Positions 1 to 64,000 of a stretch of 64,000 bases of DNA are shown here, piece by piece (the first letter of the stretch is position 1; every line of letters begins with the position of its first letter). This DNA comes from Geodermatophilus sp. TF02-6 (GTDB lineage: Bacteria; Actinomycetota; Actinomycetes; Mycobacteriales; Geodermatophilaceae). Below the pieces are notes generated by a model. The model worked only from the letters and a program-made list of their open reading frames with translations. It ran no database searches and had not been told where the DNA came from. The stretch is from assembly GCF_003319115.1 (NCBI RefSeq), contig NZ_QOHF01000010.1, positions 98,887 to 162,886 of the forward strand, in the 5' to 3' direction. Both the position numbers and the translations under genes were made by a program.

Positions 1-354
1 GCCCTTGTCGCCGCGCTCGCCCACCGGGCCGACCGGGCCGACCGCGCCCCTGGGGCCGCGCTCGCCCACCGGGCCGACCGGACCGACCGGGCCGGTCGGG
101 CCCTTGTCGCCACGCTCGCCCACGGGGCCCACCGGGCCGACCGGCCCGACCGGGCCCTTGTCGCCGCGCTCGCCCGCGGGACCGACCGGGCCGACCGGGC
201 CCTTGGGTCCGCGGTCGCCCCGCTCGCCTGCGGGGCCGACCGGGCCGGTCGGGCCCTTGGGTCCGCGGTCGCCCCGCTCGACGGTCACCGCGACCGTCGC
301 GGTGGTCTCGGTGTCGTTCGTGGTCTCGGTGTTCGTGGTGTTCGACTGCGCCAT
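1..354 (-). CDS. Collagen-like Gly-X-Y repeat protein, 5' part only
   Basis: Read on the minus strand from ATG at 354, the frame stays open to the window edge (118 codons, no stop). The first 25 or so residues are Thr/Asn/Glu-rich with no obvious signal peptide. After that every third residue is glycine, in units such as [10 protein letters not shown] and G-P-V-G-P-V. The triplet RGD recurs in nearly every unit. Gly-X-Y tracts of this kind form collagen-like triple helices in bacteria, often in surface or spore/filament proteins; here the location is unknown because the C-terminus lies outside the window. A GAGAGG sequence lies 12 nt before the ATG. The opposite strand gives a long open frame only because of the repeat composition. 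Confidence 0.8.
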
Positions 355-888
355 CGTCGGAACTGGCCTCTCGTCGTGGCGGGCGGCAGCACGGGGGCGG
401 CCTCCCGCGATCAGCGTCCGTCTCCGGCCCTCCGAGGACCGGGACCCATGCCGGCACAGCCGGCGTCGGACGTGCCGGCTCACGGGCCGGACCCCCTCTA
501 CGGTGCCCTCTCGCTAGCCGTAGCAAGCGGCCGGCCAGCAGTGAGCCCGCTCACAGGGACGTCCGGCGGGGCCCGTGATCCGACCGGGACCGCCTGGGTC
601 GGAGGGGAGCGCCGACGCCAACCCGTTCCCTGGTCCGCCGTCGTGACCAGCCGCTACGGAACGGGATCCCCTCGGACACCTGCGGCTGGGAGCGGACCGG
701 ACGGCCACCCGGCGCCCACGGACGCCGCCCGGTCCCGGTCGACCGCTCTCGGGTGGTCGGCGGGCGTGTCGTCACTGCGTGCCTGTCGTTCGTGCGCTCG
801 AGACCGTGGCGCCCAACCGGTCGCGCCAGCCGGGTGAGCCCTCCCGGTGCACCTCGAGTGGCCGGCGGGTGCGGCGCCGGCGGCGGAC
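355..888. other. Intergenic region with no recognised gene
   Basis: Several frames are open here because of high GC, but none gives protein-like composition or a recognisable domain. It lies upstream of the collagen-like gene and downstream of the crotonase gene, so it should hold the promoter of the former. A weak inverted repeat, CTACGG at 498-503 and CCGTAG at 518-523, is the only structure noticed. Confidence 0.5.
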
Positions 889-1683
889 CTAGCGCCCACG
901 CCACCGCGGCGGGCGCTTCTCCAGCCGGGCGGCGATGCCCTCCCGGCGGTCCTCGGACAGGTAGGGGTTGGGGCCGACGTCCAGGCGCAGGGCCTGCCAC
1001 AGCGGCAGCTCGAGCGCCTTGACCGCGGTCTCCTTCATCCGGCGGACCGAGATGGGCGCGTTGGCGGCGATCGCCTCGGCCAGTCGCAGCGCGGTGGGCA
1101 GGACGTCGTCCGCCGGGACGAGGCGGTTGACCAGGCCCCAGCGTTCGGCGACCTCGCTGGTCACGTACTCGCCGGTGTAGAGCAGCTCCAGCGCGATGCC
1201 CATGGGGATGCGCTTGGGCAGGACGACGGAGCCGAAGTTGGCACCCATGCCGATCGTGGCCTCGGGCAGGCCCATGGGGACGCCGGGGGCGGCCACCCGC
1301 AGGTCGCAGGCGAGCGCCAGCTCGAACCCGCCGGCGACCGCGGCGCCGGCGATCGCGGCGACGACCGGTACCGGCGTCTGGGTGAGCACCTCGAAGACGG
1401 TGCGTCCGGGCCGGTCCATCGGCGGGCGGAACCGCTCGCCGCGGCGGTCGGCCTCGCGGATCTCGTGCAGGTCGAAGCCGGCGCAGAAGGCCGGGCCGGT
1501 GCCGGCGAGCACGACCGCACGGACGTCGTCGTCCTCGGCGCAGCGCAGCAGCTCCTCGACCAGGTCGGCCTGCAGCGCGGAGGAGAGCGCGTTGCGCCGC
1601 TCGGGTCGGTCGAGGGTGAGCACGCGCACGTGCCCGCGGTCCTCGACCACCAGTCCCGACTCCCGCCGCTGCGCTGTGCTCAC
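889..1683 (-). CDS. Enoyl-CoA hydratase/isomerase family (crotonase)
   Basis: A 264-residue protein of normal crotonase length. It has the oxyanion-hole segments around F-C-A-G-F-D and I-A-G-A-A-V-A-G-G. Both catalytic glutamate positions of enoyl-CoA hydratases appear kept, in G-G-F-E-L-A and G-L-P-E-A-T. It probably hydrates or isomerises an acyl-CoA thioester in fatty-acid or amino-acid breakdown; the substrate cannot be read from sequence. It is divergent from the redoxin gene at 1763. The stop codon is TAG (889-891), a rarity here because nearly all other intact genes end in TGA. No selenoprotein-like continuation is seen beyond it, so it is taken as a true stop. Confidence 0.9.
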   Translation of the reverse strand: MSTAQRRESGLVVEDRGHVRVLTLDRPERRNALSSALQADLVEELLRCAEDDDVRAVVLAGTGPAFCAGFDLHEIREADRRGERFRPPMDRPGRTVFEVLTQTPVPVVAAIAGAAVAGGFELALACDLRVAAPGVPMGLPEATIGMGANFGSVVLPKRIPMGIALELLYTGEYVTSEVAERWGLVNRLVPADDVLPTALRLAEAIAANAPISVRRMKETAVKALELPLWQALRLDVGPNPYLSEDRREGIAARLEKRPPRWRGR

Positions 1684-1762
1684 GGGAGCAACCTGCGACG
1701 CCGCGGGCGGCGGGGCAACCGCACAGGGACCGGCCGGGCCGGGAGCGGGCTACCGTGCCGCC

Positions 1763-2884
1763 GTGATCCTCGACTCGCTCGACGTCGCGCCGGAGCGGTT
1801 CGCCGCCGGCACCGGCTGGCAGATCAAGCCGGAGGGCGCCTGTCGCGCCGAGGTCTGCGTGCCGCTGGGTACACCGGGCGGCTTCGACCTGGTCGCCACC
1901 GCTGAGCGGCTGCGGATGGCGCTGGTCCGCGACGAGGCGGCCGGGCTGTGGGCGCTCGGCCCGGCGACGCTCGGTGACCGGGCGCTGACCAGCGCCGAGG
2001 CGCCGGAGCTGGTCCTCGACGACATCGACGGCACCGAGTTCCGGCTCTCCTCGCTGCGCGGCCAGAAGGTGCTGCTGGTCGCCTGGGCGCCCTACTAGGG
2101 CTGCGCCTTCGACCTGCCCGGGTGGCAGGAGCTGCGCGCCGAGCTGCACCCCCGCGGGCTGGAGGTGGTCACCGTGTCGCTGGAGCTGTCCGGCCCGGAG
2201 GTCTCGCGGCCCCACGTCGAGGCGGCCCGCCCCGAGCACCCGTCGCTGCTGGACCCGACCCACCGCGTGGACGCCCTCTTCGGCGTGGTCAACGTCCCGA
2301 GCGTCGTGTGGATCGACGAGGACGGCGTCGTCGTGCGCCCGCCCGAGCCGGGGTGGCCCCGCTCCCGCGAGGGGCTGCCCCCCGGGATGGCCGAGACGAT
2401 CCCCGCGGTCGGGCCGGCCCCGAACGCACCCCCGCCGCCGGAGGGGGCGCTGGAGCAGGGCGCCGTCCTGAACACCGGGCAGCACCGGGGCACCTACGCC
2501 GACGCCGTCCGCGACTGGGTGGCCCGCGGCGCCGAGAGCACGTACGCGCTGAGCCCGGCCGAGGTCGTGGCCCGGTCGCGACCCCGGTCGACGGCGGCGT
2601 CGGAGGCCGCGGCGCACGTCGAGCTGGCCGACCACCTGTGGCGGACCGGCCGGCGCGACCTGGCGATCGCGCACTTCCGCGCGAGCCACCGGCTGCAGCC
2701 GGACAACTGGACCTACAAGCGGCAGGCGTGGTCGCTGGTCAGCAACGAGCGGGTCGGTGGCCCGATCGGTCGGTTCGTGCAGGGCCCGGTGGCGGGCGAG
2801 GAGGCCGACTGGCCGTTCGACTCGGACTTCCGCTCCGACCTCGCCCAGCTCGGCGAGGGCGAGTACTACCCGAAGACCCTCTGA
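1763..2884 (+). CDS. ResA/thioredoxin-like redoxin, candidate selenoprotein with UAG-encoded Sec
   Basis: A single 373-residue reading frame from GTG 1763 to TGA 2882-2884, interrupted only by TAG at 2096-2098 (codon 112). The residues around it read W-A-P-Y-[TAG]-G-C-A-F-D-L-P-G-W, the W-A-x-x-U-G-C arrangement of ResA-like redoxins, with TAG in place of the catalytic Sec or Cys. The part after the TAG carries on the thioredoxin fold (V-V-T-V-S-L-E, then V-N-V-P-S-V-V-W-I-D-E-D-G with the cis-proline region) and ends in a helical tail. No usable start codon with a ribosome site lies just after the TAG. A SECIS-like hairpin follows at 2113-2129. The role would be thiol/selenol redox chemistry; no signal peptide is seen, so it is probably cytoplasmic. 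The alternative is a pseudogene with a nonsense mutation, made unlikely by the second such case at 34089. Confidence 0.85.
2096..2098 (+). other. In-frame TAG read as selenocysteine (recoded codon)
   Basis: TAG occupies the first redox position of the W-A-x-x-U-G-C motif, two residues before Cys114. Reverting it to a Cys codon would need two base changes, so a simple recent nonsense mutation of Cys is less likely than recoding. Confidence 0.8.
2113..2129 (+). promoter_or_regulatory. Candidate bacterial SECIS hairpin for UAG codon
   Basis: CCTGCC (2113-2118) pairs perfectly with GGCAGG (2124-2129) around the loop CGGGT. The stem starts 14 nt after the TAG and the loop 20 nt after it. The published bSECIS description asks for a short stem, a small apical loop with G in the first two positions, and 16-37 nt from the recoded codon to the loop; this hairpin fits all three. 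Confidence 0.7.
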
Positions 2885-3004
2885 GCGGGTCGGCGGACCG
2901 GCCCGGGGTGCTCCGGAGCCAGACCGGCAGCAGCCGTCCCACCCGTCCCAGACGCCTCGGCAGCCTGATCGGACCGGTCCGACCGGGCCGGTACACAGGA
3001 GCGC

Positions 3005-6000
3005 ATGAGCGCTCCGGACCTGCGGCCGACCGACGCCAGCGCCCGGCCGGCCGTGGCGATCCAGGCGACGACGACGCCGGTGCTCAGCTACGCGCTGGCG
3101 CACAACCGGGTGCCGCTGGTCTCCCGGCTGGCGTTCACCAACCACGGCGGACCGGTCCGGGGCGCCACGGTGCGCCTCGGCGTCCGCGACACGGAGGGCC
3201 CGATCGGCAGCCCGGTCGAGCTGACGGTCGACCTCGACGCCGGGCAGACGACGGTGCGCAGCGACGTCGGCCTGGTCGTGGACCCGGCGGCGGTGCTGCA
3301 GATCGAGGAGCAGCGGCCCGGCTCGATCGAGATCGACCTGCTGGTCGACGGCGAGGACGTCGGCGGCACCGCCGTCCCGGTGCAGGTGCTGGCCGCCAAC
3401 CAGTGGCTGGCCGCGCCGGTCCCGCTCGCGCTGGAGGTGCTCGCCGCGCACGTGCTGCCCCACCACCCGTCGATCGGGGCGCTGGTCGACGAGGTCAGCA
3501 CCCTGCTCGGAGAGCGGACCGGCAGCGCGGCGGTGCAGGGCCACCGGTCCGGCCCGGAGCGGGTCGACGAGATCGTCGCCGCGGTGTGCGAGGCGGTGCG
3601 CCGTCGCCGGATCCGCGCCACCGAGCCGCAGGCCGGCTGGGCCGACGTCGGGCAGCGGGTGCGCACCCCCGGCGACGTCCTCGACGGGCGGGTCGGCACC
3701 TGCCTGGACACCGCGGTCACCCTGGCCGCGGCGCTGGAGCGGGCCGGCGTCCGGCCGCTGCTGTGGCTGACCGAGGGAGCCGGCGGGACGGGGGCGACAG
3801 GACACGCCTTCTGCGGCTACTGGCGCGAGGAGCGCGGCGCGGAGAGCGCCGCCACCACCGACGTCGCGCCGCTGGTCGACCTGGTCGACCGGGGCTCGAT
3901 CCGGCTGGTCGAGACCACGCTGCTCACCACCCGGGGCTCGACCGGGGCCGACCTGCACGGGGCCGCCCGCACCGCCTGGCTGGCCGGCGACCTCGACCGG
4001 GTCCTCGGCGTCACCGACGTCCACCGCGCGCGGCGCGACGGCATCGTGCCGCTGCCGGCCCGCACCCGCGGGCGGGACGGCGCGGTGCAGGTGGTCGAGT
4101 ACGACCCGGCGGTGCACAGCGTCGCCGCCGGCCCGGTGCAGCGGACGCCGACCCCGGCACCCGAGGATCCCGGGACCCCGGCCCGCGTGCAGCGGTGGAA
4201 GGCCGACCTGCTCGACCTCTCCCTGCGCAACCGGCTGATCGACTTCACCGAGCGCGCCGGCCTGCCGCTGGCCGTCCCGCCTCCGCACCTGGCCGCGCTC
4301 GAGGACCTGCTGCGCACCGGCACCGCCGTCTCCCTCCTGCCCAGCGACCGCATCGCCGCCGTCCACCGCGAGCGGGGCGTGCGGTCGGCCGCCGAGCTGC
4401 CCGCCGAGGCCCTCCTCGACCGCGGGACGGTGCACGCCGACGTCACCGAGGGCGGCTACCTGCCCCGGCTGCGCACGCTGGCGCACCGGGCCAGGACCGT
4501 GCTCGAGGAGACCGGCGCCAACGCCCTGCACCTGGCGCTGGGCAGCCTGTTCTGGGAGCTCGACGGCCGGCCGCTGCGCTCGCCGCTGGTGCTGCTGCCG
4601 GTCGTCCTCACCCCCAGCAGCCGCACCGGCGTCTACCGGCTCACCCTCGACGACACCGTCACCGGCACGCCCAACCACTGCCTGCTGGAGAAGCTGCGCC
4701 AGGTGCACGGCCTCACCGTGCCCGGGCTCACCGGGCCCGCCGAGGACGGCCCCGGCACCGACGTCGACCGCGTGCTGCGGCTGGTGCGGGAGGCCCTGGC
4801 CGACGCCGGCCTCCCCCACCGCGTCGAGCCCACCGCCGACCTCGCCGTCCTGCCGTTCGCCGGGTACCGGCTCTGGGAGGACCTCGACGAGCACTGGGCC
4901 GACTTCACCGCCAACCCGCTGGTGCACCACCTCGTGCACGCACCGACCGAGCCGTTCGCCGACCCCGTACCCGACACCGCGGCCGCCACCGACCTCGACG
5001 AGCTCGCCGCACGGTGCCCGCTACCGGCCGACGCCTACCAGCTGCGCGCGGTCGCCGAGGCCGCGGCGGGACGCACCTTCGTGCTCGAGGGGCCGCCGGG
5101 CACCGGCAAGTCGCAGACCATCACCAACCTGCTCGCCCGGGCGGTCGCCGACGGCAAGCGGGTGCTGTTCGTCGCGCAGAAGCGGGCGGCCCTGGACGTC
5201 GTCGCCCGGCGGCTGGAGGCCGTCGACATGGGCCCGTTCGTGCTCGACCTGCACGGCGAGGGCCGCAGGGCCGCCGCCGTCCGCGCCCGGATCGGGACGG
5301 CGCTGGAGCACGCGGTCGCCGTCGACGGGCACGGTCTGGCGGCGGACGGCGAGGACCTGCGCCGGGCCCGCCGCACCCTGACCCGCTACGCCGACCGGCT
5401 GCACGCACGCAACGCCGCCGGGCTGTCCTACCACTCGGCGCGGACGGCGGTGCTCGCGGTGCGCGACGACGTCCCGCCGCTGCCGCTGCCGCCGGCGTTC
5501 GTGGCCGCCGCCTCCCCGGAGACGGTGACCGCGGTGCGCCGCGCGCTGGCGCTGCTGCCCGACATCGCCGACCTGGTGCGCCCCTCCCCGCGGCACGCGT
5601 GGGCGTTCGTCGACACGGCCGAGGTCGACCTGCCGGCCGCGCGGCAGGCCGCGGCCGCCGTCGACCGGGCCGTCCGCGACCTGCCCGCGCAGCCGCACCT
5701 GGCCGGCGTGCTGCGCGAGGTCCGCACCCCGGCCGACCTCGACGCTCTCGCCCACCTGCTCACCGGCCCGGCTCCGACCCTCGACGTGCTCGACGAGGTG
5801 CCGACCGCGCGGTGGGCCGCGGCGACGACGGCGGTGCTCGGGGAGGTCGCCGCGTTCACCGCCGCGGTCCACCCCGGGCTGGAGCGGGCCACCGCCGCAG
5901 CGCTGGAGCTGCCGCTGGCCGAGCTGTACGTCGCCGCGCAGACCGCGCAGGCCGCCCGCTGGTGGGCCCGCCGGCGGGGGCTGCGCGCCGTTCGGGACCG

Positions 6001-8947
6001 GCTGCGGCCGGTGCTGCGGGCCGGGGTCACGGTGCGGCTGGGCGACGTCCCCGAGCTGGTCGCGCAGCTGTGGCGGGTGCAGACCGCGGGGCAGGGCATC
6101 GTCGCCCGCGCCTCGGTGGTCCCCGGCCTGGCGGTGCCGGCCGGCTGGAACCCGGTGGCCGATCCCGAGCTGCTCGTCGGCCAGGTCGAGTGGCTGGAGC
6201 GGGCCGGCGCCGTCGCCGACAGCGCCAGCCGGTTCGCCGTCGCGCTGCGCCGCTGGGTCGTCTCCGGCTCCGGCCCGGACGCCTCGGCCGGCGCGGTGGT
6301 CGCCCGGCTGCGCGACGCGCTCGCCGGGCTGCTGCGGGTGTGCCGCAGCAGCCCGGCCCGGCTGGCCCAGTGGTGCGGGGACGACGGGCTGGTGCTGCGC
6401 TGGCAGATGACCCGCCCGGAGCGCGGGGTGGAGCACACCGGGCTGATGTCACTGCGCCGCTGGGCGGGCTTCGTCGACACCCTCGAGCCGCTGCGCGCGG
6501 CCGGCCTGCACGAGGCCCGGGCGCTGCTGCTCGGCGGCGAGCTGCCCGCCGACGACGCCGTCCGCGCGTTCGAGTCCGGGATGGCGCTGGCCTCGCTGGC
6601 CGAGCGCCGAGGCGCCTCGGATCTGGAGTCGTTCGACGCCGCGGCGCACGAGCAGGCGATCGCCCGGTTCACCGCGGCCGCGAAGGCGGTGCGCGAGCAC
6701 CTGCGCACGGCGCTGCCCGCCGCGGTGCTGGCCGCGCGGCCGGTCGACGCTGCCGGCGGCGACCGGGTCGCTGCGCTGCAGCGGGAGCTGGTCGAGTCCC
6801 GGCGCGGACCGGGCGTGCGCGGGCTGCTGGCCCGCCACGGCGACCTGGTCACCGCGGTGACGCCGTGCGTGCTGGCCAGCCCCGAGTCGGTGGCCCGCTT
6901 CCTCCCCGCCGAGGTCGGCCTGTTCGACCTGGTCGTCTTCGACGAGGCCTCGCAGATCCGGGTGGCCGACGCGGTGGGCGCCCTGGGCCGGGCGCGCGCC
7001 GCCGTGGTCGTCGGCGACAGCCGGCAGATGCCGCCGACGTCGCCCACCGAGCCGTCGTCCGGCGCGGCCGAGGACGACGCGGCCGGGCTGGGCACCGCGG
7101 TCGAGGACGAGGAGTCGATCCTCTCCGCGTGCGTGCGGGCGCAGGTGCCCCGGCAGGAGCTGTCGTGGCACTACCGCAGCCAGGACGAGTCGCTCATCGC
7201 GTTCAGCAACGCCACCTACTACGGCAACCGGCTCTCCTCGTTCCCGGCCCCGACCGCCGGCCGCCCGACGGCGGGCGTCGACGGCCGCGGCATCTCGCTG
7301 GTGCGGGTCGAGGGCACCTTCCACCGGACCGGCGCCGGGCGGCTGTTGCGCACCAACCCGATGGAGGCCAAGGCGGTCGTCGCGGAGGTCCGTCGCCGCT
7401 TCGACGCGGTGCCCGTGGACGCCGCGCCGTCCGCACTGCCGTCGATCGGCGTGGTCACCTTCACCGCGCAGCAGCGGGCCTGCATCGAGGGCCTGCTGCA
7501 CGACGCCGGCGACGAGCGGCTGGTCGAGGCGCTGGACCGCACCGACGGCGCGGGGCTGTTCGTCAAGACCGTGGCCGACGTGCAGGGCGACGAGCGCGAC
7601 GTGGTCCTGCTCTCCACCGGGTTCAGCGCGGACGACCGCGGTCGCCTGCCACTGCACTTCGGGCCGCTCAACCGGGTGGGCGGGGAGCGTCGGCTCAACG
7701 TCGCGGTCACCCGCGCCCGCCGGCAGGTCGTCGTCTTCTCCTCGTTCGACCCCTCTCAGCTGCGCGCCGAGCAGACCTCCTCGGTGGGCGTGAAGCACCT
7801 GCGCGCCTACCTCGACCTGGCCGCGCTCGGCAGCGACGCGCTGCCCGGGGACGCCCGACCGGCCGCCGTCCCCGACCCGCACCGGGAGGAGGTCGCGGCG
7901 GCGCTGCGCGAGCGCGGGCTGGTGGTGCGCACCGACGTCGGCCTGTCGCGGTTCCGCCTCGACCTGTCGCTGGCCCGCCCCGACGCTCCGGACACCCCGG
8001 TGGTCGCGGTGCTGCTCGACGGGCCGGCGTGGGCCGCCCGCCGCACGGTCGGCGACCGCGACGGGCTGCCGGTCGAGGTGCTCTCCGGGGGTCTGCGCTG
8101 GCCGGCGGTCGAGCGGGTGTGGCTGCCCGCCTGGCTGTGCGACCGGGAGGCGGTGCTCGACCGGCTGGTCGCCGCCGTCGACGCGGCGCCGGCTCCGGTG
8201 CCGGTCCTCGCGGCGGCGGTCGAGGAGCCGGTGCTCGCCGCGCCGCCGGTCCCCGCCCCCGCCGAGCCGCCGGCCGCCGAGGTCCGGGTCGCCGTTCCGC
8301 TGCGGGCCGCGGCGCCTGCCGTGGTCGAGGCCCCGGTCGCGCCGGCGCCTGAGCCTGCGCGGCGGCCGTCGAGGAGGCGGGCGCCCGCACCCGCGCTGGA
8401 CGGCGAGCGGCCGTTCGTGCCGTGGACGCCGAAGCCCGCCGGCGACCGCACGGTGCTCGACTCGCTCGCCGACCCGCGGGCCGCCCGGGCGGTCCGGCGG
8501 GTGGTGGCCGCCGGGCTCCGGGCGGAGGGGCCGGTGCACGCGGACCGGCTGGTCCGGCTGGCCGCCGGCGCCTTCGGCCTGTCCCGGGTCGGCGGGGCCC
8601 GCCGCGACGCGCTGCTGGGGCTGCTGCCCCCGGCCACCGTCGACGGCGCGTTCGTCTGGCCGGCGTCGCTGGACCGCGCGACCTGGACCGGCTTCCGCCG
8701 GCAGGCGGCGAGCGCCGAGCGGCCGCTGGAGCACGTCGCGCCCGAGGAGGTCGGCAACGCGATGGCGGCGGTGTGCCGGGCCGGTGGCGCGCTGGCCGCG
8801 GACGAGCTGTTCCTGCGGACGGCGGAGGTGTTCGGCCACCGCCGCCGGACGCCGTCCCTCACGCCGCTGCTGGAGGCCGCGCTCACCCGCGCGCTCGAGG
8901 CCGGCCGGCTCGTGCCCCGGGCCGACGGCTCGCTCACCCTCCCGTGA
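3005..8947 (+). CDS. DUF4011-type SF1 helicase with C-terminal nuclease-like and DUF3320-like domains
   Basis: A 1980-residue protein starting at ATG 3005 after AGGAGCGC. The order of parts is: an N-terminal beta-rich region; a DUF4011 signature around residue 397 (R-W-K-A-D-L-L-D-L-S-L-R-N-R-L); a Walker A motif G-P-P-G-T-G-K-S near residue 697; a long helical insert; a Walker B motif V-V-F-D-E-A-S near 1310; SF1 motifs (W-H-Y-R-S-Q, V-Q-G-D-E-R-D, N-V-A-V-T-R-A-R); then a Vsr/endonuclease-like segment near 1640 and a DUF3320-like tail. Proteins of this build are large DNA helicase-nucleases frequently found in defence islands. The polyproline/alanine stretch near 1740-1800 is probably a linker. 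No partner gene is obvious, so it may act alone. The antiphage role is inference from the family and the neighbourhood. Confidence 0.85.
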   Translation: MSAPDLRPTDASARPAVAIQATTTPVLSYALAHNRVPLVSRLAFTNHGGPVRGATVRLGVRDTEGPIGSPVELTVDLDAGQTTVRSDVGLVVDPAAVLQIEEQRPGSIEIDLLVDGEDVGGTAVPVQVLAANQWLAAPVPLALEVLAAHVLPHHPSIGALVDEVSTLLGERTGSAAVQGHRSGPERVDEIVAAVCEAVRRRRIRATEPQAGWADVGQRVRTPGDVLDGRVGTCLDTAVTLAAALERAGVRPLLWLTEGAGGTGATGHAFCGYWREERGAESAATTDVAPLVDLVDRGSIRLVETTLLTTRGSTGADLHGAARTAWLAGDLDRVLGVTDVHRARRDGIVPLPARTRGRDGAVQVVEYDPAVHSVAAGPVQRTPTPAPEDPGTPARVQRWKADLLDLSLRNRLIDFTERAGLPLAVPPPHLAALEDLLRTGTAVSLLPSDRIAAVHRERGVRSAAELPAEALLDRGTVHADVTEGGYLPRLRTLAHRARTVLEETGANALHLALGSLFWELDGRPLRSPLVLLPVVLTPSSRTGVYRLTLDDTVTGTPNHCLLEKLRQVHGLTVPGLTGPAEDGPGTDVDRVLRLVREALADAGLPHRVEPTADLAVLPFAGYRLWEDLDEHWADFTANPLVHHLVHAPTEPFADPVPDTAAATDLDELAARCPLPADAYQLRAVAEAAAGRTFVLEGPPGTGKSQTITNLLARAVADGKRVLFVAQKRAALDVVARRLEAVDMGPFVLDLHGEGRRAAAVRARIGTALEHAVAVDGHGLAADGEDLRRARRTLTRYADRLHARNAAGLSYHSARTAVLAVRDDVPPLPLPPAFVAAASPETVTAVRRALALLPDIADLVRPSPRHAWAFVDTAEVDLPAARQAAAAVDRAVRDLPAQPHLAGVLREVRTPADLDALAHLLTGPAPTLDVLDEVPTARWAAATTAVLGEVAAFTAAVHPGLERATAAALELPLAELYVAAQTAQAARWWARRRGLRAVRDRLRPVLRAGVTVRLGDVPELVAQLWRVQTAGQGIVARASVVPGLAVPAGWNPVADPELLVGQVEWLERAGAVADSASRFAVALRRWVVSGSGPDASAGAVVARLRDALAGLLRVCRSSPARLAQWCGDDGLVLRWQMTRPERGVEHTGLMSLRRWAGFVDTLEPLRAAGLHEARALLLGGELPADDAVRAFESGMALASLAERRGASDLESFDAAAHEQAIARFTAAAKAVREHLRTALPAAVLAARPVDAAGGDRVAALQRELVESRRGPGVRGLLARHGDLVTAVTPCVLASPESVARFLPAEVGLFDLVVFDEASQIRVADAVGALGRARAAVVVGDSRQMPPTSPTEPSSGAAEDDAAGLGTAVEDEESILSACVRAQVPRQELSWHYRSQDESLIAFSNATYYGNRLSSFPAPTAGRPTAGVDGRGISLVRVEGTFHRTGAGRLLRTNPMEAKAVVAEVRRRFDAVPVDAAPSALPSIGVVTFTAQQRACIEGLLHDAGDERLVEALDRTDGAGLFVKTVADVQGDERDVVLLSTGFSADDRGRLPLHFGPLNRVGGERRLNVAVTRARRQVVVFSSFDPSQLRAEQTSSVGVKHLRAYLDLAALGSDALPGDARPAAVPDPHREEVAAALRERGLVVRTDVGLSRFRLDLSLARPDAPDTPVVAVLLDGPAWAARRTVGDRDGLPVEVLSGGLRWPAVERVWLPAWLCDREAVLDRLVAAVDAAPAPVPVLAAAVEEPVLAAPPVPAPAEPPAAEVRVAVPLRAAAPAVVEAPVAPAPEPARRPSRRRAPAPALDGERPFVPWTPKPAGDRTVLDSLADPRAARAVRRVVAAGLRAEGPVHADRLVRLAAGAFGLSRVGGARRDALLGLLPPATVDGAFVWPASLDRATWTGFRRQAASAERPLEHVAPEEVGNAMAAVCRAGGALAADELFLRTAEVFGHRRRTPSLTPLLEAALTRALEAGRLVPRADGSLTLP

Positions 8948-8980
8948 GCGCCGCACCCCGGGCCGTGGACGAGGGACCGG

Positions 8981-9376
8981 TCAGTCCGGCGTCAGGAAGG
9001 TGCAGGTGGGTCCGTTCGCCCGGGCCAGGCGCCGGTCCAGCGTCACCACGGGGACGTCCAGCTCCTCGGCCAGGGCGACGTAGGCGGCGTCGTAGGCGGT
9101 CACGGTCGGGTGCAGCTCCCAGACCCGCTCCGCGAACGGCTCGAAGCCGAACACCGCCACCCGCAGCTGCGCGAGGTCGTGGTGGGCCAGCGCCGCCACG
9201 TCACGGGTGAGGTGCCCGGCCATGACGTTGCGTCGCAGCGAGTTGGAGACCTCGACGAAGAGGTGGGCCGGAGCGGCCAGGGGCTGTCCTTCCATCGCTT
9301 CCCGGGCCCAGTCGCCCTCCGGTCCGTCGTTGACGAGGGCCGCGACGACGGCGGAGGAGTCCACGACGAGCGTCAC
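8981..9376 (-). CDS. PIN-domain toxin (VapC family)
   Basis: A 131-residue PIN-domain protein. The acidic residues expected to bind Mg2+ are present: D6 (V-V-D-S-S), E42 (F-V-E-V-S), D96 (A-Y-D-A-A) and D114 (T-L-D-R-R). It is predicted to be an RNase that cleaves tRNA or rRNA when not bound by antitoxin. The start is GTG at 9374-9376, which overlaps the antitoxin TGA by 4 nt (GTGA), so the two are translationally coupled. Confidence 0.9.
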   Translation of the reverse strand: MTLVVDSSAVVAALVNDGPEGDWAREAMEGQPLAAPAHLFVEVSNSLRRNVMAGHLTRDVAALAHHDLAQLRVAVFGFEPFAERVWELHPTVTAYDAAYVALAEELDVPVVTLDRRLARANGPTCTFLTPD

Positions 9377-9609
9377 GCTCGATCGGCGTCCTTCGCCTCC
9401 AGGATGGCCTCGACCGGCACCCGCGTACCCGTGGCCCGGACGCGGTGCCGGACACGCTCCCAGAACTCGTCGGGGCTGGGTCGTTCGGCCAGGGCGTTCA
9501 GTTCGGCCAGGACGTACTCCTGCAACGACTGCCCGGCCCGCGCAGCCCGCGCCGCGAGCACGTCCCGGGTCTCGTCGGGGACGTTCCGGATGGTCATGGA
9601 GACCGGCAT
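9373..9609 (-). CDS. Ribbon-helix-helix antitoxin of VapBC-type pair
   Basis: A 78-residue protein if started at ATG 9609. Its N-terminus (S-M-T-I-R-N-V-P-D-E) is a FitA-like RHH DNA-binding strand followed by two helices, and the acidic/basic C-terminus should wrap the toxin. An ATG four codons further in (9597) is also possible; neither has a good ribosome site, though GGAG lies about 15 nt before 9609. It would bind and neutralise the PIN toxin encoded next and repress the shared promoter. Confidence 0.85.
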   Translation of the reverse strand: MPVSMTIRNVPDETRDVLAARAARAGQSLQEYVLAELNALAERPSPDEFWERVRHRVRATGTRVPVEAILEAKDADRA

Positions 9610-9825
9610 GGCATCAAGGTAGCAGCTCCGCCTGCACCATGCATGCATCGGGGGTCGTCCGCCGACGTCTCAGGGTCGGGATGGGGGACGTCCCGGATGT
9701 CGTGGGTCCTCGGACTGGCGCACCATGGCGGGCTGGATGCACCGCACAGGCGGCCGGCTGCCATCTGCCTCACAGGCGGAGGACCTACCGTCGCCCCCAC
9801 CGCCGTCGACGGGAGGCCGCACCGC

Positions 9826-10929
9826 GTGGACGAGGCGCTGCACCCCACCGGAGCCGTCGCCGACCTGGCCGCGACGCGCCAGATCGACCTGCTCGACCCC
9901 GGCGACCCGGACCGGATCGGCCCCTACGACCTGCTCTGCCGGCTGCCGCGCGGCGGCCAGGGCGCGGACGTCTTCGTCGGCTCGGCCGGCCCGGACGCCC
10001 CCCTGGTCGTCATCAAGCGGCTGCCCGAGGCCGCGCCGGAGCTGGCCCGGCGCCGGCTGGCCCGCGAGGTCGAGAACGCCGCCCGGGTGAAGAGCCCCCG
10101 CGTGGCGCGGATCGTCGACCAGGACCTGGACGCCGACGCGCCCCACTACGTGCAGGAGTACGTGGCCGGGACGCCGCTGGACGAGTTCCTCGCCCGCCGG
10201 TCGGGCGGGCTCAACACCGAGGAGCTGCGCCGGGTGGCGATCGGGCTGCTGCGGGCGCTGCGCGACGTGCACGCCGCCGGCGTCGTCCACCGCGACGTCA
10301 AGCCGGGCAACATCGTCATCTCCGGCAGCGACGTCTGCCTGGTCGACTTCGGCATCAGCCGCTACGTCGGGCCCGAGCCGGCACCGGGCACCGCCACCAC
10401 CGGGCTGACCGTGGTCGGCACCAAGCTGTTCGCCAGCCCCGAGCAGCTGGCCGGCGCCGCGCTCACCGAGGCCAGCGACGTCTACAGCTGGGGCATGGTC
10501 ATCGCCTACGCCGCCGGCGCCGTCCACCCGGTGGACCCCGACGACACCATGTCCGACGCCGACTACTACCTGGCGCTGCGGGCCGGCCGGCTCGATCTCA
10601 GGCACGTGCCGCCCGACCTGCGGAGCAGCGTCACCCAGGCGCTGCGGTTCGCCCCGGACCGGCGTCCCCCGGTGGCCCGGCTGCTCCGCCAGGTCGAGGC
10701 CGGGACCCGCTGGCTCGGCGAGACCTCGCAGGTCCCCGACCCGCGGACGACGGTGCGCGACCTGCTCTCGCCGGAGGCGCTGGCCGAGGCGGCGCGCTAC
10801 CAGCTGGGCCGGTGGGAGCGGGCGGTCGCCGACACCCGGTCGGGCTACGCGGCGGCGCTCGCGGCGATGGTGCTGCTGGGCATCGTCGCCGGGCTGCTGC
10901 TGGCCGTCGTCTACCGCATCGTCGTCTGA
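9826..10929 (+). CDS. Membrane-anchored Ser/Thr protein kinase
   Basis: Start chosen at GTG 9826, nine nt after GGGAGG, giving 367 residues; the frame is open further upstream but without protein-like sequence. The Hanks kinase domain shows a Gly-rich loop (R-G-G-Q-G-A), lysine K64 (V-V-I-K-R), H-R-D at 155-157 with K-P-G-N, and D-F-G at 174-176, so it should be active. There is one hydrophobic segment at the extreme C-terminus (about 343-367) and no extracellular sensor after it, so the protein is tail-anchored. It is the first gene of a same-strand run with a small membrane peptide, a GTPase and a GTPase-associated protein, suggesting it phosphorylates or gates that system. Confidence 0.85.
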   Translation: MDEALHPTGAVADLAATRQIDLLDPGDPDRIGPYDLLCRLPRGGQGADVFVGSAGPDAPLVVIKRLPEAAPELARRRLAREVENAARVKSPRVARIVDQDLDADAPHYVQEYVAGTPLDEFLARRSGGLNTEELRRVAIGLLRALRDVHAAGVVHRDVKPGNIVISGSDVCLVDFGISRYVGPEPAPGTATTGLTVVGTKLFASPEQLAGAALTEASDVYSWGMVIAYAAGAVHPVDPDDTMSDADYYLALRAGRLDLRHVPPDLRSSVTQALRFAPDRRPPVARLLRQVEAGTRWLGETSQVPDPRTTVRDLLSPEALAEAARYQLGRWERAVADTRSGYAAALAAMVLLGIVAGLLLAVVYRIVV

Positions 10930-10984
10930 ACCGTGATCGTGGTCTGAACAGCCGGCTGAACCGTCGGCGCCCCGAGGAGGAACC

Positions 10985-11122
10985 GTGTCCGGGTTGTACG
11001 AGCGGGCCCTGGCCCAGCAGCGCCTCGACGCGCGTCGCCAGCGCTACCGGGAGCGGCGGCGGGTGCTGCTCGCGGTCCTCTGCGCGACCGCCGTGGTCTT
11101 CTTCGCCGTCTTCGCCCGCTGA
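10985..11122 (+). CDS. 45-residue single-pass membrane peptide
   Basis: GTG 10985 follows GAGGAGGAACC, one of the best ribosome sites in the window, and the frame ends at TGA 11120-11122. The first 25 residues are charged and Arg-rich (L-D-A-R-R-Q-R-Y-R-E-R-R-R), followed by a hydrophobic segment of about 18 residues. It lies between the kinase and the GTPase with short gaps. The function is unknown; it may recruit the neighbouring proteins to the membrane. Confidence 0.7.
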   Translation: MSGLYERALAQQRLDARRQRYRERRRVLLAVLCATAVVFFAVFAR

Positions 11123-11126
11123 GCCC

Positions 11127-12290
11127 GTGCGCGTCTGCCCCCGCTGCCTGGAGCCCCTGGACGCGCCGGTGTGGCGCGACGCCACCGGCGCGCCGCGGCG
11201 CCCGCCGGCCGAGCGGCGCAGCCGCTGGCAGCGCTGGCTCGACCCGCTGCGGGGCGAGCCGCTGCCCCCGCCCACGCTCAAGGACGCCGCCGGTGCCGCC
11301 GCGGCGAACGTCGGCCCCACCTGCCCGCGCGGGCACCGGCTGCCGCCGTCGTTCCTCGACCGGCCGACGATCGTCGTCGGCCTGGTGGGGCTGACCGGCG
11401 CGTCGAAGAGCACCTACCTCACCGTGCTCGTCGACCAGCTGCACGAGGGGGCGCTGGCCCCGCTCGGCGTCTCGGTGGAGATGGACGAGGACAGCGCGGC
11501 CCGCTTCGAGGACGCCCGCTACCGGCTGCTGGTCGCGCGCCAGCAGCTGCCGCTGACCCCGCCGCTGCTGGGCGAGGGCAGCTCGCCGGAGCCGTTCTCG
11601 CTGGTGCTGCGCGGCCCGGGCCGCGGCGGGGCCGAGCGCTCGGTCAACCTGGTCTTCTTCGACGCCTCCGGCGAGCAGCTCTACCGCAGCGAGGACATGG
11701 GCCGCTACGGGCGCTTCCTGTACGCCGCGACCGCGTTCCTGGTGATGCTGGCCCCCGGGGTGTTCCCGGGGCTGCGGCACCTCGCCGACCCGGGCGAGGA
11801 GTCCCTGGGCCTGGCCCGGCACACCCAGATGGTGGTGAACCTGGCCAACCTGGTGCGCAGCGCCCGGCACCTGCACCCCGACAGCGCCCTGGAGGGGGTG
11901 TCGACCGCCGTCGTCCTCACCAAGGCGGACAAGCTGCGTGCGGTGGCGGACTTCCCGGCCGACACCCTGGGCGACCCCGACCTCGCCGCCGTGCCGCTGG
12001 CGCACCGGTTCGAGGACGTGCACCGCACCAGCTCCCGGCTGGTGGACTTCCTGGAGGCCGAGGGCGGGTCGAACCTGCTCACCACGGCGCTGCACCGGCT
12101 GCCGCGGCCCACCGTGCACGCGGTCTCGGCCACCGGCGCGGACGCCCGGGACGGCGGCTACCCGCGGATCGCCCCGGCCGGCTGCCTCGACCCGCTGCTG
12201 GTGCTGCTGGCCCGCGCCGGGTTCCTCCCCGACGACGGGCTGGACGTCGACGAGCACGGCGCCGGGCTGTCCCGCGAGTGGTCGGGATGA
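11127..12290 (+). CDS. Zinc-ribbon P-loop GTPase (TRAFAC-like, double-GTPase family style)
   Basis: A 387-residue protein from GTG 11127, 5 nt after the small membrane gene. The N-terminus has C4-P-R-C7 and C66-P-R-G-H70, a likely split zinc ribbon. The GTPase motifs are G-L-T-G-A-S-K-S-T at 88-96 (P-loop), D-A-S-G at 179-182 (switch II, DxxG) and T-K-A-D at 265-268 (the base-recognition motif, usually N/T-K-x-D). GTPases of this type are reported next to GTPase-associated proteins in predicted bacterial conflict systems. Its stop overlaps the start of the next gene (ATGA), which argues for coupled translation and a shared complex. Confidence 0.8.
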   Translation: MRVCPRCLEPLDAPVWRDATGAPRRPPAERRSRWQRWLDPLRGEPLPPPTLKDAAGAAAANVGPTCPRGHRLPPSFLDRPTIVVGLVGLTGASKSTYLTVLVDQLHEGALAPLGVSVEMDEDSAARFEDARYRLLVARQQLPLTPPLLGEGSSPEPFSLVLRGPGRGGAERSVNLVFFDASGEQLYRSEDMGRYGRFLYAATAFLVMLAPGVFPGLRHLADPGEESLGLARHTQMVVNLANLVRSARHLHPDSALEGVSTAVVLTKADKLRAVADFPADTLGDPDLAAVPLAHRFEDVHRTSSRLVDFLEAEGGSNLLTTALHRLPRPTVHAVSATGADARDGGYPRIAPAGCLDPLLVLLARAGFLPDDGLDVDEHGAGLSREWSG

Positions 12291-13960
12291 GCGGCCGGGC
12301 CTGCCCGCAGGCGCTCTACACCTCGGCCGCCCGCACCCTGGAGGGCCCGGGGTTCGGCGTCCTCGCCCGGTCCGCGGACTGGCCGGCCGAGGTCGGGCGC
12401 AGCCGCGCGGCGCTCGGCGCGCTGGTCGGCTTCCGGCCGGAGGACGGCGAGGCCTACGGGTTTCTGCACCGCGGCGACGGGCGGGTGCTCTACCGCAAGG
12501 TCGCCGCCCGCGCCGACGGCTTCGGCCGGCCCGGCAACTACCTCGTGCACCTGCTGTGGGACGGCAGCGGCCGGCTCGGGGTCCGCGAGCTGCTGCAGCT
12601 GCGCCGCACCGGCCGGCTGCTCGCAGCGCTGCCCGAGGACTGCTTCCCCACCGCCGATCTCACGCCGCTGCGGGTGCCGCTCGCCGACCGCACCGTGCCC
12701 GCGCTGACCGCCGAGGACGTCGACGCCCTCACCCCGCTGCTGGCCGGGGTGCTGGCCGCGCTCGCCGCCGACCGCGGGACCTGCCCGCTGCCACGCCGGA
12801 CGCCCTCGGGCCGGGAGGTGGCCGACGTCGTCTTCGCCGTGCTGCCCCGGGCGCTGACCGCCGCCGTCTCGCTGCACGCCGGCCCCCGGGCGGACGACGG
12901 CGACACCGCGCCGGTCACCGTCGAGCTGGCCGCCGCAGAGCCGGGCACCGCACCCCCGCGGGCCCCGGCCGACACCGAGCGCGCCCGCACGCTGCTCGAG
13001 GCCGTCTGCAAGGCCGAGCTGCCGCCGGACGACGTGGCCGACCTGCGCCGGCTGGACGCCTGGCTGTTCGCGGACGCCTGGGCCGAGCGGGACGCCGCCG
13101 CGCTGACCGCCGACCAGCTGGCCTGCGTGCTGGAGTCCCCCGCCGCGCCCGGCTGGCTGGCCCGCGGGCGCAACACCGCCGCCGCGCTGGACGCGGCCGA
13201 GGGCAGCCCGCTGGTCGAGGCGTCGCTGCGGGCGGCGGTCGAGCGGGAGCCCGCGGCCGCCGAGCTGGTCCGCACCGAGGTGGTGGCGGCGCTGCTCGAC
13301 GAGGTGTTCGACGGCGCGGCCGGCCCGGCCGGGCTCGCCGTCGGGCTGGCCGGCGTGACCCAGGGCGACCTGTGCCGGGCCGTCGCCGACCAGGTGTCCC
13401 GCGGCCGGCGGGTGGCCCGGCTGGACCGCGCGACCGGCCTGCTGGTCGAGCAGGCGCTGAGCCTGGGCGTCGACCTGCCGCTGCTGCGGCTGACCGGCGA
13501 CCACTGGCAGCTGGCGCTGCTGGCCACCCGGCGCCGGGTGGTCGGCGACGCGCTGGCCGACCAGTGGCGGCGGGCCGGCGCCGAGCAGTGGGACGACGAG
13601 CGGCGGGCGCTGCTGGGCAACCTGCTCGTCGCCGACGCCGGCTGGCTGGCCCGGCTGGACGGCGCCGTCCCGACGTCGTGCCTGCCGCCGGTGCTGCGGT
13701 GGGCGGCGCTGCGGTTGGACGCCGCCGGGGTGGAGCAGCTCGCCGTCGCGGTGGCGACCGGGGTGGGCGCCGGGCTGGGCTGGGCGCTGCGCGAGGTGCT
13801 CTTCGGCGCGCAGCTGCCCGCGGCCGACGCCGGCGGCGTCCTGGGCCGGCAGCTGGAGCTGCTGCTGGTCGACGACGGCTGGCCGCGGGAGCTGGCCGAG
13901 TCGCTCGCCCGCGGCTCCGAGGGCGGGGACGGCCCGCGCCGCCGCCGGTGGCGCGGGTGA
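12287..13960 (+). CDS. GTPase-associated protein 1 (GAP1-N2-like) partner
   Basis: A 557-residue protein with ATG 12287 overlapping the GTPase stop by 4 nt. The first 130 residues (Q-A-L-Y-T-S-A, then G-P-G-F-G-V-L-A-R-S) resemble the GAP1 N-terminal type 2 domain that accompanies conflict-type GTPases. The rest is alpha-helical, Ala/Leu-rich and lacks recognisable catalytic motifs. It is probably the effector-linked or scaffold partner of the GTPase. Identification rests on the N-terminal motif and on gene order. Confidence 0.7.
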   Translation: MSGRACPQALYTSAARTLEGPGFGVLARSADWPAEVGRSRAALGALVGFRPEDGEAYGFLHRGDGRVLYRKVAARADGFGRPGNYLVHLLWDGSGRLGVRELLQLRRTGRLLAALPEDCFPTADLTPLRVPLADRTVPALTAEDVDALTPLLAGVLAALAADRGTCPLPRRTPSGREVADVVFAVLPRALTAAVSLHAGPRADDGDTAPVTVELAAAEPGTAPPRAPADTERARTLLEAVCKAELPPDDVADLRRLDAWLFADAWAERDAAALTADQLACVLESPAAPGWLARGRNTAAALDAAEGSPLVEASLRAAVEREPAAAELVRTEVVAALLDEVFDGAAGPAGLAVGLAGVTQGDLCRAVADQVSRGRRVARLDRATGLLVEQALSLGVDLPLLRLTGDHWQLALLATRRRVVGDALADQWRRAGAEQWDDERRALLGNLLVADAGWLARLDGAVPTSCLPPVLRWAALRLDAAGVEQLAVAVATGVGAGLGWALREVLFGAQLPAADAGGVLGRQLELLLVDDGWPRELAESLARGSEGGDGPRRRRWRG

Positions 13961-14072
13961 CCCCTGGGGCGGCTGGGACCGGACGACGCTGACCGACGGG
14001 GCGCCGGGCGGTCGCGCTGTCGAGTCGATCACGTACTGTCGGTGACGGCTGCCCGGGAGGAGGGGATCCGGC

Positions 14073-14120
14073 ATGGACGCGACGGACGGGGTCCGCCGGC
14101 ACCGGCCTGCCCGGGGCTGA
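14073..14120 (+). CDS. 15-codon upstream ORF before PASTA kinase
   Basis: ATG 14073 follows the strong ribosome site GGGAGGAGGGG, while the kinase GTG at 14127 has none. The ORF encodes M-D-A-T-D-G-V-R-R-H-R-P-A-R-G and stops at TGA 14118, 7 nt before the kinase start and in the same frame. It could supply ribosomes for re-initiation at the kinase. Confidence 0.4.
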   Translation: MDATDGVRRHRPARG

Positions 14121-14126
14121 GCGCGC

Positions 14127-15656
14127 GTGCAGCCCGACGACGTCGTCGCCGACCGCTACCGGCTCCGGTCCCTGCTCGCGACCGGGGGCATGGGCCAGGT
14201 CTGGCGGGCGGAGGACCTGGTGCTGGGCCGTCCCGTCGCGGTCAAGGTGCTGCGCCGCGAGTACACCGGCGACCCGGTGTTCCTGGCCCGCTTCCGCAGC
14301 GAGGCCCGGCTGTCGGCGGGGATCATCCACCCCCACGTCGCCGTCCTGCACGACTACGGGGAGGTCGAGCCCGCCGCGGCCGGCGGCGACCGGCTGGTGT
14401 ACCTGGTGATGGAGCTGGTCGAGGGCGAGCCGCTGTCCGACCTGCTGGGCCGCGAGCGCCGGCTCACCGCCGAGCAGACGCTGCACCTGCTCGGCCAGGC
14501 CGCCGCCGCGCTGGCCGCGGCGCACGCGGCCGGGGTGGTGCACCGGGACGTCAAACCGGGCAACCTGCTGGTCACCCCGGACGGCACGCTCAAGATCACC
14601 GACTTCGGCATCGCGTGGTCGGCGGCGAACGCGTCGGTCACCCCGACCGGTCACGTCGTCGGGACGGCGCAGTACCTCGCCCCCGAGCAGGTCCGGGGGG
14701 ACAGGGCGACCGCGGCCAGCGACGTCTACTCCTGGGGCACGGTGGCCTACGAGTGCCTGGCCGGTCGCCGCGCCTTCGACGGCGCCGACCCGGTCGCGGT
14801 GGCCGTGCAGCGGCTCCGGCAGGCGCCCGACCCGCTGCCGGCCGACGTCCCGGAGCCGGTCCGGCGGCTGGTCGGCCGGGCCCTCGCCGAGGACCCGGCC
14901 GAGCGGATCCCCGACGGGGCGGCGCTGCTGGCCGCGGTAGACGACGTCGCCGCCGGGCGCGGGTCCGCGCGGAGCGAGACCCGCGTGCTGCCCGTCGTCC
15001 CCGCGCCCACCGGCACCCTGCCCACCCACACGCCGCCCACCCACACGCCGCCCACCGTCACCCTGCCCACCCCGCTCCCGGTGGCCGACGACGGCGGGGA
15101 GGACGACGTCCCCCCGCGCCGCCTGCTGCTCGTGCCGCTGACCGCGGCGCTGCTGCTGGTGGTCGCGGTCGCCGGCGGGCTGCTGCTCCTCGGCACCCGC
15201 GGCGCTCCCGCGCCCGCCGCGAGCCCGTCGGCGGCGTCCCCCACCCCGACGTCCCCCGCGCCGTCCCCCACGCCGCCGCCGTCCCCGCCGGTCCTCCGCG
15301 TCCGCCTGGCCGCCGCCGACTACGTCGGCCGGCCGGTGGCCGAGGTGCAGGCCCGGCTGGTGGGGCTGGACCTGCTGGTCACCCTGCGCGGCGTCGAGAC
15401 CTCCGACGTCCCCGCCGGTCAGGTGCTCGCGCTGGACACGGTCGGCGAGGTGCCGGTGGGGACGACGGTGACCGTCACCCACGCCGTCGCCCCACCCCCG
15501 CCCCCGACCACGCCACCCGCGCCGTCCCCGACCGCCACCCCGACCCCGACGGCGCAGCCGGCCACGACCGGCGGGAACGACGCCGGCGACGGGGAGCCCG
15601 ACCGCAAGCGGGGCCGCGGGTGGGGCCGCCACCGCGGCGACGGCGGGGACGGCTGA
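14127..15656 (+). CDS. PASTA-domain Ser/Thr protein kinase (PknB-like)
   Basis: A 509-residue protein. The kinase domain has G-G-M-G-Q-V-W, K40 (V-A-V-K), H-R-D at 139-141 with K-P-G-N, and D-F-G at 159-161. A Pro/Thr linker contains the short repeat T-P-P-T-H. One membrane segment lies near 334-357, then an extracellular Pro/Ser linker and one PASTA-like repeat (about 391-455), and a Pro/Thr-rich then basic tail. PASTA repeats bind peptidoglycan or muropeptides, so this is a cell-wall-sensing kinase; one repeat is fewer than in PknB. The start GTG 14127 has no ribosome site and may depend on the short ORF just upstream. It follows the GTPase/GAP1 pair on the same strand and may belong to the same unit. 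Confidence 0.85.
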   Translation: MQPDDVVADRYRLRSLLATGGMGQVWRAEDLVLGRPVAVKVLRREYTGDPVFLARFRSEARLSAGIIHPHVAVLHDYGEVEPAAAGGDRLVYLVMELVEGEPLSDLLGRERRLTAEQTLHLLGQAAAALAAAHAAGVVHRDVKPGNLLVTPDGTLKITDFGIAWSAANASVTPTGHVVGTAQYLAPEQVRGDRATAASDVYSWGTVAYECLAGRRAFDGADPVAVAVQRLRQAPDPLPADVPEPVRRLVGRALAEDPAERIPDGAALLAAVDDVAAGRGSARSETRVLPVVPAPTGTLPTHTPPTHTPPTVTLPTPLPVADDGGEDDVPPRRLLLVPLTAALLLVVAVAGGLLLLGTRGAPAPAASPSAASPTPTSPAPSPTPPPSPPVLRVRLAAADYVGRPVAEVQARLVGLDLLVTLRGVETSDVPAGQVLALDTVGEVPVGTTVTVTHAVAPPPPPTTPPAPSPTATPTPTAQPATTGGNDAGDGEPDRKRGRGWGRHRGDGGDG

Positions 15657-15732
15657 ACGGTGGTCGGGCCGCGGCTGCTGGACGGGCGGAGCCGGTCATC
15701 CCGCCGGCCGCTCGGCCGGCACGCCGGCTCCC

Positions 15733-16038
15733 TCAGGACTGCCAGCGCTTGCGCACGTCCGCGGCGAACTCGCTGTACTCGCGGACGGGGAGGACCTCCT
15801 CGAGCGTGAGGTGGTGGCTCATCGGCAAGTCGCCCATGACGATCCGGTCGAGCTGGTCGTGCGACTCGACGTCGACGATGCCGATGACCCGGCGCTGCCC
15901 GGATACCTTGTAGAGGCTCTTGATGACGCCGGCGTCGATCGCCGCGAGCGCCGCCTCGGTCTCCTTCTCCCAATCCTCCCAGAACTCGTCGCGGCCCAGG
16001 CGGGTGTGCTCGACGCGGAAGCTGACGTGGAACAGCAC
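15733..16038 (-). CDS. Muconolactone isomerase-like small protein
   Basis: A 101-residue protein from GTG 16038 after GAGGAGCCACCCC. The start V-L-F-H-V-S-F, the central D-A-G-V-I-K-S-L-Y, and the L-P-M-S-H-H-L...R-K-R-W-Q ending resemble the muconolactone delta-isomerase (MIase) alpha/beta-barrel fold. In the beta-ketoadipate pathway such enzymes isomerise muconolactone, but no other catechol-pathway gene is nearby, so the substrate is uncertain. The frame is open upstream to 16131, but only the GTG at 16038 has a ribosome site and a family-like N-terminus. Confidence 0.7.
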   Translation of the reverse strand: MLFHVSFRVEHTRLGRDEFWEDWEKETEAALAAIDAGVIKSLYKVSGQRRVIGIVDVESHDQLDRIVMGDLPMSHHLTLEEVLPVREYSEFAADVRKRWQS

Positions 16039-16258
16039 GGGGTGGCTCCTCGCTGACGGGCGACGCCCGATCGCAGCGCCGCGGCCGGTGGATGGGCGCC
16101 ACAGCGTCCTCGCGATGGGTGGCGGCGACAAGACGCCGGCGGACGGTCCGGCGCCGGACCGGCGCGGGCCGGGTAATGGAGATGCGGCGCGGGGTGGTGT
16201 TCGCGTTCACTGCACCGGCCGCGCGGCACCCTGTCCCCCCGCGAGAAGTGAAAGGACC

Positions 16259-17422
16259 ATGGAGAAGATCAACGATCGGCTGCTCAACTGGGCGTCGATC
16301 CTCGAGCCGACCACCCGCCTGCAGGCCGAGCGCACCGCGTCGATGCCGTTCATCCACCCGCACGTCGCGCTCATGCCCGACGCGCACCTGGGCCTGGGCG
16401 CGACAGTCGGCTCGGTGATCCCCACCGACCGCGCGATCATCCCGGCCGCGGTGGGGGTGGACATCGGCTGCGGCATGATGGCCGTGCGCACCCAGTTCAC
16501 CGGCGACGACCTGCGCGGGCGCGACCTGGCGGTCCTGCACGCGCAGATCTCGCGGGCCGTCCCGCTGTCGGCCGGCCGCTACAACAAGAAGCTGCGCGAC
16601 ACGGCCGCGGCACGGGTCGCCGAGCTGCGCGACCTGCCCGGGGCGGCGCAGGCCGACGCCGTCACGCCCAACTGGCCGCTGCAGCTGGGCTCCCTCGGGT
16701 CGGGCAACCACTTCATCGAGGTGTCGCTCGACGAGGCCGACCAGGTGTGGCTGTTCCTGCACTCGGGCTCGCGCGGGGTCGGCAACAAGCTGGCGACCAA
16801 GCACATCCGGGTGGCGCAGGAGCGGACGAGGGCCCGGGGCGTCGACCTGCCCGACCGCGACCTCGCCTACCTGGAGGAGGGCGAGCCCGCGTTCGACGCC
16901 TACATCGAGGCGCTGCGCTGGGCGCAGCGGTTCGCCGCGCTCAACCGCGAGGAGATGATGGACCGCGTCGCCGACCAGGTGTCGCGCTTCCTCGCCGAGG
17001 AGGTCCGGCGCGTGCAGGTGGTCCAGTGCCACCACAACTACACCGAGCGCGAGGAGCACTACGGCGCCGAGGTGTGGCTGTCCCGGAAAGGCGCGATCTC
17101 CGCGCAGGCGGGCCAGTGGGGGCTGATCCCGGGCTCGATGGGCACGGCGTCCTACGTCGTCGTCGGCAAGGGCGACGTCGAGTCGCTGACCTCCGCACCG
17201 CACGGCGCCGGGCGCAACCACTCCCGCGGCGCCGCGCGGCGGCTGTTCACCCGGGCCGACCTCGACCGGCGCATGGCGGGCATCGCCTGGGGCCGCTCGG
17301 ACGCGTTCCTCGACGAGCACCCCGACGCCTACAAGCCGGTGGACGTCGTGATGGCCGACGCCGCCGACCTGGTGGAGGTGCGGCACACGCTGCGCCAGGT
17401 GGTCAACGTCAAGGGCGACTGA
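16259..17422 (+). CDS. rtcB: RtcB-type RNA ligase
   Basis: A 387-residue protein from ATG 16259 after GAAAGG. The metal site motifs are clear: P-D-A-H-L-G, V-D-I-G-C-G-M, G-S-G-N-H-F and L-H-S-G-S-R-G. The nucleophile that takes GMP is H315 in S-A-P-H-G-A-G-R. RtcB joins RNA 2',3'-cyclic phosphate or 3'-phosphate ends to 5'-OH ends using GTP and Mn2+. In bacteria it repairs RNA broken by stress or by toxin RNases. No archease or RtcA gene is adjacent. Confidence 0.92.
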   Translation: MEKINDRLLNWASILEPTTRLQAERTASMPFIHPHVALMPDAHLGLGATVGSVIPTDRAIIPAAVGVDIGCGMMAVRTQFTGDDLRGRDLAVLHAQISRAVPLSAGRYNKKLRDTAAARVAELRDLPGAAQADAVTPNWPLQLGSLGSGNHFIEVSLDEADQVWLFLHSGSRGVGNKLATKHIRVAQERTRARGVDLPDRDLAYLEEGEPAFDAYIEALRWAQRFAALNREEMMDRVADQVSRFLAEEVRRVQVVQCHHNYTEREEHYGAEVWLSRKGAISAQAGQWGLIPGSMGTASYVVVGKGDVESLTSAPHGAGRNHSRGAARRLFTRADLDRRMAGIAWGRSDAFLDEHPDAYKPVDVVMADAADLVEVRHTLRQVVNVKGD

Positions 17423-17465
17423 CGCAGCCGGCCGATGTCCTCGCCGCGGTGCTCGTGCTCTGCCG

Positions 17466-17507
17466 ATGCTCGTGCTCTGCCCATCACGGTGGGCAGAGCA
17501 CGAGCAT
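17466..17507. terminator. Long perfect inverted repeat, probable terminator of rtcB
   Basis: ATGCTCGTGCTCTGCCCA (17466-17483) and its exact complement (17490-17507) flank the loop TCACGG. The 18-bp stem has no T-tract, which is usual in GC-rich actinobacteria. The segment TGCTCGTGCTCTGCC is also present as a direct repeat at 17450-17464, so the left arm is duplicated. Confidence 0.6.
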
Positions 17508-17532
17508 GCCGAGGACGCCTGTCCCCCGCCGG

Positions 17533-17826
17533 TCAGGCCGGGCGGCCCGGCTCCGGCTGCACCGTGCCGAGGGCGTCGGTGTGGATGCTGCGGTAGCGGC
17601 GGTCGTGGAACAGCTCCGCGGTCAGGACCCGGCGGCCGGAGCTGACCACCGGGAACGCGGCCGCGGCGAGCAGAGCACCGACGCACGGCCCGAGCAGGTG
17701 GATCCACAGCGGGGGAACTGCCCGCTGTGCCAGGTCGGCCCGAAGGTGCGCGGGGTTCATGCTGGCCCCGGTGGGCGGCCCGCCCACGGGCACCAGCGCG
17801 GCGAGGGCGACCACGGCCGGGGTCCA
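17533..17826 (-). pseudogene. Aquaporin/MIP family C-terminal remnant
   Basis: The minus strand encodes V-G-G-P-P-T-G-A-S-M-N-P-A followed by L-W-I-H-L-L-G-P-C-V-G-A-L-L-A-A, matching the second NPA half-helix and last membrane segment of aquaporin-type channels. The N-terminal four helices are missing. The upstream sequence belongs to a different family, so this is a truncated remnant. Confidence 0.6.
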
Positions 17827-18025
17827 GCGGGCGGTGCGCGCCGAACAGCTCCAGGTAGCTCCAGACCACCGGGCACCCGAGGGACCAGCCGAGCACGGTC
17901 GCGTCGCGCAGGTCGAGGGCCTCCAGGACGTCGAACAGGTCGCGGGCCAGCCGCGCCACCCGGTAGCCGTGCCCGGGCTGGCCGGAGGACGGTACGGCGG
18001 TCCAGCGCCCGGCGGGCCGCCGCAC
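17827..18025 (-). pseudogene. Alpha/beta hydrolase fragment
   Basis: In another minus-strand frame the residues H-G-Y-R-V-A-R-L-A-R-D-L, V-L-E-A-L-D-L-R-D-A-T-V-L-G-W-S-L-G-C and Y-L-E-L-F-G resemble the nucleophile-elbow region (G-W-S-L-G) of alpha/beta hydrolases. Both ends are missing, and the fragment runs straight into the aquaporin remnant in a different frame. This looks like a deletion scar joining two broken genes. Confidence 0.6.
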
Positions 18026-18148
18026 CGTGGCCGGCGGCCCGCCGGGACGCAGGCCCCCTCCAGGGCACCCGGTCCTCGCCTGGCGTGCCCTGAGCTGGCG
18101 GGGGACTCGGGGTGAGGGTCCTCCTACGAGGGGGGAGGAGGGGGTCCT

Positions 18149-19045
18149 TCACGGGGTGGGCGAGCCGCCGTTGGCGTTGAGGGTCTCGCCGATGACGTAG
18201 CTGGACTCGGGGCTGGCGAGGAACACGTAGGCCGGGGCCATCTCCGCCGGCTGGCCCGGACGGCCCAGCGGCGCCGACCCGCCGAACTGGGTCAGCTTCT
18301 GCTCCGGCTGCCCGCCGGCGACCTGCAGCGGCGTCCACACCGGGCCGGGCGCCACGACGTTGACCCGGATGCCCTTCTCGGCCACCTGCTGGGCCAGCGC
18401 CTTGCTGAACCCGTTGATCGCCCACTTGGTGGAGGCGTAGTCCAGCAGGATCGGCGAGGGCTGGTAGGACTCCTTCGACGCGGTGTTGATGATCGTCGAG
18501 CCCGGCGGCATGTGCGCGATCGCGGCCTTGCACAGCCAGAACATCGCGAACACGTTCGTGGTGTAGGTGTCGACGAACTGCTCGGTGGACAGGTCGGCGA
18601 TGTCCTCGACGAACTGCTGCCGGCCGGCGATGTTGGCCAGGATGTCCACCCCGCCCAGCTCGTCGACGGCGGTCTGCACCAGCTGCTGGCAGAAGGCTTC
18701 GTCCTTCAGGTCGCCCGGAACGGTCACGGCCTTGCGGCCGGCCTTCTCGACGAGCGTGACGACCTCCTGCGCGTCGGCCTCCTCCTCGGGCAGGTAGTTC
18801 AGGACGACGTCGGCGCCCTCGCGGGCGAACGCGATGGCTGTGGCCCGGCCGATGCCCGAGTCGGCGCCGGTGACGATCGCCTTGCGCCCGGTCAGCCGCC
18901 CGGTGCCCCGGTAGGTCTCCTCCCCGGCGTCGGGCTTGATGGGCATGTCCTGCTCGAGGCCCGGGCCCTCCTGGGTCTGGGCCATCTCCTCGGTCGGGCC
19001 GGGGTACTGCGTGGTGGGGTCCTGCATCGTGTACTGGTCGGGCAC
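18149..19045 (-). CDS. SDR family oxidoreductase (YghA/GSP39-like)
   Basis: A 298-residue short-chain dehydrogenase with an extended Gln/Pro-rich N-terminus of about 50 residues, typical of the YghA / general-stress-protein-39 group. The Rossmann motif is T-G-A-D-S-G-I-G. The catalytic Tyr-Lys pair lies in D-Y-A-S-T-K with Ser in N-T-A-S-K, followed by P-G-P-V-W-T-P-L. It should reduce a carbonyl or oxidise an alcohol with NAD(P)(H); the natural substrate is not known. GGAGGAG lies about 8 nt before the ATG. Confidence 0.9.
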   Translation of the reverse strand: MPDQYTMQDPTTQYPGPTEEMAQTQEGPGLEQDMPIKPDAGEETYRGTGRLTGRKAIVTGADSGIGRATAIAFAREGADVVLNYLPEEEADAQEVVTLVEKAGRKAVTVPGDLKDEAFCQQLVQTAVDELGGVDILANIAGRQQFVEDIADLSTEQFVDTYTTNVFAMFWLCKAAIAHMPPGSTIINTASKESYQPSPILLDYASTKWAINGFSKALAQQVAEKGIRVNVVAPGPVWTPLQVAGGQPEQKLTQFGGSAPLGRPGQPAEMAPAYVFLASPESSYVIGETLNANGGSPTP

Positions 19046-19227
19046 TGGTTCTCCTCCTTGTTGTTGGGTGGGGCGGCCCTCCTGCAGGGCCCCGCCGCCG
19101 GCTCCGTCCCGAGGCTCACCTCGAGTGTGCGAGGGGTGAGGAGGACGGGTCCTCTCATCGTGGGGGGCAGGAGGGTCCTCCTACTCGCCGAGCCCGGCGA
19201 TGAGCCGGGGGGCGTAGCCGGCCGCGG

Positions 19228-19371
19228 TCAGCGGACGGCGGACAGCCGTTCGTGGGTGCGCCGGGTCGAGGCGTTGCTGACCAGGACGTCGATGCGGCCG
19301 AACGCCTCGACGGCCTCGGCGACGATCGCCCGGCAGTTCGCGGGGTCGGACACGTCGCCGGGCAGCGGTAG
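19228..19371 (-). pseudogene. SDR internal fragment
   Basis: The minus strand gives E-L-P-L-P-G-D-V-S-D-P-A-N-C, then E-A-V-E-A-F-G-R-I-D-V-L-V-S-N-A-S. This is the central D-V-(S/T)-D...D-x-L-V-x-N-A region of a short-chain dehydrogenase. The glycine-rich start and the catalytic Tyr-Lys region are both absent. Confidence 0.6.
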
Positions 19372-19798
19372 CTCTGCTCGTCGTGGTCGGGCCTGGGGTC
19401 CATGCGCGTCTCGGAGCCGGGCGGGGTCTGCTGCTGGTCGGGCCGGCTCATGGGGTCTCTCCATCGGTGCGGGAGGCGTGCGCCACCCCGTCAGCGGCAC
19501 CGCGGTGGTGTGTCGGGAGGGCGCCGATCGGGAGTGGACGGCGGTTCCCGCCCACCCGGGGACCGGGCTGCCGAGCGGGCGCTGGGACGTCGGAGGCAGG
19601 GCCGACGGCCACGTCCTGCCCACGCGGGCACGTGCTGAACCCATCCTCCGGTGCTTTTCCGCTTGGCCCGGGCGTGTCGGCCGATCGGCTGTTAACGTCG
19701 CAAACAGGTCGAAGACCCGGCCTGACGTGGATGTCCGTGGGACGCCGTCAACCGGTTGGGTCCGTCCACCGGCCGCGGCGCCCCGGGAGGGGGACGTC
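19372..19798. other. Intergenic region before STAS gene
   Basis: No gene is recognised. The stretch around 19690-19712 is more AT-rich than its surroundings and could hold the STAS-gene promoter, but no clear -35/-10 pair was found. Confidence 0.4.
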
Positions 19799-20182
19799 AT
19801 GTGCCCATCTGCTGTCCCGGCGGTGGCCGAGGAGTACTCGCGCCCGCTCCTCGTGTCGATCGACCTGTCCGCCGGTCGGATCCGACTGTCCGGTGAACTC
19901 GACCGGGCCTGCGCCCACCACCTGGGCGACGCCCTCGCCGCGCTCGCCGGGAGCCCCCACCGGAGCTGGACCATCGACCTCACGCGGGTGACCTTCTGCG
20001 ACGCCGAGGGCCTGCGGGCCCTCACCCGGGCACGGGACCTGGCCGGCAGCCGCGGGTGCACCGTCCGGCTGGTCGGCCCCGGCGCCACACTCGCCCACCT
20101 GCTGATCCTGGTGGACCTGCACCACCTCGTCGCGGACCCCGGGAGCGGCCCGACCCTCGCGCCGGTGCCCAGACGCGGGTGA
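19799..20182 (+). CDS. STAS-domain protein (anti-sigma factor antagonist-like)
   Basis: A 127-residue protein from ATG 19799 after GGGAGGGGG. The STAS fold is seen in S-I-D-L-S-A-G-R-I-R-L-S-G-E-L-D, then W-T-I-D-L-T-R-V-T-F-C-D-A-E-G-L. In SpoIIAA/RsbV-type antagonists the residue after the Asp is a phosphorylated Ser; here it is Ala (D-A-E-G), so regulation by an anti-sigma kinase at that site is not possible. It may be a constitutive antagonist or a member of a different STAS subgroup. No sigma or anti-sigma gene is adjacent. Confidence 0.8.
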   Translation: MCPSAVPAVAEEYSRPLLVSIDLSAGRIRLSGELDRACAHHLGDALAALAGSPHRSWTIDLTRVTFCDAEGLRALTRARDLAGSRGCTVRLVGPGATLAHLLILVDLHHLVADPGSGPTLAPVPRRG

Positions 20183-20221
20183 CCCCACCCTGTGCCCGCA
20201 GGTCAGCGGTGGACGACGAGC

Positions 20222-21337
20222 TCAGTGCGGGTGGCGCAAGCCGGCGGGACGCGGGGGGACGAACGTGAGCGCGGTGAGGGCGAGGACGGCCCCGATGGTG
20301 GTGTCGAGGGCGCGGTAGACCGCCGAGTCGGCCGGCGCCGCCTGGACCACCTGCAGGAAGAGGACGACGTAGCCGGCGATGAACAGGCAGTAGAGCCCGT
20401 AGTGGACCGGCTCGACGGTGAAGGCGGCCCAGACCACGACGGTCACCGCGACGAGCAGGAGCACACCCGAGGGCCGGACGATCGCGGCGAACAGGCCGAT
20501 GGTGAGGACGCCGAGCACGGTGCCGAGCCAGCGCTCGAGGCCGCGGCTGGCGGTGGTGACCCAGTCGGCCTTGAGGACGTTGAGCACGGTCAGAGTGACC
20601 CAGTAGCCGCGCAGGCCGGACAGCTGCAGGGCGACGAGCTGGGCGACGACGAGGCACGACGACAGCCGCAGGGCGTGCCACCGCGTCCGCGCGTCGGGGT
20701 GCACGAGCGCCCGGGTGGTGTCGCGGACCAGGCGTGCAGCCGGTCGGCGCCGGTGGTCCAGGGGCGCGGCGACGCGGGAGCGCAGTGGGGGCAGCAGGCG
20801 CAGGGCCCGGTGGGCGACGTCGACGCGCAGCACCAGGCCGAGCAGGATCTCCGCGGCGCCGCCGGCGACGACGACCAGGCAGAGCAGGACGGTCCGGACC
20901 GGCGGCAGCGGGAAGTGGCCGAGGGTGACGAACCCGACCATCGCCTGCACCCCGACGACGCCGGCGGCGGCCCCGCCCGCGGTGAGCAGCCCGGCCAGGG
21001 CACCCAGGCCGGCCAGGGTGACCAGGGCCAGCACGGGTGTGGGTGCGGTGACCGACCCGAGGAAGGCCGCGCCGGCGAGCACCACCACCGAGGTGGCCAT
21101 CACCGCCCGGGGTCGGTCGAGGCCGCTGGTCAGCCCGACCGAGCCGGCGTTGACCGCACCGGAGGCGGCGGCGACGCCCACGCGCGGATCGGCGAGCGTG
21201 GTGGCCACGGCCAGCACGACGCCCACACCGACGGCGTAGCGCAGAGCTCCCCAGGGAGCCCACTGTCGGCCGTGCACGGTGCCGGCGGCCGCCAGGACCT
21301 CGTGACCCCGCGGCCGCTCCTCGGCGCTCTCGGCCAT
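20222..21337 (-). CDS. FUSC-family membrane transporter (aromatic acid exporter-like)
   Basis: A 371-residue protein from ATG 21337; the open frame further upstream has low-complexity composition. There are two clusters of hydrophobic helices separated by a basic cytoplasmic loop (residues about 160-210), as in FUSC/ArAE-type proteins. The second half, with G-Y-W-V-T-L-T-V and R-G-L-E-R-W-L-G-T-V-L-G, matches the FUSC_2 signature (T-x-R-x-x-x-R-x-x-G-T). It probably exports organic anions. It converges on the STAS gene with a 39-nt gap. Confidence 0.8.
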   Translation of the reverse strand: MAESAEERPRGHEVLAAAGTVHGRQWAPWGALRYAVGVGVVLAVATTLADPRVGVAAASGAVNAGSVGLTSGLDRPRAVMATSVVVLAGAAFLGSVTAPTPVLALVTLAGLGALAGLLTAGGAAAGVVGVQAMVGFVTLGHFPLPPVRTVLLCLVVVAGGAAEILLGLVLRVDVAHRALRLLPPLRSRVAAPLDHRRRPAARLVRDTTRALVHPDARTRWHALRLSSCLVVAQLVALQLSGLRGYWVTLTVLNVLKADWVTTASRGLERWLGTVLGVLTIGLFAAIVRPSGVLLLVAVTVVVWAAFTVEPVHYGLYCLFIAGYVVLFLQVVQAAPADSAVYRALDTTIGAVLALTALTFVPPRPAGLRHPH

Positions 21338-21594
21338 CGACGCCCCTGCCCGACCGGGGTGGTCGGTCCCCGGCGGCGACGCTAGTCGGCCTCCCGCACC
21401 CCGTCGAGCCGGCACCCGTCCCCCTGCGCCCGCACCGCGTCCACGGCCGGGCCCCGTGTCGCCGCCCCGGGGACGGGTAGGAGGCCGCGGGGGCACCGCC
21501 GTCCGCACCCGTGGACGGCGACGGTGCCCGCTCTCGCAGGTCGCCGAGCCACGAGCGCCACCGCCGGTCGACCCCGAGCCCGAGGGAGTCGTCG

Positions 21595-22437
21595 ATGACG
21601 GACACGGACAGCGGCCGGGTGGTCGTGGTGACCGGCGCCAGCGGGGGGATCGGGCAGGCCACCGCCGTCGCCTTAGCCCGGCGCGGCGACCGGGTCGCGT
21701 TGCTGGCCCGCGGCGAGAAGGGGCTGGCCGGGGCGGCCGAGGACGTCCGGGCGGCCGGTGGGACGCCGCTGGTCGTGCCGGTCGACGTCTCCGACGCCGA
21801 GGCCGTGGAGGCCGCCGCCGACCGGGTCGAGCGCGAGCTGGGCCCGGTCGACGTCTGGTGCGACGTCGCCTTCTCCACCGTGTTCGCCCCGTTCGACCAG
21901 GTGACCACCGAGGAGTACCGCCGCGTCACCGGGGTGACCTACCTCGGCTTCGTGCACGGCACCATGGCGGCGCTGCGGCGGGTGAAGCCGCGCGACCGCG
22001 GGGTCGTCGTCCAGACCGGTTCGGCGCTGGGCCGGCGCGGCATCCCCCTGCAGAGCGTCTACTGCGGGGCCAAGCACGCCATCAAGGGCTTCACCGAGTC
22101 GGTGCTCACCGAGCTGAGGCACGAGGGCAGCAACGTGCGCATCACCCAGGTGTACGCGCCCGGGGTGGACACCCCGCAGTTCCTGGACTGGTACCTGGCG
22201 AGGAACGGCTACTCCGGCCAGCTGACCGAGGCGGACGACCCGCCGGACGCGCCGGTGGACCTCTTCTCCCCTGCCGACGGGCCGGACGGGCGCGACTTCG
22301 GTGCCCGCGGGCGCTTCAGCGACCGCTCGTGGAGCCGGGACCCGCAGAGCTGGGTGAGCCGCTACCACGGTGCGGTCGCCGCGCTCGCCGCCGCCGGGCT
22401 CCCCGGGGTGGCCGCGGCGCTGCACCGGGGTCGCTGA
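21595..22437 (+). CDS. SDR family oxidoreductase
   Basis: A 280-residue short-chain dehydrogenase beginning at ATG 21595. It has T-G-A-S-G-G-I-G for the cofactor, the active-site Ser in Q-T-G-S-A-L-G and Tyr-Lys in Y-C-G-A-K, with P-G-V-D-T-P downstream. The usual N-N-A-G motif is replaced by C-D-V-A-F, which is unusual for the family. The longer C-terminal tail (R-S-W-S-R-D-P-Q-S-W) is typical of an actinobacterial subgroup. The substrate is unknown. Confidence 0.88.
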   Translation: MTDTDSGRVVVVTGASGGIGQATAVALARRGDRVALLARGEKGLAGAAEDVRAAGGTPLVVPVDVSDAEAVEAAADRVERELGPVDVWCDVAFSTVFAPFDQVTTEEYRRVTGVTYLGFVHGTMAALRRVKPRDRGVVVQTGSALGRRGIPLQSVYCGAKHAIKGFTESVLTELRHEGSNVRITQVYAPGVDTPQFLDWYLARNGYSGQLTEADDPPDAPVDLFSPADGPDGRDFGARGRFSDRSWSRDPQSWVSRYHGAVAALAAAGLPGVAAALHRGR

Positions 22438-22486
22438 CCGGCGCTCCCCGTGTCCCGCCGTCGACCCGACCGGGAGGAGCCCTCCG

Positions 22487-23233
22487 GTGACCGATCGCCC
22501 GACCGCCCGCCCGCCCCGGGGTCCCGGGCGGGCGCGGGCGCGGCCGGGCGGGGCAGCGGACACCGACCCCGAGGAGGTCGCCGGAGGGCGGGGTCGAGGT
22601 GACCGCCGGGCCGACTCGTGGGTGCAGGCCACGGTGTCGCTGCTCGCCGGCGTGCTCGCGAGCCTGCCGCTGCTGCCCCTCGTCGAGACCCGGCTGTGGC
22701 CGCTGGCGGTCTGGGACGTCACCGTCGCCGTCTACCTGACCTGGGTGTGGCGGATCAGCTGGCCCTGCGACGCCGCGCGGACCCGGCGGCTGGCCAGCCG
22801 CGAGGACCCCTCCCGCCGGTCGGTCGACCTGCTCCTCTGGGGCGCCGCCCTGGTCAGCCTGGGCGGGGTCGCCCTGGCCCTGCTGGGGTCGGTCGACGCG
22901 CACAGCGGCGCCCGGGCGACGGCGATCAGCCTGGGGACCGCGACCGCGGTGCTCTCCTGGGCGCTGGTCCACACGCTGTTCGCCCTCACCTACGCGCGGC
23001 TGTACTACACCGGGCGCCCCGGCGGGATCGACTTCAAGCAGGACACCCCGCCCGCGTACAGCGACTTCGCCTACCTCGCCTTCACCGTCGGGACCTCCTT
23101 CGCCACGTCCGACCCGACGCTCACCGACACCACGATGCGCAAGGCCGTCCTGGCGCAGTGCCTGCTGTCGTTCGTCTTCGGGACGGTGATCCTGGCCGTG
23201 GTGGTCAGCCTCATCCCGAGCCTCGTGGGTTGA
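22487..23233 (+). CDS. DUF1345 membrane protein
   Basis: A 248-residue protein from GTG 22487, 4 nt after GGGAGGAGCCC. A charged N-terminal stretch of about 40 residues is followed by five predicted membrane helices. The conserved DUF1345 segments Y-A-R-L-Y-Y and S-D-F-A-Y-L-A-F-T-V-G-T-S-F-A-T-S-D are present. The family has no established function; the second motif recalls ion-channel pore regions, but that is only a resemblance. It lies 49 nt after the SDR gene and may be co-transcribed. Confidence 0.85.
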   Translation: MTDRPTARPPRGPGRARARPGGAADTDPEEVAGGRGRGDRRADSWVQATVSLLAGVLASLPLLPLVETRLWPLAVWDVTVAVYLTWVWRISWPCDAARTRRLASREDPSRRSVDLLLWGAALVSLGGVALALLGSVDAHSGARATAISLGTATAVLSWALVHTLFALTYARLYYTGRPGGIDFKQDTPPAYSDFAYLAFTVGTSFATSDPTLTDTTMRKAVLAQCLLSFVFGTVILAVVVSLIPSLVG

Positions 23234-23262
23234 CCGCCGTCGGGGACGCCGGCCGGCCGCGG

Positions 23263-24231
23263 TCAGGACGACGGCGTCAGACCGCGGACCCGGTCGATGA
23301 GCTCGCGCTCGCAGACCTCCAGGAAGCCGTCCGGGTCCGGGCCGGCGTTCTGCAGCACGACGTGGTCGAACCCGGCGTCCACGTAGGGCTGCACCTTCTG
23401 CAGGTGCACCTCGGGGTCGGGGCCGACGGAGAACTGCTGCTTGATGTCCTCGGGCTTGACCGTCTCGCTGGCGGCGGCGAAGTTGACCGGGTTGGGCAGC
23501 TCGCTCATCACCTTCCAGCCCGACAGCGCCCACCGGCTCTTGTCCAGGGCCTCCTGGACGGCGGACTCCTCGTCGGCCGCCCACGCCATCGACACCTCGG
23601 CGTAGCGCGGGCCTTTGCCGCCGGCGTCCCGGTAGGCCTCGACCAGCTCGCCGCGCGGCTCGGTGGCGAACAGCCCGTCGCCGCACTCGGCGGCCAGCAC
23701 CGAGGCGTTGTGCCCGCCGCTGGCCACCGCGATCACCGGCAGCTGGTCGGGCAGGTCGAAGACGCGGGCGTCCTCCAGCTGCAGGTACTGGCCGTCGTAG
23801 GTCTGGTAGCCGCCCTGCCACAGCAGCTTGATGATCTCCAGCGCCTCGCGGAGCATCTTGTGCCGGACGTGCACCGCCGGCCAGCCGACGCCGACGACGT
23901 GCTCGTTGAGCCGCTCGCCGGCGCCGATGCCGAGGGTGAACCGGTTGCCGGAGAGGATCTGCACCGTCGCGGCGGCCTGGGCGATCACCGCGGGGTGGTA
24001 GCGGATGATCGGGCAGGTGACGCCGGTGGCCAGGCCGATCCGCTCGGTCCTCGCGGCCATGGCGCCGAGCAGCGACCAGGTGAACGCGCCGTGCCCCTGG
24101 TCGTCCAGCCACGGGTGGAAGTGGTCGCTCATCTCGACGAAGTCGAACCCGGCCCGCTCCGCGCGGACCGTCTGCCGGATGACCTCCTCGGGACCGAAGG
24201 CCTCGGTGGCGAGCTTGTAGCCGACCTGCAT
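23263..24231 (-). CDS. LLM-class F420-dependent oxidoreductase (TIGR03557-like)
   Basis: A 322-residue luciferase-like TIM-barrel protein. ATG 24231 is preferred over GTG 24246 because GAGG lies about 10 nt before it and the family begins M-x-x-G-Y-K-L. Features include S-D-H-F-H-P-W, G-L-A-T-G-V-T-C-P, G-N-R-F-T-L-G-I-G-A-G-E-R-L-N-E-H and the A-S-G-G-H loop. This subgroup includes proteins annotated as F420-dependent glucose-6-phosphate dehydrogenase relatives. The substrate is not predictable. Confidence 0.85.
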   Translation of the reverse strand: MQVGYKLATEAFGPEEVIRQTVRAERAGFDFVEMSDHFHPWLDDQGHGAFTWSLLGAMAARTERIGLATGVTCPIIRYHPAVIAQAAATVQILSGNRFTLGIGAGERLNEHVVGVGWPAVHVRHKMLREALEIIKLLWQGGYQTYDGQYLQLEDARVFDLPDQLPVIAVASGGHNASVLAAECGDGLFATEPRGELVEAYRDAGGKGPRYAEVSMAWAADEESAVQEALDKSRWALSGWKVMSELPNPVNFAAASETVKPEDIKQQFSVGPDPEVHLQKVQPYVDAGFDHVVLQNAGPDPDGFLEVCERELIDRVRGLTPSS

Positions 24232-24299
24232 GGTCGTCGTCCTCACTGTCGGGGCGGGGGAACGGTGCGGCCCTGCCCGGGGGGTGCACGGGGGAAACG

Positions 24300-24815
24300 G
24301 CGCGCCGGGTCGGCGAGGACGGCGCGGTGACCGTCGTCGCCGAGGGGCTGCACTTCCCCGACGGGTCGGTGATCACGCCGGACGGCGGCACGCTCGTCGT
24401 CGGGGAGACGCTGGGCAACCGGTACACCGCCTTCGACCTCGGGGACGACGGGTCGCTGGCGAACCGGCGGGTGTGGGCGTCGCTCGGTCCGGAGGTGACC
24501 GGCCGGACCACCGAGGCGGTGCTCGGCCAGCTCGTGGTGGCCCCCGACGGCTGCGCGCTGGACGCCGAGGGGCACATCTGGGCCGCGGACGCGATCGGCA
24601 GCCGGGTGGCGCGGATCGCCGAGGGCGGCGCGATCGTCGACGAGGTCGCCGCACCCGACGGGCTGGGCGTGTTCGCCTGCATGCTCGGCGGGGACGACGG
24701 CCGGACGCTGCTGGTGTGCTGCGCGCCGGACTTCTACGAGCACACCCGTGCGCCGGTGCGCGAGGCGGTGCTGCTGGCCACCGAGGTCGACGTCCCCCAC
24801 GCCGGCCGGCCGTAG
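24300..24815 (+). pseudogene. SMP-30/gluconolactonase-like C-terminal half (truncated)
   Basis: From about 24300 the frame encodes G-A-V-T-V-V-A-E-G-L-H-F-P-D-G, then T-L-V-V-G-E-T, and later P-D-G-C-A-L-D-A-E-G-H-I-W-A-A-D. These are typical blades of the SMP-30/regucalcin beta-propeller. Only about 165 residues remain out of the usual 280-300, and the N-terminal metal ligand region is gone. A GTG at 24327 could start a short protein but has no ribosome site. It ends in TAG. It is treated as a truncated remnant. Confidence 0.6.
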
Positions 24816-24869
24816 CCGCGGGTCTGCTGGGCCGGCCGCGCCACGGCGGTCGAGGACGCGTTGCGCCGA

Positions 24870-24908
24870 CCGGCGCCCCCTGCCCGCGGAAGGAGCAGGG
24901 GGCGCCGG
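24870..24908. terminator. Strong hairpin terminator
   Basis: CCGGCGCCCCCTGC (24870-24883) pairs perfectly with GCAGGGGGCGCCGG (24895-24908) around an 11-nt loop. It lies between convergent genes and can end transcription from both sides. Confidence 0.65.
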
Positions 24909-24923
24909 ATCGGGGTCAGGAGG

Positions 24924-25094
24924 TCAGCGGACCGGGCCGCGACCGTAGCCCCGGCCGCCGCCGCGCTTCTTGTTCTGCTCGCCGACCTTGGCGATGAACT
25001 CCCGGATCTTGGCCTGGTTCTGCGGCTTGCGGGCCTCCTGGATGACCTTCGCCGCCAGACCCGACGCCAGGACCTTCCTCAACATGCCGGCCAC
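24924..25094 (-). CDS. Small basic actinobacterial protein of unknown function
   Basis: A 56-residue protein from GTG 25094, after GAGGAGGAACACC. The sequence is a Lys/Arg-rich helix (V-I-Q-E-A-R-K-P-Q-N-Q-A-K-I-R-E-F-I) with a Gly/Arg-rich tail. The composition and excellent ribosome site support a real gene. The basic tail suggests nucleic-acid binding, without proof. Confidence 0.7.
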   Translation of the reverse strand: MAGMLRKVLASGLAAKVIQEARKPQNQAKIREFIAKVGEQNKKRGGGRGYGRGPVR

Positions 25095-25424
25095 GGTGTT
25101 CCTCCTCGCTGCTCGCCCGTTGTTCGTCCGTGGTCGTGCCCGGTGGGCCGCTGGTCCAACCACCGGGATCCCACCGCTGTGCGTCCATGCTCCATCACTG
25201 TGTGTGGGGACACTCCGTCTCGGCACGAGATTGTCCGCAACCCGTTGACCTGCGGGTTCGCCAAGGCGGCCCTTCTGCTCCTGTCAGCATCTGCCGTGGT
25301 CAGCACGGCGAGTCGCGGTTTCCGCGCGTCGCCGTCCGGAGAGCCGGTCCGGGGTTTGGAGGCTGCCGCGGCACGCCCCTAGCGTCGCTCGCCGTCCGGA
25401 GGGCCTGCCGTCACCGACCTGGTG

Positions 25425-25575
25425 ACACCCGCCGGGCGCCGCCGAACCGTGCGCCGGAGTGGCCGGTGCACGGGCCGGGGACCCACCGCAGCACTGGGGT
25501 GAAGCGCGACCTGGTCGCGCCGGGCGACTCCCCCGTCCGAACCCGTCAGCTAACCCGGTAGGCGGTCGTGGAGAA
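25425..25575 (+). promoter_or_regulatory. ydaO/yuaA-type c-di-AMP riboswitch
   Basis: The hallmark 3' segment C-G-A-A-C-C-C-G-T-C-A-G-C-T-A-A-C-C-C-G-G followed by TAGGCGG (about 25537-25565) is present, with the conserved GGGGTGAA (25497-25504) and a GCCGAACC-like 5' element near 25439. It lies just before the NlpC/P60 gene. In actinobacteria this class controls cell-wall hydrolase genes and turns expression off when c-di-AMP is high. The boundaries are approximate. Confidence 0.85.
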
Positions 25576-25592
25576 CAGGAGACCCGTCGTCG

Positions 25593-26081
25593 ATGACGAC
25601 TGCACGCACGTCCACTGCCCGCCGCTCGTTCCGCGGGATCGCCGTCGCCGCCATCGCCGGCGCCGGCATCGCCCTCTCCCCCCTCCCGGCCTCGGCCGCC
25701 AGCACGGCCACCGCGGCCGTCGCGTCGAGCAGCGCCGCGCAGGTCGCCGTCGACACCGCGCTCGCCCAGGTGGGCGACCCGTACGTGTACGGCGCGAGCG
25801 GTCCCAACGCCTTCGACTGCTCGGGGCTGACCTCGTACGCCTACAAGGCCGCCGGCATCTCGCTGCCGCGCACCTCCAAGGCGCAGTCGACGTTCGGCAC
25901 GCCGGTCGCCAAGTCCGCCCTCAAGCCCGGGGACCTGGTGTTCTTCTACAGCCCGGTCTCGCACGTGGGCATGTACATCGGCAACGGCCAGATGGTGCAC
26001 GCCCCGACCAGCGGCTCGGTCGTGAAGGTCATCAAGCTCGACTCCATGCCGAGCTACGCCGGCGCCCGCCGGGTCGCCTGA
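25593..26081 (+). CDS. Secreted NlpC/P60 peptidoglycan endopeptidase
   Basis: A 162-residue protein with a signal peptide (Arg-rich start, hydrophobic core, A-S-A-A cleavage near residue 36). A single NlpC/P60 domain has catalytic C76 (F-D-C-S-G-L-T), H124 (S-H-V-G-M-Y-I-G) and H136 (M-V-H-A-P). It should cleave the stem peptide of peptidoglycan outside the cell. It lacks the coiled-coil or LysM domain of larger homologues. Expression is probably controlled by the c-di-AMP riboswitch directly upstream. Confidence 0.92.
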   Translation: MTTARTSTARRSFRGIAVAAIAGAGIALSPLPASAASTATAAVASSSAAQVAVDTALAQVGDPYVYGASGPNAFDCSGLTSYAYKAAGISLPRTSKAQSTFGTPVAKSALKPGDLVFFYSPVSHVGMYIGNGQMVHAPTSGSVVKVIKLDSMPSYAGARRVA

Positions 26082-26105
26082 CGCCGCGGACGCGGGCACC
26101 CCGAC

Positions 26106-26134
26106 GCCCCGGTCGCCTGCCCGGCGACCGGGGC
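26106..26134. terminator. Hairpin terminator after NlpC/P60 gene
   Basis: GCCCCGGTCGCC (26106-26117) pairs perfectly with GGCGACCGGGGC (26123-26134) around TGCCC, 25 nt after the stop codon. Confidence 0.65.
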
Positions 26135-26299
26135 GCCGAGGCGTCGGAGCGGCGGCGCGCGGTCCGCGGACCGGGAAGGGGTTCCCGGCGGGACGCGACG
26201 GCGCGATCCTGGTCGCGTGCCGGCAGCAGCCCGGACGCCGGTGCACGACCTGGACGCCGGTACACGACGCCGACGGTCCGCCAGCAGGACGGAGGAGTC

Positions 26300-27208
26300 A
26301 TGGCCGATCCCACGAGCACCCCACCGCGCGTCTCGGTCTGCCTGGGCCTGGACTTCGACGCGATCTCGCTGTGGATCGGGTCGATGGGGTCCACCAGCCC
26401 CAGCATGATGTCCCGGGGCGAGTTCGGCGCCGCGGCCATCCCGCGGATCCTCGCCCTGCTCGAGCGCTACGGGGTGCGGGCGACCTTCTGCGTCCCCGGC
26501 CACAGCGTCTACGCCTATCCCGACCTGGTCCGCCGCATCCGCGACAGCGGCCACGAGCTGGGCCACCACGGCTGGGTGCACGAGAACCCGCAGAAGTTCG
26601 ACCGGGACGGGGAGCGGCGCAACCTGGAGCGCGGTTTCGAGGCGTTCGACCGGGTCGTCGGCGTCCGCCCGCGCGGCTACCGCTCGCCCGCCTGGGACTT
26701 CAGCGAGAACACCATCGACCTGCTGCTCGAGTTCGGCTTCGACTGGGACTCCAGCTGCATGGGCAACGACGTCCACCCGTACTACCTGCGCCAGGGCGAC
26801 CAGGCGTCCCCGACGGAGCCCTACGTCTTCGGCCGGCCGGTCGAGCTGGTCGAGGTCCCGGTGACCTGGGGGCTGGACGACTTCCCCCCGTTCGAGTTCG
26901 TGTGGGGGAGCAACTCCGGGCTGACCAGCCCCTCCGACATCGAGGAGATCTGGCGCGGCGACTTCGACTACGCCTACCGGCACGCCGAGGGCGCGGTGTA
27001 CGCGCTGACGATGCACCCGCAGGTGATCGGCCGGGGGCACCGCATGCTCATGCTCGAGCGGCTGCTGCAGCACGTCTCCGGCCACGACGGCGTCGTCTTC
27101 GAGACCATCAGCGAGTACGTGGACCGGTGGAAGGCCGCCCACCCGCTCGACCGGTGGACGGCGGAGCACCCGGAGTACGCCGAGTCCGGGACGCGCGGCG
27201 CCTCCTGA
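26300..27208 (+). CDS. Polysaccharide deacetylase family protein
   Basis: A 302-residue protein from ATG 26300 after GGAGGAGTC. The NodB-type motifs are a first acidic motif L-D-F-D (D18, D20), the metal-binding H-H-G-W-V-H, R-S-P-A-W-D, and a late M-H-P motif. There is no signal peptide, so it is likely cytoplasmic and may act on a small N-acyl compound rather than on a cell-wall polymer. The neighbouring penicillin acylase, 12 nt downstream on the same strand, also fits hydrolysis of amide bonds, suggesting a shared pathway. Confidence 0.88.
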   Translation: MADPTSTPPRVSVCLGLDFDAISLWIGSMGSTSPSMMSRGEFGAAAIPRILALLERYGVRATFCVPGHSVYAYPDLVRRIRDSGHELGHHGWVHENPQKFDRDGERRNLERGFEAFDRVVGVRPRGYRSPAWDFSENTIDLLLEFGFDWDSSCMGNDVHPYYLRQGDQASPTEPYVFGRPVELVEVPVTWGLDDFPPFEFVWGSNSGLTSPSDIEEIWRGDFDYAYRHAEGAVYALTMHPQVIGRGHRMLMLERLLQHVSGHDGVVFETISEYVDRWKAAHPLDRWTAEHPEYAESGTRGAS

Positions 27209-27219
27209 GAGGGACGAGC

Positions 27220-29556
27220 GTGACCGCGGACGAGGAACACGTGCTGCCCGGCCTCGACGGGCCGGCCGAGATCCTCATCGACCGGTGGGGCGTCCCGCAC
27301 CTGTACGCCTCGACCCTCTACGACGTCTTCCGGGTGCAGGGCTTCAACGCCGCCCGCGACCGGTTGTGGCAGCTGGACTTCTGGCGCCGCCGCGGGCTCG
27401 GCCTGCTCGCCGAGGTGTTCGGCCCGTCGATGGTCGAGCGCGACCGGGCGTCCCGGCTGTTCTCCTACCGGGGGGACATGCACCCGGAGTGGCTGTCCTA
27501 CGGCTCGGACACCAAGCGGGTGGCGACCGCGTTCGTCGACGGCGTCAACGCCTGGGTCCGGCTGGTCCTGGCCGACCGCGAGCGGCTGCCGCTGGAGTTC
27601 CGCGAGCTGGGCTACGAACCGGCGCTGTGGGCGCCGGAGGACTTCGCCCGCATCCGCTCCAACGGGCTCTACTACAACCTCGACTCCGAGGTCGCCCGCG
27701 CCCTGGTCCTGCGCGACCACGACCCGCGGGTCGAGGACCTGCGCCGCCGCCGCGAGCCGCCGGTCGACCTGGTGGTGCCCGAGGGCCTGGACCTGTCGCT
27801 GATCCCCGACGACGTGCTGCGCGTCTACCGCCTGGCGATCGATCCACCCGACCTCTCCGGGGTCCGCGAGACGGCGCAGCAGGGCAGCAACAACTGGGTG
27901 CTGGCCCCGCAGCGGACGACGACCGGGCGGCCCCTGCTGGCCAACGACCCCCACCGGGCGCTGTCGGTCCCCTCGCTGCGCTACCTGGCGCACCTGTCCG
28001 CGCCCGGGCTGGACGTGATCGGCGCCGGGGAGCCGGCCCTGCCGGGCATCTCGATCGGTCACAACGGGCGGATCGCGTTCGGCCTGACCATCTTCTCGAT
28101 CGACCAGGAGGACCTCTACGTCTACCGGACCAACCCGGACGACCCGCTGGAGTACCGGTACCAGGACCGCTGGGAGCCGATGCGGGTGGTCCGCGACACC
28201 GTCCGCGTCAAGGGTGGCGAGGACGTCGAGGTCGAGCTGCGCTACACCCGCCACGGCCCGGTCGTCCACGAGGACCCCGAGCGCTCCACCGCGTTCGCCG
28301 TCCGGGCGGCCTGGCTGGAGCCGGGCATGGCTCCCTACCTGGGCAGCATGGACTACATGCGGGCGACCAACTGGGACCAGTTCCTCGCCGCGATGAACCG
28401 CTGGGGCGCGCCGCCGGAGAACCAGCTGTTCGCCGACCCGTCCGGGCACATCGGCTGGAAACCGGCCGGGCTCACCCCGATCCGGCCCACCTGGAACGGC
28501 ACCCTGCCGGTGCCCGGCGACGGCCGCTACGAGTGGGCGGGCTTCCGCGACATGGACGAGCTGCCGGTGGCCACCGACCCGGAGCGGGGCTGGCTGGCCA
28601 CCGCGAACGAGATGAACCTGCCCGAGGACTACCCGGCCCACGACAAGGTGGTCTCGTTCGACTGGTACCCCCCGTCGAGGGCCGAGCGGCTCGCCGAGGT
28701 CTTCGCCGGCGACCGGCGCTTCTCGCCCGAGGACCTCCTCCGGCTGCAGTCGGACTTCGTCAGCCTCCCCGCCCGCCGGATCGTGCGGCGGCTGGCCCGG
28801 GTGAGCGCCGACGACGCCGCTACCGACGACGTCACGACGAGTGACGCGCTGCGGCTGCTGACGGCCTGGGACGGCGACCTGGCCCCCGAGTCGGCCCCGG
28901 GCGCGCTGTTCGAGGTGTGGTACCGGCGTCACCTGCGGCCCGCCCTGCTCCGCGCGGCGGTGGCCCGGCTGGTGCCGGCCGACGAGGTGGACGCCGTCGT
29001 CGCGCGGGTGACGCCCGAGGAGAGCCTGCTGGCCGACCCGCGGGGAGACCTGGCGGTCCTCGAGCGCCCCGTCGAGTGGCTGGGCGAGGACGGCGAGGCG
29101 GTCGTCGACGAGATCCTGCGCTCGACCCTGGCGTCGGCCGTCGCCGAGGTGGAGCGGCTGCTCGGGCCGGACCGCGCGCAGTGGGCGTGGGGGCGGCTGC
29201 ACGTCTCCCGCCTCGCCCACCCGCTGTCCGCGCTGCTGTCCGAGGACACCCGGGCTCGGCTCGCGGTCGGACCCGCGCCGCGCGGCGGCAGCGGCGACAC
29301 CGTCGGCAACACCGCGTACCTCCCCGACACCTTCGTGCAGACCGGTGGGGCGACCTTCCGGATCGTCGTGGACGTCGGCGACTGGGACGGCTCGCTGGTG
29401 GTGAACAGCCCCGGCCAGTCGGGCGACCCCGACAGCCCGCACTACGCCGACCTGTTCGAGATGTGGAGCCGCGGGCAGGCGTTCCCGCTCTGCTACAGCC
29501 GCGAGCGCGTCGAGGCGGTGACTGAGCGGCGCATCCGCCTGCGCCCACCCGGGTGA
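27220..29556 (+). CDS. Penicillin acylase family amidase
   Basis: A 778-residue protein from GTG 27220. It has the N-terminal-nucleophile build: an alpha chain, a spacer, and the autoprocessing site G222-S223 in Q-Q-G-S-N-N-W-V, where S223 becomes the catalytic residue of the beta chain. The G-I-S-I-G-H-N-G-R-I-A-F-G-L-T segment and the late N-S-P-G-Q-S-G region are also typical. No signal peptide is seen, unlike many secreted members. It hydrolyses amides such as penicillins or acyl-homoserine lactones; the true substrate is not known. Its TGA overlaps the next gene's GTG by 4 nt. Confidence 0.9.
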   Translation: MTADEEHVLPGLDGPAEILIDRWGVPHLYASTLYDVFRVQGFNAARDRLWQLDFWRRRGLGLLAEVFGPSMVERDRASRLFSYRGDMHPEWLSYGSDTKRVATAFVDGVNAWVRLVLADRERLPLEFRELGYEPALWAPEDFARIRSNGLYYNLDSEVARALVLRDHDPRVEDLRRRREPPVDLVVPEGLDLSLIPDDVLRVYRLAIDPPDLSGVRETAQQGSNNWVLAPQRTTTGRPLLANDPHRALSVPSLRYLAHLSAPGLDVIGAGEPALPGISIGHNGRIAFGLTIFSIDQEDLYVYRTNPDDPLEYRYQDRWEPMRVVRDTVRVKGGEDVEVELRYTRHGPVVHEDPERSTAFAVRAAWLEPGMAPYLGSMDYMRATNWDQFLAAMNRWGAPPENQLFADPSGHIGWKPAGLTPIRPTWNGTLPVPGDGRYEWAGFRDMDELPVATDPERGWLATANEMNLPEDYPAHDKVVSFDWYPPSRAERLAEVFAGDRRFSPEDLLRLQSDFVSLPARRIVRRLARVSADDAATDDVTTSDALRLLTAWDGDLAPESAPGALFEVWYRRHLRPALLRAAVARLVPADEVDAVVARVTPEESLLADPRGDLAVLERPVEWLGEDGEAVVDEILRSTLASAVAEVERLLGPDRAQWAWGRLHVSRLAHPLSALLSEDTRARLAVGPAPRGGSGDTVGNTAYLPDTFVQTGGATFRIVVDVGDWDGSLVVNSPGQSGDPDSPHYADLFEMWSRGQAFPLCYSRERVEAVTERRIRLRPPG

Positions 29557-30473
29557 CACCTCGGCCGGCGGCCGACGACACGCCCCGCTGGCCCCGCGAC
29601 GCCGGGCGGGGTCCGGTGGTGGCGCTGGGCAAACTGGTGGCCGACTCGGTGCTGGAGCTGTCCGCACCGCTGGTGGTCGGCGGGCAGCAGCGGGTCGTGC
29701 GGACGACGACCGTCGGCGGCGCGCCGGCCAACGTGACGGCGAACCTGGCTCGGCTGGGCGTGCCGGCGCGGCTGGCCGGCTGGGCCGGAGCGGACCCGCT
29801 CGCCGACGGGCTGCTCGCCGAGCTGGCCGGGCGCGGGGTGGAGACGGCGGTGGTGCGCCGCGGCCGCACGCCGCTGTCGACGGTGCTGGTCCACCCCGAC
29901 GGCGAACGCACGCTGCTCACCGACCGCGGCGAGGGCGGGCTCGAGCCGGCCGACGTCCGCCCCGGGTGGCTGGCCGACGCGGCCGTCGTCCACCTGGACG
30001 GCTACGACCTGCTGCGCTTCCCGGACGCGCTGCGAACTGCGGCCGACCTGGCGCACGACGCCGGAACGCCGGTCGCCGTCGACGTGGCCGCGGCCACCCG
30101 GATCCGGGCGCACGGCGCGGACGCCTACGTCGGGTTGCTCGCCGGGCTGCGGCCGGACGTCCTGGTCTGCAACGCCGCCGAGGCGCGGGAGCTCGGGCTG
30201 GCCGGGGACCTGCCCGGGTGGGCGCCGCAGCTGGTGCTGGTGCACGCCGGTGCGCGGCCGACCCGGGTGCTGACGCGGGCGGGCGTTCAGGAGGTGCCGG
30301 TGGCGCCCGTGCCGCGGCTGCGGGACACCACCGGCTGCGGGGACGCCGTCGCCGCCGGCGTGCTGGCCGGCTGGCGCGCCGGGTCGCCGGTCCTGGACGC
30401 CGTCCGCGCCGGCCACGCGGCGGCCGCGGTGGTGGCCGGCGTGGTCGGGGCCCAGCCGCCGCGCTCAGCGTGA
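29553..30473 (+). CDS. PfkB family carbohydrate kinase
   Basis: A 306-residue ribokinase-like protein, coupled to the acylase gene by a GTGA overlap. It has V-G-G-A-P-A-N-V-T-A-N-L-A-R-L-G near the N-terminus and the anion-hole/catalytic motif D-T-T-G-C-G-D-A with catalytic D264. It is closest in look to fructokinase/ribokinase. The last 9 nt overlap the convergent UDG-like gene. Confidence 0.88.
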   Translation: MTPRPAADDTPRWPRDAGRGPVVALGKLVADSVLELSAPLVVGGQQRVVRTTTVGGAPANVTANLARLGVPARLAGWAGADPLADGLLAELAGRGVETAVVRRGRTPLSTVLVHPDGERTLLTDRGEGGLEPADVRPGWLADAAVVHLDGYDLLRFPDALRTAADLAHDAGTPVAVDVAAATRIRAHGADAYVGLLAGLRPDVLVCNAAEARELGLAGDLPGWAPQLVLVHAGARPTRVLTRAGVQEVPVAPVPRLRDTTGCGDAVAAGVLAGWRAGSPVLDAVRAGHAAAAVVAGVVGAQPPRSA

Positions 30474-31175
30474 CGAGGCGAGGCCCAGCCGGGCCGCGTC
30501 GGCGAGCGTCTCGGCGAGGAGCTCGCGGTTGGGCCGCCCCGTCGCCCGGTCGGTGTTGATGTAGGCGTTCGGCGACGGGTGCGGAGCGCGCAGGACGGCG
30601 CGGCCGCCGGCGTCGATCCCGGCGTCGTCCCACCCGCGCTGGGCGTGCCGGCCCAGCAGGACGACGACGCGTGCCGCCGGCAGCAGGTCGAGCAGCCGGT
30701 GCAGGTGCGGACGGGCGCGGCGGGCGGCCGCGACCAGGCCGACCCGCTCCGCCGCGGGGACCGCCGGGTCGGCGACCCACCAGGGGACGACGTTCCAGAC
30801 GACGGTGGCGCGCACGTCGAGCCCGGCGTCCGTGCAGTGCCGGTGCAGGTGGTGGGCGGTGACGTCGTTGTTGTGCCGGCTGACCAGCCGGGAGCCGTGC
30901 GCGGCGGTGCGCGACGGGTCCTGCAGGAGCAGCAGCACCGGGGCCGCCGCTCCCCCGCCGGCCGGGTCGAACCACGGGACCCGCCGTCCCTCGACGCGGG
31001 CGACCTCCTCGGCCAGGGCGTTGAGGTCGGCGACGTGCGGCTCGGAGATGCGCGCCCGGCGGGCGGCCACCGACCCCGGGACCAGCGACTCGTCGAGCAG
31101 CGCACCCTCGGCGAGGGCGAGCGGGTTGCGGCCCGGCACGTCAGTGACCGAGGCCGAGGAGCCGCTCGACGCCAC
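30465..31175 (-). CDS. Uracil-DNA glycosylase superfamily protein
   Basis: A 236-residue protein from GTG 31175. The UDG-fold motifs are V-L-L-L-L-Q-D-P-S, N-V-V-P-W-W and A-P-H-P-S-P-N. The first differs from canonical family 1 enzymes (G-Q-D-P-Y), so the activity may be on other lesions or even lost. It converges on and slightly overlaps the PfkB gene. Confidence 0.75.
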   Translation of the reverse strand: MASSGSSASVTDVPGRNPLALAEGALLDESLVPGSVAARRARISEPHVADLNALAEEVARVEGRRVPWFDPAGGGAAAPVLLLLQDPSRTAAHGSRLVSRHNNDVTAHHLHRHCTDAGLDVRATVVWNVVPWWVADPAVPAAERVGLVAAARRARPHLHRLLDLLPAARVVVLLGRHAQRGWDDAGIDAGGRAVLRAPHPSPNAYINTDRATGRPNRELLAETLADAARLGLASSR

Positions 31176-31371
31176 CGCGGTTGGGGCAGGGCGGGTGGCG
31201 CGGCGCCCTGACCGGCGCGCCGATCGGTCGCATCGGCTGGTCGCCGTCTCCCCCGGTCACCCGCTCAGCCTGGCAGTCCGATCTGGGTCGTCGGCGCGGT
31301 TGCCGCAGCCCGAGATCTGCGGGGACCGCAGCGGCCTGCTGAAGCCGGCGTTCCCGGGCCGGGCAACGAGC

Positions 31372-31389
31372 GGTATCACAGCCGATACC
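31372..31389. promoter_or_regulatory. Palindromic operator of RHH-Doc module
   Basis: GGTATC (31372-31377) and GATACC (31384-31389) form a perfect inverted repeat that overlaps a TACCAT -10-like element 7 nt before the antitoxin start. Binding of the RHH protein here would give autorepression. Confidence 0.55.
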
Positions 31390-31397
31390 ATTGCACC

Positions 31398-31601
31398 GTG
31401 GCCATGACCCTCCGCCTCGACGAGCAGGAGACCGAAGCGCTGCGCCGCAGGGCTGAGCTGGAAGGCCGGTCGATGCAGGAGGTCGCTCGGCAGGCGATCC
31501 GGGACTACGTCGAGCGGACCAGCAGACGTGAGTTGCTGGACCGCGTGCTAGACGAGGAACTGCCGCGCTATGCCGAGGCCCTGGAGCGGCTTGGCCGGTG
31601 A
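31398..31601 (+). CDS. RHH antitoxin of Doc module
   Basis: A 67-residue protein. The N-terminal M-T-L-R-L-D-E-Q-E-T-E-A-L is a ribbon-helix-helix strand/helix start and the acidic C-terminal half should bind the toxin. The start may be GTG 31398 or ATG 31404. No ribosome site is present and a -10-like TACCAT lies just upstream, so the mRNA is probably leaderless. Its stop overlaps the toxin start (GTGA). Confidence 0.8.
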   Translation: MAMTLRLDEQETEALRRRAELEGRSMQEVARQAIRDYVERTSRRELLDRVLDEELPRYAEALERLGR

Positions 31602-31975
31602 TCCACCTCGACCTGGACGACCTCCTGCACGTCGCCAGGCGGACGCTCGGTGAGGTCCAGGTGCGTGACATCGGTCTCTTGGAATCCGCGGTCGCCAGAC
31701 CCCGAGCCACGGCGTTCGGGGAGGACGCCTACCGGTCCATCCACGACAAGGCGGCGGCGCTGCTGCACTCGCTCGCCCGCAACCACGGGCTGGCCGACGG
31801 CAACAAGAGGCTCTCGCTGGCCGCGACGATCGCGTTCTACGGCGTCAACGGGTACCGGCTGACCTTGACGAACGATGAGGCCTACGACCTCATCGTGGCG
31901 GTCGCCTCCGGGCAACTCGACGACGCGGAGTCGATCGCCGGACGCCTGCGGTCGAGCACGACCCCCTGGCCGTGA
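31598..31975 (+). CDS. Doc/Fic-family toxin
   Basis: A 125-residue protein with the Doc active-site motif H63-G-L-A-D67-G-N-K70-R71. Doc proteins phosphorylate and inactivate elongation factor Tu; classical Fic proteins AMPylate. The short length and lack of an inhibitory helix fit Doc. It is paired with an RHH antitoxin rather than Phd. Confidence 0.88.
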   Translation: MIHLDLDDLLHVARRTLGEVQVRDIGLLESAVARPRATAFGEDAYRSIHDKAAALLHSLARNHGLADGNKRLSLAATIAFYGVNGYRLTLTNDEAYDLIVAVASGQLDDAESIAGRLRSSTTPWP

Positions 31976-32230
31976 CGGAGGAGATTCGTGGGGGTCACGC
32001 CCACGGACCTCCTCCACGGGTGGGGTGGGTGGGTGACGTCACGGCCGGGTGCAGGAAGTCGTGCCGCCCCGTCGCCGGTTGGGGTCCGGCGGAGGCGACG
32101 TGCCGGCGTCCACAGGAGGACACCGGGACCGCGCCTCCCCTGTCCCGTCGAGCCGTCCCGAGACGGCGAGCGCGCCCGCCCGATGGAGGGCCCGGATGCG
32201 CGCACATCCCCGTGCGAGAGGTACCCCGGC

Positions 32231-33574
32231 ATGACCCTGCCCGTTCTCGACCGTGCCCGTTCCTCCCTCGACCTCCCCGGCCCGCTGCGGAGGCTGCGGG
32301 TCGCCGTCGCCGTCCTGTTCGCGCTGGACGGGTTCGTCTTCGGCACCTGGGCCGCCCGCATCCCCGACGTCAGCGCCCGGGTCGGCGCCTCGCACGGCGC
32401 GCTGGGGATCGCCGTCCTGTGCCTGTCCCTGGGCGCGCTGGCCTGCATGCAGGTGACCGGCGCGCTGGCCGCCCGGCTGGGCGCCGGCCGGGTCGCCCTG
32501 GCAGCCGCCGTGCTCCTCGCCCTCGCAGTGGTGCTGCCCGGCACGGCCACCTCCGTGCCGCAGCTCTGTGCGGCGCTGCTCGTCTTCGGCGCCGCGACCG
32601 GCGCGGTGAACGTGGCGGCCAACAGCCTCGGCGTGCAGGTGGAGGCCCGCTGGGGCCGGCCCCTGCTGCCCTCGCTGCACGCCGGGTTCAGCTTCGGGGG
32701 CCTGGCCGGAGCCCTGGTCGGCGGCCTGCTCTCGGGCGCGGTGGGCGTCGCGCCGCACCTGGCCGGCGTCGTCGTCGCCGGGCTGGCGGTCCTCGCCTGG
32801 ATCGGGCCGGCGCTGGCCCGCGCCGACGCCGCGGCGCCGCGGAGCGCCGCCGGTCCCACGGAGGAGCGCCCCGATCGCCGCGGTCCTACGGCGGTTCTCG
32901 TGGTGCTCGGCGCGATCGCCGGGTGCACCGCCTACGGCGAGGGGGCGCTCACCGACTGGGGGGCGCTGTACCTGCGGGAGGACCTCGGCGCCACCCCGCT
33001 CCTGGCCTCCGCCGGCTACGCGGGGTTCTCCCTGGCCATGGCCTGCGGCCGCCTGGCCGGCAGCGCCCTGGTCGTGCGGTTCGGGGAGGAGCGGCTCCTC
33101 GTCGGCGGCGCCCTGCTGGCCGCGGCCGGCATGGTGACGGCCGCCTGGTCGGGGTCGGTGACCCTCGCGCTGGTCGGCTTCGTCCTCGTCGGCCTCGGCC
33201 TGGCCAACGTCTTCCCGCTGGCCATCGCCCGGGCCGGCGCCCTCGGTGGGGCCGCCGGCGTGGCCCTGGCCTCGACCGTCGGCTACAGCGGCCTGCTCGG
33301 CGGCCCGCCGCTGCTGGGGTTCCTCGCCGAGTCCACCGGGTTGCCGTTCGCGCTCACCACGGTCTCAGGCTTCGCGGTGGTCGCCGCGCTGCTGGTCCGG
33401 TCGCTCGGCGGTGACCCGGTCTCGGTGCGCCGCCCGACGGTGCCCGGGTTGCGTCGTCCGGCGGTCCCGGCCGTGGTCACCTGGGCGACCGCCCGCCTGC
33501 AGCCGGTCGGCCTGGGCGCCCGCACCAACGTCCGCCGCGCCGTGGACGACCTGCGCATCCTGGCCGTGACCTGA
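32231..33574 (+). CDS. MFS transporter (YbjJ-like)
   Basis: A 447-residue protein from ATG 32231 after GAGAGG. Twelve hydrophobic segments are seen, with T-W-A-A-R-I-P-D in the first loop, A-A-N-S-L-G-V-Q-V-E and G-F-S-F-G-G-L-A-G in the middle, and E-G-A-L-T-D-W-G-A-L-Y-L in the second half. These are typical of the YbjJ-like sugar/drug MFS group. A 50-residue cytoplasmic tail rich in Arg and Pro follows the last helix. Confidence 0.88.
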   Translation: MTLPVLDRARSSLDLPGPLRRLRVAVAVLFALDGFVFGTWAARIPDVSARVGASHGALGIAVLCLSLGALACMQVTGALAARLGAGRVALAAAVLLALAVVLPGTATSVPQLCAALLVFGAATGAVNVAANSLGVQVEARWGRPLLPSLHAGFSFGGLAGALVGGLLSGAVGVAPHLAGVVVAGLAVLAWIGPALARADAAAPRSAAGPTEERPDRRGPTAVLVVLGAIAGCTAYGEGALTDWGALYLREDLGATPLLASAGYAGFSLAMACGRLAGSALVVRFGEERLLVGGALLAAAGMVTAAWSGSVTLALVGFVLVGLGLANVFPLAIARAGALGGAAGVALASTVGYSGLLGGPPLLGFLAESTGLPFALTTVSGFAVVAALLVRSLGGDPVSVRRPTVPGLRRPAVPAVVTWATARLQPVGLGARTNVRRAVDDLRILAVT

Positions 33575-33806
33575 GGACGGCGACCGGCGCCGGCCGCCCC
33601 TGGGACCGGTCCGGTCACCGCCCCGGGGGCACGGCGGACCCGGGTTCGTCTTCCGTCCCCCGGAGGACGGCCTGGTCGCACGGGGCCGCCGCTCCTAGCG
33701 TGGCCCGCGAGCCCCTGCCGGCGGAGGACGGGACGCAGGATCCCGGGCGCCGCGGCAGCCGGCGGCAGGCCGATCGATCGACGACGGCGGACCGAGGAGG
33801 TCGGTG

Positions 33807-34337
33807 ATGGCGGTGTTCGAGATGGTGGACCCGACGGTGCAGCCGGAGGGCGCGGCGGTGGGGCTGGCCGACCGTCCCGCGGACCTGCGGGGCCGGCGGC
33901 TGGTGCTGATGGACAACGGCAAGCACAACGCGCGGCAGCTGTTGGAGGCGGTCTGCACCATCCTGGAGCCGGAGCTGGCGCCGTCGGAGGTGCTCTGGCG
34001 CAGCGTGCCGACGACGTTGCCGGCCGCCGAGGGGCTGCTCGACGAGATCGCCGCCGAGTGCGACCTGGTCATCGAAGCGGTCGGCGATTAGGGCTCCTGC
34101 AGCGCGGCCAGTGTGGCCGACGTCATCCTGATGGAGCAGCGCGGCGTCCCCTCCGCGGCCATCTGCACCGACGCGCTCCGGCCGAGCGCCGACGCGATGG
34201 CGCGGATCCAGGGCGCCCCGGGATACCGGTTCGCCGTCGTCCCGCACCCGGTGAGCAGTCTCGACGCCGAGGGCGTCCAGGAGCACGCGCGTCTGGCCGC
34301 TCCCCAGGTGCTCGAGATCCTGCAGGGCGGCACGTGA
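33807..34337 (+). CDS. UGSC family selenoprotein with UAG-encoded Sec
   Basis: One 176-residue frame from ATG 33807 (6 nt after AGGAGG) to TGA 34335-34337, with an in-frame TAG at codon 95 (34089-34091). The residues read I-E-A-V-G-D-[TAG]-G-S-C-S-A-A-S-V, so the TAG falls on the U of the U-G-S-C motif that names the family. The downstream part (D-V-I-L-M-E-Q-R-G-V-P-S-A-A-I-C-T-D, then V-V-P-H-P-V-S-S-L) is fully protein-like and lacks its own start and ribosome site. A SECIS-like hairpin follows at 34105-34119. The biochemical reaction of UGSC proteins is not established. The conserved partner gene lies 55 nt downstream. A Cys version would be D-C-G-S-C, a redox pair; here U95 and C98 would form it. 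Confidence 0.88.
34089..34091 (+). other. In-frame TAG read as selenocysteine (UGSC motif)
   Basis: TAG at exactly the Sec position of D-U-G-S-C, three residues before Cys98. It is the second such case in this window. Confidence 0.82.
34105..34119 (+). promoter_or_regulatory. Candidate bacterial SECIS hairpin for UAG codon
   Basis: CGGCC (34105-34109) pairs with GGCCG (34115-34119) around the loop AGTGT. The stem starts 13 nt after the TAG and the loop 18 nt after it. Stem position, loop size and the G at loop position 2 match the hairpin in the redoxin gene. Confidence 0.65.
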
Positions 34338-34392
34338 CCGGCCGCCGTCGTCACGGGGGGACGGCCGGCGTCACGAGGGAGGAGCCGACGTC

Positions 34393-35517
34393 GTGACGGA
34401 GCAGGAGGACAAGACCTCCTACAGCCCGACCTCGTACAGCCCGGAGGACCTGCTCCTCGCCATCGAGGAGTGCTTCGACCGGGGGTGGACCGACGGGCTG
34501 CCCGTGGTGCCGCCGATCCCGAGCCTGGTGCGCCGGTTCCTCGAGCACACCGACCGCTCGCCGTCCGAGGTCGTGTGGCGGATGAGCCAGGTCAAACGCG
34601 GCTGCACCGTCGAGGCCGCCGCGGTCAACGCCGCGATGGCCGGCTGCCGGCCCGAGTACCTCCCGGTGGTGCTGGCCGCGCTGGAGGCGGTCGTCGACGA
34701 GGGCTGGCCCGGGCACGGCGGGTGGCAGAGCACCACCGGCGGTGGCCCGCTGCTCGTGGTCAACGGGCCGGTGCGCGCCGAGCTGGGCTTCAACGCCGAA
34801 GGCAACGTCTTCGGCCCCGGGTTCCGGGCGAACGCGACGGTGGGCCGGGCCGTCCGGCTGGTCGTCCTGAACGCGTACGGGATCCGGCCGCACGAGCTGG
34901 ACCAGTCCACCCAGGGGTTCCCCGGCAAGTACAGCCTGTGCATCGCGGAGAACGAGGAGGACAGCCCCTGGGAGCCGCTGCACGTCGAGCTGGGGCACGC
35001 GGCCGACGTCAGCACGGTGTCGGCGGTGCACACGCGCAGCACCGAGCACGTCGACAACCGCAACACCGGTGACGCCCGGGCGGTCCTCAACGACATCGCC
35101 GACACCGTGGCGCGGATCGGGCCGATGACCCGGCGGTACCGGCGGGTCGTGGTCGTCGTCGGTCCGGAGCACGCGCAGCAGCTGGCCGGTTCCGGGTTCT
35201 CCAAGCAGGACCTCAAGGAGTACCTGGTCGAGCACAGCAGCCGGACGGCGGGGGTGCTGCGCGCGGCCGGCCGGGCCGAGGCGACCGAGCTCTACCCCAG
35301 CCGGCAGGAGTCGGCGGGGGTCTTCGCCAGCACGACCGCGGCACCGGCGGAGGGGGGGCTCGCGTCGATCCCCGACGACGAGCCGGTCACGGTGCTGCGG
35401 TCGCCGGACGACGTCGTGGTCGTGGTGGCCGGGGCCGCCAATGCCGGGGTGACGACGGTGCTGCACACCCTCGGCTTCCCGCCGAAGACCCCGGGCAACG
35501 CGGTGGTCCGCCGCTGA
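34393..35517 (+). CDS. UGSC-associated conserved protein
   Basis: A 374-residue protein from GTG 34393, after GAGGAGCCGACGTC, on the same strand 55 nt behind the selenoprotein gene. I do not recognise a catalytic domain. Conserved-looking parts are D-G-L-P-V-V-P-P, two cysteines in R-G-C71-T-V-E-A-A-A-V-N-A-A-M-A-G-C85, and the Gly-rich S-T-T-G-G-G-P-L-L-V-V-N-G-P. The C-terminal 70 residues form an alpha/beta unit with P-D-D-V-V-V-V-V-A-G-A-A-N-A-G. The gene order suggests it works with the UGSC protein, perhaps as the larger subunit or as a redox partner through C71/C85. Confidence 0.7.
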   Translation: MTEQEDKTSYSPTSYSPEDLLLAIEECFDRGWTDGLPVVPPIPSLVRRFLEHTDRSPSEVVWRMSQVKRGCTVEAAAVNAAMAGCRPEYLPVVLAALEAVVDEGWPGHGGWQSTTGGGPLLVVNGPVRAELGFNAEGNVFGPGFRANATVGRAVRLVVLNAYGIRPHELDQSTQGFPGKYSLCIAENEEDSPWEPLHVELGHAADVSTVSAVHTRSTEHVDNRNTGDARAVLNDIADTVARIGPMTRRYRRVVVVVGPEHAQQLAGSGFSKQDLKEYLVEHSSRTAGVLRAAGRAEATELYPSRQESAGVFASTTAAPAEGGLASIPDDEPVTVLRSPDDVVVVVAGAANAGVTTVLHTLGFPPKTPGNAVVRR

Positions 35518-35675
35518 CCGACCGCTCGCCCGGTCCCCGAACCGTCGTCCCGACCCGCCGCTGAGGGCCATCGTGCGCCGGCCCGAGCGGTGAGCACGGT
35601 CGGCGGCTGCTCGGCTGCGGACGAGGGGTCGTCCGCACCGGCCGGAGCCCCTCCGTCCCCAGTACCCTGGCGCGG

Positions 35676-36356
35676 GTGGGAGATCCCGATCCCGCGCCGG
35701 CCCCGGGGCGCCGGCGACGCCGGGTGGAGCTGGTCACGGCCATCGCCGCTGCGGTCGTGGGGCTGAGCGCCCTGGTGGCCGCGACGACGGGGGACGACGC
35801 CCACCCGGCCGGCGCGACCCCGGCCACCGAGACGGCGACCGACGGTGCGACCTCGACGCCGGCGCCGGCGCCGTCCCCCGCCGGAGAGTCCGCACCGGCG
35901 CCACCGCAGACGGTCACCGGCCTCATCGCGGACCTGACGGCGCGACCGGACGCCGCCGGACCGGCCGGCTCCCTGCTGCGGGACGGGCTGCAGGGCCTCC
36001 TCTCCGGCGACGAGGGCGTGCGCGAGCGGTCGGCCCTGCAGGTGCTGCCCATCGTCATCAGCGGTCAGGGGCTCGACCCCCGGTACGCCACCGCGACCCG
36101 GCTCGCGCTGTTCCGCACGATGACCGGCCTCGCGCCGGCGCCCTCAGCGCCGACCGGGCCCCCGTCGTGCCTGCAGGTCGGCCGGGGGACGCCGCCCGCG
36201 GAGGTGCAGAACTACGCAGGGCAGATCGTCGACCAGCTGCCGGCCTGGCAGGCCGACGGGTTCCCCGCCGACGAGGCCGCCCGACTGCAGGAACTCCTCA
36301 CCCCCGTGACGGACGGGCGGGCCACCCTCGACCTCGTCCCGTGCTCGGGCGGGTGA
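35676..36356 (+). CDS. Hypothetical membrane-anchored extracytoplasmic protein
   Basis: A 226-residue protein. An Arg cluster (R-R-R-R-R) precedes a hydrophobic segment at about 19-36, then a Thr/Pro/Ala-rich linker (40-78) and a helical domain with two cysteines (P-S-C-L and V-P-C-S), probably disulphide-bonded outside the cell. The start is GTG 35676 with a TACCCT -10-like element 8 nt before it and no ribosome site, so it is likely leaderless. The family is not recognised. Confidence 0.65.
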   Translation: MGDPDPAPAPGRRRRRVELVTAIAAAVVGLSALVAATTGDDAHPAGATPATETATDGATSTPAPAPSPAGESAPAPPQTVTGLIADLTARPDAAGPAGSLLRDGLQGLLSGDEGVRERSALQVLPIVISGQGLDPRYATATRLALFRTMTGLAPAPSAPTGPPSCLQVGRGTPPAEVQNYAGQIVDQLPAWQADGFPADEAARLQELLTPVTDGRATLDLVPCSGG

Positions 36357-36931
36357 CCCGACCGGGCACGGACGTGCCGGGAGTCGCGCGACGGCGGGGA
36401 TCCCGGTCCCCCGACGCCCGGGCGGTCCGGGCCGTCCTCGGAAGGCACGGTGCGGCAGGAGCTGTCGAGCGCTCGACCGGTGCGGCGCCCGTGTCCCATC
36501 GCTGAGACGGACGACGTCGGGGCGAACGAGCCGCACGCGCTGATCACCGGACCCCAGGACCGCTCCCTCCGCCAGCTCGGTGGGGAGACCGACCGATCGA
36601 GGAGTGCGAACAGCGCATCGAGCGGACCGAGCACTCCTCGGAAGAGTCGGTCCGGTAGGGCGTCGTCCCGGACGGTGTGACGCCGCCCGCCGCTCCCGGC
36701 ACAGGGGAGGTGCCGATCCGGAGTCGGCGTGGCCAGCCGGGCACAACGCGCACTTCACGTGAGGATACGGACACCCACCGTTGTTGTGCGCGCCACCGCC
36801 TGGTGGCCGAAGCGCTCCTGGCCCGCTTCCCGCGTGCACCGGAGCTCGACGCGCGCCCGGCCGCCGCCGGTGCGGCGGCCGGGCCGGCGTGCGCACCGCG
36901 CCCGGACGACTCGATCGAAGGGGACCCCTCC
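36357..36931. other. Intergenic region with no recognised gene
   Basis: Short open frames exist on both strands, but none has protein-like composition or a ribosome site. The stretch 36740-36785 is locally AT-richer and may hold the promoter of the small membrane gene at 36932. Confidence 0.45.
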
Positions 36932-37120
36932 GTGCTGCTCCTCGTGCTGGTCCTCGACGTCGCCCTCGTCCTGGCCGGCATGGCGGCTGTGATCGCGGCC
37001 GCCCACCTGCTCTTCCCCGAGGCGCGCGGCGCGGCGGCGGCCGAGGGTGCGGTGACCGGCCGCCGCCGCGCACCGGTCGACCCGAACGAGGCCGCCCGGG
37101 CCGCGGGCAGCCGGGGCTGA
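36932..37120 (+). CDS. Small membrane protein (62 residues)
   Basis: GTG 36932 follows GAAGGGGACCCCTCC. A 25-residue hydrophobic segment begins at once (L-L-L-V-L-V-L-D-V-A-L-V-L), followed by an Ala/Arg-rich cytoplasmic tail. The function is unknown. It is supported by the ribosome site, the clear membrane helix and the clean stop. Confidence 0.5.
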   Translation: MLLLVLVLDVALVLAGMAAVIAAAHLLFPEARGAAAAEGAVTGRRRAPVDPNEAARAAGSRG

Positions 37121-37303
37121 GCGCGGCCGTCCGGTGGGCAGGGTCCGCGCGGTCGGCAGCCGTCGGCCCCCGACCTCGGCGCCCGCACCCACGAGGAACG
37201 GCGATCGTGGTCACCGCGGAGAGACGTGGGTGATCACCCCGCCCGGCGCCGTCCCGCCCATCGGCCGAGCGAGGTCGGCGCATGCGTGAGCAGGAGCGCG
37301 GTT

Positions 37304-37323
37304 ACTCAAGTAACTACTTGAGT
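37304..37323. promoter_or_regulatory. Palindromic operator of ArsR-type regulator
   Basis: ACTCAAGTA (37304-37312) and TACTTGAGT (37315-37323) form a perfect 9-bp inverted repeat with a 2-nt centre, 31 nt before the regulator start. ArsR proteins commonly bind such sites and repress themselves. A TACGGT -10-like box lies at 37341-37346. Confidence 0.65.
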
Positions 37324-37353
37324 GTTGGCCGTTCGACCGCTACGGTCGGCCGG

Positions 37354-37677
37354 GTGCCTGCCAGCTCCAACGTCCTCGACCGCGCCTTCCACGCGCTCTC
37401 CGACCCCGGCCGCCGGCGGATGCTCGAGCAGCTCGCCGAGGGGCCGGCGTCGGTCAGCGAGCTGGCCCGTCCGCTGCGGATGTCGCTGGCCGCGGTGGTG
37501 CAGCACGTGCAGGTGCTCGAGGCCGGCGGGCTGATCGAGTCGCGCAAGACCGGCCGGGTGCGCACCTGCACCCTCAGCGAGCGCGGCATGCGCTCGACCG
37601 AGCAGTGGCTCACCGACCGGCGCACCGTCTGGGAGCGCCGGCTCGACCTGGCCACCGTGCTGGACGAGACGGCGTGA
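37354..37677 (+). CDS. ArsR-family winged-helix regulator
   Basis: A 107-residue protein from GTG 37354, probably leaderless because no ribosome site is present. The winged helix is seen in R-A-F-H-A-L-S-D-P-G-R-R-R-M-L-E-Q-L, S-V-S-E-L-A-R-P-L-R-M-S-L-A-A-V-V-Q-H-V and the wing R-K-T-G-R-V-R-T. No metal-binding cysteine motif is visible, as in the SdpR-like group that usually controls an SRPBCC or SnoaL gene next to it. Here that neighbour is broken. Confidence 0.85.
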   Translation: MPASSNVLDRAFHALSDPGRRRMLEQLAEGPASVSELARPLRMSLAAVVQHVQVLEAGGLIESRKTGRVRTCTLSERGMRSTEQWLTDRRTVWERRLDLATVLDETA

Positions 37678-37955
37678 GCGCCGAGCAGGATCGCGCGACC
37701 TGGTCGAGGAGCGCGTGCGCGCCGTCCGCGGCCGCGACAGCGCCACCCTGGCCACCCGTCCGGCCGACGACGTCGTCACCTTCGGCGTGCTGCCGCCGCT
37801 GACCACGCGCGGCAGCCGGGCCACCGTCGACCACCTGCGGGCGTGGTTCGCCGGGTACGAGGGCCCGATCGACTACTCGGTGCGCGACGTGCAGGTCGGC
37901 GCCGACGGCGACCTCGGCTCCTGCTCGTTCCTCTACCACGTCGGCGGCACGCCAG
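37674..37955 (+). pseudogene. SnoaL/NTF2-like (DUF4440-type) protein, frameshifted and truncated
   Basis: Starting with GTGA overlapping the regulator stop, the first codons read M-S-A-E-Q-D, then the frame shifts near 37697 to give L-V-E-E-R-V-R-A-V-R-G-R-D-S, T-F-G-V-L-P-P-L and S-C-S-F-L-Y-H-V-G-G-T. These are typical of ketosteroid-isomerase-like proteins. The last third is missing where the opposite-strand nuclease gene begins, so the gene lost its 3' end by deletion. Confidence 0.65.
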
Positions 37956-40900
37956 GCTGTCCGCTCCGACGCGAGCCCCGGTCGCGCTCCCGGCCGAGGG
38001 CCTGCTGGTCGCCATCGACGACGGTCGCCATCTCGACGAGCCGGCACAGCGCGTTGACCTGGCGCAGCTGCTCCGGCGTCCGGACGGCGGCGTCGAGCAG
38101 CTGCTCGCCCATCACCACGACGGCCAGCGCCTTGGCCCGCGACACCGCCACGTTGAGCCGGTGCAGGTCGTAGAGGAACTCGACGCCGCGGGGAGCGTCG
38201 TCGGCGCTGGAGGACGTCATCGAGTAGACGACGACCGGCGCCTCCTGGCCCTGGAACCGGTCCACGGTCCCGACCCGGGCGCCGTCGGGCAGCAGCCCGC
38301 GGATCCGCGCGACCTGGTCGTTGTACGGCGCGACCACCAGCACGTCGTCCGGCCCGATTCCGGACCGCTCCCCCGCGGCGTCGACCCAGCCGACCCCCTG
38401 CAGCGACCGCCACAGCTCGGCGACGGCCGCCGCCTCCTCGGACGACGCCGCCGCCGACGCCCGCGTGTGCTCGACGAACCGGACGGCCAGCCCGCTGGCC
38501 CAGCCGTCCACCGCGATCCGCTCACGCCCGGACGCCGACTCCAGCCGCCCCTCGTACGCCAGATCGGACACGAACGCGGTCAACCGCGGGTGCATCCGGT
38601 AGGTCCGGTCGAGGAAGACGCCGCGGTCCTCCGGCACGGTCGGGTGCCCCTCGAGCAGGTGCTCGAGCGCGGAGAGCCCCGAGTCGCCGGGGTGCACGGC
38701 CTGCGTCGGCTGCGCCAGCTGCTGCGGGTCGCCGAGCAGCACCAGCGACCTCGCCGAGCGGGCGACGGCGAGGGCGTTGGCCAGCGAGAACTGCCCGGCC
38801 TCGTCGACCACCAGGACGTCGACCGCCTCGGCCAGGTCCGGCCGGCACCAGAACCACGCCGTCCCGCCGACCAGCGACGCCGACCCGTCGAGCAGCCGCG
38901 CCGCCACCTCGGCGGCGTCCTTGGACCAGTCCACCCCGGGCGCGCCGCAGGCCTGGTGCTCCTCGCACTTCTGCAGCGCCGGCCGGCCGACCGCGGAGAG
39001 CACGTTGCCGATCACCGCGTGGGACGTCGCCGTGACGCCCACCTTCTTCCCGGCGTCGAGCAGCGCGCGGATCAGCCGGGACGCCGCCCGCGTCTTGCCG
39101 CTGCCCGGCGGCCCCTGCACCGCGAGCACCTGCCCGTCCAGCGCCAGCCCGAGCCGGACGACGGCGTCCCCGGCCTCCTCCCCCGGCAGCCGCCGGGTGT
39201 CCGCGGGGACGACGCGGTCGAGCAGCGCGCGCCCGAGGCACGGCCGGCCGGCGAGGACGTCGTCCGCCGTCGCGGCGATCGACTCGCGCAGGGGCTTGTC
39301 GTCGAGCGGACCCTCCGGCCCGAGCCCGCGGGACGCCGCCGGCGGCCGAGTGCTCTTGACCACGAGCCGGCCGGCGACGGCGTCGATCTCCCGCACCTCG
39401 CCGATCCGCGCCCGGGTGTCGACGTCGAAGGCCTTGGACCCGACCGACAGCTTGGTGTCCTGCGGCGGGAAGGTGAACGCGTAGAGCTTGCTGCGCTTCT
39501 CGGTGCCGACCTCGACGCCGCTGGAGAGCCCGCCGAGCGCGGTGCGGTCCTCGACGAGCTGCTCGTCCTCCAGTTCGCCGCGGGAGAAGAACTCCCACCA
39601 GCCGGGCCGGGCCTCGCGGCGGTGCCACTGCACCAGGTCGCCGAGCAGCGGGTGGCCGGCGTCGTGCAGACGCTCGACCAGGGCCTGCTCCGCGACCTCG
39701 GCGTCCGACCGCGGCGCCGGCACGGCGAGCTCGGCGACCGTCGGCCGGGGCAGCGGACCGTGCGACGCCGCCAACTCGGCCCGCTGGTTCTCCAGCCAGT
39801 CGTGCAGCTCGCGGGTGGAGTCGACGTCGTCGCGGTTGTAGTCCTCGATGGCCTGCAGGCGGCCCGGGTCGCGGTCGACCAGCCACTTCTCGTACTCGAC
39901 GACGCTGGACATCGCGTCGGCGACGTCACCGGTGTGCGCCCGCCCGTAGCAGGCCTCGACCTTCTTGATCGAGTAGGACTGCGTGCTGATCCGCATCGAC
40001 TGGCGCACGACGGGCAGCAGGTCGACGAACCGCTCGGCGCGCAGCAGCTGGTCGAGCTCGGCCTCGCGGACGCCGTACCGACCGGTGAGCCGCTTGAGCG
40101 CGCTGACCTCGTAGGCGGCGTAGTGGTAGACGTGCATGCCGGGGTCTTCCCGCCAGCCCGCGACGACCCGGTCGACCAGCTCTGCGACCATGCGGCGTTC
40201 CTCGGCGGCGTCGTGCGCCCACAGGGCGGTGAACCGCCCGGCGCGGTCGCCGAGGCCGGCCAGGTACTCCAGCCCCCGGCCGTCGCCGGAGAGCGGGTCG
40301 CCCTCGAAGTCGAGGTAGAGGTCGCCGGGGCTGGGCTCGGGCAGCCGCAGCAGCCCCTGGGCCGGCTGGGGCGACAGCAGGGTGCGGGTCGGCGCACCGG
40401 CGACGCGGCCGCGCAGCTGCTCGCGGGCCTGCTCGCGCAGCCGCTCTCGGGTGGCCCTGCCGATGCCGGTGGCCCCGAGGACGTCGTCGGTCGCGTCGGC
40501 GAGCTGCTCGAGGGTGGCGACGCCGGCGGCGAGCAGGGCGGTGCGCTGGTCGCGGCGCATGCCGGCGACCAGGCTCAGGTCGTCGCCGGCGCGCAGCTCG
40601 GCGGCGCAGCGCGGCTGCCAGGTGCACCGGTCGCAGTGCGCGACGGGCACCGGCCCGGTGGCCGGGACGTCGACGACGAAGCCCTCGAGCCGGGTGCGGG
40701 CGCGGCGGGCGTAGGCGGCGACGTCCACCAGCCGCCACGGACGCGACTCGCCGTCCCCGGTGACCACGCAGACCCGCTCGGGTGCGCGGCCCTGCAGCGT
40801 GGCGAGCCGGTCGGCGTAGGTGGCCATCTGCAGCAGCGCCGGCACCGTGACGCGGCGGGCCAGCTTGGCGTCGGCGACCTCGTAGGACCACCTCCCCAGG

Positions 40901-41256
40901 TCGGACGGCGCCGGCGTGCGCAGCAGGAAGTCGGCCTGCCCGCCCCAGGTGCCGTCGAACAGCGTGGCCTGGTGGACGACGTCGACGCCGGCGCGCATCG
41001 CCTCGACGGTGGCGGCCTCGCTGCGGCCGTGCAGCCGGGCCACGGTGAGCCCCTGCTCCTCGAGGGACTCCAGGTAGCGCAGCTCGTGGGCGATGCCGAG
41101 GTCGGCGACGAGCACCGTCTGGTCGCTGACGCCCTCGGCCGGGGGCTGCAGCCGGCCGTCGGCGACGGCGAGGTCGAGCGCGGTGAGGTGGGTGCACTCC
41201 TGGTGCCGGGTCAGGTCGGTGGGGCTGAGGACCAGCCGGCCGTCGAGGCGGTACAC
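37933..41256 (-). CDS. TM0106-type RecB-like nuclease fused to SF1 helicase
   Basis: A 1107-residue protein from GTG 41256. The N-terminal RecB-like part has E-V-A-D-A-K and a C-D-R-C-T-W-Q-P-R-C cluster that may bind iron-sulphur or zinc. An RNase H/DEDD-like part follows (Y-L-D-F-E-G-D-P near 313; E-D-Y-N-R-D-D-V). The C-terminal SF1 helicase has Q-G-P-P-G-S-G-K-T at 714-722, V-V-D-E-A-G near 816, L-L-G-D-P-Q-Q and V-A-V-S-R-A-K. It is a DNA or RNA processing enzyme often near defence genes. The last 20 residues (after about 37990) read antisense to the SnoaL remnant, and the stop is TAG; the natural stop was probably lost in the same deletion. Confidence 0.85.
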   Translation of the reverse strand: MYRLDGRLVLSPTDLTRHQECTHLTALDLAVADGRLQPPAEGVSDQTVLVADLGIAHELRYLESLEEQGLTVARLHGRSEAATVEAMRAGVDVVHQATLFDGTWGGQADFLLRTPAPSDLGRWSYEVADAKLARRVTVPALLQMATYADRLATLQGRAPERVCVVTGDGESRPWRLVDVAAYARRARTRLEGFVVDVPATGPVPVAHCDRCTWQPRCAAELRAGDDLSLVAGMRRDQRTALLAAGVATLEQLADATDDVLGATGIGRATRERLREQAREQLRGRVAGAPTRTLLSPQPAQGLLRLPEPSPGDLYLDFEGDPLSGDGRGLEYLAGLGDRAGRFTALWAHDAAEERRMVAELVDRVVAGWREDPGMHVYHYAAYEVSALKRLTGRYGVREAELDQLLRAERFVDLLPVVRQSMRISTQSYSIKKVEACYGRAHTGDVADAMSSVVEYEKWLVDRDPGRLQAIEDYNRDDVDSTRELHDWLENQRAELAASHGPLPRPTVAELAVPAPRSDAEVAEQALVERLHDAGHPLLGDLVQWHRREARPGWWEFFSRGELEDEQLVEDRTALGGLSSGVEVGTEKRSKLYAFTFPPQDTKLSVGSKAFDVDTRARIGEVREIDAVAGRLVVKSTRPPAASRGLGPEGPLDDKPLRESIAATADDVLAGRPCLGRALLDRVVPADTRRLPGEEAGDAVVRLGLALDGQVLAVQGPPGSGKTRAASRLIRALLDAGKKVGVTATSHAVIGNVLSAVGRPALQKCEEHQACGAPGVDWSKDAAEVAARLLDGSASLVGGTAWFWCRPDLAEAVDVLVVDEAGQFSLANALAVARSARSLVLLGDPQQLAQPTQAVHPGDSGLSALEHLLEGHPTVPEDRGVFLDRTYRMHPRLTAFVSDLAYEGRLESASGRERIAVDGWASGLAVRFVEHTRASAAASSEEAAAVAELWRSLQGVGWVDAAGERSGIGPDDVLVVAPYNDQVARIRGLLPDGARVGTVDRFQGQEAPVVVYSMTSSSADDAPRGVEFLYDLHRLNVAVSRAKALAVVVMGEQLLDAAVRTPEQLRQVNALCRLVEMATVVDGDQQALGRERDRGSRRSGQPGVPPTW

Positions 41257-41434
41257 GGCTCAGCGCCCGGTCGGCCGGACGGCGGCGAGTGGGTGCGGCA
41301 ACGATCCCCCGGGGTGCGGCGTGCGGAACCGGGAGGACCGTGCCACGGACGGCGCCGACCCGAGCGTTCCCACGCCGACCGGCCGCTGCCGTCGTCCGGC
41401 TTCCGTCCGTCGGCCGCCGGGGCGGGGCCCGCGG

Positions 41435-42082
41435 TCAGCCGGGCAGGGAGGTCACCGGCACGTCGTAGGGCCGGGAGAGCACGCCGGTGCCGAAGGGGGC
41501 GAGCTCCTGCAGCAACGCCGTGTCACCGGTCGGCCGGGACGCCGCCGTGTGCCAGCCGCGCACCCTGGTCCGCGGCCCGGATCGGCCGAAGAGGGTCACG
41601 GTGCGCGCCACGGCGGTCGGATCGTGCCGGGCCGTAGAGGCCAGGCCGGCGAACTGCGCGCGGTGGAGCCCGGACGCCCACGCCTGCGGCAGGGTGTGGT
41701 CGTCCCCCGCGAAGAGGTCATCGGTCACTCCGAAACTGCGGGCCTGCGGCGCTCGCAGGTCGGCCACCGGCAGCGGTGGGGCCGTGCGGGTGGCCGTCAG
41801 CAGCCGGCGCTTCTCCACGTCGACCCGGTCGACGAGCCCTGTGCTGCGGAAGACCTCCAGCCAGGCGCCGTACCTCCGGTCGGAGAAGCAGCAGGAGCCG
41901 TCCGGCGCCGGCAGGTCGAACCGTCCCGGGTGGTCACTGGGCAGGCTGGAGAAGAACCACGGGGCCCGCGGTGTCCCGGTGACCGGGTCACGGGCGAGCA
42001 CGAGGCGGAACAGGGTGGCCCCGGGGTCGAGCGCCGTCCGCGGGAAGCCGGCGAGGTCGTCCGGCGGCTCGGTGGCCGGCAT
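41435..42082 (-). CDS. RES-domain toxin
   Basis: A 215-residue protein from ATG 42082, which overlaps the antitoxin TGA by one base (TGATG). RES features include L-F-R-L-V, G-R-F-D-L-P-A-P-D-G-S-C-C-F-S-D, the A-W-L-E-V-F-R region and a late S-T-A-R-H-D. RES toxins break down NAD+. It forms a module with the Xre/MbcA-like antitoxin directly upstream. Confidence 0.85.
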   Translation of the reverse strand: MPATEPPDDLAGFPRTALDPGATLFRLVLARDPVTGTPRAPWFFSSLPSDHPGRFDLPAPDGSCCFSDRRYGAWLEVFRSTGLVDRVDVEKRRLLTATRTAPPLPVADLRAPQARSFGVTDDLFAGDDHTLPQAWASGLHRAQFAGLASTARHDPTAVARTVTLFGRSGPRTRVRGWHTAASRPTGDTALLQELAPFGTGVLSRPYDVPVTSLPG

Positions 42083-42633
42083 CAGGCAGCGAGCGAGGAG
42101 GCCAAGTCCCGGGCGGCCGTCAAGACCGGCGCCACGCTGCCCTCGCGGAGCAGCTGCACCGGGCTCTGACCGTCCAGCTGCGGTTGGGGGGTCACCAGCC
42201 ACGACGCCAACGTCCAGCGGCTGGCCAGCTCTTCGGGAACCGCCCGCTGGACGGCGTCCAGGCCCGGCAGCACCCCGCCGCCGACGAACTGGAAGGCGGG
42301 GTACACCACTCGCCCCGAGCCGGTGGTCAGCGCCAGCAATCCCTTGCGCTTGTGCACCGCTTGACGGCTGACCGGTCGGCCACCGCGGGACAGCAGCCTG
42401 CCCACCGTGGTGGCGTCGTAGAACCCACCCAGGTGCTCGGTCCAGGCCTCGGCGGTGTCGAGGGCACTGTCGGCAGCCCGAGCGGCGAGGACGGCGAGGT
42501 CGGTGACCTGACCCAGCCGGGAGCCGTCCGGATCCCGCAGCTGCAGCTCCTGGAGCAGTGACTCGGCGAGCCGCGCATGGCTGGCCGGGACGGCGGCGGA
42601 CACGTCGAGGTGCTCGACCCCGGCTGCGCTCAC
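42082..42633 (-). CDS. Xre/MbcA/ParS-like antitoxin of RES toxin
   Basis: A 183-residue protein from GTG 42633, after GGGAGGTCTCCA. A helix-turn-helix is seen in Y-D-A-T-T-V-G-R-L-L, then R-P-V-S-R-Q-A-V-H-K-R. The C-terminal toxin-binding part (V-Y-P-A-F-Q-F, then W-L-V-T-P-Q-P-Q-L-D-G-Q-S-P-V-Q-L-L) is typical of MbcA-like antitoxins. The frame is open upstream, but only this start has a ribosome site. Confidence 0.82.
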   Translation of the reverse strand: MSAAGVEHLDVSAAVPASHARLAESLLQELQLRDPDGSRLGQVTDLAVLAARAADSALDTAEAWTEHLGGFYDATTVGRLLSRGGRPVSRQAVHKRKGLLALTTGSGRVVYPAFQFVGGGVLPGLDAVQRAVPEELASRWTLASWLVTPQPQLDGQSPVQLLREGSVAPVLTAARDLASSLAA

Positions 42634-42651
42634 TGGAGACCTCCCTGCTCT

Positions 42652-42691
42652 GTCAACCGTGTCAACCCGGACGGTACCCGGTTGGTCAACC
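42652..42691 (-). promoter_or_regulatory. Repeated GGTTGAC motif upstream of Xre-RES operon
   Basis: On the minus strand GGTTGAC occurs three times (complement GTCAACC at 42652-42658, 42661-42667 and 42685-42691). The repeats contain TTGACA/TTGACC and could serve as -35 elements, as binding sites for the antitoxin HTH, or both. Confidence 0.45.
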
Positions 42692-42719
42692 TCGTCACCT
42701 GTCTTGTCCGGCCGGCCCC

Positions 42720-43057
42720 TCACGACCACTCGACGAGACCGGCCCTCGACTCCCGGTCGGTCCGAGTCGCCAGGCAGGTGCCCAGGACGGTCCGCAGCCG
42801 AGGTGGGCCGCTCGAGTCCGCGGTCAGCGCCGGCGCTGACCAGCAGCAGACCGGAGTGCTCGACGATGCCCGTCGGAGGAGTCCGCGACGTTCTCCGTGA
42901 GGACGATGCAACCGTTCTCGCGGGCTCAGCACACCACCTCGACGTCCGCCCGGCCGATCACGTCGGGCATCTCGACGACGGCGACGACGTCGTGGCCGCC
43001 GGCGAACAGCCGTTCGGCGAGCCGCCGCGGGTCCATCGCGTCGAGCAGGAGCCTCAC
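42720..43057 (-). pseudogene. DUF5615 PIN-like toxin remnant
   Basis: GTG 43057 overlaps the antitoxin stop (GTGA). The frame begins R-L-L-L-D-A-M-D-P-R-R-L-A-E-R-L and G-H-D-V-V-A-V-V-E-M-P-D-V, typical DUF5615, then hits TGA near 42928. The remaining parts, G-C-I-V-L-T-E-N-V-A-D and L-R-T-V-L-G-T-C-L, lie in other frames. It is a frameshifted toxin remnant. Confidence 0.65.
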
Positions 43058-43486
43058 CGGCTCGAGCCGGCGATGACCTCCTCCTGGCGGCGCCAGGCCG
43101 CTTCCAGCTCCTCGGCCACCCGCTCGTTCGCCGCGATCCGCTCGTCGACCTCAGCGCGGTGACCGGCGTGGTGGGCGACGGCCGCGCACCTGCGACTCGG
43201 TCAGCGAGGTCGTCTCGGCGACCTCCGCCACCACGTCCGCGGAGCCCTCCTCCTGCACCGCGCGGACGGTCCGGAGGACCTCGTCGACGTCGGGACCGGC
43301 CACCAGGCCGGCCCGTCGACCGGTGGAACCGTCGCGGAAGGTGATGCCGGGATGCGCTTCGCGTCGCAACGCGTCGTCGAGGAGCCGCTCGATGGTGGAG
43401 GAGACCGAGGATCCGCGCCGTCCGGCCAGGTCGGTGAGCCGGCGCAGGACGTCGTCGGACAGCCGGACCGACTGCGGGGTCACCAC
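43054..43486 (-). pseudogene. RHH antitoxin of DUF5615 module, frameshifted
   Basis: The start M-V-T-P-Q-S-V-R-L-S-D-D-V-L-R-R-L is a normal RHH antitoxin. The reading frame is lost after L-T-E-S-Q-V-R (near 43190). A one-base shift restores A-V-A-H-H-A-G-H-R-A-E-V-D-E-R-I-A-A-N-E-R-V and ends with TGA overlapping the toxin GTG. The shortened frame product would still bind DNA but lacks its usual end. Confidence 0.7.
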
Positions 43487-43557
43487 GACTCCATCATCTG
43501 GATCGAGCCTTCCTCGAACGAGGTGGAACCGATCGTGTCCCCGCTAGCCTCGGCACG

Positions 43558-45324
43558 GTGCCGAAGCGCTCCCGCCGCCCCACCGGCGGCCAGAAGAAGG
43601 CGCGGCGTCCGGGCAAGGGCCGGGCGCCGCGGCGGACCTCCCGCGTGGCGCCGTCCCGGCGGGGCGGCCCGGACCTGATCGACGAGGTCGCCGATGCCCT
43701 GGCCGCCGACCACCCGCTGCCGTTCCTGGGGCTGGTGAGCTCCTTCCTCGAGGTCTTAGCGGGCCGGCCCACACCCCTGCAGCCTCGCGAGCCCGGGCTC
43801 CCGTCGCTGGAGGAGCTGCTGGACAGCTTCTTCGAGGCCGACCTCCCGGAGACCTCCGCGCTGCTGGCGGGGATCGCCGGCCTGTCCGGCGACGAGGTGC
43901 TGCGGTCGCGGGTCCGGCGGGAGACCGCCGCGCGCGGCGACGTCCTCCCCCGGTGGCTGGCGCAGCTGGACCGGTCGTCGGCCACCGACCGGGCGGTGCA
44001 GGTGCGGCACGTGCTCGGCGACGGGGACGACCTGGTCTTCGGCGTGCGGCTCACCGACGGTTCGGACGTCTCGGTGGTGGTCTACGTCGACCACAACCTG
44101 GGCACCCTGGTGAAGGACGCCTTCGTCGCCCCCCGCCCACTGCCGGAGCTGGTCGAGGCCATGCGGACGGCGATGGACGACCCGGACTCGACGTTCGAGG
44201 ACATCGACCCCGCCGACGCCCGGGCACGGATCACCGAGGCGGTCGAACTAGGCGCGATGACGTACCCGCCGCTGGAGTCGGACACCTGGCCCGCCTGCCG
44301 TCCCTTCGTCGAGTGGGCGGTGGGCCTGCTGCCGGCCGGCGGCACCGGCTACCGGCGTCCGGAGTGGACCGAGGCCGACCAGCAGGCGCTCGCCGACCGC
44401 TTCCTCGCCTCCCCGTACGGCGCCGGCCTGGGCGACCCCGACGCGCGGGCACTGCTGGACTCGCTGCTGTGGTTCGGCACCGACTACGGCCCCGGCGACC
44501 CGATGCGCTGGAGCCCGGTGGCCGTCGAGATCCTGCTGGCCGACTGGATCCCCCGCAAGATCGTCGCCGACGTGGCGCACCTGTCCCGCGCGCCCGAGCT
44601 GCTGCGGGCCTTCGTCCGCTTCTGCCATGCCGAGCGCGGGATCCGCCCCGAGCTCACCGCGCAGACGCTGGCCGCCGTCGACGCGCTGGAGCCTGCCTAC
44701 CAGGAGACGATCCGGACGCCGCGGCCCCAGGGGCCGGAGGCGCTGCTCGCCGCCATGAGCGCGCTCGACCCGGGCGGCCCGTGGCCGTCACCGCAGGACT
44801 TCACAGCCCCCATGCGGGAGGAGCTGAGCCGGGTCGTCGGGGGCGCCGCGGCGCTCGACCGGCTCGACGACGAACCCCTCCCGGACGAGCCGTTCCGCTG
44901 GGACGGCGTGCCGGCCGAGGCCGGGGAGCGGGTGGCGGAGGTGCTGGACCTCGTCGACCGCTTCGCCGACGAGGTGCTCGACGTCGAACTCCGGACGGCG
45001 GCCCGACGGGTGCTGGCCGAGGTGTCCGCGGCCGACCCCGCGCTGGTGCGCCGCGCCCGGGCCGCGAGCGTGGCCGCGGCGATCTGCTGGATCGTGGCCA
45101 AGGCCAACGGCGTCTTCTCGGACAGCGGGCTCGCCGTCAAGGACCTGGCCGGCTGGTTCGGCGTCGGGGCCACCACCCCCGCGCAGCGCGCCAAGCCGAT
45201 CCTGCAGGCCCTGGGCGTCGACCCCTCCGACTTCGCCTACGGGCTCTCGCCGCTCGGCTCCCCGGACCACCTGACCGCCGCCACCCGGGCGGAGGTCATC
45301 GCCGCCCGAGATCGCCTGCGCTGA
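43558..45324 (+). CDS. Hypothetical 588-residue protein (DUF6398-like C-terminus)
   Basis: The start is GTG 43558, with a TAGCCT -10-like box 7 nt upstream and no ribosome site, so probably leaderless. A very basic first 35 residues (K-R-S-R-R-P-T-G-G-Q-K-K-A-R-R) is followed by an acidic, helical protein with repeated W/L motifs. The last 130 residues (A-A-A-I-C-W-I-V-A-K-A-N, D-L-A-G-W-F-G-V) resemble DUF6398-type domains with a helix-turn-helix look. The function is unknown. The basic tail suggests nucleic-acid binding. Confidence 0.7.
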   Translation: MPKRSRRPTGGQKKARRPGKGRAPRRTSRVAPSRRGGPDLIDEVADALAADHPLPFLGLVSSFLEVLAGRPTPLQPREPGLPSLEELLDSFFEADLPETSALLAGIAGLSGDEVLRSRVRRETAARGDVLPRWLAQLDRSSATDRAVQVRHVLGDGDDLVFGVRLTDGSDVSVVVYVDHNLGTLVKDAFVAPRPLPELVEAMRTAMDDPDSTFEDIDPADARARITEAVELGAMTYPPLESDTWPACRPFVEWAVGLLPAGGTGYRRPEWTEADQQALADRFLASPYGAGLGDPDARALLDSLLWFGTDYGPGDPMRWSPVAVEILLADWIPRKIVADVAHLSRAPELLRAFVRFCHAERGIRPELTAQTLAAVDALEPAYQETIRTPRPQGPEALLAAMSALDPGGPWPSPQDFTAPMREELSRVVGGAAALDRLDDEPLPDEPFRWDGVPAEAGERVAEVLDLVDRFADEVLDVELRTAARRVLAEVSAADPALVRRARAASVAAAICWIVAKANGVFSDSGLAVKDLAGWFGVGATTPAQRAKPILQALGVDPSDFAYGLSPLGSPDHLTAATRAEVIAARDRLR

Positions 45325-45434
45325 CGCCGTCCTGATCGCTGACCAGGTCGGGCCAGGTCCGGTCGAGCTGCCGTCGGCGTGGGACGGCGCTCGACTGACA
45401 TCGGTCTGCATCCCGCAGCGGTACCGTCGGCAGC

Positions 45435-45674
45435 ATGAGCACGCAGATCGCCGTCCGGCTGCCCGAGGAGCTCATAGAGTTCATCGATCGGTTGGTGTCC
45501 GACGGTCGGGCTCCGTCCCGCGCCGCTGTCGTCAGCCGGGCGCTCCAGCGTGAGCGGCGCCGAGAGTCGGCGGCTCGCGACGCCGCCATACTCGCCGCTG
45601 CGACCGAGGAGGACGACGACCTCGATGCACTCGCCGAGCACGCCGCCCGGACGCCGCTCGACGACCTCGACTGA
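45435..45674 (+). CDS. RHH antitoxin of MazEF-type pair
   Basis: A 79-residue protein. The start Q-I-A-V-R-L-P-E-E-L-I-E-F-I-D-R-L-V is a ribbon-helix-helix domain. The acidic tail (E-E-D-D-D-L-D) should block the toxin. ATG 45435 follows a TACCGT -10-like box by 7 nt, suggesting a leaderless message. The stop overlaps the toxin ATG by one base. Confidence 0.85.
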   Translation: MSTQIAVRLPEELIEFIDRLVSDGRAPSRAAVVSRALQRERRRESAARDAAILAAATEEDDDLDALAEHAARTPLDDLD

Positions 45675-45991
45675 TGCGCCCGATCCACCTCGCCCACCTG
45701 GACAAGACCCGACCCGTTCTACTGCTGACCCGCGAACTGGTCCGCCCGTACCTCTCCCGCGTCACCATCGCCCCCATCACCAGCACCATCCGCGGGCTGT
45801 CGACGGAGGTGCCCGTCGGGCCGGGCAACGGTCTCGACCATCCGAGCGTCGTCAGCTGCGACAACGTCGTCACCGTACCGACGTCGGTGCTCGGTCGGCA
45901 GATCGGCCGACTTCTCCCGGAGCAGGAGGTGGCCCTCACCACGGCCCTGCACGCCGCCTTCGACCTCGAGGACCTGCCCGCGCCTCGGTGA
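45674..45991 (+). CDS. mazF: MazF/PemK-family endoribonuclease toxin
   Basis: A 105-residue protein with the MazF SH3-like barrel features: R-P-V-L-L-L-T-R, then V-T-I-A-P-I-T-S-T-I-R-G-L, E-V-P-V-G, and S-V-V-S-C-D-N-V-V-T-V. Its conserved Arg and Ser/Thr of the I-T-S-T-I-R motif form the active site. It cleaves mRNA or structured RNA at short sequences and is neutralised by the upstream antitoxin. Confidence 0.9.
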   Translation: MRPIHLAHLDKTRPVLLLTRELVRPYLSRVTIAPITSTIRGLSTEVPVGPGNGLDHPSVVSCDNVVTVPTSVLGRQIGRLLPEQEVALTTALHAAFDLEDLPAPR

Positions 45992-46340
45992 GGCGCAGCT
46001 CGTCGACACTCCAGGCCGTGCCGGTCGCTCGTCGTCCGAGCCGCACCTGCCGCTGACGGACCGCCTGGGGCGGGAAACGAACGGTCCCCGGGTCTCGGCG
46101 GGATCGGCCGGCTGCGACATGCGGAGGCCGGACCGACAGTGTGCAGCACGGAGCCGCCCCGGACTGGTGCGGTCCAGAGGGCCGCGGTCCTGCCGATGGC
46201 TCCACACGTGCGGACACCGGAGCCCCACGTGAGGGACCCGACCCGGCTGGCCTGGTCTCGGGGTGCCCAGACCGCGGCCCTGCGGCCGGGGCCGGGGTCA
46301 GGGCCGCTCAACCCGATCGTCCACGCCGGTGGATCGAGGG
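45992..46340. other. Intergenic region with no recognised gene
   Basis: Open frames here are GC artefacts; no domain or ribosome site was found. The region separates MazF from the convergent HNH remnant. Confidence 0.45.
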
Positions 46341-46944
46341 TCAGGCAGCAGCGGGCAGGGGTGAATTGCAGAGGCGTGGGCCGGTGCGGATCTCGGTGCC
46401 GTCCGGCCGCCAGGTGCGCCATCGCCCGTCGGGTTGTCGCTCGACGCGGAAGCCGTGGTGGACACAACGTGCGAGTGCCGCTCGCACAGCAGCGCGACGT
46501 TGTCCAGGTCGGTCTCCCCACCCAGGGCCCACGCCAGCAGATGGTGCACGTCGCACCACCAGATCGGCGCTCCACAGCCGGCGAACACACACCCACCGTC
46601 GCGCACCTCCGCGGCCCGGCGCAGGTGCGGCGGGAACAGCCGCATGCTGCGGCCGTGGTCCAGCGGCCGCCCGTCGGGACCCATGACGATGCGGGTGACC
46701 TGCCCGTCGCAGGCCAGCCAGCGGGCGCGGGCGGCGGAGAGGTGCGCACCGAACCCCATCTCGCCGGCGCCGGAGCCGACGTTCGGGTCGATGAGGTCCG
46801 CGATGCCGATCGTGACGATCACCTGCGGCTTGTGCCCGCGCAGGATGGGCAGGGTGCCGGCGGTCAGGGCCAGGTCGCCCAGCTGCACCAGCGCGTCGCC
46901 CTGCTGCTGGGACCGGTTGCGCTCATCCCCGGCGCACCGGCCAC
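46341..46944 (-). pseudogene. 13E12-family HNH endonuclease with internal deletion
   Basis: GTG 46944 after GGGGAGGTGTC gives a short N-terminus (M-A-G-A-P-G-M-S). The frame then shifts near 46920 into the C-terminal third of a DUF222/13E12 HNH protein (A-D-L-I-D-P-N-V, C-V-F-A-G-C-G-A-P, C-D-V-H-H, L-D-N-V-A-L-L-C-E-R-H). A second shift near 46490 is needed to reach the normal end V-H-H-G-F-R-V-E-R-Q-P-D-G-R-W. Most of the DUF222 domain is missing. The promoter region with its SOS box survives. Confidence 0.75.
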
Positions 46945-46971
46945 GACACCTCCCCGACTCGTTCGAACACG

Positions 46972-46989
46972 TGTTCGAAGACTACCGCT
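46972..46989. promoter_or_regulatory. LexA SOS box
   Basis: TTCGAACACGTGTTCGAA is a perfect 18-bp palindrome and contains the actinobacterial LexA core C-G-A-A-C-N4-G-T-T-C-G. It lies 28 nt before the GTG of the 13E12 remnant, a gene family reported to be DNA-damage inducible in mycobacteria. Confidence 0.8.
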
Positions 46990-47366
46990 ACGGCGACGGG
47001 TCGACAACACGAATCCCCAGGTCAGTGGCGCCACCCACACATCGGGGTGAGGTGTTGACAACGACCTCTGATGGCGGGGCCTACGTGGGGAGCGGCCGGG
47101 AGCGGGGGCTCCTGCGCCGCTGCGTGTCCCCGGCTCGCCGGAGTGCACAGGCCTAGCTGCCGTGCACGGACAGCAGCACGTGCGAGGCAGGAGGAGTCCG
47201 TGCACCGCGGACCAGGGACCAGGCTGTCCGCCCGGCACGGCGCGCCTCTCGCGCGGTTCGGCACGTGCGCCGTCGAGGACGGACGTCGGCTGCGACGGCC
47301 AGAGCGGCCGGCGCAGTTGCGGACCGTCGGCCTTCCGTGCCGCGGAGCTCGTGGCCGATCGACCGG
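46990..47366. other. Intergenic region with no recognised gene
   Basis: No protein-like frame was found. The region lies downstream of the CocE gene and upstream of the SOS box; a TTGACA-like element is seen at 47054-47059. Confidence 0.4.
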
Positions 47367-49052
47367 TCAGCCGGTCGGCAGGGTGAGCGAGGACGGCGAG
47401 GCGGCGGAGCGCCTGATCCGGTGGGTCACCGGCACGCCGCGGGTGGCCTGGCCGGGCGGCTCGCCGGTGCCGAGGTTGCGCGCGTAGCGCGGGTGCGCGC
47501 CGCCGGAGACCTGCAGCCGGATGCGGTGGCCGGTCAGGAACCGGTGCGCGGTGTCGGGCAGGGTCGCCTCGACGGTCCGCTCCCCCACCACCGGCGCCTC
47601 GCCCTCGCGCGGGTCGAGCCGGACCAGCCGGTCGGTGACGTTGACCGACCGCCCCCGCTCGTCGACGTCGCACAGCCGCAGGAAGACGTCGGCGTACGGG
47701 TCGTCCGAGGTGAGGAAGAGTCGGACCGTGGCCCCGCCGAGCAGCTCGACCGGCGTCTCCAGCGGCGCGGTGGTGAAGGTGCGGACGTCGTCGCGCGCCT
47801 CCAGCCGCCGGTTGTCCCGCCGGCCGGCGCCGCGGGCCAGGACCCGCCCGCCGACCGACGGGGTGGGGTCCATCGGGTCGTACCGGAAGGTCGTCTCGGC
47901 GCAGGCCTGGGTGGGCGGGTCGTCGGCCAGCCGTCCTGCGGAGGCCAGGAACCAGGTGCGCTCGGTGCGGCCGGCCGGCGGCCAGTCGGGCATCGCGCGC
48001 AGCTCGCCCGCGCCGGTGACGTACACCCGCACCCGGTCGGGGCGAGCAGGCGCAGGCGCGCCGTCCAGGGGCAGGTGGGTGGCCAGCCAGGCCAGGCTCG
48101 CCGACGTGGCGACCGCGGTGTCGATGGTCAGGTGCGCCCACGGGCCGACGACGAGCTCGACGTCCACCCCGCGGTCGCGCAGGACGGCGTACTGGTACAG
48201 CGTCTGCTCGAGGAACCAGTCCTGCCAGCCGCCGACGAGCAAGGCGGGCACGGTCGAGGAGTGCACGGCCGGGGTGGCGCGGTAGCGGTCCCAGTAGGGG
48301 TCGGCGAGGTCGGGGTGGGCCAGCCACTCGTCGAACCACGGGGCCGGCGTCCCGCCGAACCGCTCGGCCAGCCCAGTCAGCGGCAGCCGGGAGAGGTGCG
48401 GGGCCAGCCGCCGCTCCGCCGTCATCAGCCGGACCGTTCCACGCACCGGGCCGAACTGCTCCTGGTGGGCGACCAGCTCGGTCCAGACGGCCAGGTTGAG
48501 CAGCTGGTAGGCGCCGTCGACCAGGCCGGCCGCGGCGAGGTCGTGCGGGCCCACCCAGAGGACCATCCCCGCCAGCTCCGGCGGCGGGTCGAGCGCCAGC
48601 GCCCACTGCGTGTAGGCCAGGTAGCTGGGGCCGAGCGTGGCCAGCCGCCCGTCGAACCACGTCTGGTCGCGCAGCCAGGCGACGGTGTCCTGCCCGTCGT
48701 GCTCCTCGTTGACGACGGGGGCGAACTCGCCGCCGGAGCCGAACGTGCCGCGGACGCTCTGCAGCACCACCGCGTAGCCGCGCGCCGCGTAGGGCAACGC
48801 GAAGGACACCGTGGACAGCGGCCCGCGGCCGTACGGGGTCCGCAGCAGCACGGTCGGGTGCGGACCGCCCGACGCCGGCAGGTACACGTCGGCGCGCAGG
48901 TCGGCGCCGTCGCGCATCGGGACGCCGACGCCGCGCAGCACCCGCACCGGCCCGGTCGCCGGCGGCAGCCGCCACCGCCGGCCCAGCGCGGCCCCGGCGA
49001 GCCGAGCGGTGCGGGACAGCCGCTGTCCTACCGGGGCTTCGAGGTCCGGCAC
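47367..49052 (-). CDS. CocE/NonD family serine hydrolase
   Basis: A 561-residue protein from GTG 49052, after GAGGAGGGTGC. It has an X-Pro dipeptidyl-peptidase (S15)-like domain with V-P-M-R-D-G-A-D-L-R-A-D-V-Y at the start, the nucleophile in L-G-P-S-Y-L-A, the Asp in G-G-W-Q-D-W-F and the His in G-P-W-A-H. The C-terminal jelly-roll (R-L-F-L-T-S-D-D-P-Y-A-D) completes the CocE fold. It hydrolyses esters or amides; there is no clear signal peptide. Confidence 0.9.
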   Translation of the reverse strand: MPDLEAPVGQRLSRTARLAGAALGRRWRLPPATGPVRVLRGVGVPMRDGADLRADVYLPASGGPHPTVLLRTPYGRGPLSTVSFALPYAARGYAVVLQSVRGTFGSGGEFAPVVNEEHDGQDTVAWLRDQTWFDGRLATLGPSYLAYTQWALALDPPPELAGMVLWVGPHDLAAAGLVDGAYQLLNLAVWTELVAHQEQFGPVRGTVRLMTAERRLAPHLSRLPLTGLAERFGGTPAPWFDEWLAHPDLADPYWDRYRATPAVHSSTVPALLVGGWQDWFLEQTLYQYAVLRDRGVDVELVVGPWAHLTIDTAVATSASLAWLATHLPLDGAPAPARPDRVRVYVTGAGELRAMPDWPPAGRTERTWFLASAGRLADDPPTQACAETTFRYDPMDPTPSVGGRVLARGAGRRDNRRLEARDDVRTFTTAPLETPVELLGGATVRLFLTSDDPYADVFLRLCDVDERGRSVNVTDRLVRLDPREGEAPVVGERTVEATLPDTAHRFLTGHRIRLQVSGGAHPRYARNLGTGEPPGQATRGVPVTHRIRRSAASPSSLTLPTG

Positions 49053-49207
49053 GCACCCTCCTCGGGAACGACGGTGACCTCGACCGTAACCACGGGTCCG
49101 GTCCGGCCGCTCTGAACCCGGTGCACCTGGGGATGTGACCCCCGCGCTCGGCGCGACGGTCAGTACCGCGCCACACCTCGCGCTCTCACCCGGCGTGCTC
49201 GGCCTCT

Positions 49208-49372
49208 TCACACCGGGAACGTCTGGTCCTCCCGGTTGTGCTCACCGATCCAGTCGTCGACCCAGCCCAGGTGCTGCATCCCAGCCCAGGTGCTGCATCG
49301 CCCCGGCGACCAGGGCGGGGGGCAGGTTCGTCGTCGACGGGGTGAGGCCGATAGGAGCACTCCAGCGAGGGC
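49208..49372 (-). pseudogene. Short C-terminal remnant broken by a 19-bp duplication
   Basis: The minus strand reads S-T-T-N-L-P-P-A-L-V-A-G-A-M-Q-H-L-G-W. After a frame change it continues M-Q-H-L-G-W-V-D-D-W-I-G-E-H-N-R-E-D-Q-T-F-P-V to TGA 49208-49210. Removing one copy of the 19-bp repeat restores a single frame. The protein family was not recognised and only the C-terminus is present. Confidence 0.5.
49261..49298. repeat. 19-bp tandem duplication
   Basis: CCCAGCCCAGGTGCTGCAT occurs twice back to back (49261-49279 and 49280-49298). Being 19 bp, it shifts the reading frame of the minus-strand remnant that spans it. Confidence 0.9.
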
Positions 49373-49385
49373 TGCCGGGGTCAGG

Positions 49386-50615
49386 TCAGGGTCTCGCTCC
49401 CTCGTCGCCGCATCTCCGGGGTACTGCCCGAAAGGCGGTGAGCGCGGCGCGTTCGACCGTGGAGAAGCGGATGCGCTCCTGCTCCAACCGCACCTGCTCC
49501 CCGTGCTCGCCGGCCAGCAGGGACCGGTAGACCGCCTGCTCGCCGGGTGTGAGCAACGGCAGGTGGTCGGTGGTGGGCACCGGTTCTCGCGACCAGTGCG
49601 GCCGGTGCGCGAGCAGGGTCTCGGTGTCCATGAGGATGCTGCGAACCGCGGGGACGATCCGCCGCAGCCGGTCGAGGGCGCGGAAACCGTGGGTGTCCAG
49701 GTCGCCCCAGTAGACGACGTCGCGGTCGGCCAGCCACGGCAGCGCCGCGAGCCGGGACACCGCGTACCCGCCGCCGAGCACCACCACCGCCCCAGGCACC
49801 CGGGGGAAGGCCAGGTAGGTGACCTCGTTCTCGACCACGACGACCGAGCGCGCCGCGAACGGGAAGCGGGCCAGATCCTCCACCCGCACCGCCAGTTCGC
49901 TGTACGGCCCGTCCTCCGGGGCGAACGACCGGAACCGGACGAGGTCGGGCTTGGCGCGCAACCCGTACCGGCGCACCAGGTCCCGAGCCGGCGCGGTGGG
50001 ATCGATCCGTTCGGCCGGCAGGACGCGGTCCAGCAGGGCACCCATCACCGTGCGGTGGTGCTCGATGAACTTGGTGTCGACGCCGGGCACGTCCACCTGG
50101 CGCAGGTACACCGCCGGTCCGCCGCGCCGCAGGATCCAGCCGACCACCGACAGGATCCGGTCCCACTCCGGCGCCAGCGCCAGCGCCTCGTGCGGATGAG
50201 CGGCCACCCAGCCGAGGCCGGCGGGCAGCTCGGCTCCCGTCGCGGCCACGAGGTCGTCGAACCGGGCCACGTCGGCGGCCACGCCGAGACTGGTCCACAC
50301 GTCGGCGGCCGAGTCGAGCACCACCCGCCGCGGCACCTGGTTGGCGCCGATGAGCCGGCCGCCGAGCGCCGCCGTCTCGAGGCGGGCGGGGCCCAGCCGG
50401 GCGGCCCGCCAGCCGGCGACCCAGTCCTGCACCGCGCCGAACTGGTCGGCCAGCTCCCGCGCGGAGGGCCCGCGCAGCGGGAGCTCCAGCGGGGCCACCG
50501 GGCGGCCGGTGACCACCGCGCGCAGCAGGTCACCCTTCTCCCAGCGGCTGCGCAGCGCGGCGCGGACGTCCGGCCAGGTCGTCCAGCCCGGCTGCGCCCT
50601 GCGGACGGCCGCCAC
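49386..50615 (-). CDS. jetD: Wadjet JetD nuclease subunit
   Basis: A 409-residue protein from GTG 50615, one base after the JetC stop. An N-terminal DUF3322-like half is followed by a DUF2220/Toprim-like half. The Toprim acidic residues are visible: E262/E264 in V-V-V-V-E-N-E and D305/D307 in Y-W-G-D-L-D-T-H-G-F. In Wadjet, JetD cuts circular plasmid DNA after the JetABC motor has extruded it. The protein looks full length. Confidence 0.92.
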   Translation of the reverse strand: MAAVRRAQPGWTTWPDVRAALRSRWEKGDLLRAVVTGRPVAPLELPLRGPSARELADQFGAVQDWVAGWRAARLGPARLETAALGGRLIGANQVPRRVVLDSAADVWTSLGVAADVARFDDLVAATGAELPAGLGWVAAHPHEALALAPEWDRILSVVGWILRRGGPAVYLRQVDVPGVDTKFIEHHRTVMGALLDRVLPAERIDPTAPARDLVRRYGLRAKPDLVRFRSFAPEDGPYSELAVRVEDLARFPFAARSVVVVENEVTYLAFPRVPGAVVVLGGGYAVSRLAALPWLADRDVVYWGDLDTHGFRALDRLRRIVPAVRSILMDTETLLAHRPHWSREPVPTTDHLPLLTPGEQAVYRSLLAGEHGEQVRLEQERIRFSTVERAALTAFRAVPRRCGDEGARP

Positions 50616-50616
50616 G

Positions 50617-53600
50617 TCAGGGGGCCGCGGTGCTGCCGGCGGCCCGGTCCGCGGCGGCCAGGTGAGCCGCGCGGCCGGCGCGGTACTGCTCGATGGTCAG
50701 GGTGTGCACGCGGGACCCGGCCCCGGTCGGGTTGTCGACGAAGCCGACCGCGGAGACCGCGTGCTCGATGACGTGGATCTTCTGCAGCGGCGTGACGACG
50801 AGCAGCTGGAGCCCGAGCCGGCGGAACAGCGACAGGGCGTAGCGGGTGGACTCGTCCGATCCGCGGCCGAAGGCCTCGTCGATCACCGCGACGTGGAAGG
50901 AGCGGGAGCGGGCCGCGCCCCAGGTGAGCTTGAACTGGTAGGCGAGGGATGCGGCCAGGACGGTGTAGGCGAGCTTCTCCTTCTGTCCGCCGGACTTGCC
51001 GCCGGAGTCGGTGTAGGTCTCGTACGCCTCGTCGCTGTCGCGCCAGCGTTCGACCGCGGTGAACACCACCCAGTTGCGCACGTCGGTGACCCGTGCGGTC
51101 CAGGCACGGTCGGCCTCGGTGGAGCCGTCGCGCCCACGGAACCGCTCGACCAGGGCGCGCACCTGGTGGAACTTGCGCTCCGAGTAGGTGTCGTCCTCGT
51201 CGCCCGAGCCGGCCAGCGCGTCGTCGGTGCAGGCGCGCAGGTCGGCGATGAAGGTGCGGACCTCCATGTTCGGCGTCCGTTCGGTCTCCAGCCGGATGTA
51301 GCGGCCGGGGTTGTAGTCGATACCGGCGAGCGATTCGTTGATGCGGTCGATCCGCTCGTCGATCAGCTCGGTCTGCTTGCGCAGCTCGGCGTAGAACCCG
51401 GCGATGTCCCGGATGGCGTTGGTGCGCAGCAGCTCCTGGAATTCCGCCTCGAAGCGGGGCAGGTCGTCGGTGACCAGGCGGGCGTGCAGCTCGCGGTAGC
51501 CGCCGATGGACTCGACGGCGTCGTCCAGCTCGCCGGTGAGCAGGGGCCAGGCCAGCCGGAAGTCGTGCATCGCGCTGGTCAGGCGGGTGACGGTCTGGCT
51601 CTGCCGTCCGACGGCGCCGGAGTGCTCGCTGTCCAGCCGCTGCCGGTGCTGCTCGCGCCAGCGGTCCCAGCCGGCGACGTCGGCGGGCGGTGCCGCGGCG
51701 ACCGCGTCGGCGAGGGCGGCGACGGCGGCCGGTTCCGGCTCGGGGCCGGCCGTGAGCAGCTCGCGCCGGGCGGCGGCCTCCTGCTCCGCGCGTCGTCGTT
51801 CGCCCTTGAGCGTGCCGGTCAGCTCCACCAGCCCGTCGCGGCGCTGCTGGGCGGCTCGCTGCTGCTCGACCACCTCGGCCGCGCGCCGGCGCAGCTGGGA
51901 CAGCTCGCCCGAGGCGGCCTCGAGGCGCTCGGCCTCGCGGGCCAGCTCGTCGATCTGCCGCACCAGCCCGGGCCAGTCCAGCTCGTCGAACGTGCTCACG
52001 GTGGACAGCCGCTCGATGGCCGCGGCCCGGGCCGCCGCGCGCTCCTCCTCCGCGGTGATGGCCGTGTCGCGCTCGGCGAGGGCCCGCCGCTGCCGACCGA
52101 GTTCGGCGGCCTCCTCCAGCAGGGCGTCGATCTTGGCCTCGGTCGACCAACCGAGCACGTAGTTCCGGCGGTCGTCGATGCGGAAGCGGTCGTCCTTCTC
52201 GTGCCGTCCGCCGCCGCCCTTGACCTGCCCGGCCCGGGTGACCGCCCGCTCGGCCCGGCGGAAGGCCGCGGTGGTCTCCACCCGTGCCAGGTCGGCCCGC
52301 GCCTGGACCTCGGCGCGCAGCCACGCGGCGAACGGCCCGTCCTGCACCTCGAGCACGTCGGACAGCGGGTTCTCGGAGCGGGGCAGGCGGGGCGGCGGCA
52401 CGATTGCCGGGACCCGGTAGTAGACGAGCCGGCCGCGCAGGTGCTGCCGGTCGACCCAGTCGGAGACGGCGGAGTAGTGGCGTTCGGGTACCAGCAGCGA
52501 CAGGCCGAACCCGCGCAGCACCCGCTCGGCGGCCCCCTCCCAGTCGGCGTGCTCGGGGCGCACCTGGACGAGCTCACCGGCGAAGGGGAGATCGGCGTCG
52601 GAGAGACCGACGCCGTCGGCCAGCCGTGCCCGCAGCCCTGCTGCGGCGACCGGGATGTTGCTGCCTCCTGAGCGCAGTGCCCGCAGCTCGGCGTTGACCT
52701 CCTGCTCCCGGGTGCGCAGCGCGTCGGAGTCGACCGCGAGGCGGTCGCGCCGGTCGCGCGTGCCGCTGCGGGCACCGGCCAGCTCCTCGGCCGCCGCGGC
52801 CACCTGGGCCTGCCGGGCGGCGAACGCGGCCGGCGAGTCCACCGGGGGCAGGCCGAGCAGCTCGAGGGCGGCCGCGTGGTCGGCGCTGCGCTGGCGCCGC
52901 CGGTCGCGTTCGGGCTCGAGCAGTTCGATGCGCTGCGCGATCTCCCGCAGCCGCGCCCCACCGTGGCCGTCCATCTCCCGGCCGAGGGCGTCGAGCTCGG
53001 CCTGGCGGCGCCCGATCTCCGCGTCGGCCTCCCGCTGCTCCGCGACCAGGACGCCGAGCCGCTGGGCGCAGGCGGCGGCCGTCTCCTCCAGCAGCGCGAC
53101 GGTCCGCTGGGCGACGAAGGCCGGCAGCGCCACCCGCTGCGCCGCCAGGGCGGCGATGCGCTCGGCGAGCCCCTCGTACGAGGTGGCCAGGGTCAGCAGG
53201 GGGTCCAGCTGCTCGAGCTGGGTGCGGGCGGCGACCACGGCGTCGTGGGCGCGGGTCAGCGACTCGAAGTGGTCGACGAGCTGGTCCACCCAGCGCTGGG
53301 CGTCGAAGGGTTCGAGCATGTGCTGCCGGACGAACCCGGTCAGGTCGCCGACCGCCTTCATCGACACGGTCTGGTGGAACAGCTCCAGCGCCTGGGCGGA
53401 CTCGATGCCCAGCAGCCGGCGGAAGCGCTGGCTGTACTGCGGATATCCGTCGTGCACCGTGGCGCTGCCGGCGACCAGCCGCTTGCGCAGTGCTGCGGGG
53501 TCGCCACCGAAGGCGGTGAGGTCCTGGGCGACGGTGAGGTCTCGCTCGGAGGTGACGTAGAAGCGGTCGGGCTGCCCGGCCTGGCCGGCGGCGAGCCAGA

Positions 53601-54042
53601 GCACGACGGCGAGGCTCACCACCCCGCCGTAGCCCTCGTTGCCGAACACCGCGAGCAGCACGCTGAACGTCGGGCCGCGGCGCAACCCGACCGGGGCGGA
53701 GGCGCCGGTGGTCTCGCTGCGCTCGGACTTGTAGTGGCCGAGCACGTAGGAACGCAGGTCGCGCTCGCGGGTCTCCGCTCCGGCGGCACGGTTGAAGGCG
53801 ATCCGCTGGGGAGCGATCAGCAGCGTGGTCAGCGCGTCGACCACGGTGGACTTGCCGGAGCCGATGTCGCCGGTGAGCAGGCTGTCCGCGCCGCCGGGGG
53901 CGAAGGCCCAGACGCGCTGGTCGAAGGTGCCCCAGTTGAGCAGCTCCAGGCGGTGCAGGCGGTTGCCCACCCGGGGCGGTCGCGCGGCACCGGCGGGCGA
54001 CGACGCCGCGGCGAGGTCGACGGCGGGGAACAGGGTGCTCAC
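50617..54042 (-). CDS. jetC: Wadjet JetC SMC-like ATPase
   Basis: A 1141-residue SMC/MukB-like protein. Walker A G-D-I-G-S-G-K-S-T lies at 58-66, followed by long coiled-coil arms rich in Glu/Arg/Ala. The ABC signature is G-G-K-S-G-G-Q-K-E-K-L, and Walker B V-I-D-E-A-F lies at about 1053-1058. JetC with JetA and JetB forms a condensin-like loop-extruding motor that senses small circular DNA. GTG 54042 overlaps the JetB stop by 4 nt. Confidence 0.95.
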   Translation of the reverse strand: MSTLFPAVDLAAASSPAGAARPPRVGNRLHRLELLNWGTFDQRVWAFAPGGADSLLTGDIGSGKSTVVDALTTLLIAPQRIAFNRAAGAETRERDLRSYVLGHYKSERSETTGASAPVGLRRGPTFSVLLAVFGNEGYGGVVSLAVVLWLAAGQAGQPDRFYVTSERDLTVAQDLTAFGGDPAALRKRLVAGSATVHDGYPQYSQRFRRLLGIESAQALELFHQTVSMKAVGDLTGFVRQHMLEPFDAQRWVDQLVDHFESLTRAHDAVVAARTQLEQLDPLLTLATSYEGLAERIAALAAQRVALPAFVAQRTVALLEETAAACAQRLGVLVAEQREADAEIGRRQAELDALGREMDGHGGARLREIAQRIELLEPERDRRRQRSADHAAALELLGLPPVDSPAAFAARQAQVAAAAEELAGARSGTRDRRDRLAVDSDALRTREQEVNAELRALRSGGSNIPVAAAGLRARLADGVGLSDADLPFAGELVQVRPEHADWEGAAERVLRGFGLSLLVPERHYSAVSDWVDRQHLRGRLVYYRVPAIVPPPRLPRSENPLSDVLEVQDGPFAAWLRAEVQARADLARVETTAAFRRAERAVTRAGQVKGGGGRHEKDDRFRIDDRRNYVLGWSTEAKIDALLEEAAELGRQRRALAERDTAITAEEERAAARAAAIERLSTVSTFDELDWPGLVRQIDELAREAERLEAASGELSQLRRRAAEVVEQQRAAQQRRDGLVELTGTLKGERRRAEQEAAARRELLTAGPEPEPAAVAALADAVAAAPPADVAGWDRWREQHRQRLDSEHSGAVGRQSQTVTRLTSAMHDFRLAWPLLTGELDDAVESIGGYRELHARLVTDDLPRFEAEFQELLRTNAIRDIAGFYAELRKQTELIDERIDRINESLAGIDYNPGRYIRLETERTPNMEVRTFIADLRACTDDALAGSGDEDDTYSERKFHQVRALVERFRGRDGSTEADRAWTARVTDVRNWVVFTAVERWRDSDEAYETYTDSGGKSGGQKEKLAYTVLAASLAYQFKLTWGAARSRSFHVAVIDEAFGRGSDESTRYALSLFRRLGLQLLVVTPLQKIHVIEHAVSAVGFVDNPTGAGSRVHTLTIEQYRAGRAAHLAAADRAAGSTAAP

Positions 54043-54713
54043 CGGTGGTCCTCCTGCTCGGGTTCACCGACGACGGTGCCACTCGCGTCGTCGGGCGGAC
54101 CCTCGGGGCCGTAGGCGTAGGCCCGCAGCCGGGCGTCGAAGTCGGCGAGCCACTGACCGTCGACGAACGCCTTGAGGATGCGGCGCACCTCGAACCGCCC
54201 GGCCTCACCGGGCACCCGGCGCAGGAAACCGAGCTCGACCGCCCTGGCGATGGCGACGTCCACCTGGTCGACGGTGCGCGCCTCGTTGCTGGTGGCGGCC
54301 AGGAACACGGTGACCATCTCGATGATCTGCTCCCGGCTGAGGACGAGACGGACGTCGCCGCTGCTGGCGTCGAACTCGGCCATCCGCTTGCGCAGCAGGG
54401 CCAGCAGCAGGCTGACCGGGTAGGTGAGCGCGTGCCGGCGGACCAGCCGGGGCAGCGCGGGCTTCCCGGTACGCAGTTCGGCGAGCTGGTCGTCGGGCAG
54501 CGCGCGCAGGAAGGCGTATCCCTCGACCTCGTCCAGGACGAGGTCGAGGCCGAGCACGGCGACGTGGTCGCGCACCTGGCTGGTCAGCCCGAGCAGGTGG
54601 CGCCACACCTGGGGGGAGCTGTCCTGCTCGACGACCCCGCGCAGCAGCGAGGTGAGCACCAGCGGCAGGTCCAGCTCGGAGTGTCGCGGGCGGGTGGTCA
54701 TGGAGCTGGTCAC
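54039..54713 (-). CDS. jetB: Wadjet JetB (DUF4194)
   Basis: A 224-residue protein from GTG 54713, overlapping the JetA stop (GTGA); ATG 54701 is an alternative start. The MukE-like DUF4194 features are L-P-L-V-L-T-S-L-L, A-L-T-Y-P-V-S-L-L-L-A-L-L-R, and a winged-helix part ending in V-R-R-I-L-K-A-F-V-D. It is the KITE subunit that bridges JetA and JetC. Confidence 0.92.
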   Translation of the reverse strand: MTSSMTTRPRHSELDLPLVLTSLLRGVVEQDSSPQVWRHLLGLTSQVRDHVAVLGLDLVLDEVEGYAFLRALPDDQLAELRTGKPALPRLVRRHALTYPVSLLLALLRKRMAEFDASSGDVRLVLSREQIIEMVTVFLAATSNEARTVDQVDVAIARAVELGFLRRVPGEAGRFEVRRILKAFVDGQWLADFDARLRAYAYGPEGPPDDASGTVVGEPEQEDHR

Positions 54714-56257
54714 GGCCCCTCCTCGTCGATGGGCGGTGCGGCGGGCTGCGGCGGCGGGACGCCGGCGCGGGTGTACACGACGTGCGGGAGCGTGGCGGCG
54801 CGGGCGACGTCGTCGTCGCCGATCCAGGCCACCTCGTCGCGCCGGTCGTCGTCGACGACCGTGTCCACGCCGTCGCGCAGCGCGAGGTAGCCGACCAGCT
54901 CGGCCAGCCCCTGCTGCAGGGGGTGGTCGCGCAGGATGTCCGGCAGCGCGGCCACCGGGCGGCGGGCGAGGCCGTCGGCGACGGCGGCCGCCAGCCGGGC
55001 CGGGTCGAGGTAGACCTGCTCGTAGAGGGCGGACGGATCGGCCCGCTCCGTGGCCTCGCCGATGCCGTCGCTGTCCAGGGTGAGTCGGCGCCGGGGCCGG
55101 TACAGCGGCCGTTCGGTGGGCAGCACGACGTCGATCTCGGCCGCGGGGATGCTCGTGCCCGGAGCCCGGCCCTGGGTGCCGCGGATGGCGAGGGCGCTGG
55201 CCTCGATGCCGCGCAGGATCTCCATCACCCGGCGGTTCTCCAGCCAGACCTGGTCGTCGAGGAAGCGGCGGAGCTGGTCGGAGAGCTGCCGGACGGTGCT
55301 CTGGGTCCGTTCGGCGGCGTCCAGCCAGTCGTGGTGGACGTGCCGCAACCGCGGGTCGGGGACCGCGGCCGCGGTGAGGGCGGGCAGACCCTGCACCCGC
55401 GCGAGCAGGTCGGCGAACTCCTCCTGTCGCGGGGTGGACAGCAGGAAGTCGTAGAACGCGTGGAAGGACCGGCCCTGGTCGGAGTCGGCGATGCCGCGCC
55501 GGTCGCCCAGCACCTCCTCGAGCAGTTCCCCCTTGCCGCCGGTCCAGGTGGCGATCTTCTCCCGCAGCGCCCGGTCCAGGGCCCGGAAGTTCTCCTCGAC
55601 CTGGCGGAAGTCGGCCAGGAGCTCGCGGGCGGTGGTGGCGAACTGGTGGTAGCGCTCGCGTTGGGCGACCGGATCGAGGACGTCGACCTGCCCGGCGCTC
55701 ACCCGGTCGATCTCCTCCTGCAGCTCCCGCCGACGGCGGTGCAGCTCGTCCAGGCGGACCTGCGGATCGGCCTCGGCGCCGAACGCCATCTGCCGCAGCA
55801 GCTCGACGACCGTGTTCAGCCGGGACTCGGTGCCCACGAAGGGCGCCGGCTGCAGGGAGCGCAGCCAGGACAGCGCCGTCTCGACCGCGGGGGTGGCGTC
55901 GTAGGCAGGCTCGTCGGCACCGGGCGGGTAGTACTTGCGCAGCCACCCGGTGGCCGGATCCGACCACTCGTCCAGGTAGGCCGCCGCCGAGCGGGCGTAC
56001 CTGGCCTCGCGGTCCGGGTCGTCCCCGACCCCGGCCGGCCGGTCCAGGGCGGAGAGCAGGTCGTCGAGCCGGGTGACCAGGTCGGTGCGGGACACCGAGC
56101 GGGTGTTCTCCTCGACGAAGACCTGGCCGAGGAACGCCAGCGCCAGCGGCGCGGTGCCGGCGCGCAGCAGCTGCCAGGCGGGGTGCCGCCGGCGCAGCTC
56201 GTCGATCTCGTCGTGGGTCTGCACCAGGTCCATGGGTCTGCCGCCGTCCTCCCGCAT
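54710..56257 (-). CDS. jetA: Wadjet JetA (DUF3375)
   Basis: A 515-residue kleisin-like subunit; the start could be ATG 56257 or ATG 56233 (M-D-L-V-Q-T-H), neither with an ideal ribosome site. N-terminal H-P-A-W-Q-L-L-R-A and A-F-L-G-Q-V-F are typical of DUF3375. A long coiled-coil and a C-terminal winged helix follow. It is the first gene of the jetABCD operon, whose four genes overlap or abut, so one promoter in 56258-56644 should drive all four. Confidence 0.92.
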   Translation of the reverse strand: MREDGGRPMDLVQTHDEIDELRRRHPAWQLLRAGTAPLALAFLGQVFVEENTRSVSRTDLVTRLDDLLSALDRPAGVGDDPDREARYARSAAAYLDEWSDPATGWLRKYYPPGADEPAYDATPAVETALSWLRSLQPAPFVGTESRLNTVVELLRQMAFGAEADPQVRLDELHRRRRELQEEIDRVSAGQVDVLDPVAQRERYHQFATTARELLADFRQVEENFRALDRALREKIATWTGGKGELLEEVLGDRRGIADSDQGRSFHAFYDFLLSTPRQEEFADLLARVQGLPALTAAAVPDPRLRHVHHDWLDAAERTQSTVRQLSDQLRRFLDDQVWLENRRVMEILRGIEASALAIRGTQGRAPGTSIPAAEIDVVLPTERPLYRPRRRLTLDSDGIGEATERADPSALYEQVYLDPARLAAAVADGLARRPVAALPDILRDHPLQQGLAELVGYLALRDGVDTVVDDDRRDEVAWIGDDDVARAATLPHVVYTRAGVPPPQPAAPPIDEEGP

Positions 56258-56271
56258 GCCGTTCCCGCACT

Positions 56272-56644
56272 GGTCAGACGAGTCAAGCAGCCGGGTCGGA
56301 CAACTCCGCGCCTGGTGTGCGGCCGGCGTGGCACCGTCGGGACAGTCGTGCCACGGAGACGTGCGTCGATCTCGGCGGAGTCGCTCCCGGACTCGCCGCC
56401 CTCACCGACGGACCCCAGCGAGCTGCGGACGTTGCCGACTCGTCGTCCGAGCGCCCTGTCGGCGAGCCGGACGCTTTGGGTCCGGGGTAGGAGGTCGAGC
56501 CCGGTCGCACACCCTCCTCGAAGACGCCGGCGGTGACCTCGGACCCTGGACGCAGGTCCTGATGGCCTGCCGTGCGCACCGGGGCGGCCACCTACGTTCA
56601 GGGGGACGTCGACCTGCCGACGCCTCCGGACGAAGGGGACCCGC
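56272..56644. other. Divergent promoter region between jetA and alcohol dehydrogenase
   Basis: No gene was recognised. It must hold the promoters of the Wadjet operon (minus) and of the dehydrogenase (plus). TACGTT at 56593-56598 could be the -10 of the latter. No palindrome suggesting a regulator was found. Confidence 0.5.
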
Positions 56645-57685
56645 ATGCGCGCAGTGCAGTACCGGACCATCGGGAGCGAGCCCGAGGTGGTGGAGGTCGA
56701 GACCCCGGAGCCCGGTCCGGGGCAGATCCGGCTGCGCGTGACCGCCGCCGGGCTGTGCCACTCCGACGCGTTCGTCATGAGCCTGACCGAGGAGCAGTAC
56801 GTCTACGGGCTGCCGCTGACCCTCGGCCACGAGGGCGCCGGGGTCGTCGACGCGCTCGGGGACGGCGTCACCGGCGTCGCGGTGGGCGACTCCGTGGCCG
56901 TCTACGGCCCGTGGGGCTGCGGGCTGTGCCACGCCTGCGCGCGGGGTGCGGAGAACTACTGCCCGCGGGCGGCGGAGCTGGGGATCCGCCCGCCCGGCCT
57001 CGGCGCCCCGGGCGCGCTGGCCGAGTACGTGATCGTGGACGACGTCCGGCACGTGGTCCCGCTCGGCGACCTGGACCCGGTGGCCAACGTCTCCCTCACC
57101 GACGCCGGGCTGACGCCGTACCACGCGATCGTCTCCAGCCTCGACGCGCTGCCCGCGGGGAGCACCGCCGTGGTGATCGGCGCGGGCGGCCTCGGGCACG
57201 TCGGCATCCAGATCCTGCGCGCGATCACGGGCGCCACCGTCGTCGCGCTCGACGTCAACGAGGAGAAGCTCAAGCTGGCCTCGGAGGTGGGAGCGCACGC
57301 CGTCCTGCCCTCCGACTCGTCGGCCGTCGAGGCCATCCGGTCGCTGACCGACGGGGACGGCGCGCAGGCGGTCTTCGACTTCGTCGGTGCGCCGCCCACC
57401 CTGGACATCGCGCGGAAGACGGTGGCCATGGACGGCGTCGTGCAGATCGTCGGGATCAGCGGCGGGCTGATGCCCACGGGCTTCTTCTCCACGCCGATGG
57501 GCGCGTCGGTGCGGGCGCCGTACTGGGGGACGCGCACGGAGCTGATGGAGGTGCTCGACCTGGCGCGGGCCGGCCAGGTGCACGTCGAGGTCGAGCGGTA
57601 CTCGCTCGACGAGGCGCCGGCGGCCTACCGCAAGCTGCACGAGGGCACGATCCGCGGCCGCGCCGTCGTCGTCCCCGGGGACTGA
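56645..57685 (+). CDS. Zinc-dependent NAD(P) alcohol dehydrogenase
   Basis: A 346-residue protein from ATG 56645 after GAAGGGGACCCGC. The catalytic zinc site has C38 (G-L-C-H-S-D) and H62-E63 (G-H-E-G-A-G). The structural zinc site is C92-C95-C98-C106. The Rossmann motif is V-I-G-A-G-G-L-G-H-V-G. It oxidises alcohols or reduces aldehydes. D215 (V-V-A-L-D-V-N) suggests NAD preference. Confidence 0.92.
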   Translation: MRAVQYRTIGSEPEVVEVETPEPGPGQIRLRVTAAGLCHSDAFVMSLTEEQYVYGLPLTLGHEGAGVVDALGDGVTGVAVGDSVAVYGPWGCGLCHACARGAENYCPRAAELGIRPPGLGAPGALAEYVIVDDVRHVVPLGDLDPVANVSLTDAGLTPYHAIVSSLDALPAGSTAVVIGAGGLGHVGIQILRAITGATVVALDVNEEKLKLASEVGAHAVLPSDSSAVEAIRSLTDGDGAQAVFDFVGAPPTLDIARKTVAMDGVVQIVGISGGLMPTGFFSTPMGASVRAPYWGTRTELMEVLDLARAGQVHVEVERYSLDEAPAAYRKLHEGTIRGRAVVVPGD

Positions 57686-57731
57686 TCCGCCGGTACCGAG
57701 CGCCCGACCGCTGCCGGCTGGAGGATCGGGC

Positions 57732-58250
57732 ATGGCCTCGACAAGGGACGTCCCGATCCTGCTGCTGGACGTCGACGGCGTGCTCAACGCGGTCCGCGGC
57801 GACCTGCCCGAGGGCTGGCGGCGGGGGGTGTTCAAGGGCTACGTGCTCTCCTGGGACCCGACGATCACCGCCCGGCTGCGCGAGCTGCAGGAGTCGGGGC
57901 GGGTGGAGATCCAGTGGCTCACCACCTGGGCGGGGGACGCCGACCGGTTGCTGGCCGAGCCGATGGGGCTGCCGCGCGGGCTGAGGGTGCACGCGCGGGC
58001 GGACTCGGCACCGACCGGGTTCGCCGGGTCGTTCAGCGGCCTGTCGGGCTGGTGGAAGCTGGCTCTGGCCCGTGCGGTCGCCGAGGCCGAACCGGACCGG
58101 CGCATCGTCTGGATCGACGACGACCTGGCCGAGCAGGCCGCCGAGACCGGGGACTGGCTCGCCGCCAACCCGCACGTGCTGGTGGTCGCCCCGGACCTGT
58201 TCGTAGGCCTCACGCACGAGCAGTTGAACGCGATCGAGGCGTGGCTCTGA
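57732..58250 (+). CDS. HAD-like hydrolase (Swiss-army-knife RNA repair-like HAD domain)
   Basis: A 172-residue protein. The HAD motif I is L-L-L-D-V-D-G-V-L-N, the motif II-like region is W-L-T-T-W, and a late motif IV is W-I-D-D-D-L. No cap domain is seen. Small single-domain actinobacterial proteins of this type resemble the HAD domain used in RNA-repair proteins, but the substrate is not known. GGAGGATCGGGC precedes the ATG. Confidence 0.8.
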   Translation: MASTRDVPILLLDVDGVLNAVRGDLPEGWRRGVFKGYVLSWDPTITARLRELQESGRVEIQWLTTWAGDADRLLAEPMGLPRGLRVHARADSAPTGFAGSFSGLSGWWKLALARAVAEAEPDRRIVWIDDDLAEQAAETGDWLAANPHVLVVAPDLFVGLTHEQLNAIEAWL

Positions 58251-58540
58251 GGTTCATGCCACCGGGCACCGCGTGCGGGAGCTGCGACGCCGGGGTGCTC
58301 TGCCGCAGTGACGACGACAGCCGAGCAGTCACACCGATGACGAGTCGTCACCTGACCCGTCGAGGCCGGTCACAGCCGATCGACGAGGTCTGCCTCCGTC
58401 CGGTCGGCTGAAGCAGCCGCCCAGGCGGTCAGGACCGCCGACAGCCACGGGCCGTATCCGTACCGACCGGCGTCCTCGCGGCCGCAGGTGCGCCAGGTGA
58501 GGAACTCCGGCAGTTCCGACACCAGCGATGCCGCCATGGC

Positions 58541-58820
58541 TTACAAGCGAGTCGCCACGGCGTGGTCAACCCGTACGTCGTCCGCGTCGACCGGAGAGAC
58601 CGCGTCGTACTCGACCCGGTTGCGGGTGCGGCGAAGCCGACCAAGGGCTGGAACGCGGCTCGCGGCGGTGGGTCGGGAAACAATGCGTCGATGGCGATCT
58701 GCACGGCGAGATGGCCGCCGCGGCTCGTCGCCCGCAGACCCTGAGCCTGGAGGAGCGCGGCCAGGCTCTTGCGCGCAGCGTCGTACAGCATCGTGTACGC
58801 GCCGTCGGTCGGCGAACCGC
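58541..58820 (-). pseudogene. HEPN-domain protein remnant
   Basis: The minus strand gives Y-D-A-A-R-K-S-L-A-A-L-L-Q-A-Q-G-L-R-A-T-S-R-G-G-H, a HEPN-like N-terminus. A one-base shift near 58640 leads to G-R-L-R-R-T-R-N-R-V-E-Y-D and T-R-L followed by TAA at 58541. HEPN proteins often act as RNase toxins or their partners. Both the start and the end appear truncated. Confidence 0.65.
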
Positions 58821-59627
58821 TGGACCCGCACCGAGCTGCGCACCAGCAAGCGGCAGGTCAACGAGCTCATCGATGCCGACCGGGTGCCCGTCTTCCTGCT
58901 CGACCAGAACCAGGTCGTCCGCCCCGGCGAGATGGGCACGATCGAGGACACTGAGAAGCACGCGCGAGCGCGGCCTCGACGTCCACCAGGTCGACCTCGC
59001 CACCCAGTACCGCAGCGGGGGCAGCGCCGAGTACGTCGACTGGGTCGAGCGGCTCCTCGGGCTGGCCCCGGGCGGGCCGCAACGCTGGACCAGCAATGAG
59101 CGGTCCGAGGTCTGGACGGCGCCGTCGCCCTCGGCCGTCGAGGCGGCGCTCGCCGAGAAGCTGGCCGCGCACCAGAACGTGCGGATGGCCGCCGGCTACT
59201 GCTGGACCTGGAGCGACCCCGGCCCGACGGCTCGCTCGTCCCCGACGTCCGCATCGGCGACTGGGCGCGGCCGTGGAACCTCGAGGGCGACCGGTCCGTC
59301 GGCGGCGCCCCACTGGCCGCACTGTGGGCCAGCGACGAGCGCGGCTTCGACCAGGTCGGCTGCGTCTACACCGCCCAGGGCTTCGAGTATGACTGGAACG
59401 GCGTCCTGCTCGGCCCGGATCTGGTGTGGCGGACCGACCGGTGGGTCGCCGTCCGCAGCGCGAACCATGACCCCGACTTCTGCAGCACCACGCGGGTCAG
59501 CGACGCCGACTTCGACCTGCTGGTGCGCAACGTCTACAAGGTGCTGCTGACCCGCGGAGTGAGCGGCATCTACCTGCACTCCACCGACCCGGAGACCCAG
59601 CGGTTCCTCGAACGGCTCGTCGGCTGA
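58809..59627 (+). pseudogene. DUF2075 ATPase/helicase C-terminal remnant
   Basis: Three frames must be joined. They are S-A-N-R-W-T, D-A-D-R-V-P-V-F-L-L-D-Q-N-Q-V-V-R-P-G-E (58809 to about 58965), then G-L-D-V-H-Q-V-D-L-A-T-Q-Y-R-S-G-G-S to about 59222, then V-R-I-G-D-W-A-R-P-W-N, V-Y-T-A-Q-G-F-E-Y-D and L-T-R-G-V-S-G-I-Y-L-H-S-T-D to 59627. The Walker A part is missing. The 5' end abuts the HEPN remnant head to head. Confidence 0.75.
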
Positions 59628-59962
59628 CAGTGAGGATGTAGGCGAGCCCCGCAGCGGTCGTCCCTGACCCGTCGGCCGACCGGCTTCGAGTCAGGACGTC
59701 CGCGTTCACGACATCCCCCCGGTCGGGACGACGTGCTGCGCAAGCTGTCTGCGGACGACCTCGACGAGGTGCTGGCGGTGGGCGGCGCCGACCTGATCCG
59801 TCACGGGCAGGCCGAGCGCGGCCTCCAGCAGGAGTTCACGGACGACGCGATCGCCGTGGTGGACGCATTCGCCGACCCCGTCCTCGCGACCGTGGGTGAG
59901 CCGGACGAGGGAGACCCCGCTGACCTGCCGGAACTGTCAGACCCCGTGGTTACCGTGCAGCC
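59628..59962 (+). other. Region with a possible short coding remnant
   Basis: A frame from GTG 59733 reads L-S-A-D-D-L-D-E-V-L-A-V-G-G-A-D, then G-L-Q-Q-E-F-T-D-D-A-I-A-V-V-D-A-F. This is protein-like in composition, but it has no ribosome site, no recognised family, and runs into the HNH gene. It may be a fragment. Confidence 0.35.
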
Positions 59963-61522
59963 ATGGAGGACGGAGGGGTGCCGCGGTCACCGGAGGAGGG
60001 CGAGCCGGTCCCCGTCCTGCCCTCGGAGGTGGTCTCGCCGCAGCTGGGTGAGCTGGAGCTGGTCTGCGACATCTGGTCGGCCGACGCGCACATGGCCCGC
60101 GAGCACGCCCGGCAGGCCGCCACCATCGCAGAGCTGGCCCGCCGGCGCCGCGCCGAGCGCGACACCGCCTTCGGCACCCGGGGTGGGCCGGGGCCGGACT
60201 CGTGGGCGATGCGCCCGGCCGCGCTCGCCGACGTGTCCGACGACTTCGTGACCGAGCTCGCGCTAATCCGCCACTGCTCCGAGGCCGAGGCCTCCCGGCT
60301 GGCGGTCGAGTCGCTGCTGCTCACCACCAAGCTGGCCGCCACCTGGTCGGCGCTGTACGCGGGGCGGCTGACGGTGCGCAAGGCGCGCCTCCTGCTCGAC
60401 CTGCTCGGCGACGCCGACGACGCCGTCGCCGCCGGAGTTCAGGCGCGGGTGCTGGACGGCGCCGAGGACTGTCCGCCGTCCCGGCTGCGCGACCGGGCCC
60501 GCTACCACCTGTACCGGGTGGACGCCGAGGCCAAGGAGCGCCGCCGCAAGGAGGCCGAGCGCAAGGCCGACGTGCACGTGGAACGCACCGCCGACGATCT
60601 CGGTCGCCTGGTGATCGAGGGGCCGCTGCCGGCCGTGTACGCCGCTCGCGACGCAGTCGACCAGTACGCGCGGTGGATGCGCGCTGACGGCGACGACCGG
60701 CCGATGGGCCTGCTGCGCTCGGCCGCGGCGCTGGATCTGATCCTGCGGTCGTGGGACACCAGTCGCCCACCCGTGACCGCGCAACTGCTCCTCCACGTCG
60801 CACTGCCCTCGCTGCGACCCGACGCGCCGGTCGGCGCCGCACCGGCGGAGATGGACGGCCAGGTCATCTCGGCAGCCCAGTGCCGCGAACTGCTCGCCTC
60901 GCTCGACATGCTGAACCTCGGGTCGGCACCGGCGGGCGGATCCATCCACGTCGCGGTCGACGACCCGGCCACCGGCGAGACCATCGCCGTGGCCACCCGC
61001 GCCGAGCTCCGCCGCGCCGCCGGACGGGGTCGCCGCGTCCGCCGCCACGGCCGACAGAGGAGCAGCCGCCCCACCGACAGCACGGGTCGGGACGCTGGGG
61101 CGGCCGGCGGGACGGGCACAGCCGGCGGGACGGGCGACGGGCCCGGCCTGCGGCCTCCCCCGCCGTCCCGCTGCTACCGGCCGCCCGCCGGGCAGCGACG
61201 CCTCGTCACGGTCCGTGACCGGCACTGCCACATGCCCGGTTGCCGCCGCCCTCCCGGCCGCTGCGACATCGACCACGGGAAGGCATTTGCCGCTGGCGGT
61301 CCCACCGCCTGCTGGAACCTCTGCTGTCTCTGCCGGCGACACCACCGGATCAAGACGTTCGCCCGCGGCTGGTCCTTCACGCTGCTCCCCGACGGCCGGT
61401 TCATCGTCCGCACGCCATCGGGGGTCTGCCGGTCCACCCGACCGCCTGGCTGGTGCCACGACCCCGAACCCGACCCGCCCTGGCTCGACGATCTCGCACC
61501 ACCCGACCCGCTGCGCAGGTGA
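59963..61522 (+). CDS. HNH endonuclease (DUF222/13E12-like)
   Basis: A 519-residue protein. A long helical N-terminal DUF222-like domain (E-L-A-L-I-R-H-C-S-E-A-E-A-S-R-L, A-G-R-L-T-V-R-K-A) and a Gly/Thr-rich linker near 375-395 lead to the HNH nuclease: C-H-M-P-G-C-R-R-P, C-D-I-D-H and N-L-C-C-L-C-R-R-H-H. The cysteines probably bind a structural zinc. ATG 59963 lies 8 nt after a TACCGT -10-like box and has no ribosome site, so it is probably leaderless. Unlike the 46 kb relative, no SOS box was found. Confidence 0.85.
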   Translation: MEDGGVPRSPEEGEPVPVLPSEVVSPQLGELELVCDIWSADAHMAREHARQAATIAELARRRRAERDTAFGTRGGPGPDSWAMRPAALADVSDDFVTELALIRHCSEAEASRLAVESLLLTTKLAATWSALYAGRLTVRKARLLLDLLGDADDAVAAGVQARVLDGAEDCPPSRLRDRARYHLYRVDAEAKERRRKEAERKADVHVERTADDLGRLVIEGPLPAVYAARDAVDQYARWMRADGDDRPMGLLRSAAALDLILRSWDTSRPPVTAQLLLHVALPSLRPDAPVGAAPAEMDGQVISAAQCRELLASLDMLNLGSAPAGGSIHVAVDDPATGETIAVATRAELRRAAGRGRRVRRHGRQRSSRPTDSTGRDAGAAGGTGTAGGTGDGPGLRPPPPSRCYRPPAGQRRLVTVRDRHCHMPGCRRPPGRCDIDHGKAFAAGGPTACWNLCCLCRRHHRIKTFARGWSFTLLPDGRFIVRTPSGVCRSTRPPGWCHDPEPDPPWLDDLAPPDPLRR

Positions 61523-61755
61523 GAGGTTCGTCCGCCGCCTGCGGCGTGCCACGGGCACTATCCGGAGTGAGCACCCCGTCGGCCTGTCGAGGGGGTGCCG
61601 TGTCCACCTGTCGACGACTCGCTGTCCTGTCCTCGCACGGCGCCACCGTGGCCGTGGACGGTGAGGTCCGCCGGTCGACGCCGTCCCCGCCACCCGGAGT
61701 CGATCCCGTCGGCGGGAGTGCGCCGTGCGCCGAGCTGAGGGAGCAGGACTGCGGC

Positions 61756-62280
61756 ATGGAGACGTGGGACGCCGTCCGGGCACGCCGCAACGTGCGCCGG
61801 TACACCGACGCGCCGATCCCCCGCGGGGCCCTCTAACGCGTTCTCGAGGCGGGACGGCGGTCACCGTCGTCGTCGAACTGGCGGCCGTGGCACTTCGTCA
61901 CCGTCCCCGACCGCGCGCAGCTCGTCGAGCTGGCCGAGGTGTGGCAGGGCGGCGCGCACGTCGCCCACTCGGCGGCGACGATCGCCCTGGTGGCCGAGAA
62001 CCCGGCGGACGAGCGGACCCGCCAGCGGATCGCCTACGACTTCGATCAGGCGACCGCGCTCATGATGGTCCCCGCGGCTGATCTCGGCATCGGCTCCGGG
62101 CACTCGGCGGTCGCCGATCAGGAGCAGGCGTAGCGGGTGCTGGGCTCCCCCGACGGCTACTCCTGCGCCTGTCTCATCGGCTTCGGCTATCCGGCCGACC
62201 GGCCCCTGCGCCCGGTGCAGGAGCCGGACCGCCGCCCCTTCGACGAGGTCGTGCACTGGGACGCTGGTAGGCCACCGGCC
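61756..62280 (+). pseudogene. Nitroreductase family protein with two stop codons
   Basis: One frame from ATG 61756 encodes W-D-A-V-R-A-R-R-N-V-R-R-Y, S-P-S-S-S-N-W-R-P-W-H-F, A-A-D-L-G-I-G-S-G and G-F-G-Y-P-A-D-R-P. These are the FMN-binding and C-terminal motifs of nitroreductases. It is broken by TAA at 61834-61836 and TAG at 62131-62133. Neither stop is at a redox residue and neither has the SECIS-like hairpin, so this is ordinary decay. Confidence 0.8.
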
Positions 62281-62329
62281 CAGGCCGTGCCATCCCACGA
62301 GCCTGCACCCACCCCGGGAAGGAGACCAC

Positions 62330-62680
62330 GTGGAGCCCAGTGACCTCGACCGCGTCGTGGAGGCCGTCGTCGTCGACGCCTACGGCGACGACGAGGAGTA
62401 CGTCGCCTTTCTCACCGTCCTGCAAGAGGAGACCCAGCTGCCCGCCGCCGCGACGCTGCTCGGCGTCCCCGTCACGGTCACCGGCTTCGACTACACCGAC
62501 CCCGCCCGGGGCCTGATCGCGACCTGCCGAGGACCGCGGGAGACCGGTGAGGTGAGCCTCGCCGACCTCGCGTTCCCGCCGGACACCGTGACCGCCTGGA
62601 TCCACGCGGCCTACCGTCACCACCTCGGCCTGCCGCCGTTCCCGGCCCGGCCACGCCCGGAGTGGAACTGGCCGGCCTGA
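62330..62680 (+). CDS. Hypothetical protein, 116 residues
   Basis: GTG 62330 follows GGAAGGAGACCAC. The protein is acidic (D-A-Y-G-D-D-E-E-Y), with an alpha/beta pattern and a small beta-barrel-like part (V-T-V-T-G-F-D-Y, then L-I-A-T-C-R). It ends in a Pro-rich tail with W-N-W. No family was recognised. The strong ribosome site supports a real gene. Confidence 0.65.
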   Translation: MEPSDLDRVVEAVVVDAYGDDEEYVAFLTVLQEETQLPAAATLLGVPVTVTGFDYTDPARGLIATCRGPRETGEVSLADLAFPPDTVTAWIHAAYRHHLGLPPFPARPRPEWNWPA

Positions 62681-62687
62681 TCGCTGG

Positions 62688-63872
62688 TCACCGGCGGGCG
62701 TAGGCGGCCAGCCGCTCACCGACCGGGGTGACGCTGGGCAGGGGCGGCCGCGCGAAGTGGTCCGGCTTGACCGAGCGCAGCAGCTCCTCCCCGTCGCGGG
62801 CCCAGTCGAACCGCGGTCGCTTCAGCAGCCGGCGGAACAGCGCGCTGGCCTTGTCCGGGTCCCGGTCGGCCAGGCGGCGCAGCACCATCGGCGCGACGCT
62901 GTCGTCGTGCAGGTAGGACAGCACCTGCTCCCGGTACCGGCGGCGCCGCACCAGCTCGGGATCGGCATAGGCTTCAGCTACCAGGCCGAACTCGGCGAGG
63001 AAGTCCAGCCCGTCGTCCTCGTCGTAGATGAACGCCACGGTCTCGGACTCGACCAACTCCGGCGGCAGCTCGATCACCGGGGCGGGGGTCCCGCTCGCCC
63101 GGCGCGCCGCCTCCGGCTTCTCCCGCAGGATCTCCTCCTGGCGGAACGCGTAGAACTCGTCGAGCCGCCGCTGCGCCTGCTCTCCCGGCACGACCACGAG
63201 GTCGGTGCCGAAGAAGCGGATGAACGTCTGCCGCTCCGCCCGCTGCAGCTCCCACGCCCGGGCCAGCTTCTCCGGGTTGCGGAACGCCGCCTCGGGTGAG
63301 CGCAACGACATCTGGATCGCCAGCCGCGCGGCGACGTCCCGCTCGGCCGGCCGCAGCACGCTCGTCGGCCCGCTGAACGCCCACTCGTCGCCGACCGCCA
63401 CCAGGCGGGTGAGCAGGAACGACCGTTTGGGCATCCGGCGCAAGACCGACCGTCCGCTCGTGGACCGTGCCCGGTAGGTCAGGTCGTCGACGAGGTTGAC
63501 CAGGATCAGCGCGGGCCCGTCGCGGCGCTGCACCTCGAAGACCCCCGACACCACGTCGCGCCAGCCGAGCAGCATCTGCCGCTCCTGCGGCGACAGGTCG
63601 GGGCGCGCGTCGACGAACTGCTCGACGACGGTGCGGCCGTTCCGCAGACGGTGCTCCAGCAGGAAGGAGTCCCACAGCAGGACGAACCGGTCCTCGTCCC
63701 ACACCTCGGCGTCGCCGCCGGTCTGGGCCAGGAACGCCTGGAACGCCTGGTCGTAGCGCGGCTGCTGCGAGAACTCCACCAACTGCCGTTTCAGTTCGCC
63801 GGCCCGCTCGACGAGGTCCTCCGCCACCATGCGCACTGCCTCCGCCGAGCGTGGATCCGCGGTCGCGTCCAC
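62688..63872 (-). CDS. Hypothetical 394-residue protein
   Basis: GTG 63872 is preceded by a TAGTAC element and no ribosome site, suggesting a leaderless start. Mostly helical, with a central alpha/beta part (A-L-I-L-V-N-L-V-D-D, then S-F-L-L-T-R-L-V-A-V-G-D-E-W-A-F-S-G-P) and a late F-I-Y-D-E-D-D-G-L segment that looks like a structural acidic loop. The family was not recognised. It converges on the 116-residue gene with a 7-nt gap. Confidence 0.65.
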   Translation of the reverse strand: MDATADPRSAEAVRMVAEDLVERAGELKRQLVEFSQQPRYDQAFQAFLAQTGGDAEVWDEDRFVLLWDSFLLEHRLRNGRTVVEQFVDARPDLSPQERQMLLGWRDVVSGVFEVQRRDGPALILVNLVDDLTYRARSTSGRSVLRRMPKRSFLLTRLVAVGDEWAFSGPTSVLRPAERDVAARLAIQMSLRSPEAAFRNPEKLARAWELQRAERQTFIRFFGTDLVVVPGEQAQRRLDEFYAFRQEEILREKPEAARRASGTPAPVIELPPELVESETVAFIYDEDDGLDFLAEFGLVAEAYADPELVRRRRYREQVLSYLHDDSVAPMVLRRLADRDPDKASALFRRLLKRPRFDWARDGEELLRSVKPDHFARPPLPSVTPVGERLAAYARR

Positions 63873-64000
63873 CCTAGTACTACAGGGCTACAGCCTTGGC
63901 GTGGCAACGCGGTGATCGTGCTCCGGCGTGCTGCTGTTCAGGATGCGGTGCTGCCGAGACAATGATGCTGTGTCGTGCACAGACCTGCAGGATTGGTCGG

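What the first reader, a model, noticed from the sequence alone, without database searches (positions are those of the whole stretch)
33807..34337. UAG-encoded selenocysteine in a UGSC family protein
An independent gene has TAG at the U of the D-U-G-S-C signature. Two unrelated selenoprotein families sharing TAG at the exact Sec site within 32 kb is very unlikely by chance mutation. The function of UGSC proteins is not established, so this locus is also of biochemical interest.
Basis: partly seen in the sequence, partly recalled or inferred. Interest (0 to 1): 0.93.

Follow-up and report, generated by a model that had tools for sequence, protein, structure and literature searches.

The report
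UAG-coded selenocysteine in a UGSC enzyme
In this actinobacterial gene the stop codon UAG sits exactly where relatives carry the selenocysteine codon UGA or a cysteine, and the cell likely reads it as selenocysteine with a matching tRNA found in the same genome; the code change is already in print for this bacterial family, while the predicted enzyme role of this gene and its near-constant neighbour gene is still untested.

Summary
The 176-codon ORF 33807-34337 has one TAG, at codon 95, the U of D-U-G-S-C, and matches Pfam UGSC across it. The genome has a tRNA-Sec with anticodon CUA plus selA, selB, selD and four more genes with an in-frame TAG at a Sec-type site: a second UGSC, two formate-dehydrogenase-like genes, one redoxin. 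In the bacterial family 72 of 95 UGSC hits have TAG there, none TGA. Of 90 outside loci read, none has TAG: they have TGA or Cys. A hairpin 14-28 nt after the codon pairs fully in 71 of 71 TAG genes tested, 20 of 22 TGA genes and 6 of 92 Cys genes. UAG = Sec is well supported but not new: PMC5330540 reports it, citing Mukai 2016, for Geodermatophilaceae, UGSC proteins included. Found here: TAG lies on at least four separate UGSC branches, UGSC nearly always travels with one 374-aa partner, and its profile resembles the GrdB/PrdB selenoprotein domain.

The parts
33807..34337 (+). UGSC-family selenoprotein gene, 176 codons with TAG read as Sec
34089..34091 (+). TAG codon 95 at the Sec position of D-U-G-S-C
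   Evidence: codon census
34105..34119 (+). Predicted SECIS hairpin: stem CGGCC / GGCCG, loop AGTGT, nt +14 to +28 after the TAG
   Evidence: all five pairs in 71 of 71 TAG genes tested, 20 of 22 TGA genes, 6 of 92 Cys genes
33795..33800 (+). AGGAGG, likely ribosome-binding site of the UGSC gene
   Evidence: Read
34393..35517 (+). Partner gene, 374 aa, no Pfam or NCBIfam match; near-constant neighbour of UGSC, in three database proteins fused to its C-terminal part
   Evidence: (no family)
1766..2884 (+). AhpC/TSA-type redoxin gene with TAG at 2096-2098 (PYUGCAF), second TAG selenoprotein candidate of the window; start codon not fixed

Best explanation
This is a UGSC-family gene whose codon 95, at the selenocysteine position of the family, is TAG, and the cell is predicted to read that UAG as selenocysteine with the CUA-anticodon tRNA-Sec that its genome encodes. 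SelA and SelD would make Sec-tRNA(CUA); SelB would bring it to the ribosome where the UAG is followed by a hairpin at +14 to +28 (loop AGUNU), while UAG elsewhere would still end translation through release factor 1. The change of code would have needed only the anticodon and the codons: the hairpin is the same in UAG and nearly all UGA genes. The gene lies upstream of a 374-aa partner gene; the two likely form one enzyme. From the weak profile similarity to GrdB/PrdB I infer that Sec95 attacks a small organic substrate held by the partner and that Cys98 (U-x-x-C) resolves the selenide adduct (inference, about 0.4; substrate unknown). Shown: codon, tRNA, sel genes, hairpin conservation, synteny. 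Inferred: Sec in the protein, and the chemistry.
For: Family match across TAG. tRNA-Sec by Rfam RF01852, 65.3 bits, cut-off 47, anticodon CTA. selD beside it (TIGR00476 E 1.1e-113), selA (TIGR00474 E 1.3e-125) and selB (TIGR00475 270.5 bits, cut-off 242.25) on the same contig. In-frame TAG at Sec-type sites of five genes in three unrelated families of this genome. 72 of 95 UGSC hits in the family have TAG, none TGA; none of the 48 genomes with a TAG-UGSC lacks a CUA tRNA-Sec, and the two UCA-only genomes that hold UGSC have no stop in it. Outside the family: no TAG in 34 order-level hits (15 with one TGA, 19 without a stop); codons read in 18 of these (6 TGA, 12 Cys) and in 72 named-genome loci (73 rows: 16 TGA, 57 Cys). 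Hairpin: 71 of 71 TAG, 20 of 22 TGA, 6 of 92 Cys; AGU at +19 in 71, 20 and 0 of these, although AGT is 3 of 143 Ser codons in five window ORFs. TAG on at least four separate branches. No PylS above cut-off (best 24 bits of 178.15).
Against: No protein data. RF1 is present (487 bits) and TAG ends 3 of 27 predicted window genes, so termination competes. Whole-segment folding energy does not show the hairpin: z 0.16 against dinucleotide shuffles, and against synonymous shuffles the mean z is -0.71 for TAG, -0.09 for TGA and -0.33 for Cys genes. The Cys genes differ from the Sec genes in the amino acids of the hairpin region too, so the hairpin contrast is partly a protein difference. The two formate dehydrogenase hits are below the TIGR01591 cut-off (best piece 177.6 of 666.25 bits); that their TAG site is the known FDH Sec site is recalled. 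The GrdB/PrdB link is a profile match of 80.6% at best and 25-36% against each subset; Pfam's GRDB model itself does not hit UGSC at E 0.001.
Confidence: 0.92

Rival explanations
1. The UAG is read as pyrrolysine. ARAGORN indeed names the CUA tRNA 'tRNA-Pyl'.
For: ARAGORN label; the anticodon is CTA.
Against: The same tRNA matches Rfam tRNA-Sec over its full length; no PylS above cut-off in the genome (24 of 178.15 bits, while one of 14 control genomes passes); relatives have UGA or Cys at the site.
Confidence: 0.01
2. The gene is a broken or truncated UGSC: the TAG is a true stop and only a 94-residue fragment is made.
For: RF1 is present, TAG is still used as a terminator, and databases hold UGSC entries of 96-108 aa that cover about half of the query, two of them named Modestobacter roseus.
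Against: 72 hits in 48 genomes keep TAG at one codon with a family match running on behind it; the hairpin is conserved; the downstream half keeps coding composition.
Confidence: 0.04
3. UAG is read by another amino acid (ordinary suppressor) or is a sense codon genome-wide.
For: None found beyond the open frame.
Against: The CUA tRNA met is of tRNA-Sec type (the other tRNAs of the genome were not listed); 3 of 27 predicted window genes end in TAG; RF1 present; the census shows TAG, TGA and Cys at this column.
Confidence: 0.02
4. UGSC is a thioredoxin-like redox protein rather than a GrdB/PrdB-like catalytic subunit; [quoted passage not shown]
For: The U-x-x-C motif and the passage in PMC2398784.
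Confidence: 0.25

Closest known systems
UAG-coded selenocysteine of Geodermatophilaceae (Mukai et al. 2016, as described in PMC5330540 section 17)
   Same: tRNA-Sec with anticodon CUA, and TAG in formate-dehydrogenase-like, UGSC and AhpC-type genes.
   Different: Same system; this is another genome. Added here: a census over 112 genomes, a split inside the GTDB family between CUA and UCA genera, and at least four separate TAG branches in UGSC. The original paper was not readable here, so I cannot say which of these it already holds.
UGSC family, Pfam PF24696 / NCBIfam NF041046
   Same: Full-length match above both cut-offs, D-U-G-S-C motif.
   Different: Sec codon TAG instead of TGA; copies elsewhere use TGA, TGC or TGT.
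GrdB/PrdB, selenoprotein B of glycine, sarcosine, betaine and D-proline reductases (PF07355)
   Same: Profile alignment puts Sec on Sec, with a shared E-x-x-G-I/V-P stretch behind it; 80.6% probability, E 1.3e-5 for one comparison.
   Different: Out of reach of the Pfam GRDB model; only a C-terminal part aligns; the partner is not GRDB-like (0.18%) and no pyruvoyl subunit was looked for.
Aeromonas salmonicida with UGU as Sec codon (passage in PMC10778597)
   Same: Sec moved to another codon with a matching tRNA-Sec anticodon.
   Different: A Cys codon there, the stop codon UAG here.

Membership tests
UGSC family (PF24696 / NF041046) | Full-length profile match above the curated cut-off | tested here: met
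   182.6 bits (cut-off 25) and 143.5 bits (cut-off 125)
UGSC family (PF24696 / NF041046) | U/C-G-S-C motif at the conserved column | tested here: met
   TAG-GSC at codons 95-98
UAG-Sec recoding system | tRNA-Sec with CUA anticodon in the genome | tested here: met
   RF01852 65.3 bits, anticodon CTA
UAG-Sec recoding system | selA, selB, selD present | tested here: met
UAG-Sec recoding system | TAG at Sec-type sites of several families | tested here: met
   UGSC x2 (census-backed), formate-dehydrogenase-like x2 and redoxin x1 (site recalled or by reading)
UAG-Sec recoding system | Conserved hairpin directly after the codon (bacterial SECIS position) | tested here: met
   Conserved pairing; energy tests of the whole segment were uninformative; SelB binding not testable here
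UAG-Sec recoding system | Selenium present at residue 95 of the protein | not testable with these tools
   Needs protein
GrdB/PrdB (PF07355) | Match to the Pfam GRDB model | tested here: not met
   hmmscan at E 0.001 gave PF24696 alone
GrdB/PrdB (PF07355) | Homologous C-terminal domain with Sec at the same place | tested here: inconclusive
   hhalign 80.6% (all GRDB), 35.6% and 24.8% (subsets), reversed controls 0.08-0.23%
GrdB/PrdB (PF07355) | Pyruvoyl partner subunit (GrdE/PrdA) | not tested
   Partner has no family match; no comparison with GrdE/PrdA was run
Thioredoxin-like fold proteins | Thioredoxin fold | tested here: inconclusive
   Predicted model resembles Rossmann/flavodoxin-type folds; an unlisted fold is not excluded
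Pyrrolysine system | PylS synthetase | tested here: not met
   Best 24 bits against cut-off 178.15

The most novel reading that the evidence does not exclude
UGSC and its partner form a widespread two-subunit selenoenzyme, a GrdB/PrdB-like class that cleaves a small organic substrate reductively and works in aerobic actinobacteria; and in Geodermatophilaceae the host's altered tRNA-Sec forced at least four separate UGSC lineages to swap UGA for UAG while keeping the same SECIS hairpin.
Probability: 0.4. Interest if true: 0.72.

Novelty: new member of a known kind. Interest (0 to 1): 0.45.

Why it matters
A stop codon that means selenocysteine in one bacterial family is a natural experiment in changing the genetic code. 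Here it can be watched gene by gene: the codon follows the host's tRNA anticodon while the recoding hairpin stays. Databases hold short UGSC entries of 96-108 aa that cover about half of the protein, so selenoproteins of this family are likely missed by automatic annotation. The reviews seen give UGSC no function (passages); the partner gene and the GrdB/PrdB resemblance give a testable idea of what it does.

Tried and rejected

Coverage: order level, codons read in 18 of 34 outside-family hits (for the other 16 only its stop column). Named-genome scan: best 80 of 218 confirmed stretches, 79 loci, found with a pattern set that includes a Cys form, so its TGA share is likely a lower bound; 7 of the 79 are Geodermatophilaceae records and overlap the family set. 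Hairpin test: 71 of the 72 TAG hits (L367 came later), and 92 of 99 Cys rows; the rest lack an exact G-S-C or fell together under one key; without those 7 overlapping loci, 5 of 85 Cys rows pair fully. Tree: 183 rows thinned to 116 at 85% identity within a label. One search stopped with an index error and was rerun.

Full report
Observation. The ORF 33807-34337 (+) has 176 codons and one in-frame TAG, codon 95, in the context EAVGD-TAG-GSCSAAS. Read through, it is a full-length UGSC protein (PF24696, E 9e-54; NF041046, 143.5 bits against 125). Third-position GC is 0.90 before and 0.94 after the TAG.

Genome. The window lies in a 4.7-Mb genome held in 53 contigs. That genome has a tRNA-Sec by Rfam (65.3 bits) with anticodon CTA, which ARAGORN labels tRNA-Pyl; a second hit just above the Rfam cut-off (48.7 bits) is read by ARAGORN as tRNA-Ser. 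Next to the tRNA-Sec lies selD, and about 2 kb away selA and selB. PylS is absent above cut-off and RF1 is present. Genus: contigs of sister genomes G055 and G053 have the same lengths as named Geodermatophilus sabuli and G. ruber records, so the genus is inferred to be Geodermatophilus.

Other TAG genes in the genome. A second UGSC (G000:C4) has one TAG and a third (C34) has Cys. Two formate-dehydrogenase-like genes (TIGR01591 pieces of 177.6 and 171.2 bits, below the cut-off of 666.25) have TAG in ARI-TAG-HSSTVPGLGTSFGRG; that this is the FDH Sec site is recalled. The window's redoxin has TAG in PY-TAG-GCAF, shared by the three relatives found at 70-76% identity. Five genes of three unrelated families thus have TAG at a Sec-type site.

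Census. In 112 genomes of the family the UGSC profile gave 95 hits in 54 genomes. At the Sec column 72 have TAG, 22 Cys, and one remote hit, without a stop, does not keep the motif; none has TGA. tRNA-Sec was found in 108 of the 112 genomes; all 110 hits were read: 102 CUA, 8 UCA. Seven UCA genes belong to genera g5, g6 and g7; the eighth is a second copy in G058. None of the 48 genomes with a TAG-UGSC is UCA-only or without a tRNA-Sec hit; the two UCA-only genomes with UGSC have no stop in it. Outside the family, the 34 hits of the order-level search have one TGA (15) or no stop (19), never TAG; codons read in 18 of them are 6 TGA and 12 Cys. The named-genome scan gave 79 loci, 72 of them outside the family, with 73 rows: 16 TGA, 53 TGC, 4 TGT, no TAG. 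Its two nearest relatives, at 70-71% identity, have TGA.

Tree. On a tree of 116 UGSC rows with the Sec column masked, TAG needs five changes, at least four of them forced by starred branches. It is a quick tree with several long branches. The window's gene sits with three other TAG rows (SH-aLRT 98) inside a group with the TGA genes L237 and L238 (99). The tree cannot show direction; UGA to UAG is inferred from the spread of UGA outside.

Hairpin. At +14 to +28 after the codon all five pairs form in 71 of 71 TAG genes and 20 of 22 TGA genes, with three main stem sequences in the TAG set that change on both sides, and loop AGUGU, AGUCU or AGUUU in all of these; 6 of 92 Cys rows pair fully and none has AGU at +19. 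Sliding the partner strand by 1-3 nt drops pairing among distinct TAG sequences from 1.0 to 0.22-0.53. AGT is 3 of 143 Ser codons in five window ORFs, two of these in UGSC itself. Against this, segment energies did not exceed shuffles, and Cys genes also differ in the encoded residues here. Only 22 of the 71 TAG segments are distinct over 36 nt, and relatedness was not corrected for. The formate-dehydrogenase-like genes have a GGUCU loop at the same spacing by my reading.

Literature. PMC5330540 section 17 (read whole) says that its reference 56, Mukai et al. 2016, described tRNA-Sec CUA and that FDH and UGSC selenoproteins were reported there, and adds AhpC of Blastococcus saxobsidens with a Sec-TAG codon. 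The original is not held. PMC8124441 and PMC10778597 mention the codon change in passages seen. In the listings (titles and abstract starts) I saw no paper that links UGSC with GrdB/PrdB; the papers were not read whole, and most subscription papers are not held.

Verdict. UAG = Sec here: very likely, and a new member of a published kind. The enzyme hypothesis is open.

Noticed in passing
L041:1173-1263 (-), contig G058:C17: Genome G058, same genus, has besides its CUA tRNA-Sec a second tRNA-Sec with anticodon UCA (81.8 bits) on a 69-kb contig whose start carries genes that look transposase-like by my reading; no selB and no clear TGA selenoprotein found on that contig. Contamination, a mobile remnant or a dual code were not told apart.
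   Followed up: partly
L042-L047, L050: The tRNA-Sec genes found in genera g5, g6 and g7 of the same GTDB family have anticodon UCA, which suggests that the anticodon change happened inside the family.
   Followed up: partly
window 1766-2884: AhpC/TSA-type protein with TAG in PYUGCAF, a weak TPR-like match in its C-terminal part, and a hairpin with loop CGGGU after the TAG; relatives with TAG in G031, G034, G077.
   Followed up: partly
G000:C7:131747-134593 and G000:C1:3108-5957: Two formate-dehydrogenase-like genes with TAG in ARIUHSSTVPGLG.
   Followed up: partly
window 31398-31975: Small gene pair that looks like a toxin-antitoxin module (CopG-like antitoxin, Doc/Fic-like protein with a DGNKR motif; recalled resemblance, no family search run).
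   Followed up: no
L001:1501-1596: ARAGORN names the CUA tRNA-Sec 'tRNA-Pyl', and databases hold UGSC entries of 96-108 aa: automatic annotation likely misses this code.
   Followed up: no
L250, L257: Two Solirubrobacterales TGA-UGSC genes lack the AGUNU loop; by my reading they have another GC-rich hairpin with a GGU loop nearby.
   Followed up: no
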